Shown: piece after piece, positions 1 to 46,776 of the stretch
Numbering within the stretch: position 1 is the first letter of the stretch
How the letters are laid out: each line of letters begins with the position of its first letter
DNA from: a virus
Direction: 5' to 3' (one strand)
DNA length: 46,776 nucleotides
Virus record (IMG/VR): IMGVR_UViG_3300044946_000016
Span: 1-46,776 of that record
Translations under genes and position numbers: made by a program
Notes under the pieces: model-generated
What the model was told of the DNA's origin: nothing
The model's input: the letters and a program-made list of their open reading frames with translations, nothing else
The model's database searches: none

Positions 1-96
1 GGTCGGGGTCGAGGTCGAGGTCGGGGTCGGGGTCGTGGTCGAGGTCGGGGTCGGGGTCGTGGTCGAGGTCGAGGTCGTGGTCGTGGTCGAGGTCGT
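1..96 (+). repeat. GGTCGN hexanucleotide tract, left end (16 units)
   Basis: Sixteen perfect tandem units of GGTCGN. Only the sixth base varies and it is A, G or T, never C. Bases 1-89 are identical to 46554-46642 in the right-end tract, in the same orientation. The tract stops at AAAATG, where the 47-residue gene begins. Direct orientation at both ends fits a circular or permuted molecule opened inside the repeat, not inverted telomere-like ends. Confidence 0.95.
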
Positions 97-98
97 AA
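1..98 (+). CDS. Ser-X dipeptide repeat protein, 3' end (continues from 46454)
   Basis: In the frame whose codons begin at base 3, the tract reads Ser(TCG)-X(NGG), with X = Gly, Arg or Trp, and ends at a TAA at 96-98. The same unit phase at the right end is in frame with an ATG at 46454, so joining the ends on unit phase gives one protein of at least about 137 residues. The next gene starts two bases after this stop. This is the terminal part only; whether it is translated is inferred from the start/stop overlap at 46454 and the clean stop here. Arg-Gly (GGT-CGN) is the competing frame. Confidence 0.55.
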   Translation, partial: SGSRSRSGSGSWSRSGSGSWSRSRSWSWSRS

Positions 99-99
99 A

Positions 100-243
100 A
101 TGAAAAAACGCGCAAAGAAAAAGATCGTCTCCTTTAAGCCGGACAATGACATCTGGCCAAAGTTGCGCAAAGAGAAAAGAATGGAACGATCATTCACAAT
201 TAATACCGCGCTGAGAAAGTATTATGGTAAGACCTGCAATTGA
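100..243 (+). CDS. Small ribbon-helix-helix-like DNA-binding protein (47 aa)
   Basis: The product is very basic at its N-terminus (MKKRAKKK) and its second half (about residues 29-43, ERSFTINTALRKYY) resembles the helix of Arc/CopG/ribbon-helix-helix proteins that bind DNA as dimers. It begins two bases after the TAA of the repeat protein and overlaps the next gene by 20 bases. The frame stays open upstream through the whole hexamer tract, where it would read Gly-Arg repeats, so an N-terminally extended form is possible. I chose ATG 100 as the first ATG after the repeat. A role as regulator is inference; it could bind the palindromes found elsewhere in the genome. Confidence 0.55.
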   Translation: MKKRAKKKIVSFKPDNDIWPKLRKEKRMERSFTINTALRKYYGKTCN

Positions 244-427
244 ACTTCATCTGGCCTGCGAGTGCGGACATCGTTGGACGGCGGTGTTTCCGTCCGGCGT
301 GCAGAAGCGCGTTACGTTTTGTCCGAATTGCCATTGCAAAGAAGTGCCGACATCGGTTAGCGGTCAGGCTGAAATCACGAAGCCGAAGGACTTTGGAAAA
401 CCTACGTTGAGAAGTTTGGAGAATTGA
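224..427 (+). CDS. Zinc-ribbon protein (67 aa)
   Basis: The protein has a CxC pair (CECGHRW, about residues 13-19) and a CPNCHC knuckle (about residues 33-38), a typical four-cysteine zinc ribbon. Such small ribbons are common in phage early regions, where they bind nucleic acid or a partner protein, but the fold does not reveal the target. It overlaps the end of the ribbon-helix-helix gene by 20 bases and ends four bases before the ATPase gene, so the three are probably co-transcribed and translationally linked. Confidence 0.7.
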   Translation: MVRPAIELHLACECGHRWTAVFPSGVQKRVTFCPNCHCKEVPTSVSGQAEITKPKDFGKPTLRSLEN

Positions 428-431
428 ATTT

Positions 432-1256
432 ATGCCCCTACCAACACGACAAAAGAATGATGACTTGTTTTTCTGGCAAGTCGAAGAAGCGGAAGCGCGG
501 CGCGGCGTCATCTATGGGCCGGGTGGTATCGGCAAGACGCGGCTCTGCTGTTTTTTGCCGGGACCGGTTGCGTTCATTGAGCCTGACAATTCTTTGGGAA
601 GCTTGATTTCGGAATTCAAGTCGTCAAAGGTTCCAATCCCGCGCATTGTTCGCGCAAGCAATTGGACTGAGTTGCTTGACGTGACTTCGCGCTACGAAAA
701 ATACAAAGACATAAAATCGTTGGTGATCGACTCAGGTTCAATCGCGGAGGAATGGTGTATCGGTGATGTTTTGGAAACGGTCAAAGGGCCATCCGGCAGC
801 AAGGCGTCATCGCTTGAGGATTATGGCTTTGGAAAAGACGTGCGTTATGTCTATGAGCACTTCCTGCCGTTCATCAATCAGCTTTCCGTCCATCATTCTC
901 AGGGGCGCAATGTCGTGATTATCTGCCACGACTGCAAGCCGGAAGAAGTTAATCCGCTTGGAACAAACTACGTGCGCTTTGAACCTCGACTTCGCACAAG
1001 CAAACGCGGAGACAATTCCATCCGGCTCAAGGTAAAAGAATGGGCGGATTTCGTTGGCTTTCTTTGCTATGACGTGACGCCGAAAGTGGAAGAGGACAAA
1101 AAGACAGCGGAGCGAACCAAGAAAGCCGCACGCCAAAAGCAGACGCGCACGCTTTATCTTTCTGAGCGTCCGCAATACATGGCTAAGGGACGCGGATGTC
1201 CTGAGCAAATTGATATTGACATCGACACGAATCCGTGGCCGCAGATTATCAAGTGA
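432..1256 (+). CDS. Sak4-like phage AAA ATPase (RecA-fold recombination protein)
   Basis: At 274 residues this matches the phage nucleotide-binding AAA_24/Sak4 group. A Walker A motif (GPGGIGKT) lies at residues 29-36 close to the N-terminus, and a Walker B strand (KSLVIDSGS) at 95-103. Sak4 proteins are short RecA-like ATPases that help anneal or pair strands during phage recombination and repair and act with a phage ssDNA-binding protein; the gene at 1572 is in the expected position for that partner. The start ATG follows the zinc-ribbon stop by four bases. The family call rests on motif spacing and length, so recombination activity is inferred. Confidence 0.75.
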   Translation: MPLPTRQKNDDLFFWQVEEAEARRGVIYGPGGIGKTRLCCFLPGPVAFIEPDNSLGSLISEFKSSKVPIPRIVRASNWTELLDVTSRYEKYKDIKSLVIDSGSIAEEWCIGDVLETVKGPSGSKASSLEDYGFGKDVRYVYEHFLPFINQLSVHHSQGRNVVIICHDCKPEEVNPLGTNYVRFEPRLRTSKRGDNSIRLKVKEWADFVGFLCYDVTPKVEEDKKTAERTKKAARQKQTRTLYLSERPQYMAKGRGCPEQIDIDIDTNPWPQIIK

Positions 1257-1262
1257 ATTTAT

Positions 1263-1335
1263 GCGAGCGTCGTCCAAGGCTAGGACACCTTCCTTGTTGA
1301 AGGAGACAGGCGGTTGGATTCCGCCTCGCATCGCA
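1263..1335 (+). tRNA. Degenerate tRNA-like element, Glu/Gln-like in plan
   Basis: The sequence folds into most of a cloverleaf. A D-arm GTCC/GGAC closes a loop with GG, an anticodon-like stem CCTTC/GAAGG closes CTTGTT, a five-base variable region AGACA follows, and a T-arm GGCGG/CCGCC closes a seven-base loop TTGGATT. The acceptor pairs GCGAGCG with TCGC and CGC around one bulged A. Departures from a standard tRNA are a six-base anticodon loop, G in place of the invariant C56 of the T-loop, the bulged acceptor and no encoded CCA. A T-run follows at 1337-1343. It may be a decayed tRNA, a divergent phage tRNA or a tRNA-like RNA; the anticodon cannot be assigned safely. Confidence 0.45.
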
Positions 1336-1356
1336 CTTTTTTTGGAGGCTAGTTTA

Positions 1357-1479
1357 ATGTATCTAAGTGGAAAACTTTGGCAAATTAGCCATAATTTGGG
1401 TTCAAATCTCAAGCCTCCGTCAATTTTAATTTATGAGTGGGCTGGTGATATTCCAGATAATAAACTGTTCGCCTTATAA
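1357..1479 (+). CDS. Small hypothetical protein (40 aa)
   Basis: A short reading frame begins at ATG 1357, eight bases after a strong GGAGG ribosome-binding site at 1344-1348, better than most sites in this genome. The product starts MYLSGKLWQI and contains several aromatic residues, with no motif I recognise. It lies just after the tRNA-like element in a 315-base stretch with no other gene. Bases 1480-1571 hold no further gene that I can see. The good ribosome-binding site is the main reason to keep it. Confidence 0.4.
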   Translation: MYLSGKLWQISHNLGSNLKPPSILIYEWAGDIPDNKLFAL

Positions 1480-1571
1480 GCGCACTAAACAGGAGCGGAA
1501 AATACTAGTTACCGTCTTCACCCACGCGCCAATTTCAGTCAAACATAAACAATAAAACGAAAGGTAAAACA

Positions 1572-2336
1572 GTGAGTGAAAGACAACTACCGTCGCCGGG
1601 TATCTACAAGGCGAAAACAAATGGCAACTTAGTCGTGTATATCGTGGAAAAGAGCGGCAATCTTGCCGTGGCTATTTCATACACACTTTTGGAAAGTTCA
1701 GTCCCGTTCAGTGGCAAGGGGCAGGTTGTGATCGCCAAGGCTGATGGCGCATTGGAAACAAAGTCGATCGCAAAACTGCGCAAGATGTTTCCAGGGTGGA
1801 CTGAGTCAAGTCCAAAACAGTTGAACACATTGGATACGTCCGAGGATGTATTTGAGGTTGATGGAGTCATTGAGGAGGTGACGCCTCGCGCAACGGATGA
1901 TGTTCCAAATCCAAAGCCATATGATAACTTCAAAGCTCGGTTCTTCAATCCGGTTGGTGGTTCATTGCTCATGCCGGACGCCGCCGCAGATGAGGACATC
2001 ATGGAACGCTGGGGTTCTGCGTTCAAGTCAACCGCGCCGCGAAGTTCTTCCGCGCCTGCGCAAACCAAATCGTCGGAGCCGGAGAAGAAAAAGGCTCCGT
2101 CACGTCCACCGAAAGAAGAAGCCAAGGCGTTGAATTCGCTTCAAACCGGCGACGACGTTTGGGAAGCGTATCTTGCCAAGGCCAAGAAGGAGAATCCAAA
2201 AGCAAAGGCTGACGACTTGGAAAATCCGAAAGGTGCGGTCGCTAAGAAGTTCTGGTCAACTGCCGAAGCCATCAATCAGTCCGGTGATTTGAGCAAGGAA
2301 CAGTGGGCGCAATGCGCTGACGAATTGGGCGTTTAA
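1572..2336 (+). CDS. Putative ssDNA-binding/recombination partner protein (254 aa)
   Basis: The first 100 residues look like a beta-rich domain beginning PSPGIYKAK and NLVVYIVEKSGN, reminiscent of DUF669 or gp2.5-like proteins that often follow Sak4-type ATPases. Then comes an Asp/Glu-rich linker, a Ser/Pro/Lys-rich low-complexity stretch (about 155-190) and a small C-terminal helical domain ending in an acidic helix. Translation starts at GTG 1572 behind GAAAGGTA. The position after the ATPase supports a ssDNA-binding role, but no diagnostic residue proves it, so function is inferred from neighbourhood and overall shape. Confidence 0.5.
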   Translation: MSERQLPSPGIYKAKTNGNLVVYIVEKSGNLAVAISYTLLESSVPFSGKGQVVIAKADGALETKSIAKLRKMFPGWTESSPKQLNTLDTSEDVFEVDGVIEEVTPRATDDVPNPKPYDNFKARFFNPVGGSLLMPDAAADEDIMERWGSAFKSTAPRSSSAPAQTKSSEPEKKKAPSRPPKEEAKALNSLQTGDDVWEAYLAKAKKENPKAKADDLENPKGAVAKKFWSTAEAINQSGDLSKEQWAQCADELGV

Positions 2337-2341
2337 CTAAC

Positions 2342-2396
2342 GTCATAAGACTGCGCTGGCATACCGCAGAGAACGTATGCCAATCCCTCTTATGAC
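2342..2396 (+). promoter_or_regulatory. Nested hairpin covering both start codons of the ParB-like gene
   Basis: Two perfect stems are nested: GTCATAAGA (2342-2350) pairs with TCTTATGAC (2388-2396), and TGGCATAC (2357-2364) pairs with GTATGCCA (2375-2382) around a ten-base loop. The internal loop is six and five bases. ATG 2377 lies in the inner stem and ATG 2392 in the outer stem, so both in-frame starts of the downstream gene are base-paired. It could control translation in RNA or act as a palindromic DNA site for the gene's own product. Confidence 0.6.
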
Positions 2397-3165
2397 AAGC
2401 GAATTAAAATCAAAACGGTATCAAACGCTCAAAAAAGAAGTCACCGATGGCAAGAAGGTATTCGAGAAAGTCGGACACGCTCTTGCCGAAATCCGCGACT
2501 CAAAGCTTTACCTGGAAGAGTATGACACGTTTGAGGAATGTCTCAAAAAGGAGTGGGACTGGAGTGCGCGTCGCGGCTATCAGTTGATCGAAGCGTCAAG
2601 TATAGATGCGAAACAGGTTGCACGTTTCGACTTGACAGCTAAATCAGCAGTTGAGCTTGCCAAGGTGCCGAAAGAAGAACGCCAAGAAGTTCTTGAGCAA
2701 GTCGAAAAAGAAGATGGCAAAGTGACTGCCGCCGCAATCAAAAAGAAGGGAATGCCGAAGCGGATCCGCGAAGAAAAGATTTGCGATAAGACCGGACTCG
2801 AAATTCCAGCGGAGAGCCTTGAGCTTTGGAATCGTGGCAATGAGCAACCGAGCCTCAAAATTACTCACACGGAAATCAATGTGTTTGAGTTGCGAGCTTA
2901 CTTGATTCTGTGCAAAAAGAATCTGGAAGCGCGTCAGGAAAACAACGACCCTCTCTACCGCGAGATCGATTACACCGGCAGTATCGCCAATCTGAACCAA
3001 GTCATTGAGGACATCGGCTGTGCGATACCGCACGCAATTTGCCATACTTGCAACGGTAAACGTCCGGCGACATGCGACACCTGCAAGGGACGTGGATTCG
3101 TTTCTGAATTTTTTTACAAGACGTGCGTGCCAGAGGAATTCAAGAAACTGAGGGTGAAGAAATGA
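2377..3165 (+). CDS. ParB/KorB-like DNA-binding protein with DnaJ-type zinc finger (262 aa)
   Basis: Residues 30-75 carry the pattern GHALAEIRDSKLY ... YDTFEECL ... W.WS.RRGYQLI, seen in phage and plasmid ParB-like proteins with a helix-turn-helix that follows a 'should be processed early' helix. Near the C-terminus, CHTC (222-225) and CDTC (233-236) with the spacing CxxCxG ... CxxCxGxG form a DnaJ-type zinc finger. The middle is highly charged and probably helical. A role in DNA binding or partition-like regulation is inferred. The start is ambiguous between ATG 2377 and ATG 2392; both are buried in the hairpin at 2342-2396. The stop overlaps the next microprotein (ATGA). Confidence 0.6.
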   Translation: MPIPLMTSELKSKRYQTLKKEVTDGKKVFEKVGHALAEIRDSKLYLEEYDTFEECLKKEWDWSARRGYQLIEASSIDAKQVARFDLTAKSAVELAKVPKEERQEVLEQVEKEDGKVTAAAIKKKGMPKRIREEKICDKTGLEIPAESLELWNRGNEQPSLKITHTEINVFELRAYLILCKKNLEARQENNDPLYREIDYTGSIANLNQVIEDIGCAIPHAICHTCNGKRPATCDTCKGRGFVSEFFYKTCVPEEFKKLRVKK

Positions 3166-3230
3166 TTGTCGCGCTACCACTTCTTTGCGCAGTCCTGCTA
3201 TTCGCAAAGTTTTTGGATTGCCTGTTATGA
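3162..3230 (+). CDS. Single-pass membrane microprotein (22 aa)
   Basis: A 22-residue reading frame, mostly Leu, Val, Ala, Phe and Cys (begins MIVALPLLCAVLLF), forms one transmembrane helix and almost nothing else. Its ATG overlaps the stop of the ParB-like gene (ATGA at 3162-3165) and its stop overlaps the ATG of the next gene (ATGA at 3227-3230). Double overlap at both ends is strong evidence that ribosomes pass through it. It also decides that the downstream gene starts at 3227. The function is unknown; a small membrane toxin, holin-like or exclusion peptide are possibilities without direct evidence. Confidence 0.6.
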   Translation: MIVALPLLCAVLLFAKFLDCLL

Positions 3231-3556
3231 ATCCCTCCGCTCGCAGCATGGCCTATCTTCGCGCCAACGGATTCACGGTTGCGAATGTGGAGAAATGGAA
3301 TCCGCACGTCAGAATAAGGCAAGATTTATTTGGGTTCGGGGATTTGATGGCGATTAACAACGGTATTTCAACATTCATTATTCAATGCACGTCATCGGGC
3401 AATTTGCAAGCGCGAGTCAAGAAGATCAAAGCCGAGCCTCGCGCAAAGCAATGGCTTCGCTCGCCGTGGCGTCGTATCCTGGTTCATGGCTGGGCGAAGC
3501 GGGGCAAACGTGGTGAGCGTAAGTTGTGGAAGTTGACGGAGGTTGAAATCAAGTGA
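3227..3556 (+). CDS. Conserved phage protein with restriction-endonuclease-like fold (109 aa)
   Basis: The pattern RQDLFGFGDLMAI ... FIIQCTS ... ARVKKI has the layout of a small PD-(D/E)xK-type core: an Asp after a strand-turn, then QxT in place of the usual E/QxK, then a basic helix. Small phage proteins of this kind (about 110 residues, starting MNPS.RS..YLR..G) are widespread and usually unannotated; VRR-NUC and Holliday-resolvase-like folds are nearest by memory. The start at ATG 3227 is fixed by the ATGA overlap with the membrane microprotein. Catalytic activity is uncertain because the canonical Lys is not plain. Confidence 0.5.
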   Translation: MNPSARSMAYLRANGFTVANVEKWNPHVRIRQDLFGFGDLMAINNGISTFIIQCTSSGNLQARVKKIKAEPRAKQWLRSPWRRILVHGWAKRGKRGERKLWKLTEVEIK

Positions 3557-3741
3557 GAAAGCCGATGCCAGGATGGCGCAGAGAGATGGCTGTGCTAATG
3601 AAAGTTTTGCGCAGTCAAGCAAGAGAAGTCAATATGAAAGAAGAGGATAGTCGCGCCACCGTAATTTACTTGCGCGGCGCACAGTGGGGAACGCGGCAGG
3701 CCCTTAAGTCATATAGAAAAATAGTGAAAGGATTACGATGA
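3553..3741 (+). CDS. Small basic hypothetical protein (62 aa)
   Basis: The frame starts at GTG 3553, overlapping the previous stop (GTGA); ATG 3565 is the alternative. The product is rich in Arg and Lys and looks helical (MRKPMPGWRREMAVLMKV), without a recognisable domain. Its TGA overlaps the ATG of the MazG-like gene, so it is translationally linked on both sides. A nucleic-acid-binding role would suit its charge but is not shown. Confidence 0.55.
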   Translation: MRKPMPGWRREMAVLMKVLRSQAREVNMKEEDSRATVIYLRGAQWGTRQALKSYRKIVKGLR

Positions 3742-4061
3742 CATTACTGCAATTACAATTTGAAGTGGCAGAATGGGGACGGCGGAATTTTCCAAATGCT
3801 TTGCCGTATCAACCATTGCTTGGGGCGCAAGAAGAAATTGGCGAGCTTGCTCATGCTCATTTGAAAATGGAGCAAGGAATTCGCGGCACAAGATTGGAGC
3901 ATATTGACGCTAAATGCGATGCGGTAGCAGATTGTGTCATCTTTCTTGCACATTACTGCGAATTGAATGGATTGGAATTTTCTGTGCTAGTCGAAGAAGT
4001 TTGGAATCAAGTCAAGCAACGCGATTGGATTAAGTTTCCAAAGAACGGAAAGACTGAGTGA
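3738..4061 (+). CDS. MazG-like nucleotide pyrophosphohydrolase
   Basis: The 107-residue product carries the all-helical MazG/NTP-PPase signature: QEEIGELAHA (about residues 30-39) supplies the metal-binding ExxE, and DAVADCVIFLAHYC (about 60-74) supplies the second acidic helix with DxxxD spacing. The family hydrolyses (d)NTPs to monophosphates. In phages such enzymes may tune nucleotide pools or lower the alarmone response of the host. It begins at ATG 3738 in an ATGA overlap and its TGA overlaps a GTG-started microprotein. The length fits a single MazG domain. Confidence 0.8.
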   Translation: MTLLQLQFEVAEWGRRNFPNALPYQPLLGAQEEIGELAHAHLKMEQGIRGTRLEHIDAKCDAVADCVIFLAHYCELNGLEFSVLVEEVWNQVKQRDWIKFPKNGKTE

Positions 4062-4171
4062 AGCCGGAAGAAGAAGAATCATTGCCCGTGACTGAAGACC
4101 CGGATTTTGAGCTTGGTTATGGTCAAGAACATGAAGAAATCATGCGTGAAATTTTAGGATTGGAGGATTAA
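4058..4171 (+). CDS. Small acidic protein (37 aa)
   Basis: A GTG at 4058 overlaps the MazG stop (GTGA). The frame runs 37 codons and is dominated by Glu and Asp (starts MKPEEEESLP). Its last codons contain the GGAGG (4162-4166) that serves the helicase gene. Coupling at its start and the shared ribosome-binding site support translation; function is unknown. It may simply connect the ribosome from the MazG gene to the helicase. Confidence 0.5.
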   Translation: MKPEEEESLPVTEDPDFELGYGQEHEEIMREILGLED

Positions 4172-4173
4172 TT

Positions 4174-5964
4174 ATTAAGCGCAGAGACTATCAGCAGCGC
4201 TGTTTTGACGCCGTGCTTGCCGCAAAAGCGGCCGGGCATCGCGCCGTGCTGGTAGTCGTGCCGACTGGTTGTGGTAAGACTGCAATCGCCGGTTGGCTCA
4301 TTCAACACTTTCAGCCTGAACGATCCATGTTCGTTGTGCATCGTCAGGAGCTTGCCTGGCAGGCGCGGGATTCGATTGAAAAATTGACCGGCAAAAATGT
4401 GGAAGTCGAAATGGGAGAATATCGCGCAACAAAGAACGGCCATCTGTGGACACCGAACGCCAACGTGATTGTTTCATCTGTGCAAACCCTGACATCTGGC
4501 GGTGACGGCGGCGGTCGGATGACAAAGTTTTTGCCGGATGATTTTAAGTTTGTCGTGTTCGATGAAAGTCATCACGCAACTTCGCCTAGCTGGAAACGAG
4601 TCAAGGATTATCTCTTTCAGAATCCTAAGCTCTTTCTTTTGGGTGTTACCGCAACGCCTGACCGCGCCGACGAGGAGGCTCTTGGTAGTGTCTTTGAGCA
4701 CGTTGCTTTTGAATATGAAGTCAAAGACGCAATCCAAGACGGCTGGCTTGTTCCTATTGAGCCTTACACGGTCCCGATTGAGTCATTAGACTACTCTGAA
4801 GTTCGCAGCGCACGGACTGAGGATGGTCTAAACAGTCAAGACTTGGATAAAATCTTGCGCAGAGAAAAGGTAATGGCGGGCATCACGAAGGCAACCTATG
4901 AAATCATCGGAGACAAGCAAGGCATCGGCTTTACGGCGTCAGTTGAGCAGGCGCGCATTGCTTCGGAAATCTTCAATCGCTGGCGTCCTGGAATGTCTGC
5001 TTATGTTCATGGAGGCACCGACAAAGAGGAACGCAAAAAGATTGTTGGAGATTTCAAAAAAGGTAAAATCCAATGGCTCTGGAACTGTAATTGTTTTGGG
5101 GAAGGGTTCGATTATTTTGGCATTCATTACGTTGCTCTCGCATGTCCAACCAAATCTAGATCAAGATACGCTCAGTGGATTGGAAGAGGCACTAGACCGC
5201 ACAATGACGTTGCTTTCCGCCTCAACGAAGTTCCAACCGGACTCCTTCGCCGAATGATGATCGGCCAGAGCGCAAAGCCGTTTGTCACCATACTTGACTT
5301 TCCGGGCAATTCCGGCACGCACAAACTGATTACACCGGCGGATATTCTTGGCGGAAAGTATTCAGAGGAAGTAGTGCAGGCCGTCAATTTGCAGATGCGC
5401 AAAGGTGGCAAGTTTGAGCGCATTGAGAAAATGTTGGAAGAGGAAGAGAAAAATCAAGCAGAAAAAAAGCGCAAAGAGGAAGAGGAGGCCGCACGCAAGG
5501 CGCACATAAAACCGACTGTAAAATATAAAATGGTCAAAGCGGACATTTTCAATGCGTTGCAAGTTCAACCACAAAAACCGCGAGGTTGGGATTTGCAAAA
5601 GACATTGACACCGGCCATGACCGCTTTCTTGCGCAAGCATGAAATCAACCCGGACGGATTCACCTTCAAAGAGGCTGGAGAATTGATTGGTGAAATGAAG
5701 CGCAGATGGGAAGCAAAGGAAATTTCGTTTCCACAAATCAATTTGCTCAAGCGTTGGTATGATGTCAAGACGATTCAGCACATGCAATTTGACGCGGCCA
5801 GTGAATTGATTTCCAAAGTCAAGGCAAATGGATGGCGGCGAGTTGAGTTTGTGTCGACGCCGAAAAAGAAAATGCCAGAGCGGATAAAGACTGAACCTGA
5901 GCAAAAGAGTGAATACCTGAATGCAAAAGTCGATACAACGATTGATATGGAGGAGCCATTTTGA
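4174..5964 (+). CDS. SF2 DEAH/DESH-box DNA helicase, apparent ATT start
   Basis: Counting from 4174 the protein is 596 residues. It has a Q-motif-like RRDYQ at the start, Walker A PTGCGKT (about 30-36), DESH box (about 130-133), TATPDR (about 159-164), and a second RecA domain with HGGTDKEER and QWIGRGTRP (motif VI). A charged coiled stretch and a C-terminal domain follow. The conserved DYQ region lies upstream of the first ATG, GTG or TTG (GTG 4213). An ideal GGAGG at 4162-4166 sits seven bases before ATT 4174, so a rare ATT start is the most economical reading. It probably remodels DNA during replication or recombination. Confidence 0.85.
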   Translation: MKRRDYQQRCFDAVLAAKAAGHRAVLVVVPTGCGKTAIAGWLIQHFQPERSMFVVHRQELAWQARDSIEKLTGKNVEVEMGEYRATKNGHLWTPNANVIVSSVQTLTSGGDGGGRMTKFLPDDFKFVVFDESHHATSPSWKRVKDYLFQNPKLFLLGVTATPDRADEEALGSVFEHVAFEYEVKDAIQDGWLVPIEPYTVPIESLDYSEVRSARTEDGLNSQDLDKILRREKVMAGITKATYEIIGDKQGIGFTASVEQARIASEIFNRWRPGMSAYVHGGTDKEERKKIVGDFKKGKIQWLWNCNCFGEGFDYFGIHYVALACPTKSRSRYAQWIGRGTRPHNDVAFRLNEVPTGLLRRMMIGQSAKPFVTILDFPGNSGTHKLITPADILGGKYSEEVVQAVNLQMRKGGKFERIEKMLEEEEKNQAEKKRKEEEEAARKAHIKPTVKYKMVKADIFNALQVQPQKPRGWDLQKTLTPAMTAFLRKHEINPDGFTFKEAGELIGEMKRRWEAKEISFPQINLLKRWYDVKTIQHMQFDAASELISKVKANGWRRVEFVSTPKKKMPERIKTEPEQKSEYLNAKVDTTIDMEEPF

Positions 5965-6050
5965 AAAAACTTTCTGACGAAAACGAAATCATTTGGTTTG
6001 TGATTCTGTGTGCCGTGCTGGCGGTGATCGTCAAGCTGTTGTCGTTATGA
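5961..6050 (+). CDS. Single-pass membrane microprotein (29 aa)
   Basis: A TTG at 5961 overlaps the helicase stop (TTGA) and follows a GGAGGAG ribosome-binding site at 5949-5955. The product has a short charged head (MKKLSDENE) and one hydrophobic helix (IIWFVILCAVLAVIV). Its TGA overlaps the ATG of the next helicase (ATGA at 6047-6050), which fixes that gene's start. This is the second microprotein with this exact arrangement in the region. Function unknown. Confidence 0.6.
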   Translation: MKKLSDENEIIWFVILCAVLAVIVKLLSL

Positions 6051-7426
6051 ACTACGCCGAATTCCTTGCGCAGAAAGCGATTGTTGACGTGCCGACGGGA
6101 TTTGAGCCATCGAAGGATGTTGACCGACATAAGCTGTTTGACTTTCAGCGTGACGTGACAGGTTGGAATCTCCGCCGTGGACGGAGCGCGGACTTCATGG
6201 ATTGCGGCCTTGGAAAAAGCCCGATTCAATTAGTGACGGCGCAACAAGTCGTGGAGCATACCAACAAGCCATATCTCATTCTTGCGCCGCTTTGTGTTGC
6301 GCAGCAGACAGTCAGGCAGGGTGAAAAGTTTGGAGTAGAAATCAAGCTATGCCAGAGTCAATCAGACGTTGTAACTGGCGTGAATATATCCAACTATGAG
6401 AAGTTGCATCGGTTTTCTCCGCAAGAATTTAGCGGTGTTGGACTCGACGAAAGTTCCATTTTGAAAAGTTATTCAGGCGCAACCCGGAATTTGATTATTG
6501 ACTCATTTAAAAAAACTTCATTCAAGCACGCCTACACCGCGACACCCGCTCCGAATGACTATATGGAACTCGGAAACCATGCTGAGTTTCTTGGTGTTAT
6601 GTCAAGAACTGAAATGCTTTCGACGTTTTTTGTGCATGACGGAGGCGACACTTCTAAGTGGCGTCTCAAAAAGCACGCGCAAAAAGACTTCTGGCGTTGG
6701 CTCTGCTCGTGGGCAATCAACATCCGCAAGCCGTCTGACTTAGGTTATCAGGATAAAGGATTCGAGTTGCCAAAACTCAACATGATTGAGCATGTCGTGG
6801 ACTCAGATCAAAAGGCATTGGATGGTTATCTCTTTGCGCTTCCGGCGTCATCGTTGCAGGAGCGGCGGCAGGCGCGAAAATCATCGTTGACAGATCGAGT
6901 GGATAAAGCCGTTGAGATTTGCGCAAAGAATAAGGAGCAATGGGTTTATTGGTGCAATCTGAATTCCGAAAGCGAAGCGATTGCCAAAGAATTGAACGCT
7001 TGCGAGATTCGCGGTTCAACAAGCGAATCTGAGCGCGAACAAATTGCAGCAAACTTTCTCAGTGGTGAAATTAAGCGCGTAGTCACCAAGCCGTCGATAT
7101 GGGGGTTTGGGATGAATCTCCAATGCTGTCACAACACCGCGCTAGTCGGACTGTCGGACTCTTATGAAGAATTCTACCAAGTCATCCGCCGGTTCTGGCG
7201 TTTCGGCCAGGAAAAAGAAGTCAACGCGCATATCGTCATATCCAGTCTTGAGGGTGCGGTGTTGGCAAACATTCACCGCAAGGAGGCTGATGCGCGGCGA
7301 CTTGCCGACGAAATGATTTCATCTATGTCAAGTATTTCATCGGCGCAAATCAAGGGCATGACGAAAGACACGTTGAAATATGACGCTCATCATGCTATGT
7401 TATTGCCAGAATGGATCATAACATAA
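6047..7426 (+). CDS. SNF2-like SF2 helicase/translocase
   Basis: The 459-residue product has a Walker A-like DCGLGKS (residues 52-58), a degenerate DEAH box LDESS (133-137), TATPAPND (164-171) and a motif VI-like VIRRFWRFGQ near the C-terminus, the pattern of phage SNF2-type helicases that sit beside DNA methyltransferases. It ends in the segment HHAMLLPEW; in many related phages such a segment leads straight into a methyltransferase. Here a homing endonuclease gene intervenes. The start at ATG 6047 is set by the overlap with the microprotein. Confidence 0.8.
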   Translation: MNYAEFLAQKAIVDVPTGFEPSKDVDRHKLFDFQRDVTGWNLRRGRSADFMDCGLGKSPIQLVTAQQVVEHTNKPYLILAPLCVAQQTVRQGEKFGVEIKLCQSQSDVVTGVNISNYEKLHRFSPQEFSGVGLDESSILKSYSGATRNLIIDSFKKTSFKHAYTATPAPNDYMELGNHAEFLGVMSRTEMLSTFFVHDGGDTSKWRLKKHAQKDFWRWLCSWAINIRKPSDLGYQDKGFELPKLNMIEHVVDSDQKALDGYLFALPASSLQERRQARKSSLTDRVDKAVEICAKNKEQWVYWCNLNSESEAIAKELNACEIRGSTSESEREQIAANFLSGEIKRVVTKPSIWGFGMNLQCCHNTALVGLSDSYEEFYQVIRRFWRFGQEKEVNAHIVISSLEGAVLANIHRKEADARRLADEMISSMSSISSAQIKGMTKDTLKYDAHHAMLLPEWIIT

Positions 7427-8055
7427 TTTATGGATTAGTTGACCCTCGCACAAATGAGGTTCGATATGTTGGAAAAACCAATCAAAAACTCAAATCGAGG
7501 CTCAATGCTCATTTACAGGACACCGGAAATTGCCATCGTGTCAATTGGATTAATGAGCTTAGGAGAAATGGGCTTAGGCCTGAAATCATCGTCATTGAGG
7601 AAATCTTCGGTGAATGGCCTTGGCAGGAGTCTGAGAGGTTTTGGATTAAGCGACTTAAGGCTGCTGGATTCAATCTCACAAACAATACAAGCGGTGGCGA
7701 TGGTGTGTGCGATCTTCCAATTGAGACTAAGGAAAAGATGCGCAAAGTGTGGATTGGCAGAAAACACACATGGTCAACCAAAGTTAAAATTGGAATTCAG
7801 TCATCAATGCGCAGTCACAGTTATGAGACAAGGTGCAAAATTGGACGCGCTCACAAAGGTAGAAAGATAACATGGATAAAAAAAATAGCAGAGTCACTGC
7901 GGAGCCTGAGTCATCAGGATGTGTTCTTCATAAAAAGAGCACTATGCCGAGGCGTATCCGGCAAATGCCTAGCAGAGAAATATCACGTTCACCGCACTAC
8001 GATAAGCAAAGTAAAGATGGGAACGTATTTCCTGCCATATCGCAGACAAAAGTAA
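7411..8055 (+). CDS. GIY-YIG homing endonuclease with NUMOD-like and HTH region
   Basis: The N-terminus holds the GIY-YIG nuclease core: YGLVDP (about 5-10), YVGKT (about 18-22), then a conserved Arg and the catalytic-Glu-bearing segment QESERFWIKRL (about 71-81). The middle contains NUMOD3-like repeats (KEKMRKVWIGRKH, CKIGRAHKGRK) and the C-terminus a helix-turn-helix (CLAEKYHVHRTTIS). This is the plan of free-standing phage homing endonucleases, which cut a cognate genome lacking the gene so that repair copies it in. It overlaps the helicase stop by 16 bases and separates the helicase from its usual methyltransferase partner. Confidence 0.85.
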   Translation: MDHNIIYGLVDPRTNEVRYVGKTNQKLKSRLNAHLQDTGNCHRVNWINELRRNGLRPEIIVIEEIFGEWPWQESERFWIKRLKAAGFNLTNNTSGGDGVCDLPIETKEKMRKVWIGRKHTWSTKVKIGIQSSMRSHSYETRCKIGRAHKGRKITWIKKIAESLRSLSHQDVFFIKRALCRGVSGKCLAEKYHVHRTTISKVKMGTYFLPYRRQK

Positions 8056-8084
8056 TTAGCCAGGTAATTGGCGAGCGATTTGCA

Positions 8085-9002
8085 ATGTATCACGCGGATA
8101 GCTGTGATGCTCTTAATGGAATTCCAGATAATTCGGTTCATTTTCAGATTTGCAGTCCGCCATTTTCCGATCTTTACGTTTATAGCAATTCGGAGCGCGA
8201 TCTTGGTAATAATAATTCTGAGGAGCTTTTCTTTAAACACTATAGTTTTATCATTAGTCAACAATTAAGAATTGCTATGCCGGGTAGGTTGTGCGCTATT
8301 CATGTGATGAACCTCCCAAGCTCAAAGACAAAGCACGGTCATATTGGATTGCGCGATTTTCGAGGTGATTGTATCAGACTTTTTGAAGAGGCTGGATGGT
8401 GGTATCATTCCGAAACGACTATATGGAAAAATCCAGTTGTTGCTATGCAGAGAACGAAGGCGTTGGGACTGCTTCATAAGCAGATTAAAAAAGACTCCTG
8501 CATGTCAAGAATGGGGATAGCGGACTTCTTGGTTGTATTCCGAAAGCCTGGGGACAATCCAGAGAGAGTTACCCACAGCAATGATTCTTTTCCAGTTGAG
8601 GTATGGCAAAGATACGCCTCTCCAGTTTGGGCGTCAACAGAAGAAACAATTGACAGAGATGGGTTCTTTGTGTTCAAAGATGCTAATTCAAATGAACGCA
8701 ACGAGGATGAATGCGGTGGAATAGATCAGGGCAACACATTGCAAGGAAGATCGGCGAGAGAGCACGACGACGAAAAACATTTGTGCTGCCTCCAATTGGG
8801 TGTCATCCAACGCGCAATCGAGCTATGGTCAAACCCCGGCGATGTTGTCTTGTCCCCGTTTGCCGGCATCGGCTCGGAAGGATTTCAAGCCATCAAACAA
8901 GGCCGCAAGTTCGTTGGAATCGAATTGAAGAAATCCTATTTCGATCAGGCGTGCCTAAACCTTAAGGCCGCGCAAATCAGTCAAACAGATTTACTTGTTT
9001 AA
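8085..9002 (+). CDS. DNA N4/N6 methyltransferase (class beta order)
   Basis: Motif IV SPPF lies at residues 24-27 and the SAM-binding motif I (FAGIGSEG) near the C-terminus, the order seen in beta-class N6-adenine/N4-cytosine methyltransferases. It would modify phage DNA, perhaps to evade host restriction. The conserved block that opens the domain, GERFAMYHADSCDAL, begins before the first convenient start, ATG 8085. The frame extends back through the homing endonuclease gene (ATGs at 7965, 7944 and 7872), and an ATT at 8067 also exists. The true start is therefore uncertain, probably because the endonuclease insertion split or displaced the original 5' end. Confidence 0.8.
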   Translation: MYHADSCDALNGIPDNSVHFQICSPPFSDLYVYSNSERDLGNNNSEELFFKHYSFIISQQLRIAMPGRLCAIHVMNLPSSKTKHGHIGLRDFRGDCIRLFEEAGWWYHSETTIWKNPVVAMQRTKALGLLHKQIKKDSCMSRMGIADFLVVFRKPGDNPERVTHSNDSFPVEVWQRYASPVWASTEETIDRDGFFVFKDANSNERNEDECGGIDQGNTLQGRSAREHDDEKHLCCLQLGVIQRAIELWSNPGDVVLSPFAGIGSEGFQAIKQGRKFVGIELKKSYFDQACLNLKAAQISQTDLLV

Positions 9003-9006
9003 CATT

Positions 9007-9780
9007 ATGCCAACTCCCACCAAAGGTTATACAAACTCAAAAGGCCACAAAATACCATCCACCACCACCATCATTGGCCGATTCAAAGACGCCGGTGCGC
9101 TCATGTGGTGGGCGAATCGACTTGCTTATGAGCCGTATTGCGAGTGCAGGGCTTGGATGGAAAATACACTTAACATGATTGAGCGTCATCTTTTGATTGA
9201 TGCATTAAGTCCAGAATTTGTGGCAGGCAAAAAACTTTGCGAGCCTGCCGTCAACCTCGCCGATCATCGCAACTTTGCTGATCGTCAAGCAACCATCGGC
9301 ACAATCGTCCACGCTCGCATTGACGCGCATATTCGCGGCAAGAAGTTTGACCCGGCACCCTACTTTAATCGCGAGTGCATGAATCCGCTCAAGGTCAGTC
9401 AAACTGGATTCGATGCGTTCCTGGAATGGGCCGCGCAAACGAAATTCAAGCTGGGCGAGGCTGAGGTTCAACTTGTTAGCAAGAAATATAACTACGGTGG
9501 AACGCCGGACGTTTTCGTCGTGCAAAAGCAATCGAACGTCGGTGATTTCAAGACTGGAAAACTTTATCCTGAATCATTGCTTCCGCAGTTGGCGGCGTAT
9601 CGGAATCTCTTGCGCGAGAATAAATACAAAGTTGGCGACGGAGCGCAAGCAATGAGTATTGACAAGGAATCTGGCGGATTCACCCATCGCTATTTCACGC
9701 CTGCCGAAGTGGATAAAGGCTGGGAAGTATTCGTCAAGATGAACGACTTGTTTCATGCGATGAAGGAGATTAAGGGATGA
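9007..9780 (+). CDS. RecB/Cas4-like PD-(D/E)XK exonuclease
   Basis: The 257-residue product begins with a KGYTNSKGHKIPSTTTII segment typical of phage RecB-like nucleases. The catalytic core is GGTPDVFVV (Asp), VGDFKTGK (DxK) and LLPQLAAYRNL (QxxxY), all in the second half. Such proteins supply exonuclease activity for recombination with a Sak-type partner, which this genome has at 432. I see no four-cysteine iron-sulfur set, so it is closer to single-domain RecB nucleases than to full Cas4. ATG 9007 is chosen over TTG 8995, which would overlap the previous stop. Confidence 0.75.
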   Translation: MPTPTKGYTNSKGHKIPSTTTIIGRFKDAGALMWWANRLAYEPYCECRAWMENTLNMIERHLLIDALSPEFVAGKKLCEPAVNLADHRNFADRQATIGTIVHARIDAHIRGKKFDPAPYFNRECMNPLKVSQTGFDAFLEWAAQTKFKLGEAEVQLVSKKYNYGGTPDVFVVQKQSNVGDFKTGKLYPESLLPQLAAYRNLLRENKYKVGDGAQAMSIDKESGGFTHRYFTPAEVDKGWEVFVKMNDLFHAMKEIKG

Positions 9781-10133
9781 AATCAGGTCAGTTGACATTT
9801 AAAGTTGCGATGCTTTCTGAAAAAGAGTTTGAGTATTTATTGGAATTTTACAACGCCTTTCCTCCATACAATAACAGCAACCGAAAAGATGAAAGAAATA
9901 TAGCCATGTTCAAAATGGTTAGAAGTGGAAAAAAACTGATAGAGGTAGCTAGGTTTTTTCACGTTACAACTACAGTGGTAAAATATGTAGTTGGATACTT
10001 TTTAAATGTTTCTCAAAGAAAATTGGATTATTACAATCATTCTGGATATTTTCTTATTCAGCCAATATTGCAAAAATGTGGTGAGGATTTTTTAAAGGCT
10101 AAAAAGTTTGAGTCATTTACTTATTTTATTTGA
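9777..10133 (+). CDS. AT-rich hypothetical protein with HTH-like segment (118 aa)
   Basis: It starts in an ATGA overlap with the nuclease gene. The DNA is clearly more AT-rich than its neighbours. Residues around KKLIEVARFFHVTTTVVKYVVG look like a helix-turn-helix that could bind DNA. Phe and Tyr are frequent throughout. The composition suggests late acquisition or an added 'moron' gene. I do not recognise a family. Confidence 0.55.
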   Translation: MKSGQLTFKVAMLSEKEFEYLLEFYNAFPPYNNSNRKDERNIAMFKMVRSGKKLIEVARFFHVTTTVVKYVVGYFLNVSQRKLDYYNHSGYFLIQPILQKCGEDFLKAKKFESFTYFI

Positions 10134-10136
10134 CCT

Positions 10137-10625
10137 ATGCCCATGCCCCGCCGTCCATCCAAGATGCCAAATCGTGAGCGCGAGTCTCACACTTGCGCAT
10201 ACTGCCGGATGACGGAGTATGTCGGTCATCGTGAATGGATTAAAGTTGAAGACGAAACTGGAATCAAAGAGTGGATATACTTTTGCCGTCAAGATTGCGC
10301 AGATTTTTTCAAGGGATTTATCGCCTTGCAACCCAACATTGTCTTGTCGTCAGTTGCGGAAATTGAGCAGCACGTCAAAGACAAAATGCCAGGCTATCGC
10401 TTGCGTAAATCCTGGATAGACGAAACGACAAAATTGCTGGCCTTTGAAGTCATCGGGCCTGAACCGAAAAAAGGAATGAAGTATGAACAACCAACTGTGG
10501 CCGCACGCATCGAAACAAAATCCCTGCCCAGTGTGCCAGCAGACGGATTGGTGTCAGTTCGGCGACCGGGCCATGTTATGCCGCCGCGTCCCAAGTCAAC
10601 ACCCACACAAGGCACTCTCTGGTGA
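10137..10625 (+). CDS. Zinc-finger protein overlapping the primase gene (162 aa)
   Basis: CAYC (about residues 20-23) and CRQDC (about 50-54) form a four-cysteine zinc-binding site similar to TRASH/MYM-type fingers. The middle is mixed alpha/beta and the last 47 residues, rich in Pro, Arg and Ser, are encoded in the region shared with the primase gene. It may be a primase accessory or nucleic-acid binder, which is inference from position. The overlap is 143 bases in a different frame, far more than the usual four-base overlaps in this genome. Confidence 0.55.
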   Translation: MPMPRRPSKMPNRERESHTCAYCRMTEYVGHREWIKVEDETGIKEWIYFCRQDCADFFKGFIALQPNIVLSSVAEIEQHVKDKMPGYRLRKSWIDETTKLLAFEVIGPEPKKGMKYEQPTVAARIETKSLPSVPADGLVSVRRPGHVMPPRPKSTPTQGTLW

Positions 10626-11340
10626 CGATGGGTGGTATCATTTCTATGGCGAAGGAGTGACGCCGACGTTTATTCCAGTCAAGAATCATTATCCGACGCG
10701 GAGCATTGATTCGCTGAAATTGATTAAGGAATGGAGAAATGACACGTTGGATGCCGCTTTGACTTGTTTTGCGGAATGCCTTGATCTTTCACCGATCACA
10801 TTGATTCAACTTGGCTGTGCATGGTCTAAACCGCATAAGGCTTGGGCGTTTCCGATGTTAGGCCCTGATGGTCATTTTTGTGGTATTCGATTGCGCAATG
10901 TAGATGGGTTCAAGTGGACTGTATCAGGCTCCAAGCAAGGATTGTTTGCGCCGATGATTCCGAAACAGGATATTGCCTACCTCCCCGAAGGCCCTACGGA
11001 CACCGCTGCGCTGCTCACATGCGGATTATACGCGATTGGCCGGCCGAATTGCAACGGCGGCGCGGAACACCTCAAAATCGCGCTCCAGGGGCTTGGAATC
11101 AAGCGAATCGTCATTGTAGCCGATAATGACGCTGCGAAGCGTCTGGGACCGCGTGACGGCTATCCAGGCATTGAAGGCGCGGAACGGCTCAAGAAAGAAT
11201 TACGACGCTGGCCTAGCGTCATTTACATGCCGCCGTCGCCGTGCAAGGATGTGCGTGATTTGCTGCGAACGACAACGCCTGACGTTTGCAGGAAGATGAT
11301 CGAATCTCAGGTGAATCAGAAGGTTTGGAGCAAGGGATGA
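10483..11340 (+). CDS. TOPRIM DNA primase
   Basis: An N-terminal zinc site (C15, C18, C24, C33 in NPCPVCQQTDWCQFGDRAMLC) is followed by a TOPRIM domain with EGPTD (169-173) and ADND (213-216), the Glu and DxD that bind metal in DnaG-type primases. At 285 residues it lacks a fused replicative helicase, so it would make primers and rely on other helicases, phage or host. Its first 47 codons overlap the zinc-finger gene, but the zinc knuckle there looks genuine, so the start at ATG 10483 is supported. I see no phage DNA polymerase. Confidence 0.8.
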   Translation: MNNQLWPHASKQNPCPVCQQTDWCQFGDRAMLCRRVPSQHPHKALSGDDGWYHFYGEGVTPTFIPVKNHYPTRSIDSLKLIKEWRNDTLDAALTCFAECLDLSPITLIQLGCAWSKPHKAWAFPMLGPDGHFCGIRLRNVDGFKWTVSGSKQGLFAPMIPKQDIAYLPEGPTDTAALLTCGLYAIGRPNCNGGAEHLKIALQGLGIKRIVIVADNDAAKRLGPRDGYPGIEGAERLKKELRRWPSVIYMPPSPCKDVRDLLRTTTPDVCRKMIESQVNQKVWSKG

Positions 11341-11346
11341 TTTGTC

Positions 11347-11378
11347 TTGCAATAAAACGAAAAAGGTAATACCTTTTT
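11347..11378 (+). promoter_or_regulatory. Palindromic operator/promoter upstream of the HTH gene
   Basis: A perfect 19-bp palindrome, AAAAAGGTA-A-TACCTTTTT, spans 11360-11378, seven bases before ATG 11385. A possible -35 box TTGCAA (11347-11352) stands 17 bases upstream of TACCTT (11370-11375), so the palindrome would cover the -10 box. The same palindrome recurs at 41923-41941 and 46092-46112. Confidence 0.6.
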
Positions 11379-11384
11379 GAAAGC

Positions 11385-12155
11385 ATGACAGAAAGACTTT
11401 TTAAATTGGCTTTTCCACACAAATCGCGAGTAACAGTGTGGCGTCATAGTAAGGGGCATTTGTTTCGTCGTGTGAAATTTTGTGAAAAATGCGGAAACGC
11501 TGAAAGGTGTCATAGGTGCAAAGCGGTTTCATTCTTATTTTATGGAAAAATTATTCGCTTAATCAATCGTCCACTTAATTTAAATTGGCCATTGACAAGA
11601 GCGGAATACAGACGAATTTGGTATTGGAAAAATATAGAGCAGAACAGAATCAAACAGCGGCTCTATGCCAGAATGCGTCATCGAAGGTTAGGTGGTGGTG
11701 ATGTTTTTGAAGGCAGAAAAAAAGCGATAAAAACATTCCAATTAAAGAGAGCGCCGCTTTTAGAAATTGCCACTAAATTGTATTTGTCTGGATTGGATAG
11801 TGTTCAGGTTGGAGAAAAAATGGGAATTAGTAGATGGGCGGCGGCAAGGCTTATACGAAAAGCAAGAATAGGTCGCAATCATTCTCAAACTCAAAATGTT
11901 CACAATGCCGCTCGTCGTGCTGAATTGTCTGAATTGATTCCAAAAATGTATTTAATTGATGGAATGAAAGTGAATGAAATTGCCAAGGAGCTTCATTGTA
12001 GCTCTAGATGGGTTAGTAAGATCGTTGGAAGTGGGGTAGTTCATACCCTTCATCGTAAAAATTACTGGCCAGATGGCAGGTCATTTTTGAAATCAATTCA
12101 GTCAATACAAACCCTAACAAAGGAGTTATATGCAAACACAAATCAGTCAAGTTAA
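11385..12155 (+). CDS. DNA-binding protein with zinc knuckle and two HTH motifs (256 aa)
   Basis: A CEKCG ... CHRCK zinc knuckle lies near residues 33-45. Two helix-turn-helix segments follow: DSVQVGEKMGISRWAAARLIRK (about 138-159) and KVNEIAKELHCSSRWVSKIV (about 194-213). The protein is strongly basic and its gene is AT-rich compared with the packaging genes. It is the first gene after an operator-like palindrome, so autoregulation is attractive. The layout also resembles DNA-binding parts of homing endonucleases, but I see no nuclease core. The end overlaps the next gene by 26 bases. Confidence 0.6.
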   Translation: MTERLFKLAFPHKSRVTVWRHSKGHLFRRVKFCEKCGNAERCHRCKAVSFLFYGKIIRLINRPLNLNWPLTRAEYRRIWYWKNIEQNRIKQRLYARMRHRRLGGGDVFEGRKKAIKTFQLKRAPLLEIATKLYLSGLDSVQVGEKMGISRWAAARLIRKARIGRNHSQTQNVHNAARRAELSELIPKMYLIDGMKVNEIAKELHCSSRWVSKIVGSGVVHTLHRKNYWPDGRSFLKSIQSIQTLTKELYANTNQSS

Positions 12156-12738
12156 TTGGATTGCGCAAGTCGTTTTGTTGATGAATGACATCAGCGGCAA
12201 TCTGCAAAAGATTGCCAAGATCATCTATGTGGAGCACTGTAAAAATCAAAATGCCGCCATTGAATTGCGTAAGGCGGTGCCTCAAATGGATGATAATTTT
12301 ATCAACACGCTTATCAATGTCGGCGCAGGGCGATTGGACGTGCGCAGCGTCACATGGTCGTGTCCGGCAACTCGCATTATTAAGATGATGCCTGGTGAGA
12401 CACAAAAGAAAATCTACGATACTGGTGAGGTTTCTTTGGTTGTAACGCGTGACAATAAACTGACCGTAGTCAATAAACAAATCAATGAGCTTACACCCGC
12501 TGAGTCTCGGCAGGTGTTTACAGTGATTGGATTACGTCCGATTGAAGAACAAAAGAAGTTACTCAAAAGACCAACACATCGCACTACGATGGTTGCGCAA
12601 CGTTATGAGATCGATGCCGCTGGCAATCTTATTGTGTGTGAACAGTATATTGTTTTCACGCCAGCTATGATGGAAACGATCTTTGCGCAAATGAAGGCCG
12701 CGCAAGTCAAAACGCTGGCGACTAGGAAGGTGGCATGA
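12130..12738 (+). CDS. Hypothetical protein (202 aa)
   Basis: The ATG at 12130 follows AAGGAG closely. The protein has a helical N-terminal half (residues 1-60) and a middle with the pattern FINTLINVGAGRLDVR, followed by beta-rich segments around VSLVVTRDNKLTVV. No catalytic motif, membrane helix or zinc site is visible. It is translationally coupled to a small coiled-coil gene (ATGA). I do not recognise the family. Confidence 0.6.
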   Translation: MQTQISQVNWIAQVVLLMNDISGNLQKIAKIIYVEHCKNQNAAIELRKAVPQMDDNFINTLINVGAGRLDVRSVTWSCPATRIIKMMPGETQKKIYDTGEVSLVVTRDNKLTVVNKQINELTPAESRQVFTVIGLRPIEEQKKLLKRPTHRTTMVAQRYEIDAAGNLIVCEQYIVFTPAMMETIFAQMKAAQVKTLATRKVA

Positions 12739-12929
12739 AAAACTTTGATATTTTTGTATGGTGCTTTGTGGCTCTGGAAGCCCATCGTATCTGTGTGAGA
12801 ATTGGAAATGAAATCAAATGGTGGTATGGAAGGCATTTTGATAGGCATCGGCATCAAGATCAATTTAACGCTGTCTTTCAAAGGCTTGAACAATTGGAAG
12901 AAATAATAAAACAGAAAGATCAAAAATGA
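12735..12929 (+). CDS. Small protein with C-terminal coiled coil (64 aa)
   Basis: The N-terminus is short, hydrophobic and aromatic (FDIFVWCFVALEA), the middle is basic and rich in His, Arg and Trp, and the last 20 residues (QFNAVFQRLEQLEEIIK) form a heptad-like coiled coil. It could be peripheral to the membrane. ATGA overlaps join it to both neighbours. Function unknown. Confidence 0.5.
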   Translation: MKNFDIFVWCFVALEAHRICVRIGNEIKWWYGRHFDRHRHQDQFNAVFQRLEQLEEIIKQKDQK

Positions 12930-13360
12930 AATGGTATCACATACTCATGTTGACAGTCGGTTCTTTGTTTGCGCAAACGAACACAAATCAAGTCAACACA
13001 AACAATCCACCTCAACCCGGCTATCATTGGGAAGGCACGAATCAAGTCCTCAACGCACCAGTGCCGCATTTGTTGGAAATACCGGATACCGTCACACATG
13101 AAGGCATTGTGACAACGAACGATTGGACAAAGGAGCCGCAAGATCACAAGACGCTAGCCACGCCGTGGATTGTCGGCAGGCAGTTGCATGTGATTGGTTA
13201 TCCAGTCAGCAATTATTTGTGCATAACCAAAAGCGGCGTTCACTCATTTACCAATGTCGAGGCCAGCTCAAACTTGTGGATGACAATGAGCAATCTACCT
13301 GTCGTTGTGAGGGATTTGGTTTATGGAACTAATAATGAAATCGTAGGATATAAACCATGA
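12926..13360 (+). CDS. Exported Asn/Thr-rich protein (144 aa)
   Basis: The N-terminus is a compact Sec signal peptide (MKWYHILMLTVGSLFAQ) with likely cleavage near residues 15-17. The mature part begins with an Asn/Thr-rich stretch (TNTNQVNTNN), a style common in secreted proteins of Verrucomicrobiota. The rest is beta-rich, without recognisable catalytic residues. Export of a phage protein from this accessory block is unusual; it could alter the host surface or be displayed on the envelope. ATGA overlaps at both ends. Confidence 0.6.
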   Translation: MKWYHILMLTVGSLFAQTNTNQVNTNNPPQPGYHWEGTNQVLNAPVPHLLEIPDTVTHEGIVTTNDWTKEPQDHKTLATPWIVGRQLHVIGYPVSNYLCITKSGVHSFTNVEASSNLWMTMSNLPVVVRDLVYGTNNEIVGYKP

Positions 13361-13851
13361 AACACATCGCCCTAGCCATCCTTGCTTTCGCTGTTGCCGC
13401 TGGCCTCCTGTTCGTCCGCGAGCGTTCGATTTACTTGGATGAAGGGGCGGCGAAGGGGTTTGAGGAGGCTTGCACTAATTATGAACGGGCCACCACAATG
13501 GAAGTCCATTTCAAATTCAGGACGTTTGACGTTGGACTTTATCCGAACAGCGAGGAAGAGTCTGATGTTGGATTGAGCAATCTGTTCGCAAAAACTTGGT
13601 CGTTTGTCAATGACGGCGGCAACCTCTACTTTCCATTGTGCACACTTACTTTTACAAACACAATTTCCTTGCCATCCACCGGAGACAAGCCGGTGGGATT
13701 GTTTGGCGGCGGCGTCACTCTTGCAATGTCAACCAACCGCGCATTGCTCAGTTTCGGTTTTGGCACTTATCGCACATGCAAGTTCAGGCTTGAACGCGTC
13801 CCTGACTTCCAAGGCCCGACAACAAACATCATTTTTGGAGGCAAGCCATGA
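13357..13851 (+). CDS. Membrane-anchored or exported protein (164 aa)
   Basis: Residues 5-20 (ALAILAFAVAAGLLFV) form a signal anchor or uncleaved signal peptide with a Lys and His before it. The remainder is soluble and beta-rich, with a Gly/Phe-rich patch (LFGGGVTLAM) and Asn/Thr content like its neighbour. Because two adjacent coupled genes encode exported proteins, they may form a surface pair. No family recognised. Confidence 0.55.
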   Translation: MKHIALAILAFAVAAGLLFVRERSIYLDEGAAKGFEEACTNYERATTMEVHFKFRTFDVGLYPNSEEESDVGLSNLFAKTWSFVNDGGNLYFPLCTLTFTNTISLPSTGDKPVGLFGGGVTLAMSTNRALLSFGFGTYRTCKFRLERVPDFQGPTTNIIFGGKP

Positions 13852-14282
13852 CTAACTTCTCCGATCTGACCCAAGAGCAGAAAAATGTTTTGATTGCCGA
13901 AGCGTTATTCGCCGCTAGAATCGAACCGCCAACCGATGGTTTTCCATACTGGTCGTTATGGTATGGAGAGGAGCGTCGCCATCATTGGGACATGCGCGAT
14001 GTTGACCATAAAGTCCCAACATTTGAAGATGTTGAGCGATGGCGATATATCGAAAATTTCTATAAAAATCGCACCGCTCTTCACGAGGCGATTTTGAAGT
14101 TGGATGATGAACAGACGGAACGCTTTTGCAGGCACTTATGGGGGCTCGCCAACAACGAAGATGTCGGGCCAAACGACGAAATTTACATTGACTGCGCGGG
14201 GATGGTAGGGTTTGTCCGCGCCTCAACCCCGCAACTCGCCGACGCAGTGGTGATGGTGCTTTTGGAGAAAGGAAAAGTATGA
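13848..14282 (+). CDS. Hypothetical phage protein (144 aa)
   Basis: The protein starts SDLTQEQKNVLIAEALF and contains WYGEERRHHWDMRDV and repeated aromatic segments, resembling small phage proteins of the sandwich type that carry a conserved Trp near the start (DUF2591-like), but the match is loose. The C-terminal third (ADAVVMVLLEKG) is helical. No enzyme motif is visible. It is coupled by ATGA overlaps to the genes on both sides. Confidence 0.5.
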   Translation: MTNFSDLTQEQKNVLIAEALFAARIEPPTDGFPYWSLWYGEERRHHWDMRDVDHKVPTFEDVERWRYIENFYKNRTALHEAILKLDDEQTERFCRHLWGLANNEDVGPNDEIYIDCAGMVGFVRASTPQLADAVVMVLLEKGKV

Positions 14283-14734
14283 TAGAAATTAAAAAGTCTC
14301 AAACAGCAGATACTCGCACTTGTGATTTTAGAGCTGTGTCTAAGGACACTTTGTTAGCATCCAGTCGCCAACACATAGGCGATATTGTTCTTGCACTGGC
14401 ATTTTTCCAGTCGCGTCTTACAGTGGCAGCGGGTGAACATGATTATGATAAACTCACTGCAATTGACTGGTTTCATGCTGATTTCATAACAGGTTTTCGA
14501 CAAACAGGATGGTGGGATAATCACAGAAAGATTCATCGACACCATCTTGATAAAGAGGACGGCGTTCCGAAGGATGTGAATCTTATCGACGTGCTGGAAC
14601 ATATTGCAGATTGCGTTATGGCTGGTATGGCTAGAAGTGGTAGCGTTTATGAATTAAAGCTATCCAATGAATTACTACAAACTGCATTTCAAAACACGGT
14701 GTCAATGCTCAAAGATCAGGTCAAGAAGAAATGA
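14279..14734 (+). CDS. DUF5662-like conserved phage protein (151 aa)
   Basis: The pattern KSQTADTRTCDFRAVSKDTL ... QHIGDIVLALAFF ... HDYDKL ... WWDNHRKIHRHHL ... NLIDVLEHIADCVMAGMARSG is recognisable as the widely distributed phage protein often called DUF5662. The many conserved His and Asp residues (HDYDKL, NHRKIHRHH) suggest metal binding, and an HD-like hydrolase role is possible but not established. Length is typical. It is coupled to a membrane microprotein downstream. Confidence 0.7.
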   Translation: MIEIKKSQTADTRTCDFRAVSKDTLLASSRQHIGDIVLALAFFQSRLTVAAGEHDYDKLTAIDWFHADFITGFRQTGWWDNHRKIHRHHLDKEDGVPKDVNLIDVLEHIADCVMAGMARSGSVYELKLSNELLQTAFQNTVSMLKDQVKKK

Positions 14735-14829
14735 CTTATATCATTGGAATCCTAATAGGCTGGTATCTCTGTTCAAAAAACAGAGAGCACAAGCAGAAGT
14801 CATCTTACAATCATGCAATCAAGAAATGA
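14731..14829 (+). CDS. Single-pass membrane microprotein (32 aa)
   Basis: The ATG overlaps the DUF5662-like stop (ATGA at 14731-14734) and the TGA overlaps the next ATG (14826-14829). The product has an N-terminal hydrophobic helix (MTYIIGILIGWYLC) followed by a basic, His/Lys-rich tail, the usual form of small phage membrane peptides facing the cytoplasm. It is one of a tandem pair. Function unknown. Confidence 0.6.
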   Translation: MTYIIGILIGWYLCSKNREHKQKSSYNHAIKK

Positions 14830-14942
14830 GCACACGTCAATCATATCAATTGTTGCGATTGGTGACGGTTATTATTGTTGTTGCGATTGAGGGTGCGATT
14901 TTGTTGATTGAAAAAATACTTTATAAGAAGCATGAAAAATAG
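14826..14942 (+). CDS. Single-pass membrane microprotein (38 aa)
   Basis: This starts inside the stop of the previous microprotein. It has a short polar head (MSTRQSYQLLR), one long hydrophobic helix (LVTVIIVVAIEGAILLI) and a basic tail (EKILYKKHEK), so it is a simple membrane span. The Glu in the middle of the helix is unusual for a plain anchor. A holin-like or inhibitor role is possible but not shown. Confidence 0.6.
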   Translation: MSTRQSYQLLRLVTVIIVVAIEGAILLIEKILYKKHEK

Positions 14943-14976
14943 TTGTTGCATACTTCAAATGCTTGCTGTATGAGCT

Positions 14977-15129
14977 ATGACTGTGAACAGAGCAGCGCAA
15001 TTGTTAGGTCGGCTCGGCGGAAAAGCCGGACGCGGCAAATCGAAAGCTCGCAAGATAACAAGCGAGCACGCACGCAAAGCCGTCAATGCGCGATGGAAAA
15101 AGTATCGCGCAAGAAAGGCGATGCTGTAA
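14977..15129 (+). CDS. Small Ala/Lys/Arg-rich 'GGKA' protein (50 aa)
   Basis: The sequence LGRLGGKAGRGKSKARK ... EHARKAVNARWKKY matches the common small bacterial and phage proteins that pair a GGKARAKK segment with an ARKAARARWKK segment. They are basic, probably helical and may bind nucleic acids; no function is established. ATG 14977 is preceded by a 34-base spacer after the microprotein. Its TAA is one base before the next ATG. Confidence 0.6.
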   Translation: MTVNRAAQLLGRLGGKAGRGKSKARKITSEHARKAVNARWKKYRARKAML

Positions 15130-15130
15130 T

Positions 15131-15610
15131 ATGCCGCTTCCAGAACGAGTGTCAGGCAACGGAGAGTGGACGCCTGAGGCATACATTCCATTTTATTTTG
15201 GAGACTTTTTCATCGCCGTTGACCGGCTTAGTGACTCAGCTATTGTGGCCTATCAGCGTGCGATTTGGAGCTATTGGAAAGACACGCATTGCACAGGGCT
15301 TGAGAACGATGACGAAGAACTTAAACGAATATGCCATAATCCCGATGATTGGTTTAAAATTAAAGACAAGTTGTTTGGTGATGAAGAACGGCATAAAAAG
15401 TTTTTCTTTCTCGATGAAAAAGACGGCAAATATCATCAGGCTCGCGCACTTGAAGAATGGAAAAATCTCGTTTCCAGGCGCAAGGTTAGAAGCGCATCAG
15501 GAAGCAAAGGCGGAAGCAAAACTCAAGCAAACTTCAAGCAACTTTCAAGCAAAATGAAAGCAAACAAAGCAGCAAAAATGAACCAGTCAGAGTCAGAGTC
15601 AGACTACTGA
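15131..15610 (+). CDS. DUF1376-domain protein (159 aa)
   Basis: From ATG 15131 the product reads ...AYIPFYFGDFFIAVDRLSDSAIVAYQRAIWSYW, the hallmark of DUF1376 (P.YpfY.GDyl..t..Ls....Gay..Ll..yw), followed by a DEELKRIC segment typical of the same family. These proteins are found in phage replication regions, often N-terminal to replisome-organising domains. Here only the N-terminal domain is present, followed by a low-complexity tail (KGGSKTQANFKQLSSKM, ESESDY). The stop codon lies within the left arm of a 22-bp perfect hairpin. Confidence 0.7.
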   Translation: MPLPERVSGNGEWTPEAYIPFYFGDFFIAVDRLSDSAIVAYQRAIWSYWKDTHCTGLENDDEELKRICHNPDDWFKIKDKLFGDEERHKKFFFLDEKDGKYHQARALEEWKNLVSRRKVRSASGSKGGSKTQANFKQLSSKMKANKAAKMNQSESESDY

Positions 15611-15659
15611 TAATACAATGAGAAACGCATTCGCTTATTCTCATTGTATTATCAGTAGT
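15603..15659 (+). repeat. Perfect 22-bp inverted repeat (long AT-rich hairpin)
   Basis: Bases 15603-15624 are the exact reverse complement of 15638-15659, with a 13-base loop (15625-15637). The left arm includes the last codons and stop of the DUF1376 gene. The stem is AT-rich and no T-run follows, so it is not a standard intrinsic terminator. It may be an mRNA-stabilising hairpin or a DNA site such as an origin element. Confidence 0.85.
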
Positions 15660-15661
15660 TA

Positions 15662-15701
15662 CGGCGAGCCGCGCCCGCTTGCGCTGGGCTTGCGTTCGCC
15701 G
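15662..15701 (+). repeat. GC-rich imperfect hairpin beside the 22-bp inverted repeat
   Basis: CGGCGA (15662-15667) pairs with TCGCCG (15696-15701); inside it, CGC pairs with GCG and GCCC (15673-15676) with GGGC (15686-15689) around a nine-base loop. It follows the AT-rich hairpin by two bases, so an AT-rich and a GC-rich hairpin stand side by side before the next gene. No T-run follows. Confidence 0.5.
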
Positions 15702-15737
15702 TTCGATGCAGAAAACAAAAACAGCGCAAGATGAAAA

Positions 15738-16034
15738 ATGAGTTTGCCGGTCAGAACCAAAACAGTGACGATTAACGGTCAAGTTGTCGGAACCGAATTG
15801 TCAGCAGCCGATATGAGGCTGTGGTCGCTTGTGTTCTGCTTTGACCGCAAACCAGGCAAGTTTTTATTCCGTGCTCCGGTAGAAGCGTTTGACCGGCTGT
15901 TTGATTACAAATGGACAATTCACGCCGACACAATTCTTTTCTTGCGCAAACAACTCCGTGAGTTGTATGGGCATCATGCGCCGGAATGGTGTGTAGTGAG
16001 GGATTTGGATGAGATTGTGAATGGAAAATTATGA
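15738..16034 (+). CDS. Hypothetical protein (98 aa)
   Basis: The product begins with two short strands (TKTVTINGQVVGTEL) and then a helical part (RLWSLVFCFDRKPGKFLF ... FLRKQLRELY). It has no recognised motif. The ATG at 15738 is preceded by the hairpin pair. It is coupled to the next small gene by an ATGA overlap. Being next to the DUF1376 gene suggests a replication-linked role, which is only context. Confidence 0.55.
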   Translation: MSLPVRTKTVTINGQVVGTELSAADMRLWSLVFCFDRKPGKFLFRAPVEAFDRLFDYKWTIHADTILFLRKQLRELYGHHAPEWCVVRDLDEIVNGKL

Positions 16035-16237
16035 ATGCTGAACAATTTCAATTACAGTTGAACGGACTTATCAATCAAGCTGGCGTTGATGGAGTGCAAC
16101 CGATTATTCTTCTTGCGCTTCTTCATATGGCGCAACGTGGGATTGAGGATCATTTGATTCGTGTTGCGCAGAACGCGCCGCAGGTTGTCGGATTGGTGCA
16201 ACTGCCGAGTCAGTTGCGGAAACAAACTAATGATTGA
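16031..16237 (+). CDS. Small helical hypothetical protein (68 aa)
   Basis: Mostly Leu, Gln, Val and Ala with an amphipathic to hydrophobic stretch (GVQPIILLALLHMAQRGI) that may be a short membrane-interacting or core helix. The ATG is in an ATGA overlap with the previous gene and its stop lies inside the start of the next. No recognised family. Confidence 0.5.
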   Translation: MNAEQFQLQLNGLINQAGVDGVQPIILLALLHMAQRGIEDHLIRVAQNAPQVVGLVQLPSQLRKQTND

Positions 16238-16475
16238 CAATATGAATACGTGCGTGACGTGCAAGTGGTTTAAAAGAGAAGATGGTGGATTTAATCATGA
16301 ATGCCATCGTTACCCTCCAATTGTTGTGAGTGCTGGACTTACTCGCGATGGCAAGGGTGTAGCTATACAAGCTCATTACCCTGGTATTAATGAAGGTGAT
16401 TGGTGTGGAGAGCATTCAGGCAATACTCAACTCGTGAGTGTCTTACACAGAGAGTATGTCAATAATAAAAGTTAG
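16230..16475 (+). CDS. Small zinc-binding phage protein (81 aa)
   Basis: CVTCKWF, then CHRYPP and finally DWCGEH give four cysteines spaced as in a common phage family (tCxxCk.F ... CRR.PP ... WCGe.). The start ATG 16230 fits the family N-terminus (MNTCVTC or MIDNMNTC) and overlaps the end of the previous gene by eight bases. It may bind DNA or a partner protein. Bases 16476-16564 hold no gene that I can see. Confidence 0.65.
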   Translation: MIDNMNTCVTCKWFKREDGGFNHECHRYPPIVVSAGLTRDGKGVAIQAHYPGINEGDWCGEHSGNTQLVSVLHREYVNNKS

Positions 16476-16564
16476 GAGGCTTCCAATCATACCCCCAAAT
16501 TGCAGTTGACGTGTCATAGCGAACCCCACCCATGTCCCAACCACCACATTAAAATTCTCAGATT

Positions 16565-17032
16565 ATGAAACGAAAAAACGACCTAGTATTTGACAGCATG
16601 AACGCGCTGCACGGCGCGACCGGGATTCCATTGCATGAGATCAAGCGATGCAAAAAGTCAGGCTGTAAAGCCTTCATGGCGGCGAACCGAATTTCTCTTT
16701 GCGCACTCTTGCTTTGGTTGAACGGAGAGGGGCGGAAGAAAAACATCCATGTAGTGGATGTAAATGCCGCCAAAGAACGCGACCTAATCGCTTCCGCCGC
16801 GCTTAAGGAGCAGACATTCAAAAAGGAATCTGGCCAACTCGTGCCGGCCGAATACGTTGAGAAAGCCTTGCGCGAAACTTTATTGCCGGTGCGTCAGAGG
16901 TTGTTGGCTATGCCATCCGAGTTGGCGCACAACGCTAACCCGGCGGATCCGCAGCACGCTCGCAAGGCGGCGGAATCGTGGTTGGAAATAAACCTGCTGA
17001 TCATGCAGGAACCGAAACAGGAAGGAAAATAA
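16565..17032 (+). CDS. Terminase small subunit (Nu1-like)
   Basis: At 155 residues the protein has a helical N-terminus with an HTH-like segment (GIPLHEIKRCKKSGCKAFMAAN), a charged middle, and a C-terminal part VPAEYVEKALRETLLPVRQRLLAMPSELA, which resembles the Nu1/DUF1441 group of small terminases (a phosphate-binding or assembly helix before a Pro-rich turn). It would recognise phage DNA and recruit the large subunit encoded at 17779. Two small genes lie between the two subunits, as is common. Confidence 0.6.
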   Translation: MKRKNDLVFDSMNALHGATGIPLHEIKRCKKSGCKAFMAANRISLCALLLWLNGEGRKKNIHVVDVNAAKERDLIASAALKEQTFKKESGQLVPAEYVEKALRETLLPVRQRLLAMPSELAHNANPADPQHARKAAESWLEINLLIMQEPKQEGK

Positions 17033-17036
17033 AATT

Positions 17037-17330
17037 ATGGACTACGCAGATAGCCGAACAAGCGACTACGCAGATGATGTGAAGCTGCCAGGAGAGGTTG
17101 AAGTCACAAGAATGGATCATATCACAAATCTACAAGGTCAAATTGATAGACTTAAAGCACAAAATCTTTCCTTGCGCAAATCTTTAGTTGGGATGCTGGA
17201 AGCCGAAAGTAAAGAAGAATTATTAAAACTGAAAGATGATATGGCATATGAGATTGATGTTAATGGTGAAACTCAAATCAAACCAGAGAATGTAATCAAA
17301 GCCATCGAAACTCTGATTTCTTTGTATTGA
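17037..17330 (+). CDS. Coiled-coil hypothetical protein (97 aa)
   Basis: The middle (ITNLQGQIDRLKAQNLSLRKSL) is a clear leucine-rich coiled coil and the rest is acidic and helical, so it is probably an oligomeric adaptor. It lies between the terminase subunit genes four bases after the small subunit and overlaps the Nudix gene region. Function unknown. Confidence 0.55.
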   Translation: MDYADSRTSDYADDVKLPGEVEVTRMDHITNLQGQIDRLKAQNLSLRKSLVGMLEAESKEELLKLKDDMAYEIDVNGETQIKPENVIKAIETLISLY

Positions 17331-17332
17331 CT

Positions 17333-17779
17333 ATGAAAACTTCATACTGTCTTGGGTTTATGTTTGACTATGGACTTGGCAAGGTTGCGCTTATCAGGAA
17401 AAACAAACCTGAATGGCAAAAAGGAAAACTCAATGGCATCGGTGGTCATATTGAAGAAGAAAAACCGATTGACGCCATGTGTCGTGAATTTTCGGAAGAA
17501 ACAACTCATCCCGAATCCGGGCCTTGGAATGAATTCGCGCATTTAATCGGAGATGACTTTGAGGTATTCTGTTTTGCGTGTTTTGGAAATTTGGGCAGAG
17601 TAAAATCCAAAACCGAAGAAATTGTGGAGATTCATCATGTCGATACTATCCATCCGCTGCGTGGCGATATGATCGAAAATCTGCCCTGGCTTATTGCGTT
17701 GGCGGTTGATTGTCTTGCTGACAATATGCCGAATTACACGCGAGTTGAGTATCCAATCAAGCACAGGTCAAATCTGTAA
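17333..17779 (+). CDS. Nudix hydrolase
   Basis: A Nudix box is present at residues 37-57: G37, E43, R51, E52, E55 and E56 follow the pattern Gx5Ex7REUxEE, with Thr in place of the last Gly. The enzyme would cleave a nucleoside diphosphate linked to another group, for example an oxidised nucleotide or an RNA cap. It sits inside the packaging region and its last bases overlap the large terminase start (TAATG). ATG 17333 is preferred over TTG 17327. Confidence 0.8.
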   Translation: MKTSYCLGFMFDYGLGKVALIRKNKPEWQKGKLNGIGGHIEEEKPIDAMCREFSEETTHPESGPWNEFAHLIGDDFEVFCFACFGNLGRVKSKTEEIVEIHHVDTIHPLRGDMIENLPWLIALAVDCLADNMPNYTRVEYPIKHRSNL

Positions 17780-19614
17780 TGCTCACCCTCTCCTCAATCC
17801 TGCGCACGTCCCGCTCCTACCTTGCGCTGTCGCCGAAGATAAGCCCTACGCGCTATTGCGTGGAGAACCTGCAATTCAACGAGCCGGACAATCACAGTCC
17901 GTTTCGATTGGAAGGCAACTACTACATTCAAGAGCCGTTGGATTCGTTTGCTGATTTCGATATTGCGGAGCGGATTATGATCTGGGGCAGGCAATGCAAA
18001 AAGACCGGCACACTTATGGGCGCGGCGGGATACCTGGCGGACATTGTCAAGACAAGAATCTTTTGGACAATGCCGACGATTGATAATGCGCGGAAGTTCT
18101 CCCGGCATCGGTTCATGCCGATGTGCCGGGAGTCTCGTTCTTTGCGCGACTTGATTCCGAAAGGCGGACAGGCGCGGCATAATTTCAAGACGCTGGAGAT
18201 TCAGCTTGGTGGTTCTGTTATTGACTTCACCGGTTCCAATTCATTGGCAAATCTGAAATCGACTCCGGCTCGTTGCGTGTTCCAGGATGAGATCGACGAA
18301 TTCAAGATTATTGACAATGACATGAATCCGGTCAACGCGGCGGATGGCCGGTGCATGGGGCAATCGCAACCAATCAAGTGCAAGACATCGACGCCGAAGC
18401 TATGGGATGGTCAGGCGTGGCGGTTCCTGCTCAAGTCAGACTTGCGTAGGCGATTCGTGCCGTGCCCATTTTGCGCAAAGATGTTGCTGTTGGTTTTCAG
18501 CAAGCAGTATTCCGACTTGTGCCTGCCGCCGCATGGATGCGAAGCGGAGATCATTTGGGACAAGGAAGCGAAAAAGAAAGATGGGACATGGGACTTGCAT
18601 CGTGTGGAAAAGTCGGCGCGGTTTGAATGCCCGTTCTGTCATGGTCATATTCTTGACAATCATAAGACGGTAATGGATAGAAACGGCGAATGGCGACCAA
18701 CACAGGCGGACAAGGCTTCACGCGGTTATGTCGGTTGGCATCTGCCATCGTTCTATGCCAACTCAACGCAGACGACATGCGGCAAGATAGCGGTCAAGTT
18801 CTTGGAAGAAAAACATTCGTTGGTAGGCATCGCCGATGTGGTGACGGATTACTTTGCACTGCCTTACATGGGTCAGGACAGTGCGAAAGACCGCAAAGAG
18901 CGCATCATGGAGAAGTTTGAAGTCAATGAGTCATCAAGAAAATTGATGACGATTGACTGTCAGGAACGTGCGCCGTATTTCTGGTATGTAGTGCGGCAAT
19001 GGATTCCCGGTGTCAGTTCGTGCTGTGTTCGCGCCGGCCATTGCGATTCATGGGAGGACTTGGAAAAGATTCAGAAAGAAGAAGGCGTGGTGGACGCTGG
19101 CGTTTTGGTTGACTCAGGCTTTGGCGCAAAGTCGGACGCGGAAGTGTATCGTCATTGCGCGAATCATGGCGAATTGAAAAACAGACTTGACAAACTGCCG
19201 GTGCATATTGGATGGACGCCATCCAAGGGAATGCCGATCAATAAGAAATGGTTGGACACAGAAACGAAAGTGAACAAGCCGTTTCGGTTGTGGCCGATTG
19301 ACCCATATACTGGGACAGCGGCGGCGAATAAAGTCGAGATGCTGCTTTTTGAGTTTTCAAATTCGTTCTTTCAAGACATACTCGAATCATTGCGCAAAGA
19401 TGGTGAGCGTTGGAGTGTGCTCAAGGAAGTGGCGACAGATGAGTATTGGCGGCATATAGACGGTTCACACAAGATTGGCATAGTCAACAAACGAAACGGA
19501 TTGACGACTTACGCATGGACAAAGCGCAACACGAGATGGCCAGATCACTTGCGCGACGCCGAAGTCATGCAACTTGCGCTGGCCGCGTTCTTTGAACTTT
19601 ACAAACTTGAATAA
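17779..19614 (+). CDS. Terminase large subunit (GpA-like)
   Basis: The 611-residue protein has the lambda GpA-type layout: an ATPase with a degenerate Walker A (GRQCKKTGT, residues 70-78) and Walker B VFQDEID (167-173), a zinc-like CPFC pair (CPFCAKM and CPFCHGH), and a nuclease half with DCQERAPYF and VDSGFGAKSD. It cuts and translocates DNA into the prohead through the portal. The C-terminus, FFELYKLE, matters because a second diverged copy of its 3' end is present at 19731-19769. Confidence 0.85.
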   Translation: MLTLSSILRTSRSYLALSPKISPTRYCVENLQFNEPDNHSPFRLEGNYYIQEPLDSFADFDIAERIMIWGRQCKKTGTLMGAAGYLADIVKTRIFWTMPTIDNARKFSRHRFMPMCRESRSLRDLIPKGGQARHNFKTLEIQLGGSVIDFTGSNSLANLKSTPARCVFQDEIDEFKIIDNDMNPVNAADGRCMGQSQPIKCKTSTPKLWDGQAWRFLLKSDLRRRFVPCPFCAKMLLLVFSKQYSDLCLPPHGCEAEIIWDKEAKKKDGTWDLHRVEKSARFECPFCHGHILDNHKTVMDRNGEWRPTQADKASRGYVGWHLPSFYANSTQTTCGKIAVKFLEEKHSLVGIADVVTDYFALPYMGQDSAKDRKERIMEKFEVNESSRKLMTIDCQERAPYFWYVVRQWIPGVSSCCVRAGHCDSWEDLEKIQKEEGVVDAGVLVDSGFGAKSDAEVYRHCANHGELKNRLDKLPVHIGWTPSKGMPINKKWLDTETKVNKPFRLWPIDPYTGTAAANKVEMLLFEFSNSFFQDILESLRKDGERWSVLKEVATDEYWRHIDGSHKIGIVNKRNGLTTYAWTKRNTRWPDHLRDAEVMQLALAAFFELYKLE

Positions 19615-19730
19615 ATTTGTGTTGACGGTGAGCATGGCTGGTAAATCGACTGCCCTAACACAGGCGGGTATACTGAAAAGTTGTATAATTCTTGTCTTGT
19701 TTCGATGAGGCATGTGTCAATAATATGTAT

Positions 19731-19769
19731 GCGCCAGTCATGTTCTGTGAACTTTACAAGTTGGAGTGA
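19731..19769 (+). pseudogene. Relic of a second terminase large-subunit C-terminal tail
   Basis: The bases read in frame as ...APVMFCELYKLE followed by TGA, matching the end of the terminase gene (DAEVM[18 nt missing]FFELYKLE). About 24 of 30 bases of the last block match, and an 18-base stretch of the original is missing. It lies 116 bases after the real terminase stop and ends three bases before the next gene. This looks like a recombination scar from a related phage. Confidence 0.6.
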
Positions 19770-19772
19770 ATT

Positions 19773-20111
19773 ATGAACCGACGTGGATTCTTAACATCAA
19801 TTCTTAAAGCTGGTGTGGCGGCAATGGTGTTGCCATCGGCGGTGACGTATGCGAGGCAATGGAAGAAAACTGACAATGGAATAGTTTATGGTCCGCTTAA
19901 TTGGAATAAGGACACGATCATTGAACAGCCATACTATCCCTTGATGGTGAGTTATGATATTGTGACGCATCCAGAATTGGGAATCACAATGGAATATAGA
20001 AAGTTTCATGATCCAAGAACTGAGGGAAAAACCTTTGAAGTTATTACGCCTTACATTGGTGGTGTTGCTGAAAACTCTAGCCATGTTAAGTCTTTAACTT
20101 TTTTGGAATAA
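19773..20111 (+). CDS. Protein with twin-arginine-like signal (112 aa)
   Basis: The N-terminus MNRRGFLTSILKAGVAAMVLPS has the RR-x-F-L start of a Tat signal or a related anchor, followed by a hydrophobic stretch and an A-like cleavage region. The mature part is beta-rich and aromatic (WKKTDNGIVYGPLNW, EYRKFHDP). Tat-like proteins of this sort recur beside terminase and portal genes in some phages, but their function is not known to me. It follows the terminase relic. Confidence 0.6.
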   Translation: MNRRGFLTSILKAGVAAMVLPSAVTYARQWKKTDNGIVYGPLNWNKDTIIEQPYYPLMVSYDIVTHPELGITMEYRKFHDPRTEGKTFEVITPYIGGVAENSSHVKSLTFLE

Positions 20112-20114
20112 ATT

Positions 20115-20402
20115 ATGAAACTCTCCCCCGAAGAAATCCGCAAGACCGTCGAACATGCCAAGGCGATGGGTTGGATTAAGTCTCCTGCGCCTTCGACTGG
20201 AATCAAACCGCCGCCCGGCAAGTCAAGCTTGTCAAGTTCACGGGATGCCCAGGAGTTTGCGCAATGTTCGGAATGCAACAAGGTGGTTGGTGTTCATTTT
20301 ATCGGCGACGTGAAGCGATTCAACAATCATCGTATTGTGGTGGACTGTCATTGGCGGACTTGCATCGGCAGCAACCGGCCTGTGCTAGTTGGTCAAGTAT
20401 AG
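20115..20402 (+). CDS. Hypothetical protein with Cys pair (95 aa)
   Basis: An N-terminal helix (LSPEEIRKTVEHAKAMGWI), a Ser/Pro linker and a C-terminal CSECNKV ... DCHWRTCIGS segment with four cysteines suggest a small zinc site. It starts three bases after the preceding stop. Function not recognised. Confidence 0.5.
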   Translation: MKLSPEEIRKTVEHAKAMGWIKSPAPSTGIKPPPGKSSLSSSRDAQEFAQCSECNKVVGVHFIGDVKRFNNHRIVVDCHWRTCIGSNRPVLVGQV

Positions 20403-20404
20403 AT

Positions 20405-20479
20405 GCGAAACTCGTTTCGCGTTTATAGTTGACGCTTTCTCGCAGTTTTACTTCAAAATGTGTAGTTCACTACACATTT
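20405..20479 (+). promoter_or_regulatory. Two palindromes in the gap before the head genes
   Basis: GCGAAAC-TC-GTTTCGC (20405-20420) is a seven-base-arm palindrome, and AAATGTGTAGT-TC-ACTACACATTT (20456-20479) is a perfect 11-base-arm palindrome. Both have two-base spacers, so they suit a dimeric DNA-binding protein better than RNA hairpins. A 145-base gap (20403-20547) separates the genes here. I find no convincing promoter or T-run terminator. Confidence 0.55.
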
Positions 20480-20547
20480 CTTCCGTTGATTTTCAACGAC
20501 TTATATAAACTTGTTGTCTTTTTGCGCTAAAAGTTGACAGTTGCGGC

Positions 20548-21066
20548 GTGATCACAGCCGCAGATCGGCGCACATATCTTCGAGCCTTGTTTTGGGATGC
20601 TCAAGACAAGCAAGTGTCTTTCTTCTCCGTCCTCAAGGGTGTCATCCGGGAGCAGGTTCACGATTCCAACAAGGGTTCCTACGTCATGGCTACGTCCGGC
20701 AATGGACGTTCCGCGCAATTCTACATGCCGGATTGGTTCAAGACCATGACGCGGGACGACGTGCGGCGCATCTTTTCCGAGATGATGGACTTGTATGTGC
20801 AGTCGTGGCGATGGAATTGCTGCAATGGAACCACTGTTACTTACAACGGCGCACAAGTTCAATTTCCAGCCAATCCTTTTCCAGTTGACCCTGCGCAAAT
20901 AAATGGATTGATCGCGCAAAACGTCTTTGATCAATTTCTTTTTGACTGCATGTTGGATGACAAGTCCATGCAGCGCATCACTGAATCGTTTGGTGATTGG
21001 ACTTATTTCTATTTCAATATGCTGAACTTTCGCGGTGATTGGTGGGATGCGGCGATAGGCTGGTAA
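20548..21066 (+). CDS. Head-region hypothetical protein (172 aa)
   Basis: It lies between terminase and portal, where lambda has gpW, but at 172 residues it is much longer than gpW. It starts at GTG 20548; no in-frame ATG exists upstream. The sequence (ITAADRRTYLRALFWDAQD, TRDDVRRIFSEMMDLY, NFRGDWWDAAIGW) is helical with aromatic patches. Position suggests head completion or portal assembly. Its TAA overlaps the portal ATG. Confidence 0.6.
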   Translation: MITAADRRTYLRALFWDAQDKQVSFFSVLKGVIREQVHDSNKGSYVMATSGNGRSAQFYMPDWFKTMTRDDVRRIFSEMMDLYVQSWRWNCCNGTTVTYNGAQVQFPANPFPVDPAQINGLIAQNVFDQFLFDCMLDDKSMQRITESFGDWTYFYFNMLNFRGDWWDAAIGW

Positions 21067-22694
21067 TGAAACTATTTTTCACAATCAAAAAAGCGGCGCA
21101 ACTGGTCAAGGGGATATGGAATTGGCTTGAAGCTGGGTTGCCGTTTCTCACTGGTCAGCAAGGATGGATTCCTTCCATTGTGCAGGATGCGCGATGGGAT
21201 TTAAATTTTGTCACTCGGCGCGAACTGCTCCGCAAGGCTCGTTACTTTGCGCAAAACTCTCCGTTCATCAAGCGCATCATTGAGATAGATCAAGTCTATA
21301 CCATTGGTGCGAATGGGTTGCATCTTTCTCCGCAATCTTCTGACGAAGATTGGAATGAACGCGCCAAGGAGGTGTTCGAGGAGTGGGCGGTGACGGCTGG
21401 GTTGCAAGGTGAGAGTTTGACCGATTTGATGCACATTGGGCATTTTTGCGAAAGGACGGATGGTGAAATCTTCATGCTTAAAACGCGCCGAGCTTGGATG
21501 CAATCCGAACTAGACCGACGTGCTGAAAATGGAGATGCTCGTCGTATTGTTGGCAGCAGGCCATGTTTGCAATTGGTTGAAGGGCATCGTGTCGAAACGC
21601 CGATGGGAAAATGGAATGAGGACATAACTGACATTGTTGACGGCGTGCAGATGGATAGGATTGTTCTACCAGGCGGACGCAAGCTGCAAGTCAAGAAAGG
21701 TTTTTGGGTCAGGGACAGTCTTGGCAATTTCGACATGGACGATACCTACAACCTCGTCCCGCTTGATGGTATCATTCAAATTGGTGAAGCGCAGCGGGCG
21801 AATCAGTTGCGTTATGTCTCATGTTTCTACGCTACCTTGATGACGTTTGGCGATTTCAATGAGTTGCTCAAGTGTGAAGCGATGGCGGCAAAGGATGGTG
21901 CGGAGAAAACTACAGTATTGACAAACGCATCTGGCGAGGCTGACCCGGCGACTTTGTTTAAGGCTGCTTTCAACAAGAGTGGAGTGGCCGCTCAAGGTGA
22001 TTCGCCGGATGTCAAATGGGAAAAATACGGTCAATGGTTCCAAAAGAAAGTCGGCGGTCGCGCTCTTACTTTGCGCACAGGTGAGGACGTAAAGCAGTTT
22101 ATGAATAACCGGCCAACAGTAGCTAGCCGTGAGTATTGGCTGTTTCTGATTTCTGTCATTTGCGCCGGTCTTGGTATGTCGATACTTTTGGTGTTCCCTG
22201 ATTTCTCAGACAACAATCAAGGCACGGCCATTCGTGCGGAATTGGACATTGCCGATGAAGTCTTTAAGCGCCGGTCAAGAAAATGGAAAGCGGCTTACTG
22301 TGACATTTGGGAATACGTCATGGGTTGGGCAATTAAAAATGATGTCCGCGTGTCCGATCCGCCGCCGGACTGGCGCAAGGTTCAGGTTCAATCGCCGAAA
22401 GCGGTCAATGTTGACGCCGGGCGCAATGCTTCCGTTGACGCGGCGGCGTTGGCTGATGGACGATTGAATTACAAGACTTACTATGGCCAGCAGGGTAAGG
22501 ATTGGCGAACTGAATTGAAGCAGACGGCGACGGAGGAGGATTACTGCAAAAAGATTGGATTGCAACGCATTGTCACTCAGCGCGGCAATGTGATTCTTGT
22601 GGAACCATCCGACGTTGACCCGATGGGAAATCCGACTAATCCACAACCTCAACCGCAACCGCGCAAAGGTCAAAAACGAACTCAAAACGCATAG
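21066..22694 (+). CDS. Portal protein (lambda gpB-like family)
   Basis: The 542-residue product begins with segments typical of the lambda portal family: ARWDLNFVTRRELLRKARYFAQNSPFIKRII followed by an EDWNERAKEVFEEWAV region and a C-terminal stretch with Pro/Gln repeats (PQPQPQPRKGQKR). The portal forms the dodecameric channel at one head vertex and docks the terminase. ATG 21066 is in a TAATG overlap with the previous gene. Confidence 0.8.
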   Translation: MKLFFTIKKAAQLVKGIWNWLEAGLPFLTGQQGWIPSIVQDARWDLNFVTRRELLRKARYFAQNSPFIKRIIEIDQVYTIGANGLHLSPQSSDEDWNERAKEVFEEWAVTAGLQGESLTDLMHIGHFCERTDGEIFMLKTRRAWMQSELDRRAENGDARRIVGSRPCLQLVEGHRVETPMGKWNEDITDIVDGVQMDRIVLPGGRKLQVKKGFWVRDSLGNFDMDDTYNLVPLDGIIQIGEAQRANQLRYVSCFYATLMTFGDFNELLKCEAMAAKDGAEKTTVLTNASGEADPATLFKAAFNKSGVAAQGDSPDVKWEKYGQWFQKKVGGRALTLRTGEDVKQFMNNRPTVASREYWLFLISVICAGLGMSILLVFPDFSDNNQGTAIRAELDIADEVFKRRSRKWKAAYCDIWEYVMGWAIKNDVRVSDPPPDWRKVQVQSPKAVNVDAGRNASVDAAALADGRLNYKTYYGQQGKDWRTELKQTATEEDYCKKIGLQRIVTQRGNVILVEPSDVDPMGNPTNPQPQPQPRKGQKRTQNA

Positions 22695-22702
22695 GAAAAA
22701 TT

Positions 22703-22840
22703 ATGGCAGACGAAACTACAAAAAAAGCACAGACAAATTTACACGAAGGTGACGCCGTCGAGGCTAATAAGCCTGCCGATACTTCTAATCATCCTGTGGC
22801 GGTCAAGGCCCGCGAAGAAGCCGCCGCGAAAAAGGATTAG
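22703..22840 (+). CDS. Small charged hypothetical protein (45 aa)
   Basis: An ATG at 22703 starts a 45-codon frame (MADETTKKAQ ... HPVAVKAREEAAAKKD) between the portal and capsid genes. It is hydrophilic and helical with alternating Ala, Lys and Glu. A scaffold or chaperone-like role would fit its position, but nothing in the sequence proves it. It ends three bases before the protease-capsid gene. Confidence 0.5.
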   Translation: MADETTKKAQTNLHEGDAVEANKPADTSNHPVAVKAREEAAAKKD

Positions 22841-22843
22841 CTC

Positions 22844-25312
22844 GTGGCCAAGCTCTTTACACAGCGCATTGGAAACTGGTTCACGTTGCATCGTGCGCCA
22901 AACGATCTAGCTGGTGAGATACCAGACTATGAGGGCGGCGACTACGACGCCGTCATGGACATTCATGGTCAGATTGGGAAGAGTTGGTTTGGTGATGAGC
23001 ATGATGTGGACGCCGCTACATTCATGCAAACGATTGACGGCATGGCCGGTAAGAAGGTCTTAGTGAGTATTCATTCTCCGGGAGGAAATGTTTGGGATAG
23101 CTTTGCCATTCGTGCGTCTATTGCGCGTCATGGAAATGCTGATACGCGCATAGAAGGTATTGGTGCTTCCGCAGCTAGCGTCATTTTTCAAGGTGGAAAA
23201 ACACGGATTATGCCGAGGATTTCCATGCAAATGATGCATAAAAACTCCACCTACGTTGATCAATTTGGTGGAAATGCGGAAGACTTCAAGGATTACGCCA
23301 AGGCAATTAAGGATTTAGCTCAGAGATTAGAGGCTCACGATGAGACTTTAGCTAAGATGTATTCAGACCGTTCCGGCAACTCTATTGAAGATTGCCGGAA
23401 TATGATGGACTTAGAGACGTGGATGGATGGAGATCAATGCCTTGCCGCCGGGATGTGTGATAAAGTTGTTGACTGTATGCCGTCTGTGTCCAATAACGCT
23501 TTCGATTTAACACGGTTCAAGCGTGTGCCTGCGCCTGTGTTGAATCAATACTCAAAAAATAAAACGCCCATACTTATGGATAGAACAAAAATGATCGCCT
23601 TGCTCAACAAGTGGGGCGTTGAAGTTCCGAAAGATTCCACCGACAAGTGGCTTGAGGAAAAGGTGTCAGAAGGCAAGCCGGTAGTTGCTCAGGCTGTGAC
23701 TACACAGGCTGTTTCCACGACTCAGGTGACACAAACAACTGCCGCAAGCGTTGATGCTACTTCTCTTGCGCTTTTGAACGAATTGAAGTCGGAGCGCATT
23801 AAGGCGCGGAAAGACAAAGTTGAACGCCGTATCGACAATCTGATTTTATCTGATCGTCTGGAGGCGAATCGGCGCAAAGAAATTTTGGATTCAATCGTGG
23901 ACTCTGCCGGGGTAGTCATCAACGATTCGATTCTTGACATCTTAGAAAAGATGGAACCGCGTGCGCCCGGTTATGCGCCGGTCAATTCTGTCGAAATCGA
24001 AACGGCATCGGTTGGTGATGTTGCTAAGGGAATACTCAAAAATCGTTCTGCGCTCAATGCGTGTTTGCAGAATCGGGTTGATTATTCTGGCAGTAAACAT
24101 TCTCAGAGTCCCGTGCTCAAGGATGTTTCTCTTGGCGCAATCGAAACCAGTAAAATGCTGCGAAAGTATATTGCCAATTACACGAAGGGTATCAACGAAG
24201 ATACCGTTGGTGGTCAAGAGAGGCGCATGGAGCGTATTGGTGAGTTGTGTGAGCATATTAGCAATCATCCACAGGAGTTTGCCGGTATTTCAAATGACGT
24301 GCAGCAAGGGCCATATGGTTCTGCTACCGTTGGCAGCAATTTGCAGCGTCAAGTCATATTCTCGGAAGCTATGCGTGCTTTTCGGCGCAAGCTCGCCCCG
24401 TTGCAATCTTTTGCGCACACTTGGAACAATGTTCCGCTTGAAGGTAACGATGAGGTAATTGTTCCATACTATCCGCTGTTCACCACTGGCTCGTATCGTT
24501 TCGTCGCGCCGTCTGGCGGTGCTGGTAGTGGGGCGTCGAATACTTCTCCAGGTTATGTATTCAATGGAACTGACGTGGTTAATGACCGCATTATTACCGT
24601 CGGTGGCGCTGGCAGTGGAACGAAAGTTGCTGGAATGGATCGCGCATATCAGGCGATGACGTGGAGCACTTATTTGCTTCGCCGTCAGCCGTGGGTTGAT
24701 ATTGTCAAGCTGTGCGTCATGCGCGTTGAGCAGCTTGCCATTGACATCTTGAATGACATTATCTGCGCGTGGATTCTCAAGGCGCAATTTGGAAATGCGG
24801 TCTATTCCAATTCTGCCTCATTCTTTCAGACGAATGCGGTGGCGCAATTGGCTGGTGTAGCTTCCAAGTTGTTCTGGCCTGAGAATAATCGAACTCTTGT
24901 CATCAATACGGACTTTTGGGTCACGCTGTTGCAAGACCCGGCACTCAAGGCATTCCTGAACATCGGAACGACCGAAATCATCCGCGAAGCCAAGATTGGA
25001 GGACTGTATAAGTTCTCCGATACAATCGAGAATCCAATCATCCCGGTTACGTCAGATGGTAATTTGGCTGGCTGGATGTCTTATCCTTCTGCCGTGCTAT
25101 GCGCAACATCTCCAATGATGCCTGCCCCCGGCGTGGCTAAGTTGCTGATGACTTATGATGTCATCATTGATGATCAAATTGGTTTGTCGTTTGAGTATCG
25201 GCATTGGGGTGAAATGGTGGCCGATCAAGACCGACAGACGGTGGAATCATCCTACGGCTCAGGATTTGGGGAGGGTGCCGCGTTGAGGCGGTTGGTTGTG
25301 ACTGGTTCTTAA
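22844..25312 (+). CDS. Head maturation protease fused to major capsid protein
   Basis: The 822-residue product starts at GTG 22844. Residues 1-215 form a ClpP-like protease: SPGG oxyanion loop (78-81), catalytic Ser in GIGASAAS (Ser109) and His132 in MMH. Residues about 215-390 are linker and scaffold-like. From about 430 the HK97-type capsid domain follows (EAMRAFRRKLAPLQSF ... VIVPYYPLF ... HWGEMVADQDRQT). Protease and capsid are normally separate genes. Autocleavage would release the capsid subunit. No internal start or frameshift is needed: the frame is continuous. Confidence 0.8.
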   Translation: MAKLFTQRIGNWFTLHRAPNDLAGEIPDYEGGDYDAVMDIHGQIGKSWFGDEHDVDAATFMQTIDGMAGKKVLVSIHSPGGNVWDSFAIRASIARHGNADTRIEGIGASAASVIFQGGKTRIMPRISMQMMHKNSTYVDQFGGNAEDFKDYAKAIKDLAQRLEAHDETLAKMYSDRSGNSIEDCRNMMDLETWMDGDQCLAAGMCDKVVDCMPSVSNNAFDLTRFKRVPAPVLNQYSKNKTPILMDRTKMIALLNKWGVEVPKDSTDKWLEEKVSEGKPVVAQAVTTQAVSTTQVTQTTAASVDATSLALLNELKSERIKARKDKVERRIDNLILSDRLEANRRKEILDSIVDSAGVVINDSILDILEKMEPRAPGYAPVNSVEIETASVGDVAKGILKNRSALNACLQNRVDYSGSKHSQSPVLKDVSLGAIETSKMLRKYIANYTKGINEDTVGGQERRMERIGELCEHISNHPQEFAGISNDVQQGPYGSATVGSNLQRQVIFSEAMRAFRRKLAPLQSFAHTWNNVPLEGNDEVIVPYYPLFTTGSYRFVAPSGGAGSGASNTSPGYVFNGTDVVNDRIITVGGAGSGTKVAGMDRAYQAMTWSTYLLRRQPWVDIVKLCVMRVEQLAIDILNDIICAWILKAQFGNAVYSNSASFFQTNAVAQLAGVASKLFWPENNRTLVINTDFWVTLLQDPALKAFLNIGTTEIIREAKIGGLYKFSDTIENPIIPVTSDGNLAGWMSYPSAVLCATSPMMPAPGVAKLLMTYDVIIDDQIGLSFEYRHWGEMVADQDRQTVESSYGSGFGEGAALRRLVVTGS

Positions 25313-25345
25313 ACTGAAATCTGAAAAATCAAATACTGAAAAATT

Positions 25346-26341
25346 ATGTTTACTTACACAGTAGCTCAAAAAATTGCTGAACTGAACGCGATTCGTAAGC
25401 CCGGAAATGATGAATGGGAAAGCTATCGCACTTTGTCGGCGGAAGAAACCATGCCCGTCAATCAACTGAAATCCCTTGGCCAACAAGTCGAGGATGTGGT
25501 TGAATTGTTTCGCCTGCGCGAGAAATTCGAGAAAGACCCTCGGCGAGAAATTCAGATGGTTGATATTAATCGGCCGCAGAACTGGAGGACGGAAAGTGCG
25601 CAAAGAATCAAGGAGCTTCTCGCGGTTCGCAAGAAACACGAGAATGACTTGCGTTGGAAGCGTGCGCCGCGAGATCAAGATGGCGCGCCCATCACTCTGG
25701 ATGAATTTATTCAGATGTTGATGTCGCCGGTCAAGGCTGTTGGTATTGCCTTGGTTATGTTTGCCTGTCTGTTCTTTGGCTTCAACGCATCGGCACAGCA
25801 GACAAATCTATTCACGAATCAGGCTCCGCAGTTGCCGTTCTACCCCACCAACACAATCAATGGTGGGTTGTATGGTGTATTTTTGCCGCTTTATAATGAG
25901 CCTTTGCTCAATGCGGCGACAAACTACTATACCAATTCAAATCCGCTGATTGCCAGCAGCACAAATTATCAGGGCACAAATAGCTCGGTATTGACTAACG
26001 CGAGCGGTATCCCCACCAATTACAATGGCGGGATTATCTTTCCAGTTGGCGTGCCGCAGTCTCTCAATGTGACTATCGGTGTCGGTGGATTTCCAAGTAA
26101 TTCAGTTGCCGATCAATTGATTTGTTCCGTCGATCAATCGGCGGATGGAATACTTTGGACAAACCTATGCACCATTTCATTGACGAATCTGACTGGCCAG
26201 GGGGCGGGTATATTTCAATACGGGGTAACTAATATCAATGTTGGCGCGATGAGTCAGATAAGATTGCACTCACTTGCCAACAACGGTCTTGGAGCGTGGA
26301 CAAATTGTCTGTTCTCTGTTGCGTGTAAAGTGGGACTCTAA
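25346..26341 (+). CDS. Virion-region protein with internal signal peptide (331 aa)
   Basis: Residues 1-125 are charged and helical (KKHENDLRWKRAP). Residues 129-148 form a hydrophobic segment ending ASA-QQ, exactly like a Sec signal peptide, and the remaining part is Asn/Thr-rich and beta-like (TNLFTNQAPQLPFYP). In-frame ATGs at 25715 and 25721 precede the hydrophobic segment and could give a shorter exported product, so this may be two proteins from one frame. I do not recognise either half. Confidence 0.55.
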   Translation: MFTYTVAQKIAELNAIRKPGNDEWESYRTLSAEETMPVNQLKSLGQQVEDVVELFRLREKFEKDPRREIQMVDINRPQNWRTESAQRIKELLAVRKKHENDLRWKRAPRDQDGAPITLDEFIQMLMSPVKAVGIALVMFACLFFGFNASAQQTNLFTNQAPQLPFYPTNTINGGLYGVFLPLYNEPLLNAATNYYTNSNPLIASSTNYQGTNSSVLTNASGIPTNYNGGIIFPVGVPQSLNVTIGVGGFPSNSVADQLICSVDQSADGILWTNLCTISLTNLTGQGAGIFQYGVTNINVGAMSQIRLHSLANNGLGAWTNCLFSVACKVGL

Positions 26342-26362
26342 TTCCAAGCTCTCTACGGAGCT

Positions 26363-29300
26363 ATGAGGTCGATTCTCAATAGAAGTGCCGTTTTGATAGC
26401 GGCACTTCTTCTTTCTTGCGCAAGCCTTTGGGCTGGCGTTGTGGCTCAGGCTGGAGCCACGATCACGGGTTACGCGCAAGATGCGTTTGGAAACGTCTAT
26501 GCTCCGATGTTGACGTTTGTTCCAATTCAGTTGTTTGATACTGGAATTGGAACTACGTTACCCGCTCAGATTCAAATCATAGTCAATACGACAAATTCTC
26601 ATGGATTCTACAATGGGGCAACAGGTCAATTTGCGGCGTCGAATCTGACTTGTGGATTATGGAATGTGACTCCTTCAGGCGCGAGATCGTTCAAGCAAAT
26701 CTTCGTGCCGGATACGACGAATGTCTTTCAGTTTAATTGGTTGATAATAAACCCTCCTCAAACAATTATTGACATCAGTAATGTCGTGATGATTCCAACT
26801 CTTATCGCAGGTTCTGGCATAAGCTTGGAAACGAATGCTGATGAGTTGGGTATAATCACAAATTACACGATAGCGAACAGCGGGGTTGGTATTACTTATC
26901 TGCCTGGTCAAAATTTGACCGCTGTAACAAATGGAAGCTCAGTCACTTTTAATGCAAGTGCGGGTGGTGGCTTGGGTGTTTATTTTCCATTCAACTTTAC
27001 TACTAATGCGCAGGGGGTGATTGATGTAACCAACACCCTCAAGCAATTGTCAACAAATAATCTTGCCGGGATGACAAATCTGGCCGGTTCAGCCATTGTC
27101 AGCACAATTCCTTATTCCGTGCTGCCCGCCAACTTGGCGTCAAATCAGAATGTTGGGAATTTGAATTTTTTAGCCGGGTTGAATGTGAGCGGAAATCAGA
27201 ATGTGGGCGGTTCGATGATTGTAGGCGCAATTGGATTCAATAACGGCAGCATTATTTTGACCAATATAACCAATCCTTCTTTCACGATGGAGGCCGGCAA
27301 CGGCGGTTATATTGTCAATGGCGATTTATTTGGCAATCAACCCTATTGGGACACATTTCGCAATCAAACCTATTATTCAATTCAGGATGACAATCATAGC
27401 CTGAATTACATTACTTTTACGAATGGGGATCCAACGACTTACTTTGGCGGCGGCATTCATGTTCCAGCCGCGACAAACGCAGCCACTAAGAATGCAGCCT
27501 TTCTGATGACGGATGGCAGCGGTCAATTGCTGAACGGAATCGGCCTGACAAACATTGCGTTTTTTGGTTCAACGAATTTTGGTCAATCCTATGGAACAAA
27601 TTTAAGCAACGGTTCCGGCTGGCTGATTTCAACCAATGCTCATCTTACTTTGGTGGATGAGAATGGTTCAATTTGGACAACGCGCACAAACGCTTCTTTC
27701 GGAGTGTCGAATCAGTTTGGCGTCAATGCCGGAAATTATTGGCTGACCACAAATGGAAATACCTTTCAGTCCGGCAGTAATTCGGCGTCATCGTTTTATG
27801 TTCCGGCTGGACAGATACTTCCGGTATCTGCCGGCGCCGGTTTGTCCAGTTCAGTTACGGCGGGATTTCTTGTCCTGAGCACCACTGGTGGAAATTCCAA
27901 CTACTATAATGTAGTTACAAATCTTAATCTGCTCGTGCAGTCCGGTTCGACTGGAAACACAAACATTTTCTCGCTTCAATCTGTGATTACCAATATGACT
28001 TCCATTCAATTTGGAAGCACATACACGGAAAGCGCGGGCGGATTGACGAATACGGCGGTGACGCAAAACATCTATAGTTTTGGAACGAACAGCCTGGCTT
28101 ATATTTCCAATCTTTCAGCCAATGAAATGAGCACGGTGACGGGAGGGTTTAGTTGGTATCCAACTAATTACATGGCGACACTCTACGGCACACTCGACGC
28201 CTCAAACTTTATAGCTGTCAATGGTGTTCAGGTGGGCGGAGCAATTACAAATACAACTCTTACATCTGCTCTGGTTGGAGCTAATGAAATTGGCATATTC
28301 GGCGAGGTAAATCTAAGTGGAGCGGCCTACACGCCCACCACACGCACACTGACGATTACAAGCGGTGGGAACATTGTGGCGGGAACGAATGTCAATCTAA
28401 GTGGAACGACGTTGTCAACATACAACTTAGACCAAGAATACAACTTGGTCACTGGCTACGGTGCCGATCCCACTGGCGGAACCTATTCTGACGTGGCTCT
28501 GGCTAATGCGTTGGCTGATTATGCTACTCATGGCGGAGGTTGGATAACTCTTCCACCGGGCACTTATTGCTTCCATTGCTTTCACATTCCAACGAATAAC
28601 GCGAATGCGGGCAAAGGCTATGGCGGCGGAATAAGAGGCGCGGGAGCTTTTGCTACGCACATTCAACTTAGCTCCACGGGGGCTGGCACAAACGATGGTG
28701 GACTCATTGATTATCGCGGAAATCTCACTCCGTTTTGCATCCAACATCTTTGGCTTGATTATACCAATAGTGCAGTGACCATGCCGATTATCTTCACCTT
28801 GGGCACCCTCCATATAGACGATGTTCAATTTTACAGCGAGAATGGCGGTCATGTTTGCACCAATGTCCAGTGGGGTGGTCGCGCCGTTGGTTGGATTTCA
28901 GGCAATTATACCAACGCGCCTTATAGTGGTTACGGCTCTTATGAGAATGCCTGCGTGGCTCAGAGTTGCGGAGTGATGAACCAGCTTAATGCCGCTGCCA
29001 ATGGGATTGTGATTGAGAATAATTATATATCGACCACGATTTCAGGCGATGGGATTCCCGTTGAAGTTGTGGACGGCCAACAATATGGGGCTAATTGCAA
29101 CGTTTTTCAGAATAACATTTATGAACTAGCTGGAAGCCAGCCGGTTACCGTTCTGATTTCAAATTCTTACAGCACTTTTGGATCGATTGGACTTATCGGA
29201 AATAAAGTCGTCAACTGCGATTTCGACGATGCAACTAGCGGAACTCAGGTTGGAGTGGCCACCGCCTCGCTATACGGTACCTACACGAGTGGCAACACAA

Positions 29301-29851
29301 TGAACGGCTTGGGTATTCCAGTTTTGGATTATTTGAACACAACGTCGGGACCATTGGCTGGTCTTGGCGCAACGACGCTCGCCATGCAGAACAGTCAGGA
29401 TGGGGGTTTGCAAGTGGAGAATACATGGGGGCCTGCGATTATCGGAAGCGGAGCGGCGGGCAACGGTTATTTTGGCATTCATGGGACGAATGACTTTATT
29501 GTTTACTACACCAATACGGTGTCCGGTTTGGATGCCTTTCACGTAAGATCATCTGGAACGACTGTCACGACAAATGGTGGATTTTTCTCCTCCTCAACTG
29601 GATATGCCAGTTATTCCTCGACTCGAAATTCGGGGTATAATTACGGAACATTGGGCACTACAAACACACTCGCTGTGGACAATTGGGTCAGCATTGGCGC
29701 GACAAATTCCACGATAGTCCGGTTTGATTTTTATGGCCATGCCTATGCCACGAACATTAATTTCACCGGCTGTCTTGATGTTCGCACGATTGCCAATGGC
29801 GGATTTTTTACTAACAATGGAACTCTGACTGTGTTGGGGTCGCACCCATGA
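26363..29851 (+). CDS. Tail-spike-like protein with signal peptide and pectate-lyase-like domain
   Basis: The 1162-residue product begins with a Sec signal peptide (residues about 1-28, LIAALLLSCASLWA). The middle is Asn/Thr/Gly-rich with repeated beta segments. From about residue 695 it has GADPTGGTYSDVALANAL ... GGGWITLPPGTY, the N-terminal mark of pectate-lyase/right-handed beta-helix proteins often found in tail spikes and depolymerases, and the C-terminal part is again fibre-like. It would bind or degrade surface polysaccharide. A signal peptide on a spike is unusual. SCA near residue 18 could also be a weak lipobox. Confidence 0.65.
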   Translation: MRSILNRSAVLIAALLLSCASLWAGVVAQAGATITGYAQDAFGNVYAPMLTFVPIQLFDTGIGTTLPAQIQIIVNTTNSHGFYNGATGQFAASNLTCGLWNVTPSGARSFKQIFVPDTTNVFQFNWLIINPPQTIIDISNVVMIPTLIAGSGISLETNADELGIITNYTIANSGVGITYLPGQNLTAVTNGSSVTFNASAGGGLGVYFPFNFTTNAQGVIDVTNTLKQLSTNNLAGMTNLAGSAIVSTIPYSVLPANLASNQNVGNLNFLAGLNVSGNQNVGGSMIVGAIGFNNGSIILTNITNPSFTMEAGNGGYIVNGDLFGNQPYWDTFRNQTYYSIQDDNHSLNYITFTNGDPTTYFGGGIHVPAATNAATKNAAFLMTDGSGQLLNGIGLTNIAFFGSTNFGQSYGTNLSNGSGWLISTNAHLTLVDENGSIWTTRTNASFGVSNQFGVNAGNYWLTTNGNTFQSGSNSASSFYVPAGQILPVSAGAGLSSSVTAGFLVLSTTGGNSNYYNVVTNLNLLVQSGSTGNTNIFSLQSVITNMTSIQFGSTYTESAGGLTNTAVTQNIYSFGTNSLAYISNLSANEMSTVTGGFSWYPTNYMATLYGTLDASNFIAVNGVQVGGAITNTTLTSALVGANEIGIFGEVNLSGAAYTPTTRTLTITSGGNIVAGTNVNLSGTTLSTYNLDQEYNLVTGYGADPTGGTYSDVALANALADYATHGGGWITLPPGTYCFHCFHIPTNNANAGKGYGGGIRGAGAFATHIQLSSTGAGTNDGGLIDYRGNLTPFCIQHLWLDYTNSAVTMPIIFTLGTLHIDDVQFYSENGGHVCTNVQWGGRAVGWISGNYTNAPYSGYGSYENACVAQSCGVMNQLNAAANGIVIENNYISTTISGDGIPVEVVDGQQYGANCNVFQNNIYELAGSQPVTVLISNSYSTFGSIGLIGNKVVNCDFDDATSGTQVGVATASLYGTYTSGNTMNGLGIPVLDYLNTTSGPLAGLGATTLAMQNSQDGGLQVENTWGPAIIGSGAAGNGYFGIHGTNDFIVYYTNTVSGLDAFHVRSSGTTVTTNGGFFSSSTGYASYSSTRNSGYNYGTLGTTNTLAVDNWVSIGATNSTIVRFDFYGHAYATNINFTGCLDVRTIANGGFFTNNGTLTVLGSHP

Positions 29852-29892
29852 TTGTTCTTGACCACATTTCGACAAGCTGCGAGGCTTGAGCC

Positions 29893-30021
29893 ATGATTAT
29901 CATAATTCCATTCGTCATTCTCTGCGCTGTGGCCATGAACCGAAACTCTAAGCCAGAATTCTGTGAGCAGTTTGAAGTGTTCGACGAATCAATATGGAAA
30001 CAACATGTCAGAGAAGTATGA
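29893..30021 (+). CDS. Small membrane protein (42 aa)
   Basis: The product starts with a hydrophobic helix (MIIIIPFVILCAVAM) followed by a soluble, acidic tail (PEFCEQFEVFDESI). It ends 17 bases inside the next gene. It could be part of the lysis block or a membrane tether. Function unknown. Confidence 0.5.
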   Translation: MIIIIPFVILCAVAMNRNSKPEFCEQFEVFDESIWKQHVREV

Positions 30022-30322
30022 CAAAGACAGTTTGGACGCCACTCTCGCCACCATTCTGGCGAATCAGAAGTCCATGAAACAGCAGATGACCGATCATAAC
30101 ACGGCTTTGATGTTTAAGTTGGATGTGGCTGATATGAGATTTGTCGCGCATGAAAAAATTGATGAAGAGCGGCACAAGCAGAATGTCGTGGATATAAAAG
30201 ATGTTGGTGAAGAAGTCAAGAAACTGAACAACTTTAAGATCAAGGCTGTTGGCATATTTTCTGGAATAGTGATTGCGCTTAAGGGTTTGGAGCATTTGAT
30301 TTTTCCATCTCACAAACCATAA
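30005..30322 (+). CDS. Coiled-coil protein with C-terminal membrane helix (105 aa)
   Basis: A helical, charged body (DATLATILANQKSMKQQM, DIKDVGEEVKKLNN) is followed by one hydrophobic segment (residues about 79-93, KAVGIFSGIVIAL). This is the XhlA/haemolysin-like or holin-accessory layout, which suggests a lysis role. ATG 30005 is chosen because it begins the typical MSEKYDKDS stretch and overlaps the previous gene. The next gene is holin-like in its N-terminal part. Confidence 0.6.
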   Translation: MSEKYDKDSLDATLATILANQKSMKQQMTDHNTALMFKLDVADMRFVAHEKIDEERHKQNVVDIKDVGEEVKKLNNFKIKAVGIFSGIVIALKGLEHLIFPSHKP

Positions 30323-30343
30323 CAACAAAAAGAAAGGTTAAAT

Positions 30344-31189
30344 ATGACAAGTTGGAGAACTACAGTATCTGGACTTGGGATGATAATCGCGGGCGTGGTG
30401 CTGCTTCTTTTGAGCAAACAGGATGCTCAAGGAATCACACTCGCAGTCGCGCTCGTGACGGGTGGCATTGGATTGATGAGTGCGCGCGACAACAAGGTTA
30501 GCAGCGAAGAGGCTGGCGCAACGCCTGAGCAAAAGCAGGCCGTCGATAAGCTGGCTCAACCTACCAAGGTTGGATTGATTCTGTTTGCGCTGTTTATTTT
30601 TAATCAGGCGCGAGCACAGGATTTTATCCAGTTATCTCATGTCATTGCAATGGAGGCGGCGGATGCGGTGACGAATCCAGTTGTGGCACCGACGAATGTT
30701 ATCCCGCCTGCTGTGACGTTGCCGAGTGGTGTCCTAAGCGTCGTCCTAAGTCATCTGGCTGATGACGCGCCTTATATTACAAATGGCACCTTCGGAGCCG
30801 ATGTAGCGGTTCTTTACAATGAGTCTAATCCTATTGGCAAAGGCAAGGTTGGATTCTTTGGTGACCTGACTGTTCCCATGAGCCAGCAAACTTCCGTTGG
30901 TCTTGGTGCTGGCACAATGACACATCGGAGTTTTCTTACTCCGGTTACATTTACAGCCGGAACCACCTTAACTAATCTTCCGGCAGCTATTGGCAAGGTC
31001 TATTCCTTTGTTTCAGATGGTGTTTTATACGATTTCACCGGCAAACAAGTTGGGAATTGGGCCGCTGCCGGATTCTTCAAGAACTGGACGATTAATTCAA
31101 AAGTGAACATCGGCTTGAAGTTTGGTGCTTACGATGACAGCGTTATTCCTGGCATCGGATATTTTGGAGCGATCACTGGGACGTTCTAA
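30344..31189 (+). CDS. Holin-like segment fused to signal peptide and beta-barrel-like domain (281 aa)
   Basis: Residues 8-24 and 30-46 are two membrane helices with the turn and GIGLMSARDNKVSSE ending of small phage holin-like proteins. Residues 74-91 (TKVGLILFALFIFNQARA) form a signal-like segment ending ARA-Q. The last 190 residues alternate polar and hydrophobic positions in beta-strand style (NWAAAGFF, SKVNIGLKFGAY) and end in Phe, like an outer-membrane barrel. A single polypeptide with these three parts is unusual. Whether it is cleaved is not known. The start follows GAAAGGTTAAAT. Confidence 0.55.
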   Translation: MTSWRTTVSGLGMIIAGVVLLLLSKQDAQGITLAVALVTGGIGLMSARDNKVSSEEAGATPEQKQAVDKLAQPTKVGLILFALFIFNQARAQDFIQLSHVIAMEAADAVTNPVVAPTNVIPPAVTLPSGVLSVVLSHLADDAPYITNGTFGADVAVLYNESNPIGKGKVGFFGDLTVPMSQQTSVGLGAGTMTHRSFLTPVTFTAGTTLTNLPAAIGKVYSFVSDGVLYDFTGKQVGNWAAAGFFKNWTINSKVNIGLKFGAYDDSVIPGIGYFGAITGTF

Positions 31190-31211
31190 ATTGCAGTTCG
31201 CGTTTATCACT

Positions 31212-33182
31212 ATGCACGCAAGTATAAAATGGAGTTGGAGGATTCTATTCCTGCTTGCGTGCATTTCTTCTTTTGCGCAGCCTTATACGCCGCCGGTTCC
31301 AAATCATCCGATGGTGAACTATTTTCTGCAAACAGATTTGCAGGCAATGGATAATTTGGGAACGAAACATAACATTACCAATGTTCAAGAAGGTTCATTT
31401 GTCAGTTTGAATTTGGGTGGGTCAAACATAACTTCATGGTCGCAAATCGGAGGTGGCGGCTCTGGCACTGTGACCATGCTCAATGCCGACTCACTTTCAG
31501 TCGTTTCATGGGCTACTGCGACAACGACGCCGATACCGACATTTGCTAAAATGTCGGCCAGTCAGTTCGGGGTGGGGGAAGTGGACAACCTTACAATCAC
31601 AGCTGCAACCGGAGTGATTGGGGCTGGTCAGATGGGAGCGGCGATTTCAAATGCCTTGATGTCGGCAACTAATACTCTAAATGGAATGTTGACTGTCACT
31701 AGTAATTCTTACACCGCACTGAGCACGGTTGTAAGCAATGGTTTGGTGACGTGGGATAATGCGACTTTTCAACTTCTTAATACGAAGCTGACATCGATTT
31801 CAGCACTTGCTAATGGATCTGGTGTTTTATCTAACAATGGAAGTGGAACATTTAGTTATGTGATTGTTCCGCAGGGCACCGTAACAAGTGTGGCTATGGC
31901 TGCTGATACTGCCGGTGTAGTGTCTTGGGCTGGAAGCCCAATCACAGGTTCCGGCACGTTTACGCCGACATTTTCCAAAGCATCATCTTCTCAGTTTGGC
32001 GTTATGGAAGTTGACAATGCTAGTCTTAAAGCATCGGCGGGCGTTGTCAGCGCATCCGGTATATTTGCTAATGGCATAACCAATACAGGCACGCAAGGCA
32101 TAACCAATAATGGGCCATTTACAAACAACGGTTCGATTTATGATTTGAGTGAGTATGTGAGCAATAGTCTGACGTTGCCTTATATTTCCAGCGCCGGAGT
32201 GTTGGCTGTGTCTTCTGCTGGGGCTGTGACGGAAACAAGTTCCCCCGCTGTTAGCGGCGCATCGTTGACGGCCAATACGATACCTCTGGCCTCTTTTGCT
32301 CAGGGAACAAGCGGGCAAGTTATTATTGCCAACACAGGTTCGGCGGATACTTATAGCAGCACGCCCGCCATCAGTGGTGCAAATTTTACGGCTAATACAG
32401 TGCCGCTTGCGTCTCTGGCGGAAGGAACTTCTGGTCAGGTATTAGTGGCGAATACGAGTGCAGCCTCGACTTGGAGTGGCACTCCGTCCATTGCTGGTTT
32501 GATTTTGAGCGGAGGATTCACTAATACTGGTGGTAGCATGTCAAACAATGGAACTTTTTATAATGATGGTGCAATTGACACACTTACGCTTAATGCAACC
32601 AACGGCGCAACCATCGGAAGCGCAACGGCAAGCGGAAATTATTTTACAGTGGTTGGGAATGGATATAATGCGATTTCTGTTAATGCCAATGGTTCTTCGA
32701 CTTTTGTGGGAAATACAACCGTTATGGCATCTGGCGCCAATGTGCAAGAGGGGTTTTTCCTTACCACGAAACCGCCGACCGTCACGTTATGCACAACAAA
32801 CGCATTATCCGTAGTCACATCTGGAATCACAGGAAATAGTGTTTATGTATATCCCGGAAGCACTGATGGTTCAACTCAGGTTTTGTTTACGAACGGGCCT
32901 AGTTTTGCTTGGACCAATCTTCCGGGTAAAATCCTTTGCACCAATACATTTGCTTACGCTAGGCAGGGCACGAACTACGTGGTGACATTGTCCCCATTTC
33001 ACTTGACGGGTGAGGCGGCACAATCGACCTATATCTTCAACAATTTGGCATTTTCTGTGTCAAATCAAACCACTACATCATTTCTTATTGTTGGAAATGG
33101 ATTGGGGGCTGGCGGAAATACTTGGACAAATGCTCCGGCTACTGGAGTTATCGCGGGTCAATGGAGTGTTTACGGAAATTAA
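31212..33182 (+). CDS. Fibre-like exported protein (656 aa)
   Basis: From ATG 31212 the product starts with a signal peptide (residues 1-23; LLACISSFA-Q, with LLAC resembling a lipobox). The body is Ser, Thr, Gly and Asn rich and has two copies of a motif GTVT...VSW...F.K.S.SQFGV.EVDN and two copies of ANT(I/V)PLAS(F/L)A(Q/E)GTSGQV, as in tail fibres. It lies in the tail region, so it is likely a fibre or host-surface protein. Its position in the virion is not proven. Confidence 0.55.
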   Translation: MHASIKWSWRILFLLACISSFAQPYTPPVPNHPMVNYFLQTDLQAMDNLGTKHNITNVQEGSFVSLNLGGSNITSWSQIGGGGSGTVTMLNADSLSVVSWATATTTPIPTFAKMSASQFGVGEVDNLTITAATGVIGAGQMGAAISNALMSATNTLNGMLTVTSNSYTALSTVVSNGLVTWDNATFQLLNTKLTSISALANGSGVLSNNGSGTFSYVIVPQGTVTSVAMAADTAGVVSWAGSPITGSGTFTPTFSKASSSQFGVMEVDNASLKASAGVVSASGIFANGITNTGTQGITNNGPFTNNGSIYDLSEYVSNSLTLPYISSAGVLAVSSAGAVTETSSPAVSGASLTANTIPLASFAQGTSGQVIIANTGSADTYSSTPAISGANFTANTVPLASLAEGTSGQVLVANTSAASTWSGTPSIAGLILSGGFTNTGGSMSNNGTFYNDGAIDTLTLNATNGATIGSATASGNYFTVVGNGYNAISVNANGSSTFVGNTTVMASGANVQEGFFLTTKPPTVTLCTTNALSVVTSGITGNSVYVYPGSTDGSTQVLFTNGPSFAWTNLPGKILCTNTFAYARQGTNYVVTLSPFHLTGEAAQSTYIFNNLAFSVSNQTTTSFLIVGNGLGAGGNTWTNAPATGVIAGQWSVYGN

Positions 33183-34184
33183 ATGATACCTCAATTCACA
33201 ATTCAAGTTTCAATAGCTCAAGGGCAATCGCAAGTGCCTATTGCGCTTGCGCAGATGCTTTCTTTTGTGCCTGCTGGAATTTGGATTGGAACAATGAGCG
33301 GAGCGGGTGGAACTGTGATTAAGGGCGATGCAGTAGGTGGAACACTGAGTCAATCAGGAGTTGTCATTAATCTTTCTGGCGCTCCTATCGACAATAATCA
33401 AGTTTTAGTTGTCACGTTTTATGGCAAGCAGCAAGCGCAAGTTGCACAGCCAGTAGTCAATACAAACGGATTGACGACTTTGATTGTGCCTGGATTTGAA
33501 GTGGAATTTATTCTTGTGCAAGGCGTGGATTCTTATGAAGTTGAATTGCCGACAAATCTCAACTTCATTCCTGTTTGCGCAAGGGCTTGGACAACTAATA
33601 CAGTCAGCGGCTCGGTGATTGAGGCTACATCAGATGCGACGACACTAACTCCCGCTGGAGTGCTCGTTAATTTCAGTGGAATGACGATAGACGGTAATCA
33701 GGTTCTTCATGTCATTTTCTTCAAGCAAATCGCATTCCAACCTGTTTATACGCCGCCTGTGTCGATTGCGCCGACGGTTCCGACAATCATTCACAAGCAA
33801 AAGCGCGGAAGCTTCACAGATAGATTGCACGCTTATGGATATGAGAATGAGTTGAGGATAAGCGGTGAAGCAATCTTAGTGCAGAACAATCCGACAATGG
33901 CCCTTGTCAATACTTCACCCAACTATCTTGAAATGTTGGAGTCTGGTTACTTGGATAAAGAGCCGGTTGCATTTGAGATTTACAAAGGCAACCCGGATGA
34001 CACGCGGGTATTTTATGTTGACGGATTGCAGGTGCCTTCCAACTTGCGCGGATTCAGGCCGCAAAAGAACCGTCAGATTGTCTATGATGGCAAGGCACGA
34101 AAGATGATGACGATTCACGATGCGTCGGACAGGTGGATTATTACCACGATTCTTGACAACGTGAAAGTGCCGGTGTTGACGTGA
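33183..34184 (+). CDS. Virion protein with internal duplication (333 aa)
   Basis: Two related beta modules follow each other: FVPAGIWIGTMSGAGGTVI ... NLSGAPIDNNQVL.V.FYGKQ and FIPVCARAWTTNTVSGSVI ... NFSGMTIDGNQVLHVIFFKQ. After them comes a domain with HKQKRGSFTDRLHAYGYENEL and a C-terminal DGLQVPSNLRGFRPQKNRQIV part. This suggests a virion or baseplate component. Start codon follows the preceding TAA directly. Confidence 0.5.
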   Translation: MIPQFTIQVSIAQGQSQVPIALAQMLSFVPAGIWIGTMSGAGGTVIKGDAVGGTLSQSGVVINLSGAPIDNNQVLVVTFYGKQQAQVAQPVVNTNGLTTLIVPGFEVEFILVQGVDSYEVELPTNLNFIPVCARAWTTNTVSGSVIEATSDATTLTPAGVLVNFSGMTIDGNQVLHVIFFKQIAFQPVYTPPVSIAPTVPTIIHKQKRGSFTDRLHAYGYENELRISGEAILVQNNPTMALVNTSPNYLEMLESGYLDKEPVAFEIYKGNPDDTRVFYVDGLQVPSNLRGFRPQKNRQIVYDGKARKMMTIHDASDRWIITTILDNVKVPVLT

Positions 34185-34981
34185 TAAAAATAAACGACAT
34201 AGACACCAGCCGATGCTTTCGCATGATGGATGATCTTGCGCGAGAGTTGGGGCTTGCTGCGCCTGAGATGCTCAAGAATGAGACTCGATTGTTGTCTTTG
34301 GAATTGATTCGCCGGACGCCGCCAAATACAAAAGACCAAGGCGAAAAGGCCATCAAACGCGATTTGTCAAAACTATTCAACGGAGTTGACATTGGTTTTC
34401 TTGATCGAGTCGGTTCTGATTTTGGAACTGGGCCAATAGGTCATTGGATTACATTCACGAACGGCACGCGGATGTTTCTGCAATGGAACAAACTTGACCC
34501 AACTGGAACCGGGATGAGCGCATTTCATCGGCACAATCGGGACTTTAAAGGTCATGTCAGCGGATTAGTGCAGCGAATTGATTTCAATAACAAAACATGG
34601 AACGCAAGATATGTTGTCAGTAAGGAGGATTTGGACGCCTATAGAACTACAGTGGTCAATCGTGCCGGATTCCTTAAGTCTGGTTGGTTGCCAGGTTTGA
34701 TTGGCTCATCCGGCGGCACTCGCGGAGTGGGTGGATGGATAACACGGCATTTGAATAAAAAATGGGGAACATTCAGGGCTGATTTGAATAATCCGCAGAA
34801 AGCTCAAATTACAATCAGCAATGGTGCGCCTGGCGTCAGGTTGACTCAGCATATTGTCGATGGCGCAATCAAGACGCGCCAACGCGCATTGGAAAGACGA
34901 TTGCGCCGTGCGCTGTCTGGAATTATTGATGACGTGACGATGGGCAGAAGAATCCGAAAAATCAACACCGTCACAACCTGA
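34181..34981 (+). CDS. Tail-completion-like protein (266 aa)
   Basis: A GTG at 34181 overlaps the previous stop (GTGA). The protein has an N-terminal helix (MMDDLARELGLAAPEML), SLELIRRTPP typical of HK97 gp10-like tail completion proteins, a beta-rich middle and a basic C-terminal helix (RQRALERRLRRAL). Family assignment is tentative, based on the R(T/S)P motif and length. It is followed by the putative tail terminator. Confidence 0.5.
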   Translation: MIKINDIDTSRCFRMMDDLARELGLAAPEMLKNETRLLSLELIRRTPPNTKDQGEKAIKRDLSKLFNGVDIGFLDRVGSDFGTGPIGHWITFTNGTRMFLQWNKLDPTGTGMSAFHRHNRDFKGHVSGLVQRIDFNNKTWNARYVVSKEDLDAYRTTVVNRAGFLKSGWLPGLIGSSGGTRGVGGWITRHLNKKWGTFRADLNNPQKAQITISNGAPGVRLTQHIVDGAIKTRQRALERRLRRALSGIIDDVTMGRRIRKINTVTT

Positions 34982-34982
34982 T

Positions 34983-35519
34983 ATGCTCGCGCCGTCCTAT
35001 GATATCTTAATGGACTTGGAAGGTCAGATGGCAACTGCCTGCGCGAATGTATTCAAGCAATCTGGTTTTGATGCTCCATTGACTTTGCAATCGAGTGAAG
35101 AGGTCAAAACGCCGGAATATGCTTTTCACTTTTCCAGCAAGGGCGTAGCTGATCAACATCAACAGCTAGTGTGGAGCTACAAAGTGTATGATCATTTCAT
35201 TGGTGATTTGGATGTAATCATATTCACAACGCGCTCCGAGAACACCGCAACTGAGTTGGGTATTTATCGCAGTCGCGTGCGGCAGGTGTTTAACTTCTGG
35301 CGTGGCAAGTTTGCCGCGCAAGATGCAATTGGGAATCCGCTTTGTCCTTATTACCTCATACTTGATATTTGGGATCGAGGCTCGTCGCCTACGGTGCAGC
35401 AAGACGAGAATCAAGACAAAACAGCCATGCACTTTGAAATTAAATTTGCCATCAATCCAGATTCGTGGCCGAAAATGGAAAATCAGCAGATGTTAGTGCA
35501 AAGTCAACAATTACATTAA
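34983..35519 (+). CDS. Putative tail terminator/neck protein (178 aa)
   Basis: It lies two bases after the preceding stop, in the usual place of a tail terminator. The sequence has an N-terminal helix (DILMDLEGQMATACANVF) then a long beta region (VWSYKVYDHFIGDLDVIIFTTR) and a C-terminal HFEIKFAI strand, which suits the alpha/beta fold of terminator proteins. No specific family was recognised. Confidence 0.45.
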   Translation: MLAPSYDILMDLEGQMATACANVFKQSGFDAPLTLQSSEEVKTPEYAFHFSSKGVADQHQQLVWSYKVYDHFIGDLDVIIFTTRSENTATELGIYRSRVRQVFNFWRGKFAAQDAIGNPLCPYYLILDIWDRGSSPTVQQDENQDKTAMHFEIKFAINPDSWPKMENQQMLVQSQQLH

Positions 35520-35525
35520 AACATT

Positions 35526-36101
35526 ATGAGTTCATCTGTAGCTGGAAGCGTGAATGCTTCCATTAGTTTGCAGTTAACCAATGTGCTTACATTAGGCATA
35601 AGTTCCTTTCCGCTTGCGCTTCCCGCTTTTATTGCCGGGACACTGGCAAATGGAGTTGGTATTGGAAAAGCAAATCAACTTTATCAGGCGCAAATTTTAC
35701 TTGCCAATGGCACGCCGCAAACGCTTGATTTATATGCGTATGGCGCGGTGACGGACGCGGTTGGGAATGCGTTTGCCTTAACTAACATCAAGATGATGGC
35801 ATTTCAGAATCTTGGCGTTAGTGGAACGCCCGTCGAGACTGACACCCTCACCATTGGCGGCACTTCATCGAGTGCGGCCTTGACTTCGTTTCTACTGACG
35901 AACGCATCTGGGATTATCATTCCAGGCCCAAGCGGCACACCATCATCGCAGAACACACCTACCGCCTTGTTCTGGGCACCGGGAGATGTTGGTTGGACGG
36001 TGGGCGCATCATCAACGAATCACGAGCTTGTGTTTACTAGCAACGCAAGCGGACACACTATCTTAGTCAACATCTACATCATCGGTTCAACTGGAACTTA
36101 A
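35526..36101 (+). CDS. Tail-region virion protein (191 aa)
   Basis: The protein is Ala, Gly, Ser and Thr rich with little charge and alternating beta strands (VSGTPVETDTLTIGGTSSS). It has the general look of tail tube or decoration proteins in this group. It is preceded by ACATTATG and its start agrees with this. No family match. Its neighbours are the tail terminator and the next small virion protein. Confidence 0.45.
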   Translation: MSSSVAGSVNASISLQLTNVLTLGISSFPLALPAFIAGTLANGVGIGKANQLYQAQILLANGTPQTLDLYAYGAVTDAVGNAFALTNIKMMAFQNLGVSGTPVETDTLTIGGTSSSAALTSFLLTNASGIIIPGPSGTPSSQNTPTALFWAPGDVGWTVGASSTNHELVFTSNASGHTILVNIYIIGSTGT

Positions 36102-36104
36102 TAT

Positions 36105-36557
36105 ATGACACCATCAGCATCAACTCAGCAAGTCATCAACGATGGCCAGATTCAGTATGGCTCGATGACGATTCAGATAGTTTATTCTGTATCACCTGGC
36201 TCTACTGCTATTAGTGCATTCGCTACTGTGCGCGGCACTTACATCTTGGAAGACTTCACCGTGAATCGCCCAACTAAGCTGTTGCGTCAGCGTGATGAAA
36301 TCGGCGCGCCTCGCGGTCAGGTGTTGGTTAGTGACTTCACGGACGGAACCGCGACGTTGCAACTGAACGATTCCGCAGCTAATAATCCACAAAAGGGAGA
36401 CGTGTTTTCCCTCACGCTCGAAACTGAAATCGGCATTGAGTATTGGATTATCGGCGCGCTGGGTGCGCCATATAAGCAGGAGGATTATTGGAAACGCACG
36501 TTGACGTTGCATAAGGCGGTGAATCCGACTGTGGTTCCGAACTTCACTCCAAAATAA
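36105..36557 (+). CDS. Tail-region virion protein (150 aa)
   Basis: The body has beta strands and a segment with RPTKLLRQRDEIGAPRGQVLV, SDFTDGTATLQL and TLETEIGIEYWIIG, plausible for a tail component that binds the tube. No recognised family. It begins ATATATG directly after the previous stop. Confidence 0.45.
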   Translation: MTPSASTQQVINDGQIQYGSMTIQIVYSVSPGSTAISAFATVRGTYILEDFTVNRPTKLLRQRDEIGAPRGQVLVSDFTDGTATLQLNDSAANNPQKGDVFSLTLETEIGIEYWIIGALGAPYKQEDYWKRTLTLHKAVNPTVVPNFTPK

Positions 36558-36579
36558 CAACAAACAAGAAAGGTAATTC

Positions 36580-36816
36580 ATGCACTACAAAAATGGCCGT
36601 GAAGCAAAAAACGGCGATAAGGTTGTTTATCTTCCAGAGGGCGGCATTCCATCCGCTGGAATTCTTTACAATGCTGTGGCTGGAAATGATTCATGTAATG
36701 GTAGGATTGCTGTTGCGACACCTAATGATCCCTATCCAGACTTGAGGTATTGTCTGCACGCTGATGATGTTGCTAAGGCAACTGTGCCGGACTCTACGCA
36801 AAGCACTACTCAGTGA
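36580..36816 (+). CDS. Small conserved phage protein (78 aa)
   Basis: The pattern MHYKNGREAKNGDKVVYLP ... NDSCNGRIAVA ... CLHADD is recognisable from small hypothetical proteins of phages, where the 'KNGDKV' turn suggests an SH3-like or Tudor-like beta fold. It follows a good GAAAGGTAATTC ribosome-binding region. It is coupled to the tail assembly chaperone gene by a GTGA overlap. Function unknown. Confidence 0.55.
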   Translation: MHYKNGREAKNGDKVVYLPEGGIPSAGILYNAVAGNDSCNGRIAVATPNDPYPDLRYCLHADDVAKATVPDSTQSTTQ

Positions 36817-37463
36817 ACCTGCTTGAGATACCAGGCTATCGCGAAGCAGTTGAAAAAGAGCGGGCGGACAGAGACGCTTCTTTTATTGACGCGCCGGAAG
36901 TGTTGAGTGGATTTTCTTTGGCTTCACTTACACTCCGGCGTTTTCTTACCTTACAGGCAATCAATCATCCATTTGTGCGCGGTGGAATTCCAACGCCGCA
37001 TGAATTGAGAGCCTTTCTCTGGTTCATGTCGCCAGAGTATAAGATTGGCGGAAGACCCTCTCGTGCATTCGCCAACGCGGCCTCAAGACTCATTCCGCCG
37101 AGCCGTAGATCGGTGGATGGGTTTTGGGGTCGTGTAAGAAAGCGCAAGGAAGATAGGACGCTGGCAAAAGTTGCTTTACTTATTGCGCAAATCAGAACTT
37201 GGCTGGATGACATCTTCAAAGAATCAGGTGGCGGCCCGCATATCAAAGGCTTTGTCAAAGAGTATTGGTCATTTGGCGTTCATGTTGTCTTTCAACTTGC
37301 GCAAGAGACAGGATGGAGCGAGCAGGCGATACTTGACATTCCGCTTAAGCGATTGTTTCAGTATCGCAAATTCCTGCGCAAGACTTTGAATCCAAAGGCT
37401 CCATTGTTTAATCCGTCGGACAGGATACTTGGGGATTGGATGAAAGAGCAGAATAAGAATTGA
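36813..37463 (+). CDS. Tail assembly chaperone
   Basis: Starts at GTG 36813 overlapping the previous stop. The segment LSGFSLASLTLRRFLTLQAINHPFVRGG followed by TPHELRAFLWFMSPEYK is the known signature of phage tail assembly chaperones, which bind the tape measure protein during tail assembly. The size, 216 residues, and position just before the tape measure gene agree. The C-terminal half is helical and charged. I did not find the -1 frameshift site used by lambda G-GT. Confidence 0.65.
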   Translation: MNLLEIPGYREAVEKERADRDASFIDAPEVLSGFSLASLTLRRFLTLQAINHPFVRGGIPTPHELRAFLWFMSPEYKIGGRPSRAFANAASRLIPPSRRSVDGFWGRVRKRKEDRTLAKVALLIAQIRTWLDDIFKESGGGPHIKGFVKEYWSFGVHVVFQLAQETGWSEQAILDIPLKRLFQYRKFLRKTLNPKAPLFNPSDRILGDWMKEQNKN

Positions 37464-37467
37464 TTTT

Positions 37468-37662
37468 ATGCCGACACTTAAAAAATTACTTGACGCAATT
37501 CTAGCTTATCAAGCAGCGGGAAATTCACTTGAAACAGATTATCAATTCAGTGTTCGTCCGATGATCGGACCAGACATTAAAAATGTCGCACCCAACGCGG
37601 TTTATATTGAAAAGCCAACCGACGCTACTGCAAAGCCGAATCTGATTTTTGTTTGGGATTGA
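37468..37662 (+). CDS. Small hypothetical protein (64 aa)
   Basis: This short gene lies between the chaperone and tape measure genes, in the place of lambda T. It has an N-terminal helix (TLKKLLDAILAYQAA) and a beta C-terminus (NAVYIEKPT, NLIFVWD). It could be a second chaperone component. No sequence evidence of frameshift fusion with the gene before it. Confidence 0.5.
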   Translation: MPTLKKLLDAILAYQAAGNSLETDYQFSVRPMIGPDIKNVAPNAVYIEKPTDATAKPNLIFVWD

Positions 37663-37663
37663 T

Positions 37664-39043
37664 ATGGGATTTGCCGATGAAATTCTAGTCCGACTTGGCT
37701 TAGATCAAACAACGCTGGGTCGTGGGCTTGCCGCGTCCAAGGCGCAGATAACAGAGTTTGCGCATAGCACGCGGGAAGGCTTCAACGACATAATGAAGGA
37801 GCTGGCCGCGCCGTTGACTGGTGTAGGCTTGATTGCCGGTGTTGAGCGCGTCTTTGGTAAAGTGGATGAAATTGAACGCACGGCTGCGGCGACGGGACTG
37901 AGCGCAGAAGCATTTCAGCGGCTTTCTTATGCGGCAAAGCAAGTCGGCATAGACAGTGACGCAATGGAAAAATCGCTTGACTTTCTTGCCAAGACATTAG
38001 GTGAGGCTGGCGGCACAGGGCCGGAAGCGCATGAGGCGGCGCAAAAGTTCGCTGAGTTTGGAATAGCGATTCGGGATTCCAGTGGTCATCTTCGCAGCAC
38101 GTCGGATTTATTGGATGAGATTTCAAACAAGATGGCGGCAATGACCGATCCTGCGCAAAAGGCTGAAATGGCAATGGAGTTACTCGGCAAGTCCGGGCAA
38201 AAACTTATTGCCATACTTGGTGAAGGTTCGAGCTCATTACATGATCGAGGCAAGGGAGCGGCGATATTTTCTGAGGAAGATATTGAGAACATCAAGCGTG
38301 CGCATACGGAAGTTGAAAGTGTAACTAACACATTGACTGTGTGGCTCGGCAAGTCAATTTCGGCCGTTGGTAAGGTCGCCGGGTTTGCTGGGGGAATGTT
38401 TACCGACAAGCATTGGGGATTGGCGGAAGGTTTCAAATCTCAAGACGATGCGTTGACGGTGGAAACATCCAAGCGCATTGTCGAGATGAAAAAAGCAACT
38501 CAAGACCGGATTGCCTATGAGCAAAAGCAGCGCGAAGCAATGGAAGATCAGTTGCATCGCATAGCGGAACGTCATCGTGCTGATAGAGCGGAAGAAGATA
38601 AAAAGGATTTAGAGGCTGAGGAAAAACAATTGACGGCTATTGCCAAGCGTCATCGAGAAGATAGACGGCAGGAAATCCAAGATGAATATTTGCAGCGTCG
38701 GCGTGAAGAAACTGCACTGGCAATCGAAGTAAAAAAGAATTCCAGTTATTACTCAACCGTTCATGAGCTTGCGCAAAACCAATCCTGGGGATGGGCTTAT
38801 CAAACAGCCAGAGACATTGAATATCGGGAGGGCCAACTAAGGCAATATGTAATGAACAATGGAGCGCGTGGTCAGGAATTTGTTCAGTATCGAGATCAAA
38901 CTCAAGCTTTGAAAGATCAACTCGAAGCGGCTGGCTACATTTCGCCCGAGCAAACAATGCAGCGCATGAACGATCATTTGGCCAACATTCTTTCCCGGCT
39001 TGACACGACAGGCGGATTGCCGGTTAGTGTCGCAATTCAATAA
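37664..39043 (+). CDS. Tape measure protein (459 aa)
   Basis: From ATG 37664 the product has an N-terminal region with TRE-like helices (LGLDQTTLGRGLAAS), the typical TMP segments AAATGLSAEAFQRLSYAAKQVG and DPAQKAEMAMELLGKSGQ, a glycine-rich hydrophobic stretch (VGKVAGFAGGMF) and a long charged coiled coil. It would set tail length. At 459 residues it is short; with the usual ratio of about 1.5 angstrom per residue the tail would be near 70 nm. The end overlaps the next ATG (TAATG). Confidence 0.75.
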   Translation: MGFADEILVRLGLDQTTLGRGLAASKAQITEFAHSTREGFNDIMKELAAPLTGVGLIAGVERVFGKVDEIERTAAATGLSAEAFQRLSYAAKQVGIDSDAMEKSLDFLAKTLGEAGGTGPEAHEAAQKFAEFGIAIRDSSGHLRSTSDLLDEISNKMAAMTDPAQKAEMAMELLGKSGQKLIAILGEGSSSLHDRGKGAAIFSEEDIENIKRAHTEVESVTNTLTVWLGKSISAVGKVAGFAGGMFTDKHWGLAEGFKSQDDALTVETSKRIVEMKKATQDRIAYEQKQREAMEDQLHRIAERHRADRAEEDKKDLEAEEKQLTAIAKRHREDRRQEIQDEYLQRRREETALAIEVKKNSSYYSTVHELAQNQSWGWAYQTARDIEYREGQLRQYVMNNGARGQEFVQYRDQTQALKDQLEAAGYISPEQTMQRMNDHLANILSRLDTTGGLPVSVAIQ

Positions 39044-39858
39044 TGGGAAATCCGCTTATAGTTGACGGTGATTATACAACGCCCCGGCCGCAAGGCCAGC
39101 CGAAGTTGTCCGCGCCGTTTCCGGGAGTCAATACGGAATATATGTTGACTCAGGACTTTATTCAGTATGGGCCGGGCACTTCAATTCAGCCAACGTCAGG
39201 CTACGCCTACAAACCCCTTGCGCTGAACACGGTCTATGGTGCAGACTTTACAACGATCAATAGCTTTCCGAATTTCTTTCTGACAGCGGAAGGGCCGCTT
39301 GAAGATTTGGGTGGCGGGTTGGTTAAGTGGACTCGAACCTATTGCGCAAAGCCAGCAACACGATACGAGGCGGCGTCGCTCAGTTATCTTTACCCCGGAT
39401 TAACGCCTAAGATTACAGTTGGTGGTTCAACAGATTCAGTCACGATTCGTTCTCCAATACTCAAGGCTGCGGACGTGCGGATAGAATACGATTATTTTTT
39501 TATTGGCGCGGCTGGGTCAAACCTGGCGACACCAGACTACGCTGATTTCACAGATATCCCGCCTAACACGCATCAGCGGTGGGGCTTTGTCGCTTTTAAC
39601 GGCGCGAGTCCAATCGGTTTGGTTGAAATCAATCCGCCGATACTTTACGATCAAATCACATTCAATGGAATTTTTTATGGTGGCGGAACCGTGCCAACTG
39701 CGAGTGCTTACATTGCGCTTATGGGGACGTTGAATGCGACTACGGGGGTTATCACGCCACCGAACCCGCCTAACTTTTTTGTGGCGGAAGACTCAGTGTT
39801 GACAAGATGGCAGGGTAATGTGTTCCAACGCGCCACGAAGTATATTCCATATTTGTAA
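39043..39858 (+). CDS. Distal tail/virion protein (271 aa)
   Basis: Follows the tape measure directly in a TAATG overlap, the usual place of distal tail genes. It is beta-rich and full of Pro, Tyr and Gly (NSFPNFFLTAEGPLEDLGGG). No lysozyme or protease motif is visible. The next gene begins in the same overlapping fashion. Likely tail tip or baseplate component, by position. Confidence 0.5.
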   Translation: MGNPLIVDGDYTTPRPQGQPKLSAPFPGVNTEYMLTQDFIQYGPGTSIQPTSGYAYKPLALNTVYGADFTTINSFPNFFLTAEGPLEDLGGGLVKWTRTYCAKPATRYEAASLSYLYPGLTPKITVGGSTDSVTIRSPILKAADVRIEYDYFFIGAAGSNLATPDYADFTDIPPNTHQRWGFVAFNGASPIGLVEINPPILYDQITFNGIFYGGGTVPTASAYIALMGTLNATTGVITPPNPPNFFVAEDSVLTRWQGNVFQRATKYIPYL

Positions 39859-40610
39859 TGCCTGACAACTTACAGGGCAACACAAGCGCAGGTGGTTATG
39901 GTGGTGGAAGCATATCCGCCGGCAGTCGATTGCCGCTATTCAGGCCGGGGCGAAACAAGCGTCCGTCTCCATTTGTCGCGGAAGATTTGAACGATGATCG
40001 TCGGCGCATCAATGCGCTGATGAACCTGAAAATTACCATCAGCGAAAGCAGTGGAAGTGGCAGCGGAACCGGACAATTTCAAGTCAGCGAGGATTCGTCA
40101 AATATACAATTGTTTTTGCCGTCGTCGTCAGGCGGTGGTGGCGGCACGGTGCAGATGACGGTCTATTCAGAGCAGGATGATTATGTGCTTTGCACTGACC
40201 CGAACGGCGTTATTCAGGCAGTAGCGAAACCGTGGATATTGCGGCGTTCGACTTATGCCGCCCTGTCTCCATTCGCGGATGATGATGCAACTCATACCTA
40301 TACATGGATATCAATCAGCGTGAGAACCGATGCGACGCCGGATCCAAGCGGAACTGGAACGCTCACGGAATATGCCATCATTCGCCCAACGTATCTTGTC
40401 AATTCGACTTTGCTGGCTTCTATTCCGTTAGGTGGGACTGGAATTGATATTACCAAGTCTTGGAATTCTGGCTTGTCAACTGTGCCAACATATCAAGAGA
40501 TTAATGACAATGCGCGAGCATGGAAGAATGTGACGCAGATTTGCTATAAGAATTCTTATGTTGCCTACATCTTCACGGATTCGCAGCCATTCCCAACAGC
40601 CATAACATGA
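39858..40610 (+). CDS. Tail-tip/virion protein (250 aa)
   Basis: Gly/Ser-rich at the start (GGYGGGSISAGS) then LPLFRPGRNKRPSPF, with a Gly-rich linker (SSSGGGGGTVQ) and beta segments (TVYSEQDDYVLC, YTWISISVR). This fits an adhesion or baseplate protein with flexible linkers. No family recognised. Overlaps both neighbours by 1-4 bases. Confidence 0.5.
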   Translation: MPDNLQGNTSAGGYGGGSISAGSRLPLFRPGRNKRPSPFVAEDLNDDRRRINALMNLKITISESSGSGSGTGQFQVSEDSSNIQLFLPSSSGGGGGTVQMTVYSEQDDYVLCTDPNGVIQAVAKPWILRRSTYAALSPFADDDATHTYTWISISVRTDATPDPSGTGTLTEYAIIRPTYLVNSTLLASIPLGGTGIDITKSWNSGLSTVPTYQEINDNARAWKNVTQICYKNSYVAYIFTDSQPFPTAIT

Positions 40611-41395
40611 GTCAAGGAGTGCTGTCAAATTGGGGTGGATGTCTGCCGTCAGGGCCGAATGCGAGAATGGTTTATGGTTGGCTTGGCAGCGGCGGAGATA
40701 TAACCAACATGATGGAATGGGTCAATAATTATGATTTTGTTGCCAATAATGTTCCATTTAATACGATCAGTTCAGGGCCGGATCAAGGGCCAATTGTAAT
40801 TCAGGCTTATTTTGCAAGCGCATCAGACGCAAACCCCACTCATGTAGCTGGCATTTATTCAAACGGTGTCAACATTTATTCATATAGTGTTTTGGTGTCA
40901 GTTGCCAGCGGAAGTCCTCCCTGCACTCAAACTCCATTGCCGGGAGGTTCTTATCCGTTTGGCCTTGGCAGTTCTCCGCAAGTTGGACGCGCTCAATATC
41001 TTCTCAATCCTGGAACAAATGGATTTATCGTTGCCAGCGGTCTTTCGATGAGCAGTAGTCTTTCAGGATTCAGCACTTGTGGTCAACGAGATTGGTGGGC
41101 TCAAGGATGCAAATTTACAATCGGAGCAGGATGTCCGTATATCATGGATGTTCCAATTCCAGACACTTCTTATTTCGGCAGTGATATTCTCGTGCAGTAT
41201 TATCTTTTGTGCATTCTTTCCGGCGGATCATATCATGGAGCCAATGTCGGAGCGTGGACATTTCCAACAAATGAGAAAGACATGAATGGAACCGCGCTTG
41301 ATTATTTAATCAATGGATTTGGACCTTGGGCTGCTTCATCTTCGCCGACTTGTTATACCAGCCCAAACGATCCTTTTAACGATGATGCGCCATGA
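40607..41395 (+). CDS. Cys-containing virion protein (262 aa)
   Basis: The protein has about ten Cys residues and many Gly, Ser and Asn, in a beta-rich arrangement (GVLSNWGGCLP, SGFSTCGQRDWWAQGCKF). Disulfide bonds would be possible outside the cell. It is last but one in the late operon. No specific family. Confidence 0.5.
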   Translation: MSQGVLSNWGGCLPSGPNARMVYGWLGSGGDITNMMEWVNNYDFVANNVPFNTISSGPDQGPIVIQAYFASASDANPTHVAGIYSNGVNIYSYSVLVSVASGSPPCTQTPLPGGSYPFGLGSSPQVGRAQYLLNPGTNGFIVASGLSMSSSLSGFSTCGQRDWWAQGCKFTIGAGCPYIMDVPIPDTSYFGSDILVQYYLLCILSGGSYHGANVGAWTFPTNEKDMNGTALDYLINGFGPWAASSSPTCYTSPNDPFNDDAP

Positions 41396-41610
41396 AAGAG
41401 CTTGTACCGATGTTAACGCTTGTGCGGGCCGCGAAACGGCGCAAGGACGGATATTTGGAAGCGTGCCTTGTCCGGTCAGAGCGCGTTATGATCGGTGGCG
41501 TTGAGCATCGCCGGTTCAAGCCGGAAAATTGGATTTGGATTCATGCAAATTTTCGAGTGGAAGCGCGTTGCCAGGATTGTATTCCCGGCGTTAAGATTTT
41601 CCCGGCTTGA
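41392..41610 (+). CDS. Small hypothetical protein (72 aa)
   Basis: ATG 41392 overlaps the previous stop. The protein is basic and has strands in the C-terminal half (RFKPENWIWIHANFRVEARC) with a Cys pair (CQDC). It is the last gene before the terminator at 41667-41701. Function unknown. Confidence 0.5.
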   Translation: MKELVPMLTLVRAAKRRKDGYLEACLVRSERVMIGGVEHRRFKPENWIWIHANFRVEARCQDCIPGVKIFPA

Positions 41611-41666
41611 CATTTTCTCGCGTTCTGTTACGTTTGCGCCTTCATAGTTGCGGTTTGGTTGGAGCG

Positions 41667-41701
41667 CGGCACGGTGAGTCATTGCACCGTGCCGTGTTTT
41701 T
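41667..41701 (+). terminator. Rho-independent terminator of the late operon
   Basis: CGGCACGGTG (41667-41676) and CACCGTGCCG (41685-41694) form a perfect 10-bp stem with an eight-base loop, followed by TGTTTTT. This is the clearest intrinsic terminator in the window and closes the structural gene block. Confidence 0.9.
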
Positions 41702-41704
41702 GTC

Positions 41705-41736
41705 TTGACGATCCGCGCAAAAGGTATTACGATTCG
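41705..41736 (+). promoter_or_regulatory. Promoter with half-palindrome CAAAAGGTA
   Basis: A -35 box TTGACG (41705-41710), a 17-base spacer and a -10-like TACGAT (41728-41733) form a promoter four bases after the terminator. The spacer carries CAAAAGGTA (41718-41726), the left half of the palindrome found at 41923 and 46092. ATG 41741 follows closely. Confidence 0.55.
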
Positions 41737-41740
41737 CGGC

Positions 41741-41848
41741 ATGAATGACGAACCTTTTCCGCCGCCGACACCCCGCAGCCATGTCCTTTGGTTCTGGTTT
41801 TTTGTCCTCGCCGTCGCTTTTGCCATTGTTTTGCTGGTTGCCCGCTGA
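41741..41848 (+). CDS. Single-pass membrane microprotein (35 aa)
   Basis: A short polar head with Pro residues (MNDEPFPPPTPRSH) leads to one hydrophobic helix (VLWFWFFVLAVAFAIVLLVA) and ends in a single Arg. It begins five bases after the promoter region at 41705-41736, so it would be the first gene of the new unit. Function unknown; it resembles other small membrane proteins in this genome but is not in a double overlap. Confidence 0.55.
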   Translation: MNDEPFPPPTPRSHVLWFWFFVLAVAFAIVLLVAR

Positions 41849-41909
41849 TTTTTCTCCATTTATTTTGGCTTGATTACCAACGAGTTACGTTGATAATGGA
41901 AAATAGTTG

Positions 41910-41941
41910 GTGACAAACTTCGCAAAAGGTAATACCTTTTG
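41910..41941 (+). promoter_or_regulatory. Palindromic operator/promoter of the helicase-methyltransferase unit
   Basis: CAAAAGGTA-A-TACCTTTTG (41923-41941) is a perfect 19-bp palindrome. A GTGACA (41910-41915) stands 17 bases before TACCTT (41933-41938), so the palindrome would overlap the -10 box. The unit downstream encodes two small proteins, the UvrD-like helicase and the C5 methyltransferase. Confidence 0.65.
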
Positions 41942-41985
41942 ATCGTCGGCAGGAATGACCCTGACGATGAAAAGAAAGAATGCGA

Positions 41986-42339
41986 ATGAAAACTCAGAAA
42001 TATCGGTATCGGTCATCGGAATTGTCTCGTCACGCGATGCGCTCAGTTGAGCGTCACCTTCCGAAAATCGGAATACCTCTTACGGTTCGCGCAACCTCTC
42101 ATGGAAAATTCAACGGTTGGTATCGCTTGATTATTTCCGGCACTCTCGGAAAATTGATCCTCAAAGGCTGCTCATGGGGATACAATGGTGAAGGTTGTCG
42201 CGCAACTGAATCTGTTCTTCGCTATCTTGGTTTGAATCCTTGGGAGGTCTCGGATGCACTCAGGTCTTCCAATGATGATGTTGGAACTGAAAAGGGCCGC
42301 AATAAGACCTTCTTCAAGTTTCATCTTTTGCCTCAATAA
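41986..42339 (+). CDS. Hypothetical protein (117 aa)
   Basis: ATG 41986 is chosen because its leader AAAAGAAAGAATGCGA matches the leader of the next gene; ATG 41980 is two codons upstream. The protein is basic (SELSRHAMRSVERHLPKI) and has a beta middle (GWYRLIISGTLGKLILKG). No family is recognised. Being first in the operator-controlled unit, it may be an early protein. Confidence 0.55.
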   Translation: MKTQKYRYRSSELSRHAMRSVERHLPKIGIPLTVRATSHGKFNGWYRLIISGTLGKLILKGCSWGYNGEGCRATESVLRYLGLNPWEVSDALRSSNDDVGTEKGRNKTFFKFHLLPQ

Positions 42340-42366
42340 ATCAGAATCAAAAGAAAGAATGCGAAT

Positions 42367-42561
42367 ATGAATGCAAAATCATTTGCTATCGAAATTGAGG
42401 ATCATCGCGGTGGCCGGTGTTTCTTTATGGAGCCGATTGGCGTCACAACCACAATTCCGAAATATGCTTTCAAGCGGCGCAGCTATCGACAGATTGTGGA
42501 AAAATTACAAAGCCTTGGAAATCGCGTCAAGAATCCAATTATCGTTGAGGTCGGGATATGA
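42367..42561 (+). CDS. Small hypothetical protein (64 aa)
   Basis: A small, mixed protein (FAIEIEDHRGGRCFFMEP ... RSYRQIVEKLQSLGNRV) with a strand-rich start and a helical end. The leader AAAAGAAAGAATGCGAAT is nearly the same as the one before the preceding gene. It overlaps the helicase start by four bases (ATGA). Function unknown. Confidence 0.5.
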   Translation: MNAKSFAIEIEDHRGGRCFFMEPIGVTTTIPKYAFKRRSYRQIVEKLQSLGNRVKNPIIVEVGI

Positions 42562-44906
42562 GCGCAATCGCCTGGTCATCCGAGCAACTCGCCATCTTCG
42601 ACTGGTTCAAGACGCCAACCGAGCAACGCAATCTTATTGTGCAGGCTCGCGCCGGGACCGGCAAAACAACCACCATTCGCGAGGCATTTTCATTCGCGCC
42701 TGAGCAACAGACTGTCAACAATGTTCTTTACACAGTGTTCAACAAAAAGAATCAGTTGGAAGCCGAGGAGAAAATGAAGCACTTGAAAGTTCAGGTCAAG
42801 ACGCTTCATGGACTCGGCTTCGCTTACGTCAAGCGCGTTTGGTGTTCTGCCGTGCCGGATGACGATGTGGAGTTTGATCGGGCGCGGTTCGCGCTGCAAT
42901 CGGATTGCAAGGAGTCAATCATTGCAATCGTCAAGCTCATGGGCTTCTGTAAGAATCTGTGTGTTGGGATTCCGACCATGGAAGTGCTCCGCGAAATCGC
43001 GGAAGATAAAGACTTGGTTGCGGACAGTCGGCTCAAGTTGAATTCTCTTTGCGCGGTCACCCGTGAGGCGTTGGTGCGGTCACTTGAACGTGACGGCGCA
43101 TCGCGCATTTCCTTCAATGACATGGTTTGGCTGCCGACGGCTTTGGATTGCGTCAAGCCGTGGTTCAATCTCGTTGTCATCGACGAGGCTCAGGACATGA
43201 GCCGTCCACAACTGATGATGGCTCGCGGTGCATGTCATTCGGGTGGTCGGATTGTTTGCATCGGGGATGACCGGCAGGCGATTTATGGATTTCGTGGCGC
43301 GGCTCAGAATGGAATGAGCATGATGAAAGTGACGCTCCGCGCCGAAACACTTCCACTCACAGTCACGCGCCGCTGCCCAAAGAAAGTCGTTGAGCTTGCG
43401 CGGAAGTCAGTCGAGGATTATCGCGCCGCCGATGATGCTCCAGAGGGTAAGGTCGAATCAGTTGCGCACACTCAGGCGAGCGCAGTTGGTGACGTGATTC
43501 TGTCTCGATTGAATGCGCCGCTCATGCCGCTTGCACTTTCCTTCTTGCGCAAACATATTCCGGCGCGAATCGAGGGACGCGACATCGGGCGGCAGTTGTC
43601 AACAATGGTGAAGCAGATGCGAGCTAAAGACGCGACGGACTTTTGCGTCAAAGTTGAATCGTGGAAGCAGAAGCAGATTGCGCGACTGTCGGTCCAAAAT
43701 CAGCCGGAAAAGAAGATTGAAAACGTCAAGGATTTGGCGGAGACACTGTTGTGCCTGGCCGAGGGTTGCGTCACGGTCTATGACATCGAGACGCGCATTG
43801 GAAATCTATTTGACGACACCAACTCGAAGTCAAAGCCTGCCGTCACGCTGTCCACTGTTCACAAGGCGAAGGGACTCGAATGGAACCGTGTCTTTGTGCT
43901 GGCTGATACGTTCGGCAAAAACAAGTGGGCGGATGCTCGCGAAGAGGCGAATATCTGGTATGTCGCCATTACGAGGACTAAATCTGAGTTGTATCTTGTT
44001 TCAAGTCAAGAGGTTACAGAGAAAGTTGATCAAAAACAGTCAGAAATGACATTGGAAGCGTCGAAAGAGCCGACTGCGGCTTTGTCTCAAACAGACAGCC
44101 AAAACGCGCCTGAGTCAATCCAGCGCACGCCGCGAGCCTCTGTAGTGCGCGTCGATAACTTCGATTTAGTGCCGGGATGCGTTCGATTGCAGCCCGGTGA
44201 CGTGATTGAGCACGACGGCGCGGAGCATGTCTGCATCGCTTCCAATCAATCTTGCGCAAGAATTCAGTGCTTGAGTGGCGGCAAGACCGTCCGTGCTTCT
44301 TTGCGCAAGCGGAATGGTGATCGAACGGAAGTTGAATTCAAATCGAAGCCTGCCGTCGTTTCGGTGTCGAATCAGATGGAACCGAAATCCATCGTGCGCC
44401 GGTTGACTGAATCCGAATTGAAAGATTTCTTGGCTGGAAACCGCTCGCCAGCAAAGAACCAACATCAGAGCGAACAAAACGAAAGTGATGATATGAGCAA
44501 AAAGACAAAGACGAAAAAGACAGGCGCAAAACGCGAGGGAAAGATGGCTTGGATTCTTGCGCTGCTTTCCGGCACGCCCGGAGTCACCAAGTCCAAGGCG
44601 GCGGAAATGTATATGAAGAAGTTCCCCAACACGCCGGAAAAAACAGCACGCGCAACGGTGTCATGGTGCTGCTCCAGTCCGAAAGGACTGAAGGCGCACA
44701 AGCTCAAGCCGACGTGGGTTGAGGAGCCGAAAGCAGAGTCGAAGCCCAAGGCCGTGAAGCCTGCGAAGAAAGCGGCAAAGAAAAAGCCAGCCAAGGCCGC
44801 GAAGAAAAAAATGCCAGCGCGCGCTCCGAAAGTCGAGGTCGTGCCGAAGTCTGAAGAAACTCCGTCATCGGACGCAACATCTTCCAGTGGGGAAGCGGCG
44901 GCTTGA
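42558..44906 (+). CDS. UvrD/PcrA-like SF1 helicase with H1-like C-terminal tail
   Basis: Core SF1 motifs are clear: Walker A ARAGTGKT (residues 30-37), DEAQD (about 209), GDDRQAIYGFRG, and HKAKGLEW near residue 435. After the helicase core a linker with QPGDVIEHDG and a Lys-rich tail follow. From ATG 44493 (residue 646) comes MSKKTKTKK, a small helical domain (KMAWILALLSGTPGVTKSKAAE) and a Lys/Ala/Pro-rich stretch (AVKPAKKAAKKKPAKAAK) like histone H1 or bacterial Hc1. It likely unwinds DNA in replication or repair, with the tail binding DNA. Confidence 0.8.
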   Translation: MSAIAWSSEQLAIFDWFKTPTEQRNLIVQARAGTGKTTTIREAFSFAPEQQTVNNVLYTVFNKKNQLEAEEKMKHLKVQVKTLHGLGFAYVKRVWCSAVPDDDVEFDRARFALQSDCKESIIAIVKLMGFCKNLCVGIPTMEVLREIAEDKDLVADSRLKLNSLCAVTREALVRSLERDGASRISFNDMVWLPTALDCVKPWFNLVVIDEAQDMSRPQLMMARGACHSGGRIVCIGDDRQAIYGFRGAAQNGMSMMKVTLRAETLPLTVTRRCPKKVVELARKSVEDYRAADDAPEGKVESVAHTQASAVGDVILSRLNAPLMPLALSFLRKHIPARIEGRDIGRQLSTMVKQMRAKDATDFCVKVESWKQKQIARLSVQNQPEKKIENVKDLAETLLCLAEGCVTVYDIETRIGNLFDDTNSKSKPAVTLSTVHKAKGLEWNRVFVLADTFGKNKWADAREEANIWYVAITRTKSELYLVSSQEVTEKVDQKQSEMTLEASKEPTAALSQTDSQNAPESIQRTPRASVVRVDNFDLVPGCVRLQPGDVIEHDGAEHVCIASNQSCARIQCLSGGKTVRASLRKRNGDRTEVEFKSKPAVVSVSNQMEPKSIVRRLTESELKDFLAGNRSPAKNQHQSEQNESDDMSKKTKTKKTGAKREGKMAWILALLSGTPGVTKSKAAEMYMKKFPNTPEKTARATVSWCCSSPKGLKAHKLKPTWVEEPKAESKPKAVKPAKKAAKKKPAKAAKKKMPARAPKVEVVPKSEETPSSDATSSSGEAAA

Positions 44907-44966
44907 TTCGCATTCTCCCGCTCCGAATCCGGCAGTGCCAGGGTTGAAATCCTGCCTGCCGGATTA
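44905..44966 (+). promoter_or_regulatory. Two overlapping alternative hairpins before the methyltransferase
   Basis: GATTCG (about 44904-44909) can pair with CGAATC (about 44923-44928), while AATCCGGCAG (44926-44935) can pair with CTGCCGGATT (about 44956-44965) around an inner CAGG/CCTG stem. The two hairpins share the CGAATC bases, so they exclude each other. The inner stem encloses GTTGAAAT, which resembles a tRNA T-arm. No T-run follows. It might act as an attenuator or be chance. Confidence 0.35.
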
Positions 44967-44972
44967 AATTTT

Positions 44973-46115
44973 ATGATGCCAAAAAAACCTTATCGCATTC
45001 CAGATACGGCATGGATAATGTCAAGGCCGTGGAATGGACTCAAGGTTGTGTCCACATTCTCAGGCTGCGGCGGCTCATGCCTGGGGTATCGTTGGGCAGG
45101 CTACAAGGTTGTATGGGCAAATGAATTTCTTCCAGCAGCGCAGGAATCCTACAAGGCCAATTTCAAAGACACTTATCTTGATTGCCGGAATATTCGCAAC
45201 GTCACGGCAATGTCTATTCTTTTGCGCACAGGACTCAAGCAGGGCGAATTGGGTTTGTTTGATGGCTCGCCGCCATGTCAAGCGTTTTCCATGGCCGGCA
45301 AACGCGAGAAAGGTTGGGGCAAGGAAAAGACCTACGAGCACGGCGTCAAGCAATGTAATGAAAAGATGTTTGATGAATACATTCGATTGCTTGATGGATT
45401 GCAACCGCGAGTGTTCATCGCGGAGAACGTCAAGGGACTGACGATGGGCGCGGCGGCAAAGATGATGGGTAGTTTTCAGGATGATATGTTCGACAGTCAG
45501 GATGATACCATTTTGCGCAAGTTAATGGCATGTGGATATTTGGTCAGGCATCGGATTCTTAACGCTGCTCATTATGGGGTGCCGCAAAATCGCGTGCGAA
45601 TTATTTTTCAGGGAGTGCGCAGGGATTTGAATTGCGATCCGGTTTGGCCAAAGGCGTTGCCGCACATTTACAGTGTCCGGGATGCGTTGCCGCACATTTA
45701 CAGTGTCGAATGTAAATTGGATAATACAAATCCTGATATTGACAAGTCGATGTGTTCGATTCTGAAAGAGGGCGGAAAGAGTCAAATACTGAAAGTCAGG
45801 CAGCTTCCCAAGTCACGCATTGAACGCATGGAATCAGGACATGATTTAGCTCCTGCTGATTTGCAGAATCAAGATGGCCCATCGCCGACGATAACCTGTG
45901 GCAGTCCCGGCAATGATGTTTCGATTGGAACACGCAAGCTGACCATCGAAGAACTTAAACGTCTTGGTGGATTTCCGGATGACTTTATCTTGACTGGGAG
46001 TTATGCGCAGCAATGGGCGCGAATCGGCAATTCCGTTGCGCCGCCGTTCATGCGGGCTATCGCGGCAGAAATCGCGGAAAAGATTCTTCTTGCAAAAGGT
46101 AATACCTTTTGCTAG
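44973..46115 (+). CDS. C5 cytosine DNA methyltransferase
   Basis: Motif I FSGCGGSCLG (29-38), catalytic PPCQ (Cys102), ENV (about 154-156), QNRVRIIF and the C-terminal GNSVAPPF are all present, in the order of Dcm-type enzymes. It would methylate cytosine in phage DNA and perhaps protect from restriction. The coding sequence contains a 30-bp in-frame tandem duplication (ALPHIYSV repeated, 45654-45713), and its last codons contain the palindrome of the next operator (encoding LAKGNTFC). ATG 44976 is an alternative start. Confidence 0.9.
   Translation: MMPKKPYRIPDTAWIMSRPWNGLKVVSTFSGCGGSCLGYRWAGYKVVWANEFLPAAQESYKANFKDTYLDCRNIRNVTAMSILLRTGLKQGELGLFDGSPPCQAFSMAGKREKGWGKEKTYEHGVKQCNEKMFDEYIRLLDGLQPRVFIAENVKGLTMGAAAKMMGSFQDDMFDSQDDTILRKLMACGYLVRHRILNAAHYGVPQNRVRIIFQGVRRDLNCDPVWPKALPHIYSVRDALPHIYSVECKLDNTNPDIDKSMCSILKEGGKSQILKVRQLPKSRIERMESGHDLAPADLQNQDGPSPTITCGSPGNDVSIGTRKLTIEELKRLGGFPDDFILTGSYAQQWARIGNSVAPPFMRAIAAEIAEKILLAKGNTFC
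46092..46112 (+). promoter_or_regulatory. Palindromic operator inside the methyltransferase 3' end
   Basis: A perfect 21-bp palindrome with core AAAAGGTA-A-TACCTTTT lies in the last codons of the methyltransferase gene and 12 bases before ATG 46125. No good -35 box is visible at the expected spacing, so an operator role is clearer than a promoter role. The downstream genes cross the contig ends. Confidence 0.6.
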
Positions 46116-46124
46116 TCTCGAAAC

Positions 46125-46457
46125 ATGAACATTGATTTACTCACAATTGGCGAGCTACGCGAAATCAATGCGTTGCTCGGAAAACAAACTCAAAACGATC
46201 AACCCTACAAAATTGGCGCGAACTACTTTTTGCGCACAGTCACGCATCATCATACCGGGCGGCTAGTTCAAGTCACGCAGCAGGAGCTTGTGTTAGAGGA
46301 TGCGGCCTGGATTGCCGAAGATGGTAAGTTTTCGGACGCCTTGAAAAAGTGCGAGTTCTCCGAAGTTGAAATGTTTCCAAAGGGCCGCGTGATCGTCGGG
46401 CGTGCGGCAATTATCGACGCGACTGAATTGACCAACATTCCAACGTCAACAAAATGA
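46125..46457 (+). CDS. Conserved phage protein beside the dipeptide-repeat gene (110 aa)
   Basis: The pattern IGANYFLRTVTHHHTGRLVQVTQQELVLEDAAWIA ... DALKKCEFSEVEMFP is a familiar conserved phage protein of unknown function. From memory, related phages often have a Gly/Ser/Tyr-type dipeptide-repeat protein just downstream, which fits the repeat gene starting at 46454 in an ATGA overlap here. It is probably a beta-rich small protein. Its operator-like palindrome lies just upstream. Confidence 0.6.
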   Translation: MNIDLLTIGELREINALLGKQTQNDQPYKIGANYFLRTVTHHHTGRLVQVTQQELVLEDAAWIAEDGKFSDALKKCEFSEVEMFPKGRVIVGRAAIIDATELTNIPTSTK

Positions 46458-46776
46458 ACGCTTCAATTTGCGCAAGAGGTTGGCTTGAGTCGTGGTCGGG
46501 GTCGTGGTCGTGGTCGTGGTCGAGGTCGAGGTCGTGGTCGTGGTCGTGGTCGAGGTCGGGGTCGAGGTCGAGGTCGGGGTCGGGGTCGTGGTCGAGGTCG
46601 GGGTCGGGGTCGTGGTCGAGGTCGAGGTCGTGGTCGTGGTCGTGGTCGAGGTCGTGGTCGTGGTCGTGGTCGAGGTCGAGGTCGTGGTCGTGGTCGTGGT
46701 CGAGGTCGGGGTCGAGGTCGAGGTCGTGGTCGTGGTCGAGGTCGAGGTCGTGGTCGTGGTCGTGGTCGAGGTCGGG
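46454..46776 (+). CDS. Ser-X dipeptide repeat protein, 5' part (continues at 1-98)
   Basis: ATG 46454 overlaps the stop of the preceding gene (ATGA). The first residues are MNASICARGWLES and then every second residue is Ser (TCG) with X = Trp, Gly or Arg (NGG), through to the end of the window. The frame is open without stop for 107 codons and, joined on unit phase, would continue to the TAA at 96-98. The encoded Trp/Arg/Gly order varies along the tract. Function unknown. Confidence 0.6.
   Translation, partial: MNASICARGWLESWSGSWSWSWSRSRSWSWSWSRSGSRSRSGSGSWSRSGSGSWSRSRSWSWSWSRSWSWSWSRSRSWSWSWSRSGSRSRSWSWSRSRSWSWSWSRS
46488..46775 (+). repeat. GGTCGN hexanucleotide tract, right end (48 units)
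   Basis: Forty-eight tandem units with only the sixth base variable (A, G or T, never C); the first unit begins with A instead of G. Longer words recur, such as TTTA and TTTAG in the variable position, which shows duplication of groups of units. Bases 46554-46642 are identical to 1-89, and the last seven bases equal the first seven of the window. Confidence 0.95.

Follow-up and report, generated by a model that had tools for sequence, protein, structure and literature searches.

Organization of the locus

The window, meaning the whole stretch of DNA analyzed here, is a virus record from IMG/VR, linear and 46,776 bases long, and each of its ends is occupied by tandem hexamers of the form GGTCGN. 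The right end holds 47 exact units (46494-46775) directly preceded by one variant unit, AGTCGT (46488-46493), and the left end holds 16 exact units (1-96), with TRF scores for the window arrays of 404-453 and 127-169. Summed over both ends this amounts to 63 exact GGTCGN units plus one AGTCGT, nearly the 64 GGTCGN units counted in an earlier sequence-only reading. The sixth base of the GGTCGN units is T in 27, A in 23, G in 13, and C in none, so that the further claim of that reading, that this base is always A, G or T, holds. The features of the locus, each with its basis in parentheses, are:

46125..46457, + strand: partner gene, 110 aa, predicted Sm/LSm-fold small beta barrel, subfamily A (AF2 model, structural matches, linkage)
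46454..46776, + strand: repeat gene, 5' part, running off the contig end (ATG at 46454; ATGA overlap with the partner stop)
46454..46489, + strand: leader MNASICARGWLE, of the conserved type MNAAIxRTGFDxS (leaders of relatives)
46488..46775, + strand: array of one AGTCGT and 47 GGTCGN, read TCG-NGG, or Ser-X (unit count, TRF)
1..98, + strand: repeat gene, 3' part, 16 GGTCGN units and stop TAA at 96-98 (Ser-X stop position in relatives)
100..243, + strand: next gene, 47-aa basic protein MKKRAKKKIVSFKPDNDIWPKLRKEKRMERSFTINTALRKYYGKTCN (starts one base past the repeat gene stop)

The start codon of the repeat gene overlaps the stop codon of the gene at 46125-46457, hereafter the partner, in the sequence ATGA at 46454-46457. 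The two window ends share an exact overlap of just 7 bases (46770-46776 is identical to 1-7). A straight end-to-end join is one base out of phase owing to an extra G at 46776, and the 7-base overlap restores the unit phase and gives a 137-codon reading. The two ends are probably one GGTCGN array; the join is plausible but has not been shown, and the true number of units remains undetermined. The assembler likely split the gene because the array is repetitive. Units 1-14 of the left array match units 11-24 of the right one exactly, and the latter contains 7 repeated 8-unit words compared with 0.2 in shuffles, which indicates that blocks of units have been copied. A possible alternative to block duplication for the recurring units is that assembly ran into the array from each side.

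Reading frame of the array

No stop codon interrupts GGTCGN repeats in any of the six frames, and openness by itself is no evidence for one of them. Relatives were therefore used: a frame-blind DNA pattern scan returned at least 120 stretches, and 121 distinct tracts were compared. An ATG lies no more than 25 codons upstream in the Ser-X frame of 80 of the 121 tracts, in the Gly-Arg frame of 21, and in the Val-X frame of 12; for stop codons no more than 3 codons from the end of the tract, the corresponding figures are 60/106, 6/99, and 7/100 (Fisher p 1e-14 and 6e-16, Ser-X versus Gly-Arg frame). Start and stop codons border the Ser-X frame with a frequency 4-10 times that seen for either of the other two.

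The same frame is used in an annotated homologue. In the complete phage record MW202573.1 the partner homologue UOF78857.1 overlaps the annotated CDS UOF78858.1 by ATGA; the latter reads MNAAIIRAGLDASWSWSWSWSRSRSWSWSGSRSGSRSRSGSGS, and its opening is given as MNAAIIRAGLDASWSWSWSWSRS. In a further relative, L009, tandem ORFs, MNACVAFAGWSWSWS...SRSP, come after a homologue of the partner, and the first of them shares an ATGA overlap with the next. In record MW202825.1 the arrangement recurs with a partner of the second subfamily and a tandem pair of repeat genes, in a stretch that is unannotated there. It is thus very likely, taking the frame and the two-gene module jointly, that the array encodes Ser-(Trp/Arg/Gly) from the ATG at 46454 to the TAA at 96-98. 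The sequence-only reading had proposed this frame, with the ATGA-overlapped start and the same stop, and had named conservation of a different frame in relatives as a refutation; relatives conserve the Ser-X frame only, so that the proposal survives this test and is borne out.

A near-obligate two-gene module

Neighbor clustering took in 143 loci bearing the leader. A homologue of the partner is present in 78 of these, immediately upstream in nearly all and on the same strand in every case, and the next most frequent neighbor cluster occurs in 8 of the 143. A partner-only query retrieved 393 relatives on viral contigs, of which the 79 best loci, all subfamily A, were examined. The repeat gene follows the partner in 75 of them; the four misses comprise two contigs that end within 41 bp, the contracted repeat of L309, which holds only a short repeat gene (MNAAVTRAGFDNPRSRSWSY), and L331, which has no repeat. 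Under the same rule, other ORFs in the subfamily A loci are followed by a repeat gene in 23 of 436 cases (p 5e-64). For subfamily B, retrieved with a single member as the query, the repeat gene follows in 59 of 66 loci, and 3 of the 7 misses are contig ends. The two subfamilies are homologous (hhalign probability 97, E 8e-11) and are accompanied by different leaders, MNAAIxRTGFDxS-like for A and MRGLKQKYRS-like for B. The ATGA (-4) overlap is found in 42 of 67 distinct subfamily A relatives and also in MW202573.1.

The partner and the repeat gene thus form a near-obligate, co-oriented, mostly overlapping pair, and the module is found across hundreds of phage contigs. A long tract is not strictly essential, since some loci have a partner with only a short repeat gene (L309) or with none detected (L331 and L396, among others). 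Sequences in these sets share ancestry, and tract counts are accordingly not counts of independent events.

Like the window, 17 of the 79 partner-bearing viral contigs (L253-L331) end no more than 300 bp past the partner gene. The array systematically breaks short-read assemblies, with the consequence that genes are cut and phages are called incomplete.

Several repeat-gene copies, each with the same leader, lie behind one partner in L009 (6263-7696); since the copies all carry this leader, the cassette itself has been amplified. Several repeat genes or tracts per phage are likewise present in L136, L167, L197, L207, and L240.

Predicted fold of the partner

Single-chain AF2 models of the partner show, with good confidence, a small beta barrel in both subfamilies (pLDDT of 90.6 for subfamily A and 86.9 for subfamily B) and consist of an N-terminal helix and five to six strands. 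All 50 of the listed PDB structural matches for A, and 49 of 50 for B, are Sm/LSm proteins, with modest Foldseek E-values (best 1.7e-3 for A and 4e-4 for B). Searches of the profile libraries, and of the PDB by sequence, gave only chance-level matches for the partner, and no LSM or Hfq profile is among its Pfam or NCBIfam matches. Since the Sm1 and Sm2 sequence motifs are not recognized by profiles, the partner is called Sm-like in fold only: both subfamilies are predicted by the model to have this fold, neither belongs to the superfamily by sequence, and ring formation or RNA binding would rest on analogy alone. Sm-fold proteins need not bind RNA.

The likeness to the Sm/LSm superfamily (SmAP, LSm1-8, Hfq) therefore lies in the predicted fold of both partner subfamilies, whereas the phage partner lacks a detectable Sm sequence profile, is tied to a separate repeat gene, and in subfamily A has a small helix between strands. 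The best structural match among viral predicted structures is to the DUF6948 phage proteins, but with approximately 19% identity over the match and no sequence-profile match to the partner.

Many subfamily A members contain VIVGRGSI, whose GRG is reminiscent of Sm2 by eye only. The NCBIfam family MM0924 matches 12 of 33 subfamily B members weakly (best E 8.5e-4), perhaps a lead to archaeal relatives.

Composition and codon usage of the repeat

In the GGTCG relatives five of the six bases hardly vary within tracts, including the silent third base of the Ser codon. A second pattern scan, for versions with TCA, TCC or TCT, likewise yielded at least 120 stretches, and these carry the same leaders. 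In the subfamily A set retrieved with the partner only, and hence blind to the repeat, Ser is encoded by TCG 911 times, TCA 316, AGC 316, and TCT 50, with a uniformity of 95.6% within a gene. Silent sites are homogenized inside each tract and vary from phage to phage, whereas all share the amino-acid pattern. The five-base invariance consequently reflects the search pattern and within-tract homogenization rather than a DNA motif.

The residue X is Gly, Arg, and Trp in fractions of.353,.322, and.252 in the repeat-blind subfamily A set and of.364,.266, and.279 in subfamily B, or overall approximately 35% Gly, 30% Arg, and 27% Trp. In the pattern-based set GC content bears no relation to the Trp, Arg, and Gly fractions but does go with the choice of Arg codon, which swings from AGG to CGG. 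The bases used at the first position of X in 223 tracts form the sets C/G/T (116), A/G/T (85), ACGT (9), A/C/T (2), and A/C/G (0); all three of Trp, Arg, and Gly are kept in 210 of the 223, with Arg written as AGG or CGG and rarely both. C is absent from the sixth base in the window because this phage writes Arg as AGG, an instance of the A/G/T case. The order of X is near random, like neighbors being slightly avoided (runs sign test p 0.002), and the two-residue period is strict in nearly all repeat genes, X being more degenerate at some loci (K, Q, E, L, A).

The constant W/R/G composition across relatives and the conserved leader ahead of the tract are shown by these comparisons. That selection acts on the three-residue mixture and not on its order is likely, since sets with one codon each for Trp, Gly, and Arg are predicted by selection for such a mixture and not by neutral expansion from random founders.

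A hypermutable sixth base was also considered and is ruled out by the finding that A and C seldom occur together in one tract.

Turnover of tract units

The pairs L305/L317 and L259/L261 are 99.93% identical over 1,500 bp upstream, and their tracts differ by in-frame unit changes, showing in-frame unit turnover between near-identical phages. The W/R/G variation arises by this turnover. It does not meet the criteria for the target of a diversity-generating retroelement, namely a reverse transcriptase and a template repeat nearby and variation at adenines; the commonest bases at the variable position are G and T and, the partner aside, each neighbor family is confined to 8 or fewer of the 143 leader-bearing loci.

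Further claims of the sequence-only reading can be assessed at this point. Its expectation that the protein differs between close relatives holds, given different tracts behind near-identical upstream DNA. Of the proposed hypervariability by slippage or unequal recombination of unit blocks, the turnover of units and blocks is confirmed from relatives, and slippage and recombination remain inferred. The association with the gene at 46125 is upheld by relatives, but the assertion that known phages often carry such proteins beside this gene finds no support: three partner queries matched only two of the 50,697 INPHARED records, both from one spring-water metagenome, and no paper on them was found. 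That reading missed the near-obligate pairing of the neighbor with the repeat gene and its predicted Sm fold, the presence of the family on hundreds of phage contigs, and the fact that the missing C means Arg is AGG.

Comparison with known systems

In the literature searched, which left most subscription journals and all preprints outside its scope, neither the repeat nor the gene pair is described, and no cultured phage describing the module was found. The PHROGs and PADLOC profiles gave no match, with the reservation that the HMMER bias correction could hide matches to repeat proteins. A RiPP precursor would be expected to cluster with a modifying enzyme or transporter gene, and this criterion is unmet, non-partner neighbor families occurring in at most 8 of the 143 loci.

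In the P-body proteins LSm14/Scd6 and Edc3 an LSm fold is likewise paired with an Arg/Gly low-complexity chain. Scd6 self-associates via its RGG motif (PMC6693564); it also has an LSm domain. The phage pair differs in comprising two overlapping genes, with Ser at every second position and Trp as the aromatic residue, and there is no evidence of common descent. SR proteins and RS domains are partly comparable to the repeat protein in their Ser-Arg dipeptide runs, but only about one-third of the phage dipeptides are Ser-Arg, the remainder being Ser-Gly and Ser-Trp, and the phage system comes from viruses of prokaryotes and has no RNA-recognition domain in the same chain. The Gly-(Tyr/Asp/Ser) dipeptide-repeat ORFs of L138, L145, L184, and L188, from the TCH scan, similarly alternate a small residue with an aromatic, charged or small one and differ in their codons. 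The components thus resemble known things (the Sm fold and RG/RS low-complexity chains), and the two-gene system lies outside every family tested.

Proposed role of the pair

The best explanation overall, preferred by a modest margin, is a conserved two-gene phage module consisting of a Sm-like protein and a mixed Ser-X polymer. The repeat protein comprises a short conserved leader and (Ser-X)n with X roughly evenly Gly, Arg, and Trp, and is inferred to form a disordered "stickers and spacers" chain in which Trp and Arg would serve as stickers and Ser and Gly as spacers. This polymer may associate with itself and with nucleic acid, and may act jointly with the co-translated Sm-like protein, whether by serving as its ligand or because the two make up the halves of an RNA-protein assembly, a principle comparable to that of eukaryotic LSm proteins carrying RGG tails. 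The tract would grow, shrink, and homogenize as 6-bp units and blocks slip or recombine unequally, and selection would remove tracts losing Trp, Arg or Gly, with the three-letter mixture persisting. The polymer or condensate role is the less secure part and falls slightly short of being probable: self-association and nucleic-acid binding are inferred, with no experiment and no model of the repeat protein.

A bolder reading, against which the balance tips slightly, is that of a widespread phage ribonucleoprotein or condensate module in which a Sm-fold protein acts with a separately encoded, Ser-spaced W/R/G polymer. In this reading the composition of the polymer and not its sequence is selected, several Ser codons being used and the mixture remaining despite constant homogenization. 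If true, Sm-fold proteins would join the gene set of many uncultured phages. The module also constitutes a natural experiment on low-complexity proteins, in which hundreds of phage contigs retain one three-residue mixture as unit order, unit number, and codons change, and the role of composition versus sequence in disordered proteins could be tested in bacteria with a two-gene cassette.

Alternative explanations

The alternative given most weight, and still possible, is an effector/controller pair in which the repeat protein would be a host-directed inhibitor, sticking for instance to ribosomes, RNA or the membrane, that the partner would neutralize or deliver; toxicity would be inferred from gene order and overlap alone. 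Chains rich in Arg and Trp commonly act on membranes or RNA. The gene order and ATGA overlap (42/67 at -4) are as in many toxin-antitoxin pairs, and rapid turnover fits a role in conflict. However, there is no toxin or antitoxin family match, several repeat genes stand behind one partner in L009, and the composition is constant across very different phages.

A neutral microsatellite, in which a hexamer grew at a small gene's end and the phage simply tolerates it, is unlikely. Homogenization and block duplication are evident and a contracted tract survives in L309, as this explanation would have it. Nevertheless, neutral founders should yield sets containing A and C as often as sets containing T and G, and the observed numbers are 11 and 216 of 223; moreover, the tract is retained near-obligately behind the partner, in two subfamilies and on four Ser-codon backgrounds, with a composition independent of GC.

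Similarly unlikely is an ordered silk-like or cross-beta fibre with Ser on one strand face and Trp/Arg/Gly on the other. The strict two-residue period supports it, but the high Gly/Arg content and the unordered X disfavor regular packing, without a model having been made.

A (GR)n protein starting at TTG 46485 and fused to the basic protein ending at 243, with the variable base silent, is all but excluded. This frame is open, in frame with 100-243, and preceded by the Shine-Dalgarno-like AAGAGG; however, the starts and stops of relatives flank the Ser-X frame, the annotated homologue in MW202573.1 uses that frame, and no Gly-Arg is encoded in relatives whose Ser codons are AGC, TCA or TCT. The Gly-Arg frame, with N silent and fused to the basic protein, had been the first idea and was ruled out by these relatives.

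Equally close to exclusion is a DNA element in which GGTCG would be a binding, recombination or origin motif with one free base and coding would be incidental, an idea favored by five of the six bases barely changing in the window tract and the GGTCG relatives but contradicted by the other hexamers (AGC, TCA, and TCT versions) in tracts sharing leaders and partner. The least-variable silent Ser base had suggested such a motif, or two overlapping constrained frames, and both candidates were ruled out by the versions with other codons.

Host leads and neighboring genes

The 649-kb bacterial contig L252 (CAMFLR010000004.1, from an Isosphaeraceae metagenome-assembled genome) carries the partner and MNAAILRTGFDRSWSRSGS..., and is possibly a provirus and a host lead. 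Because only 1 of 294 Planctomycetes genomes carries the module, the host is not established. No deposited phage has a terminase closely related to that of the window.

The basic protein at 100-243, which has no family match in the libraries and is ribbon-helix-helix-like by eye, is probably not part of the module. Just downstream of the module lies a Sak4-like annealing ATPase (432-1256), for which a scan found no relatives, and just upstream lies a C5-cytosine DNA methyltransferase (44973-46115).
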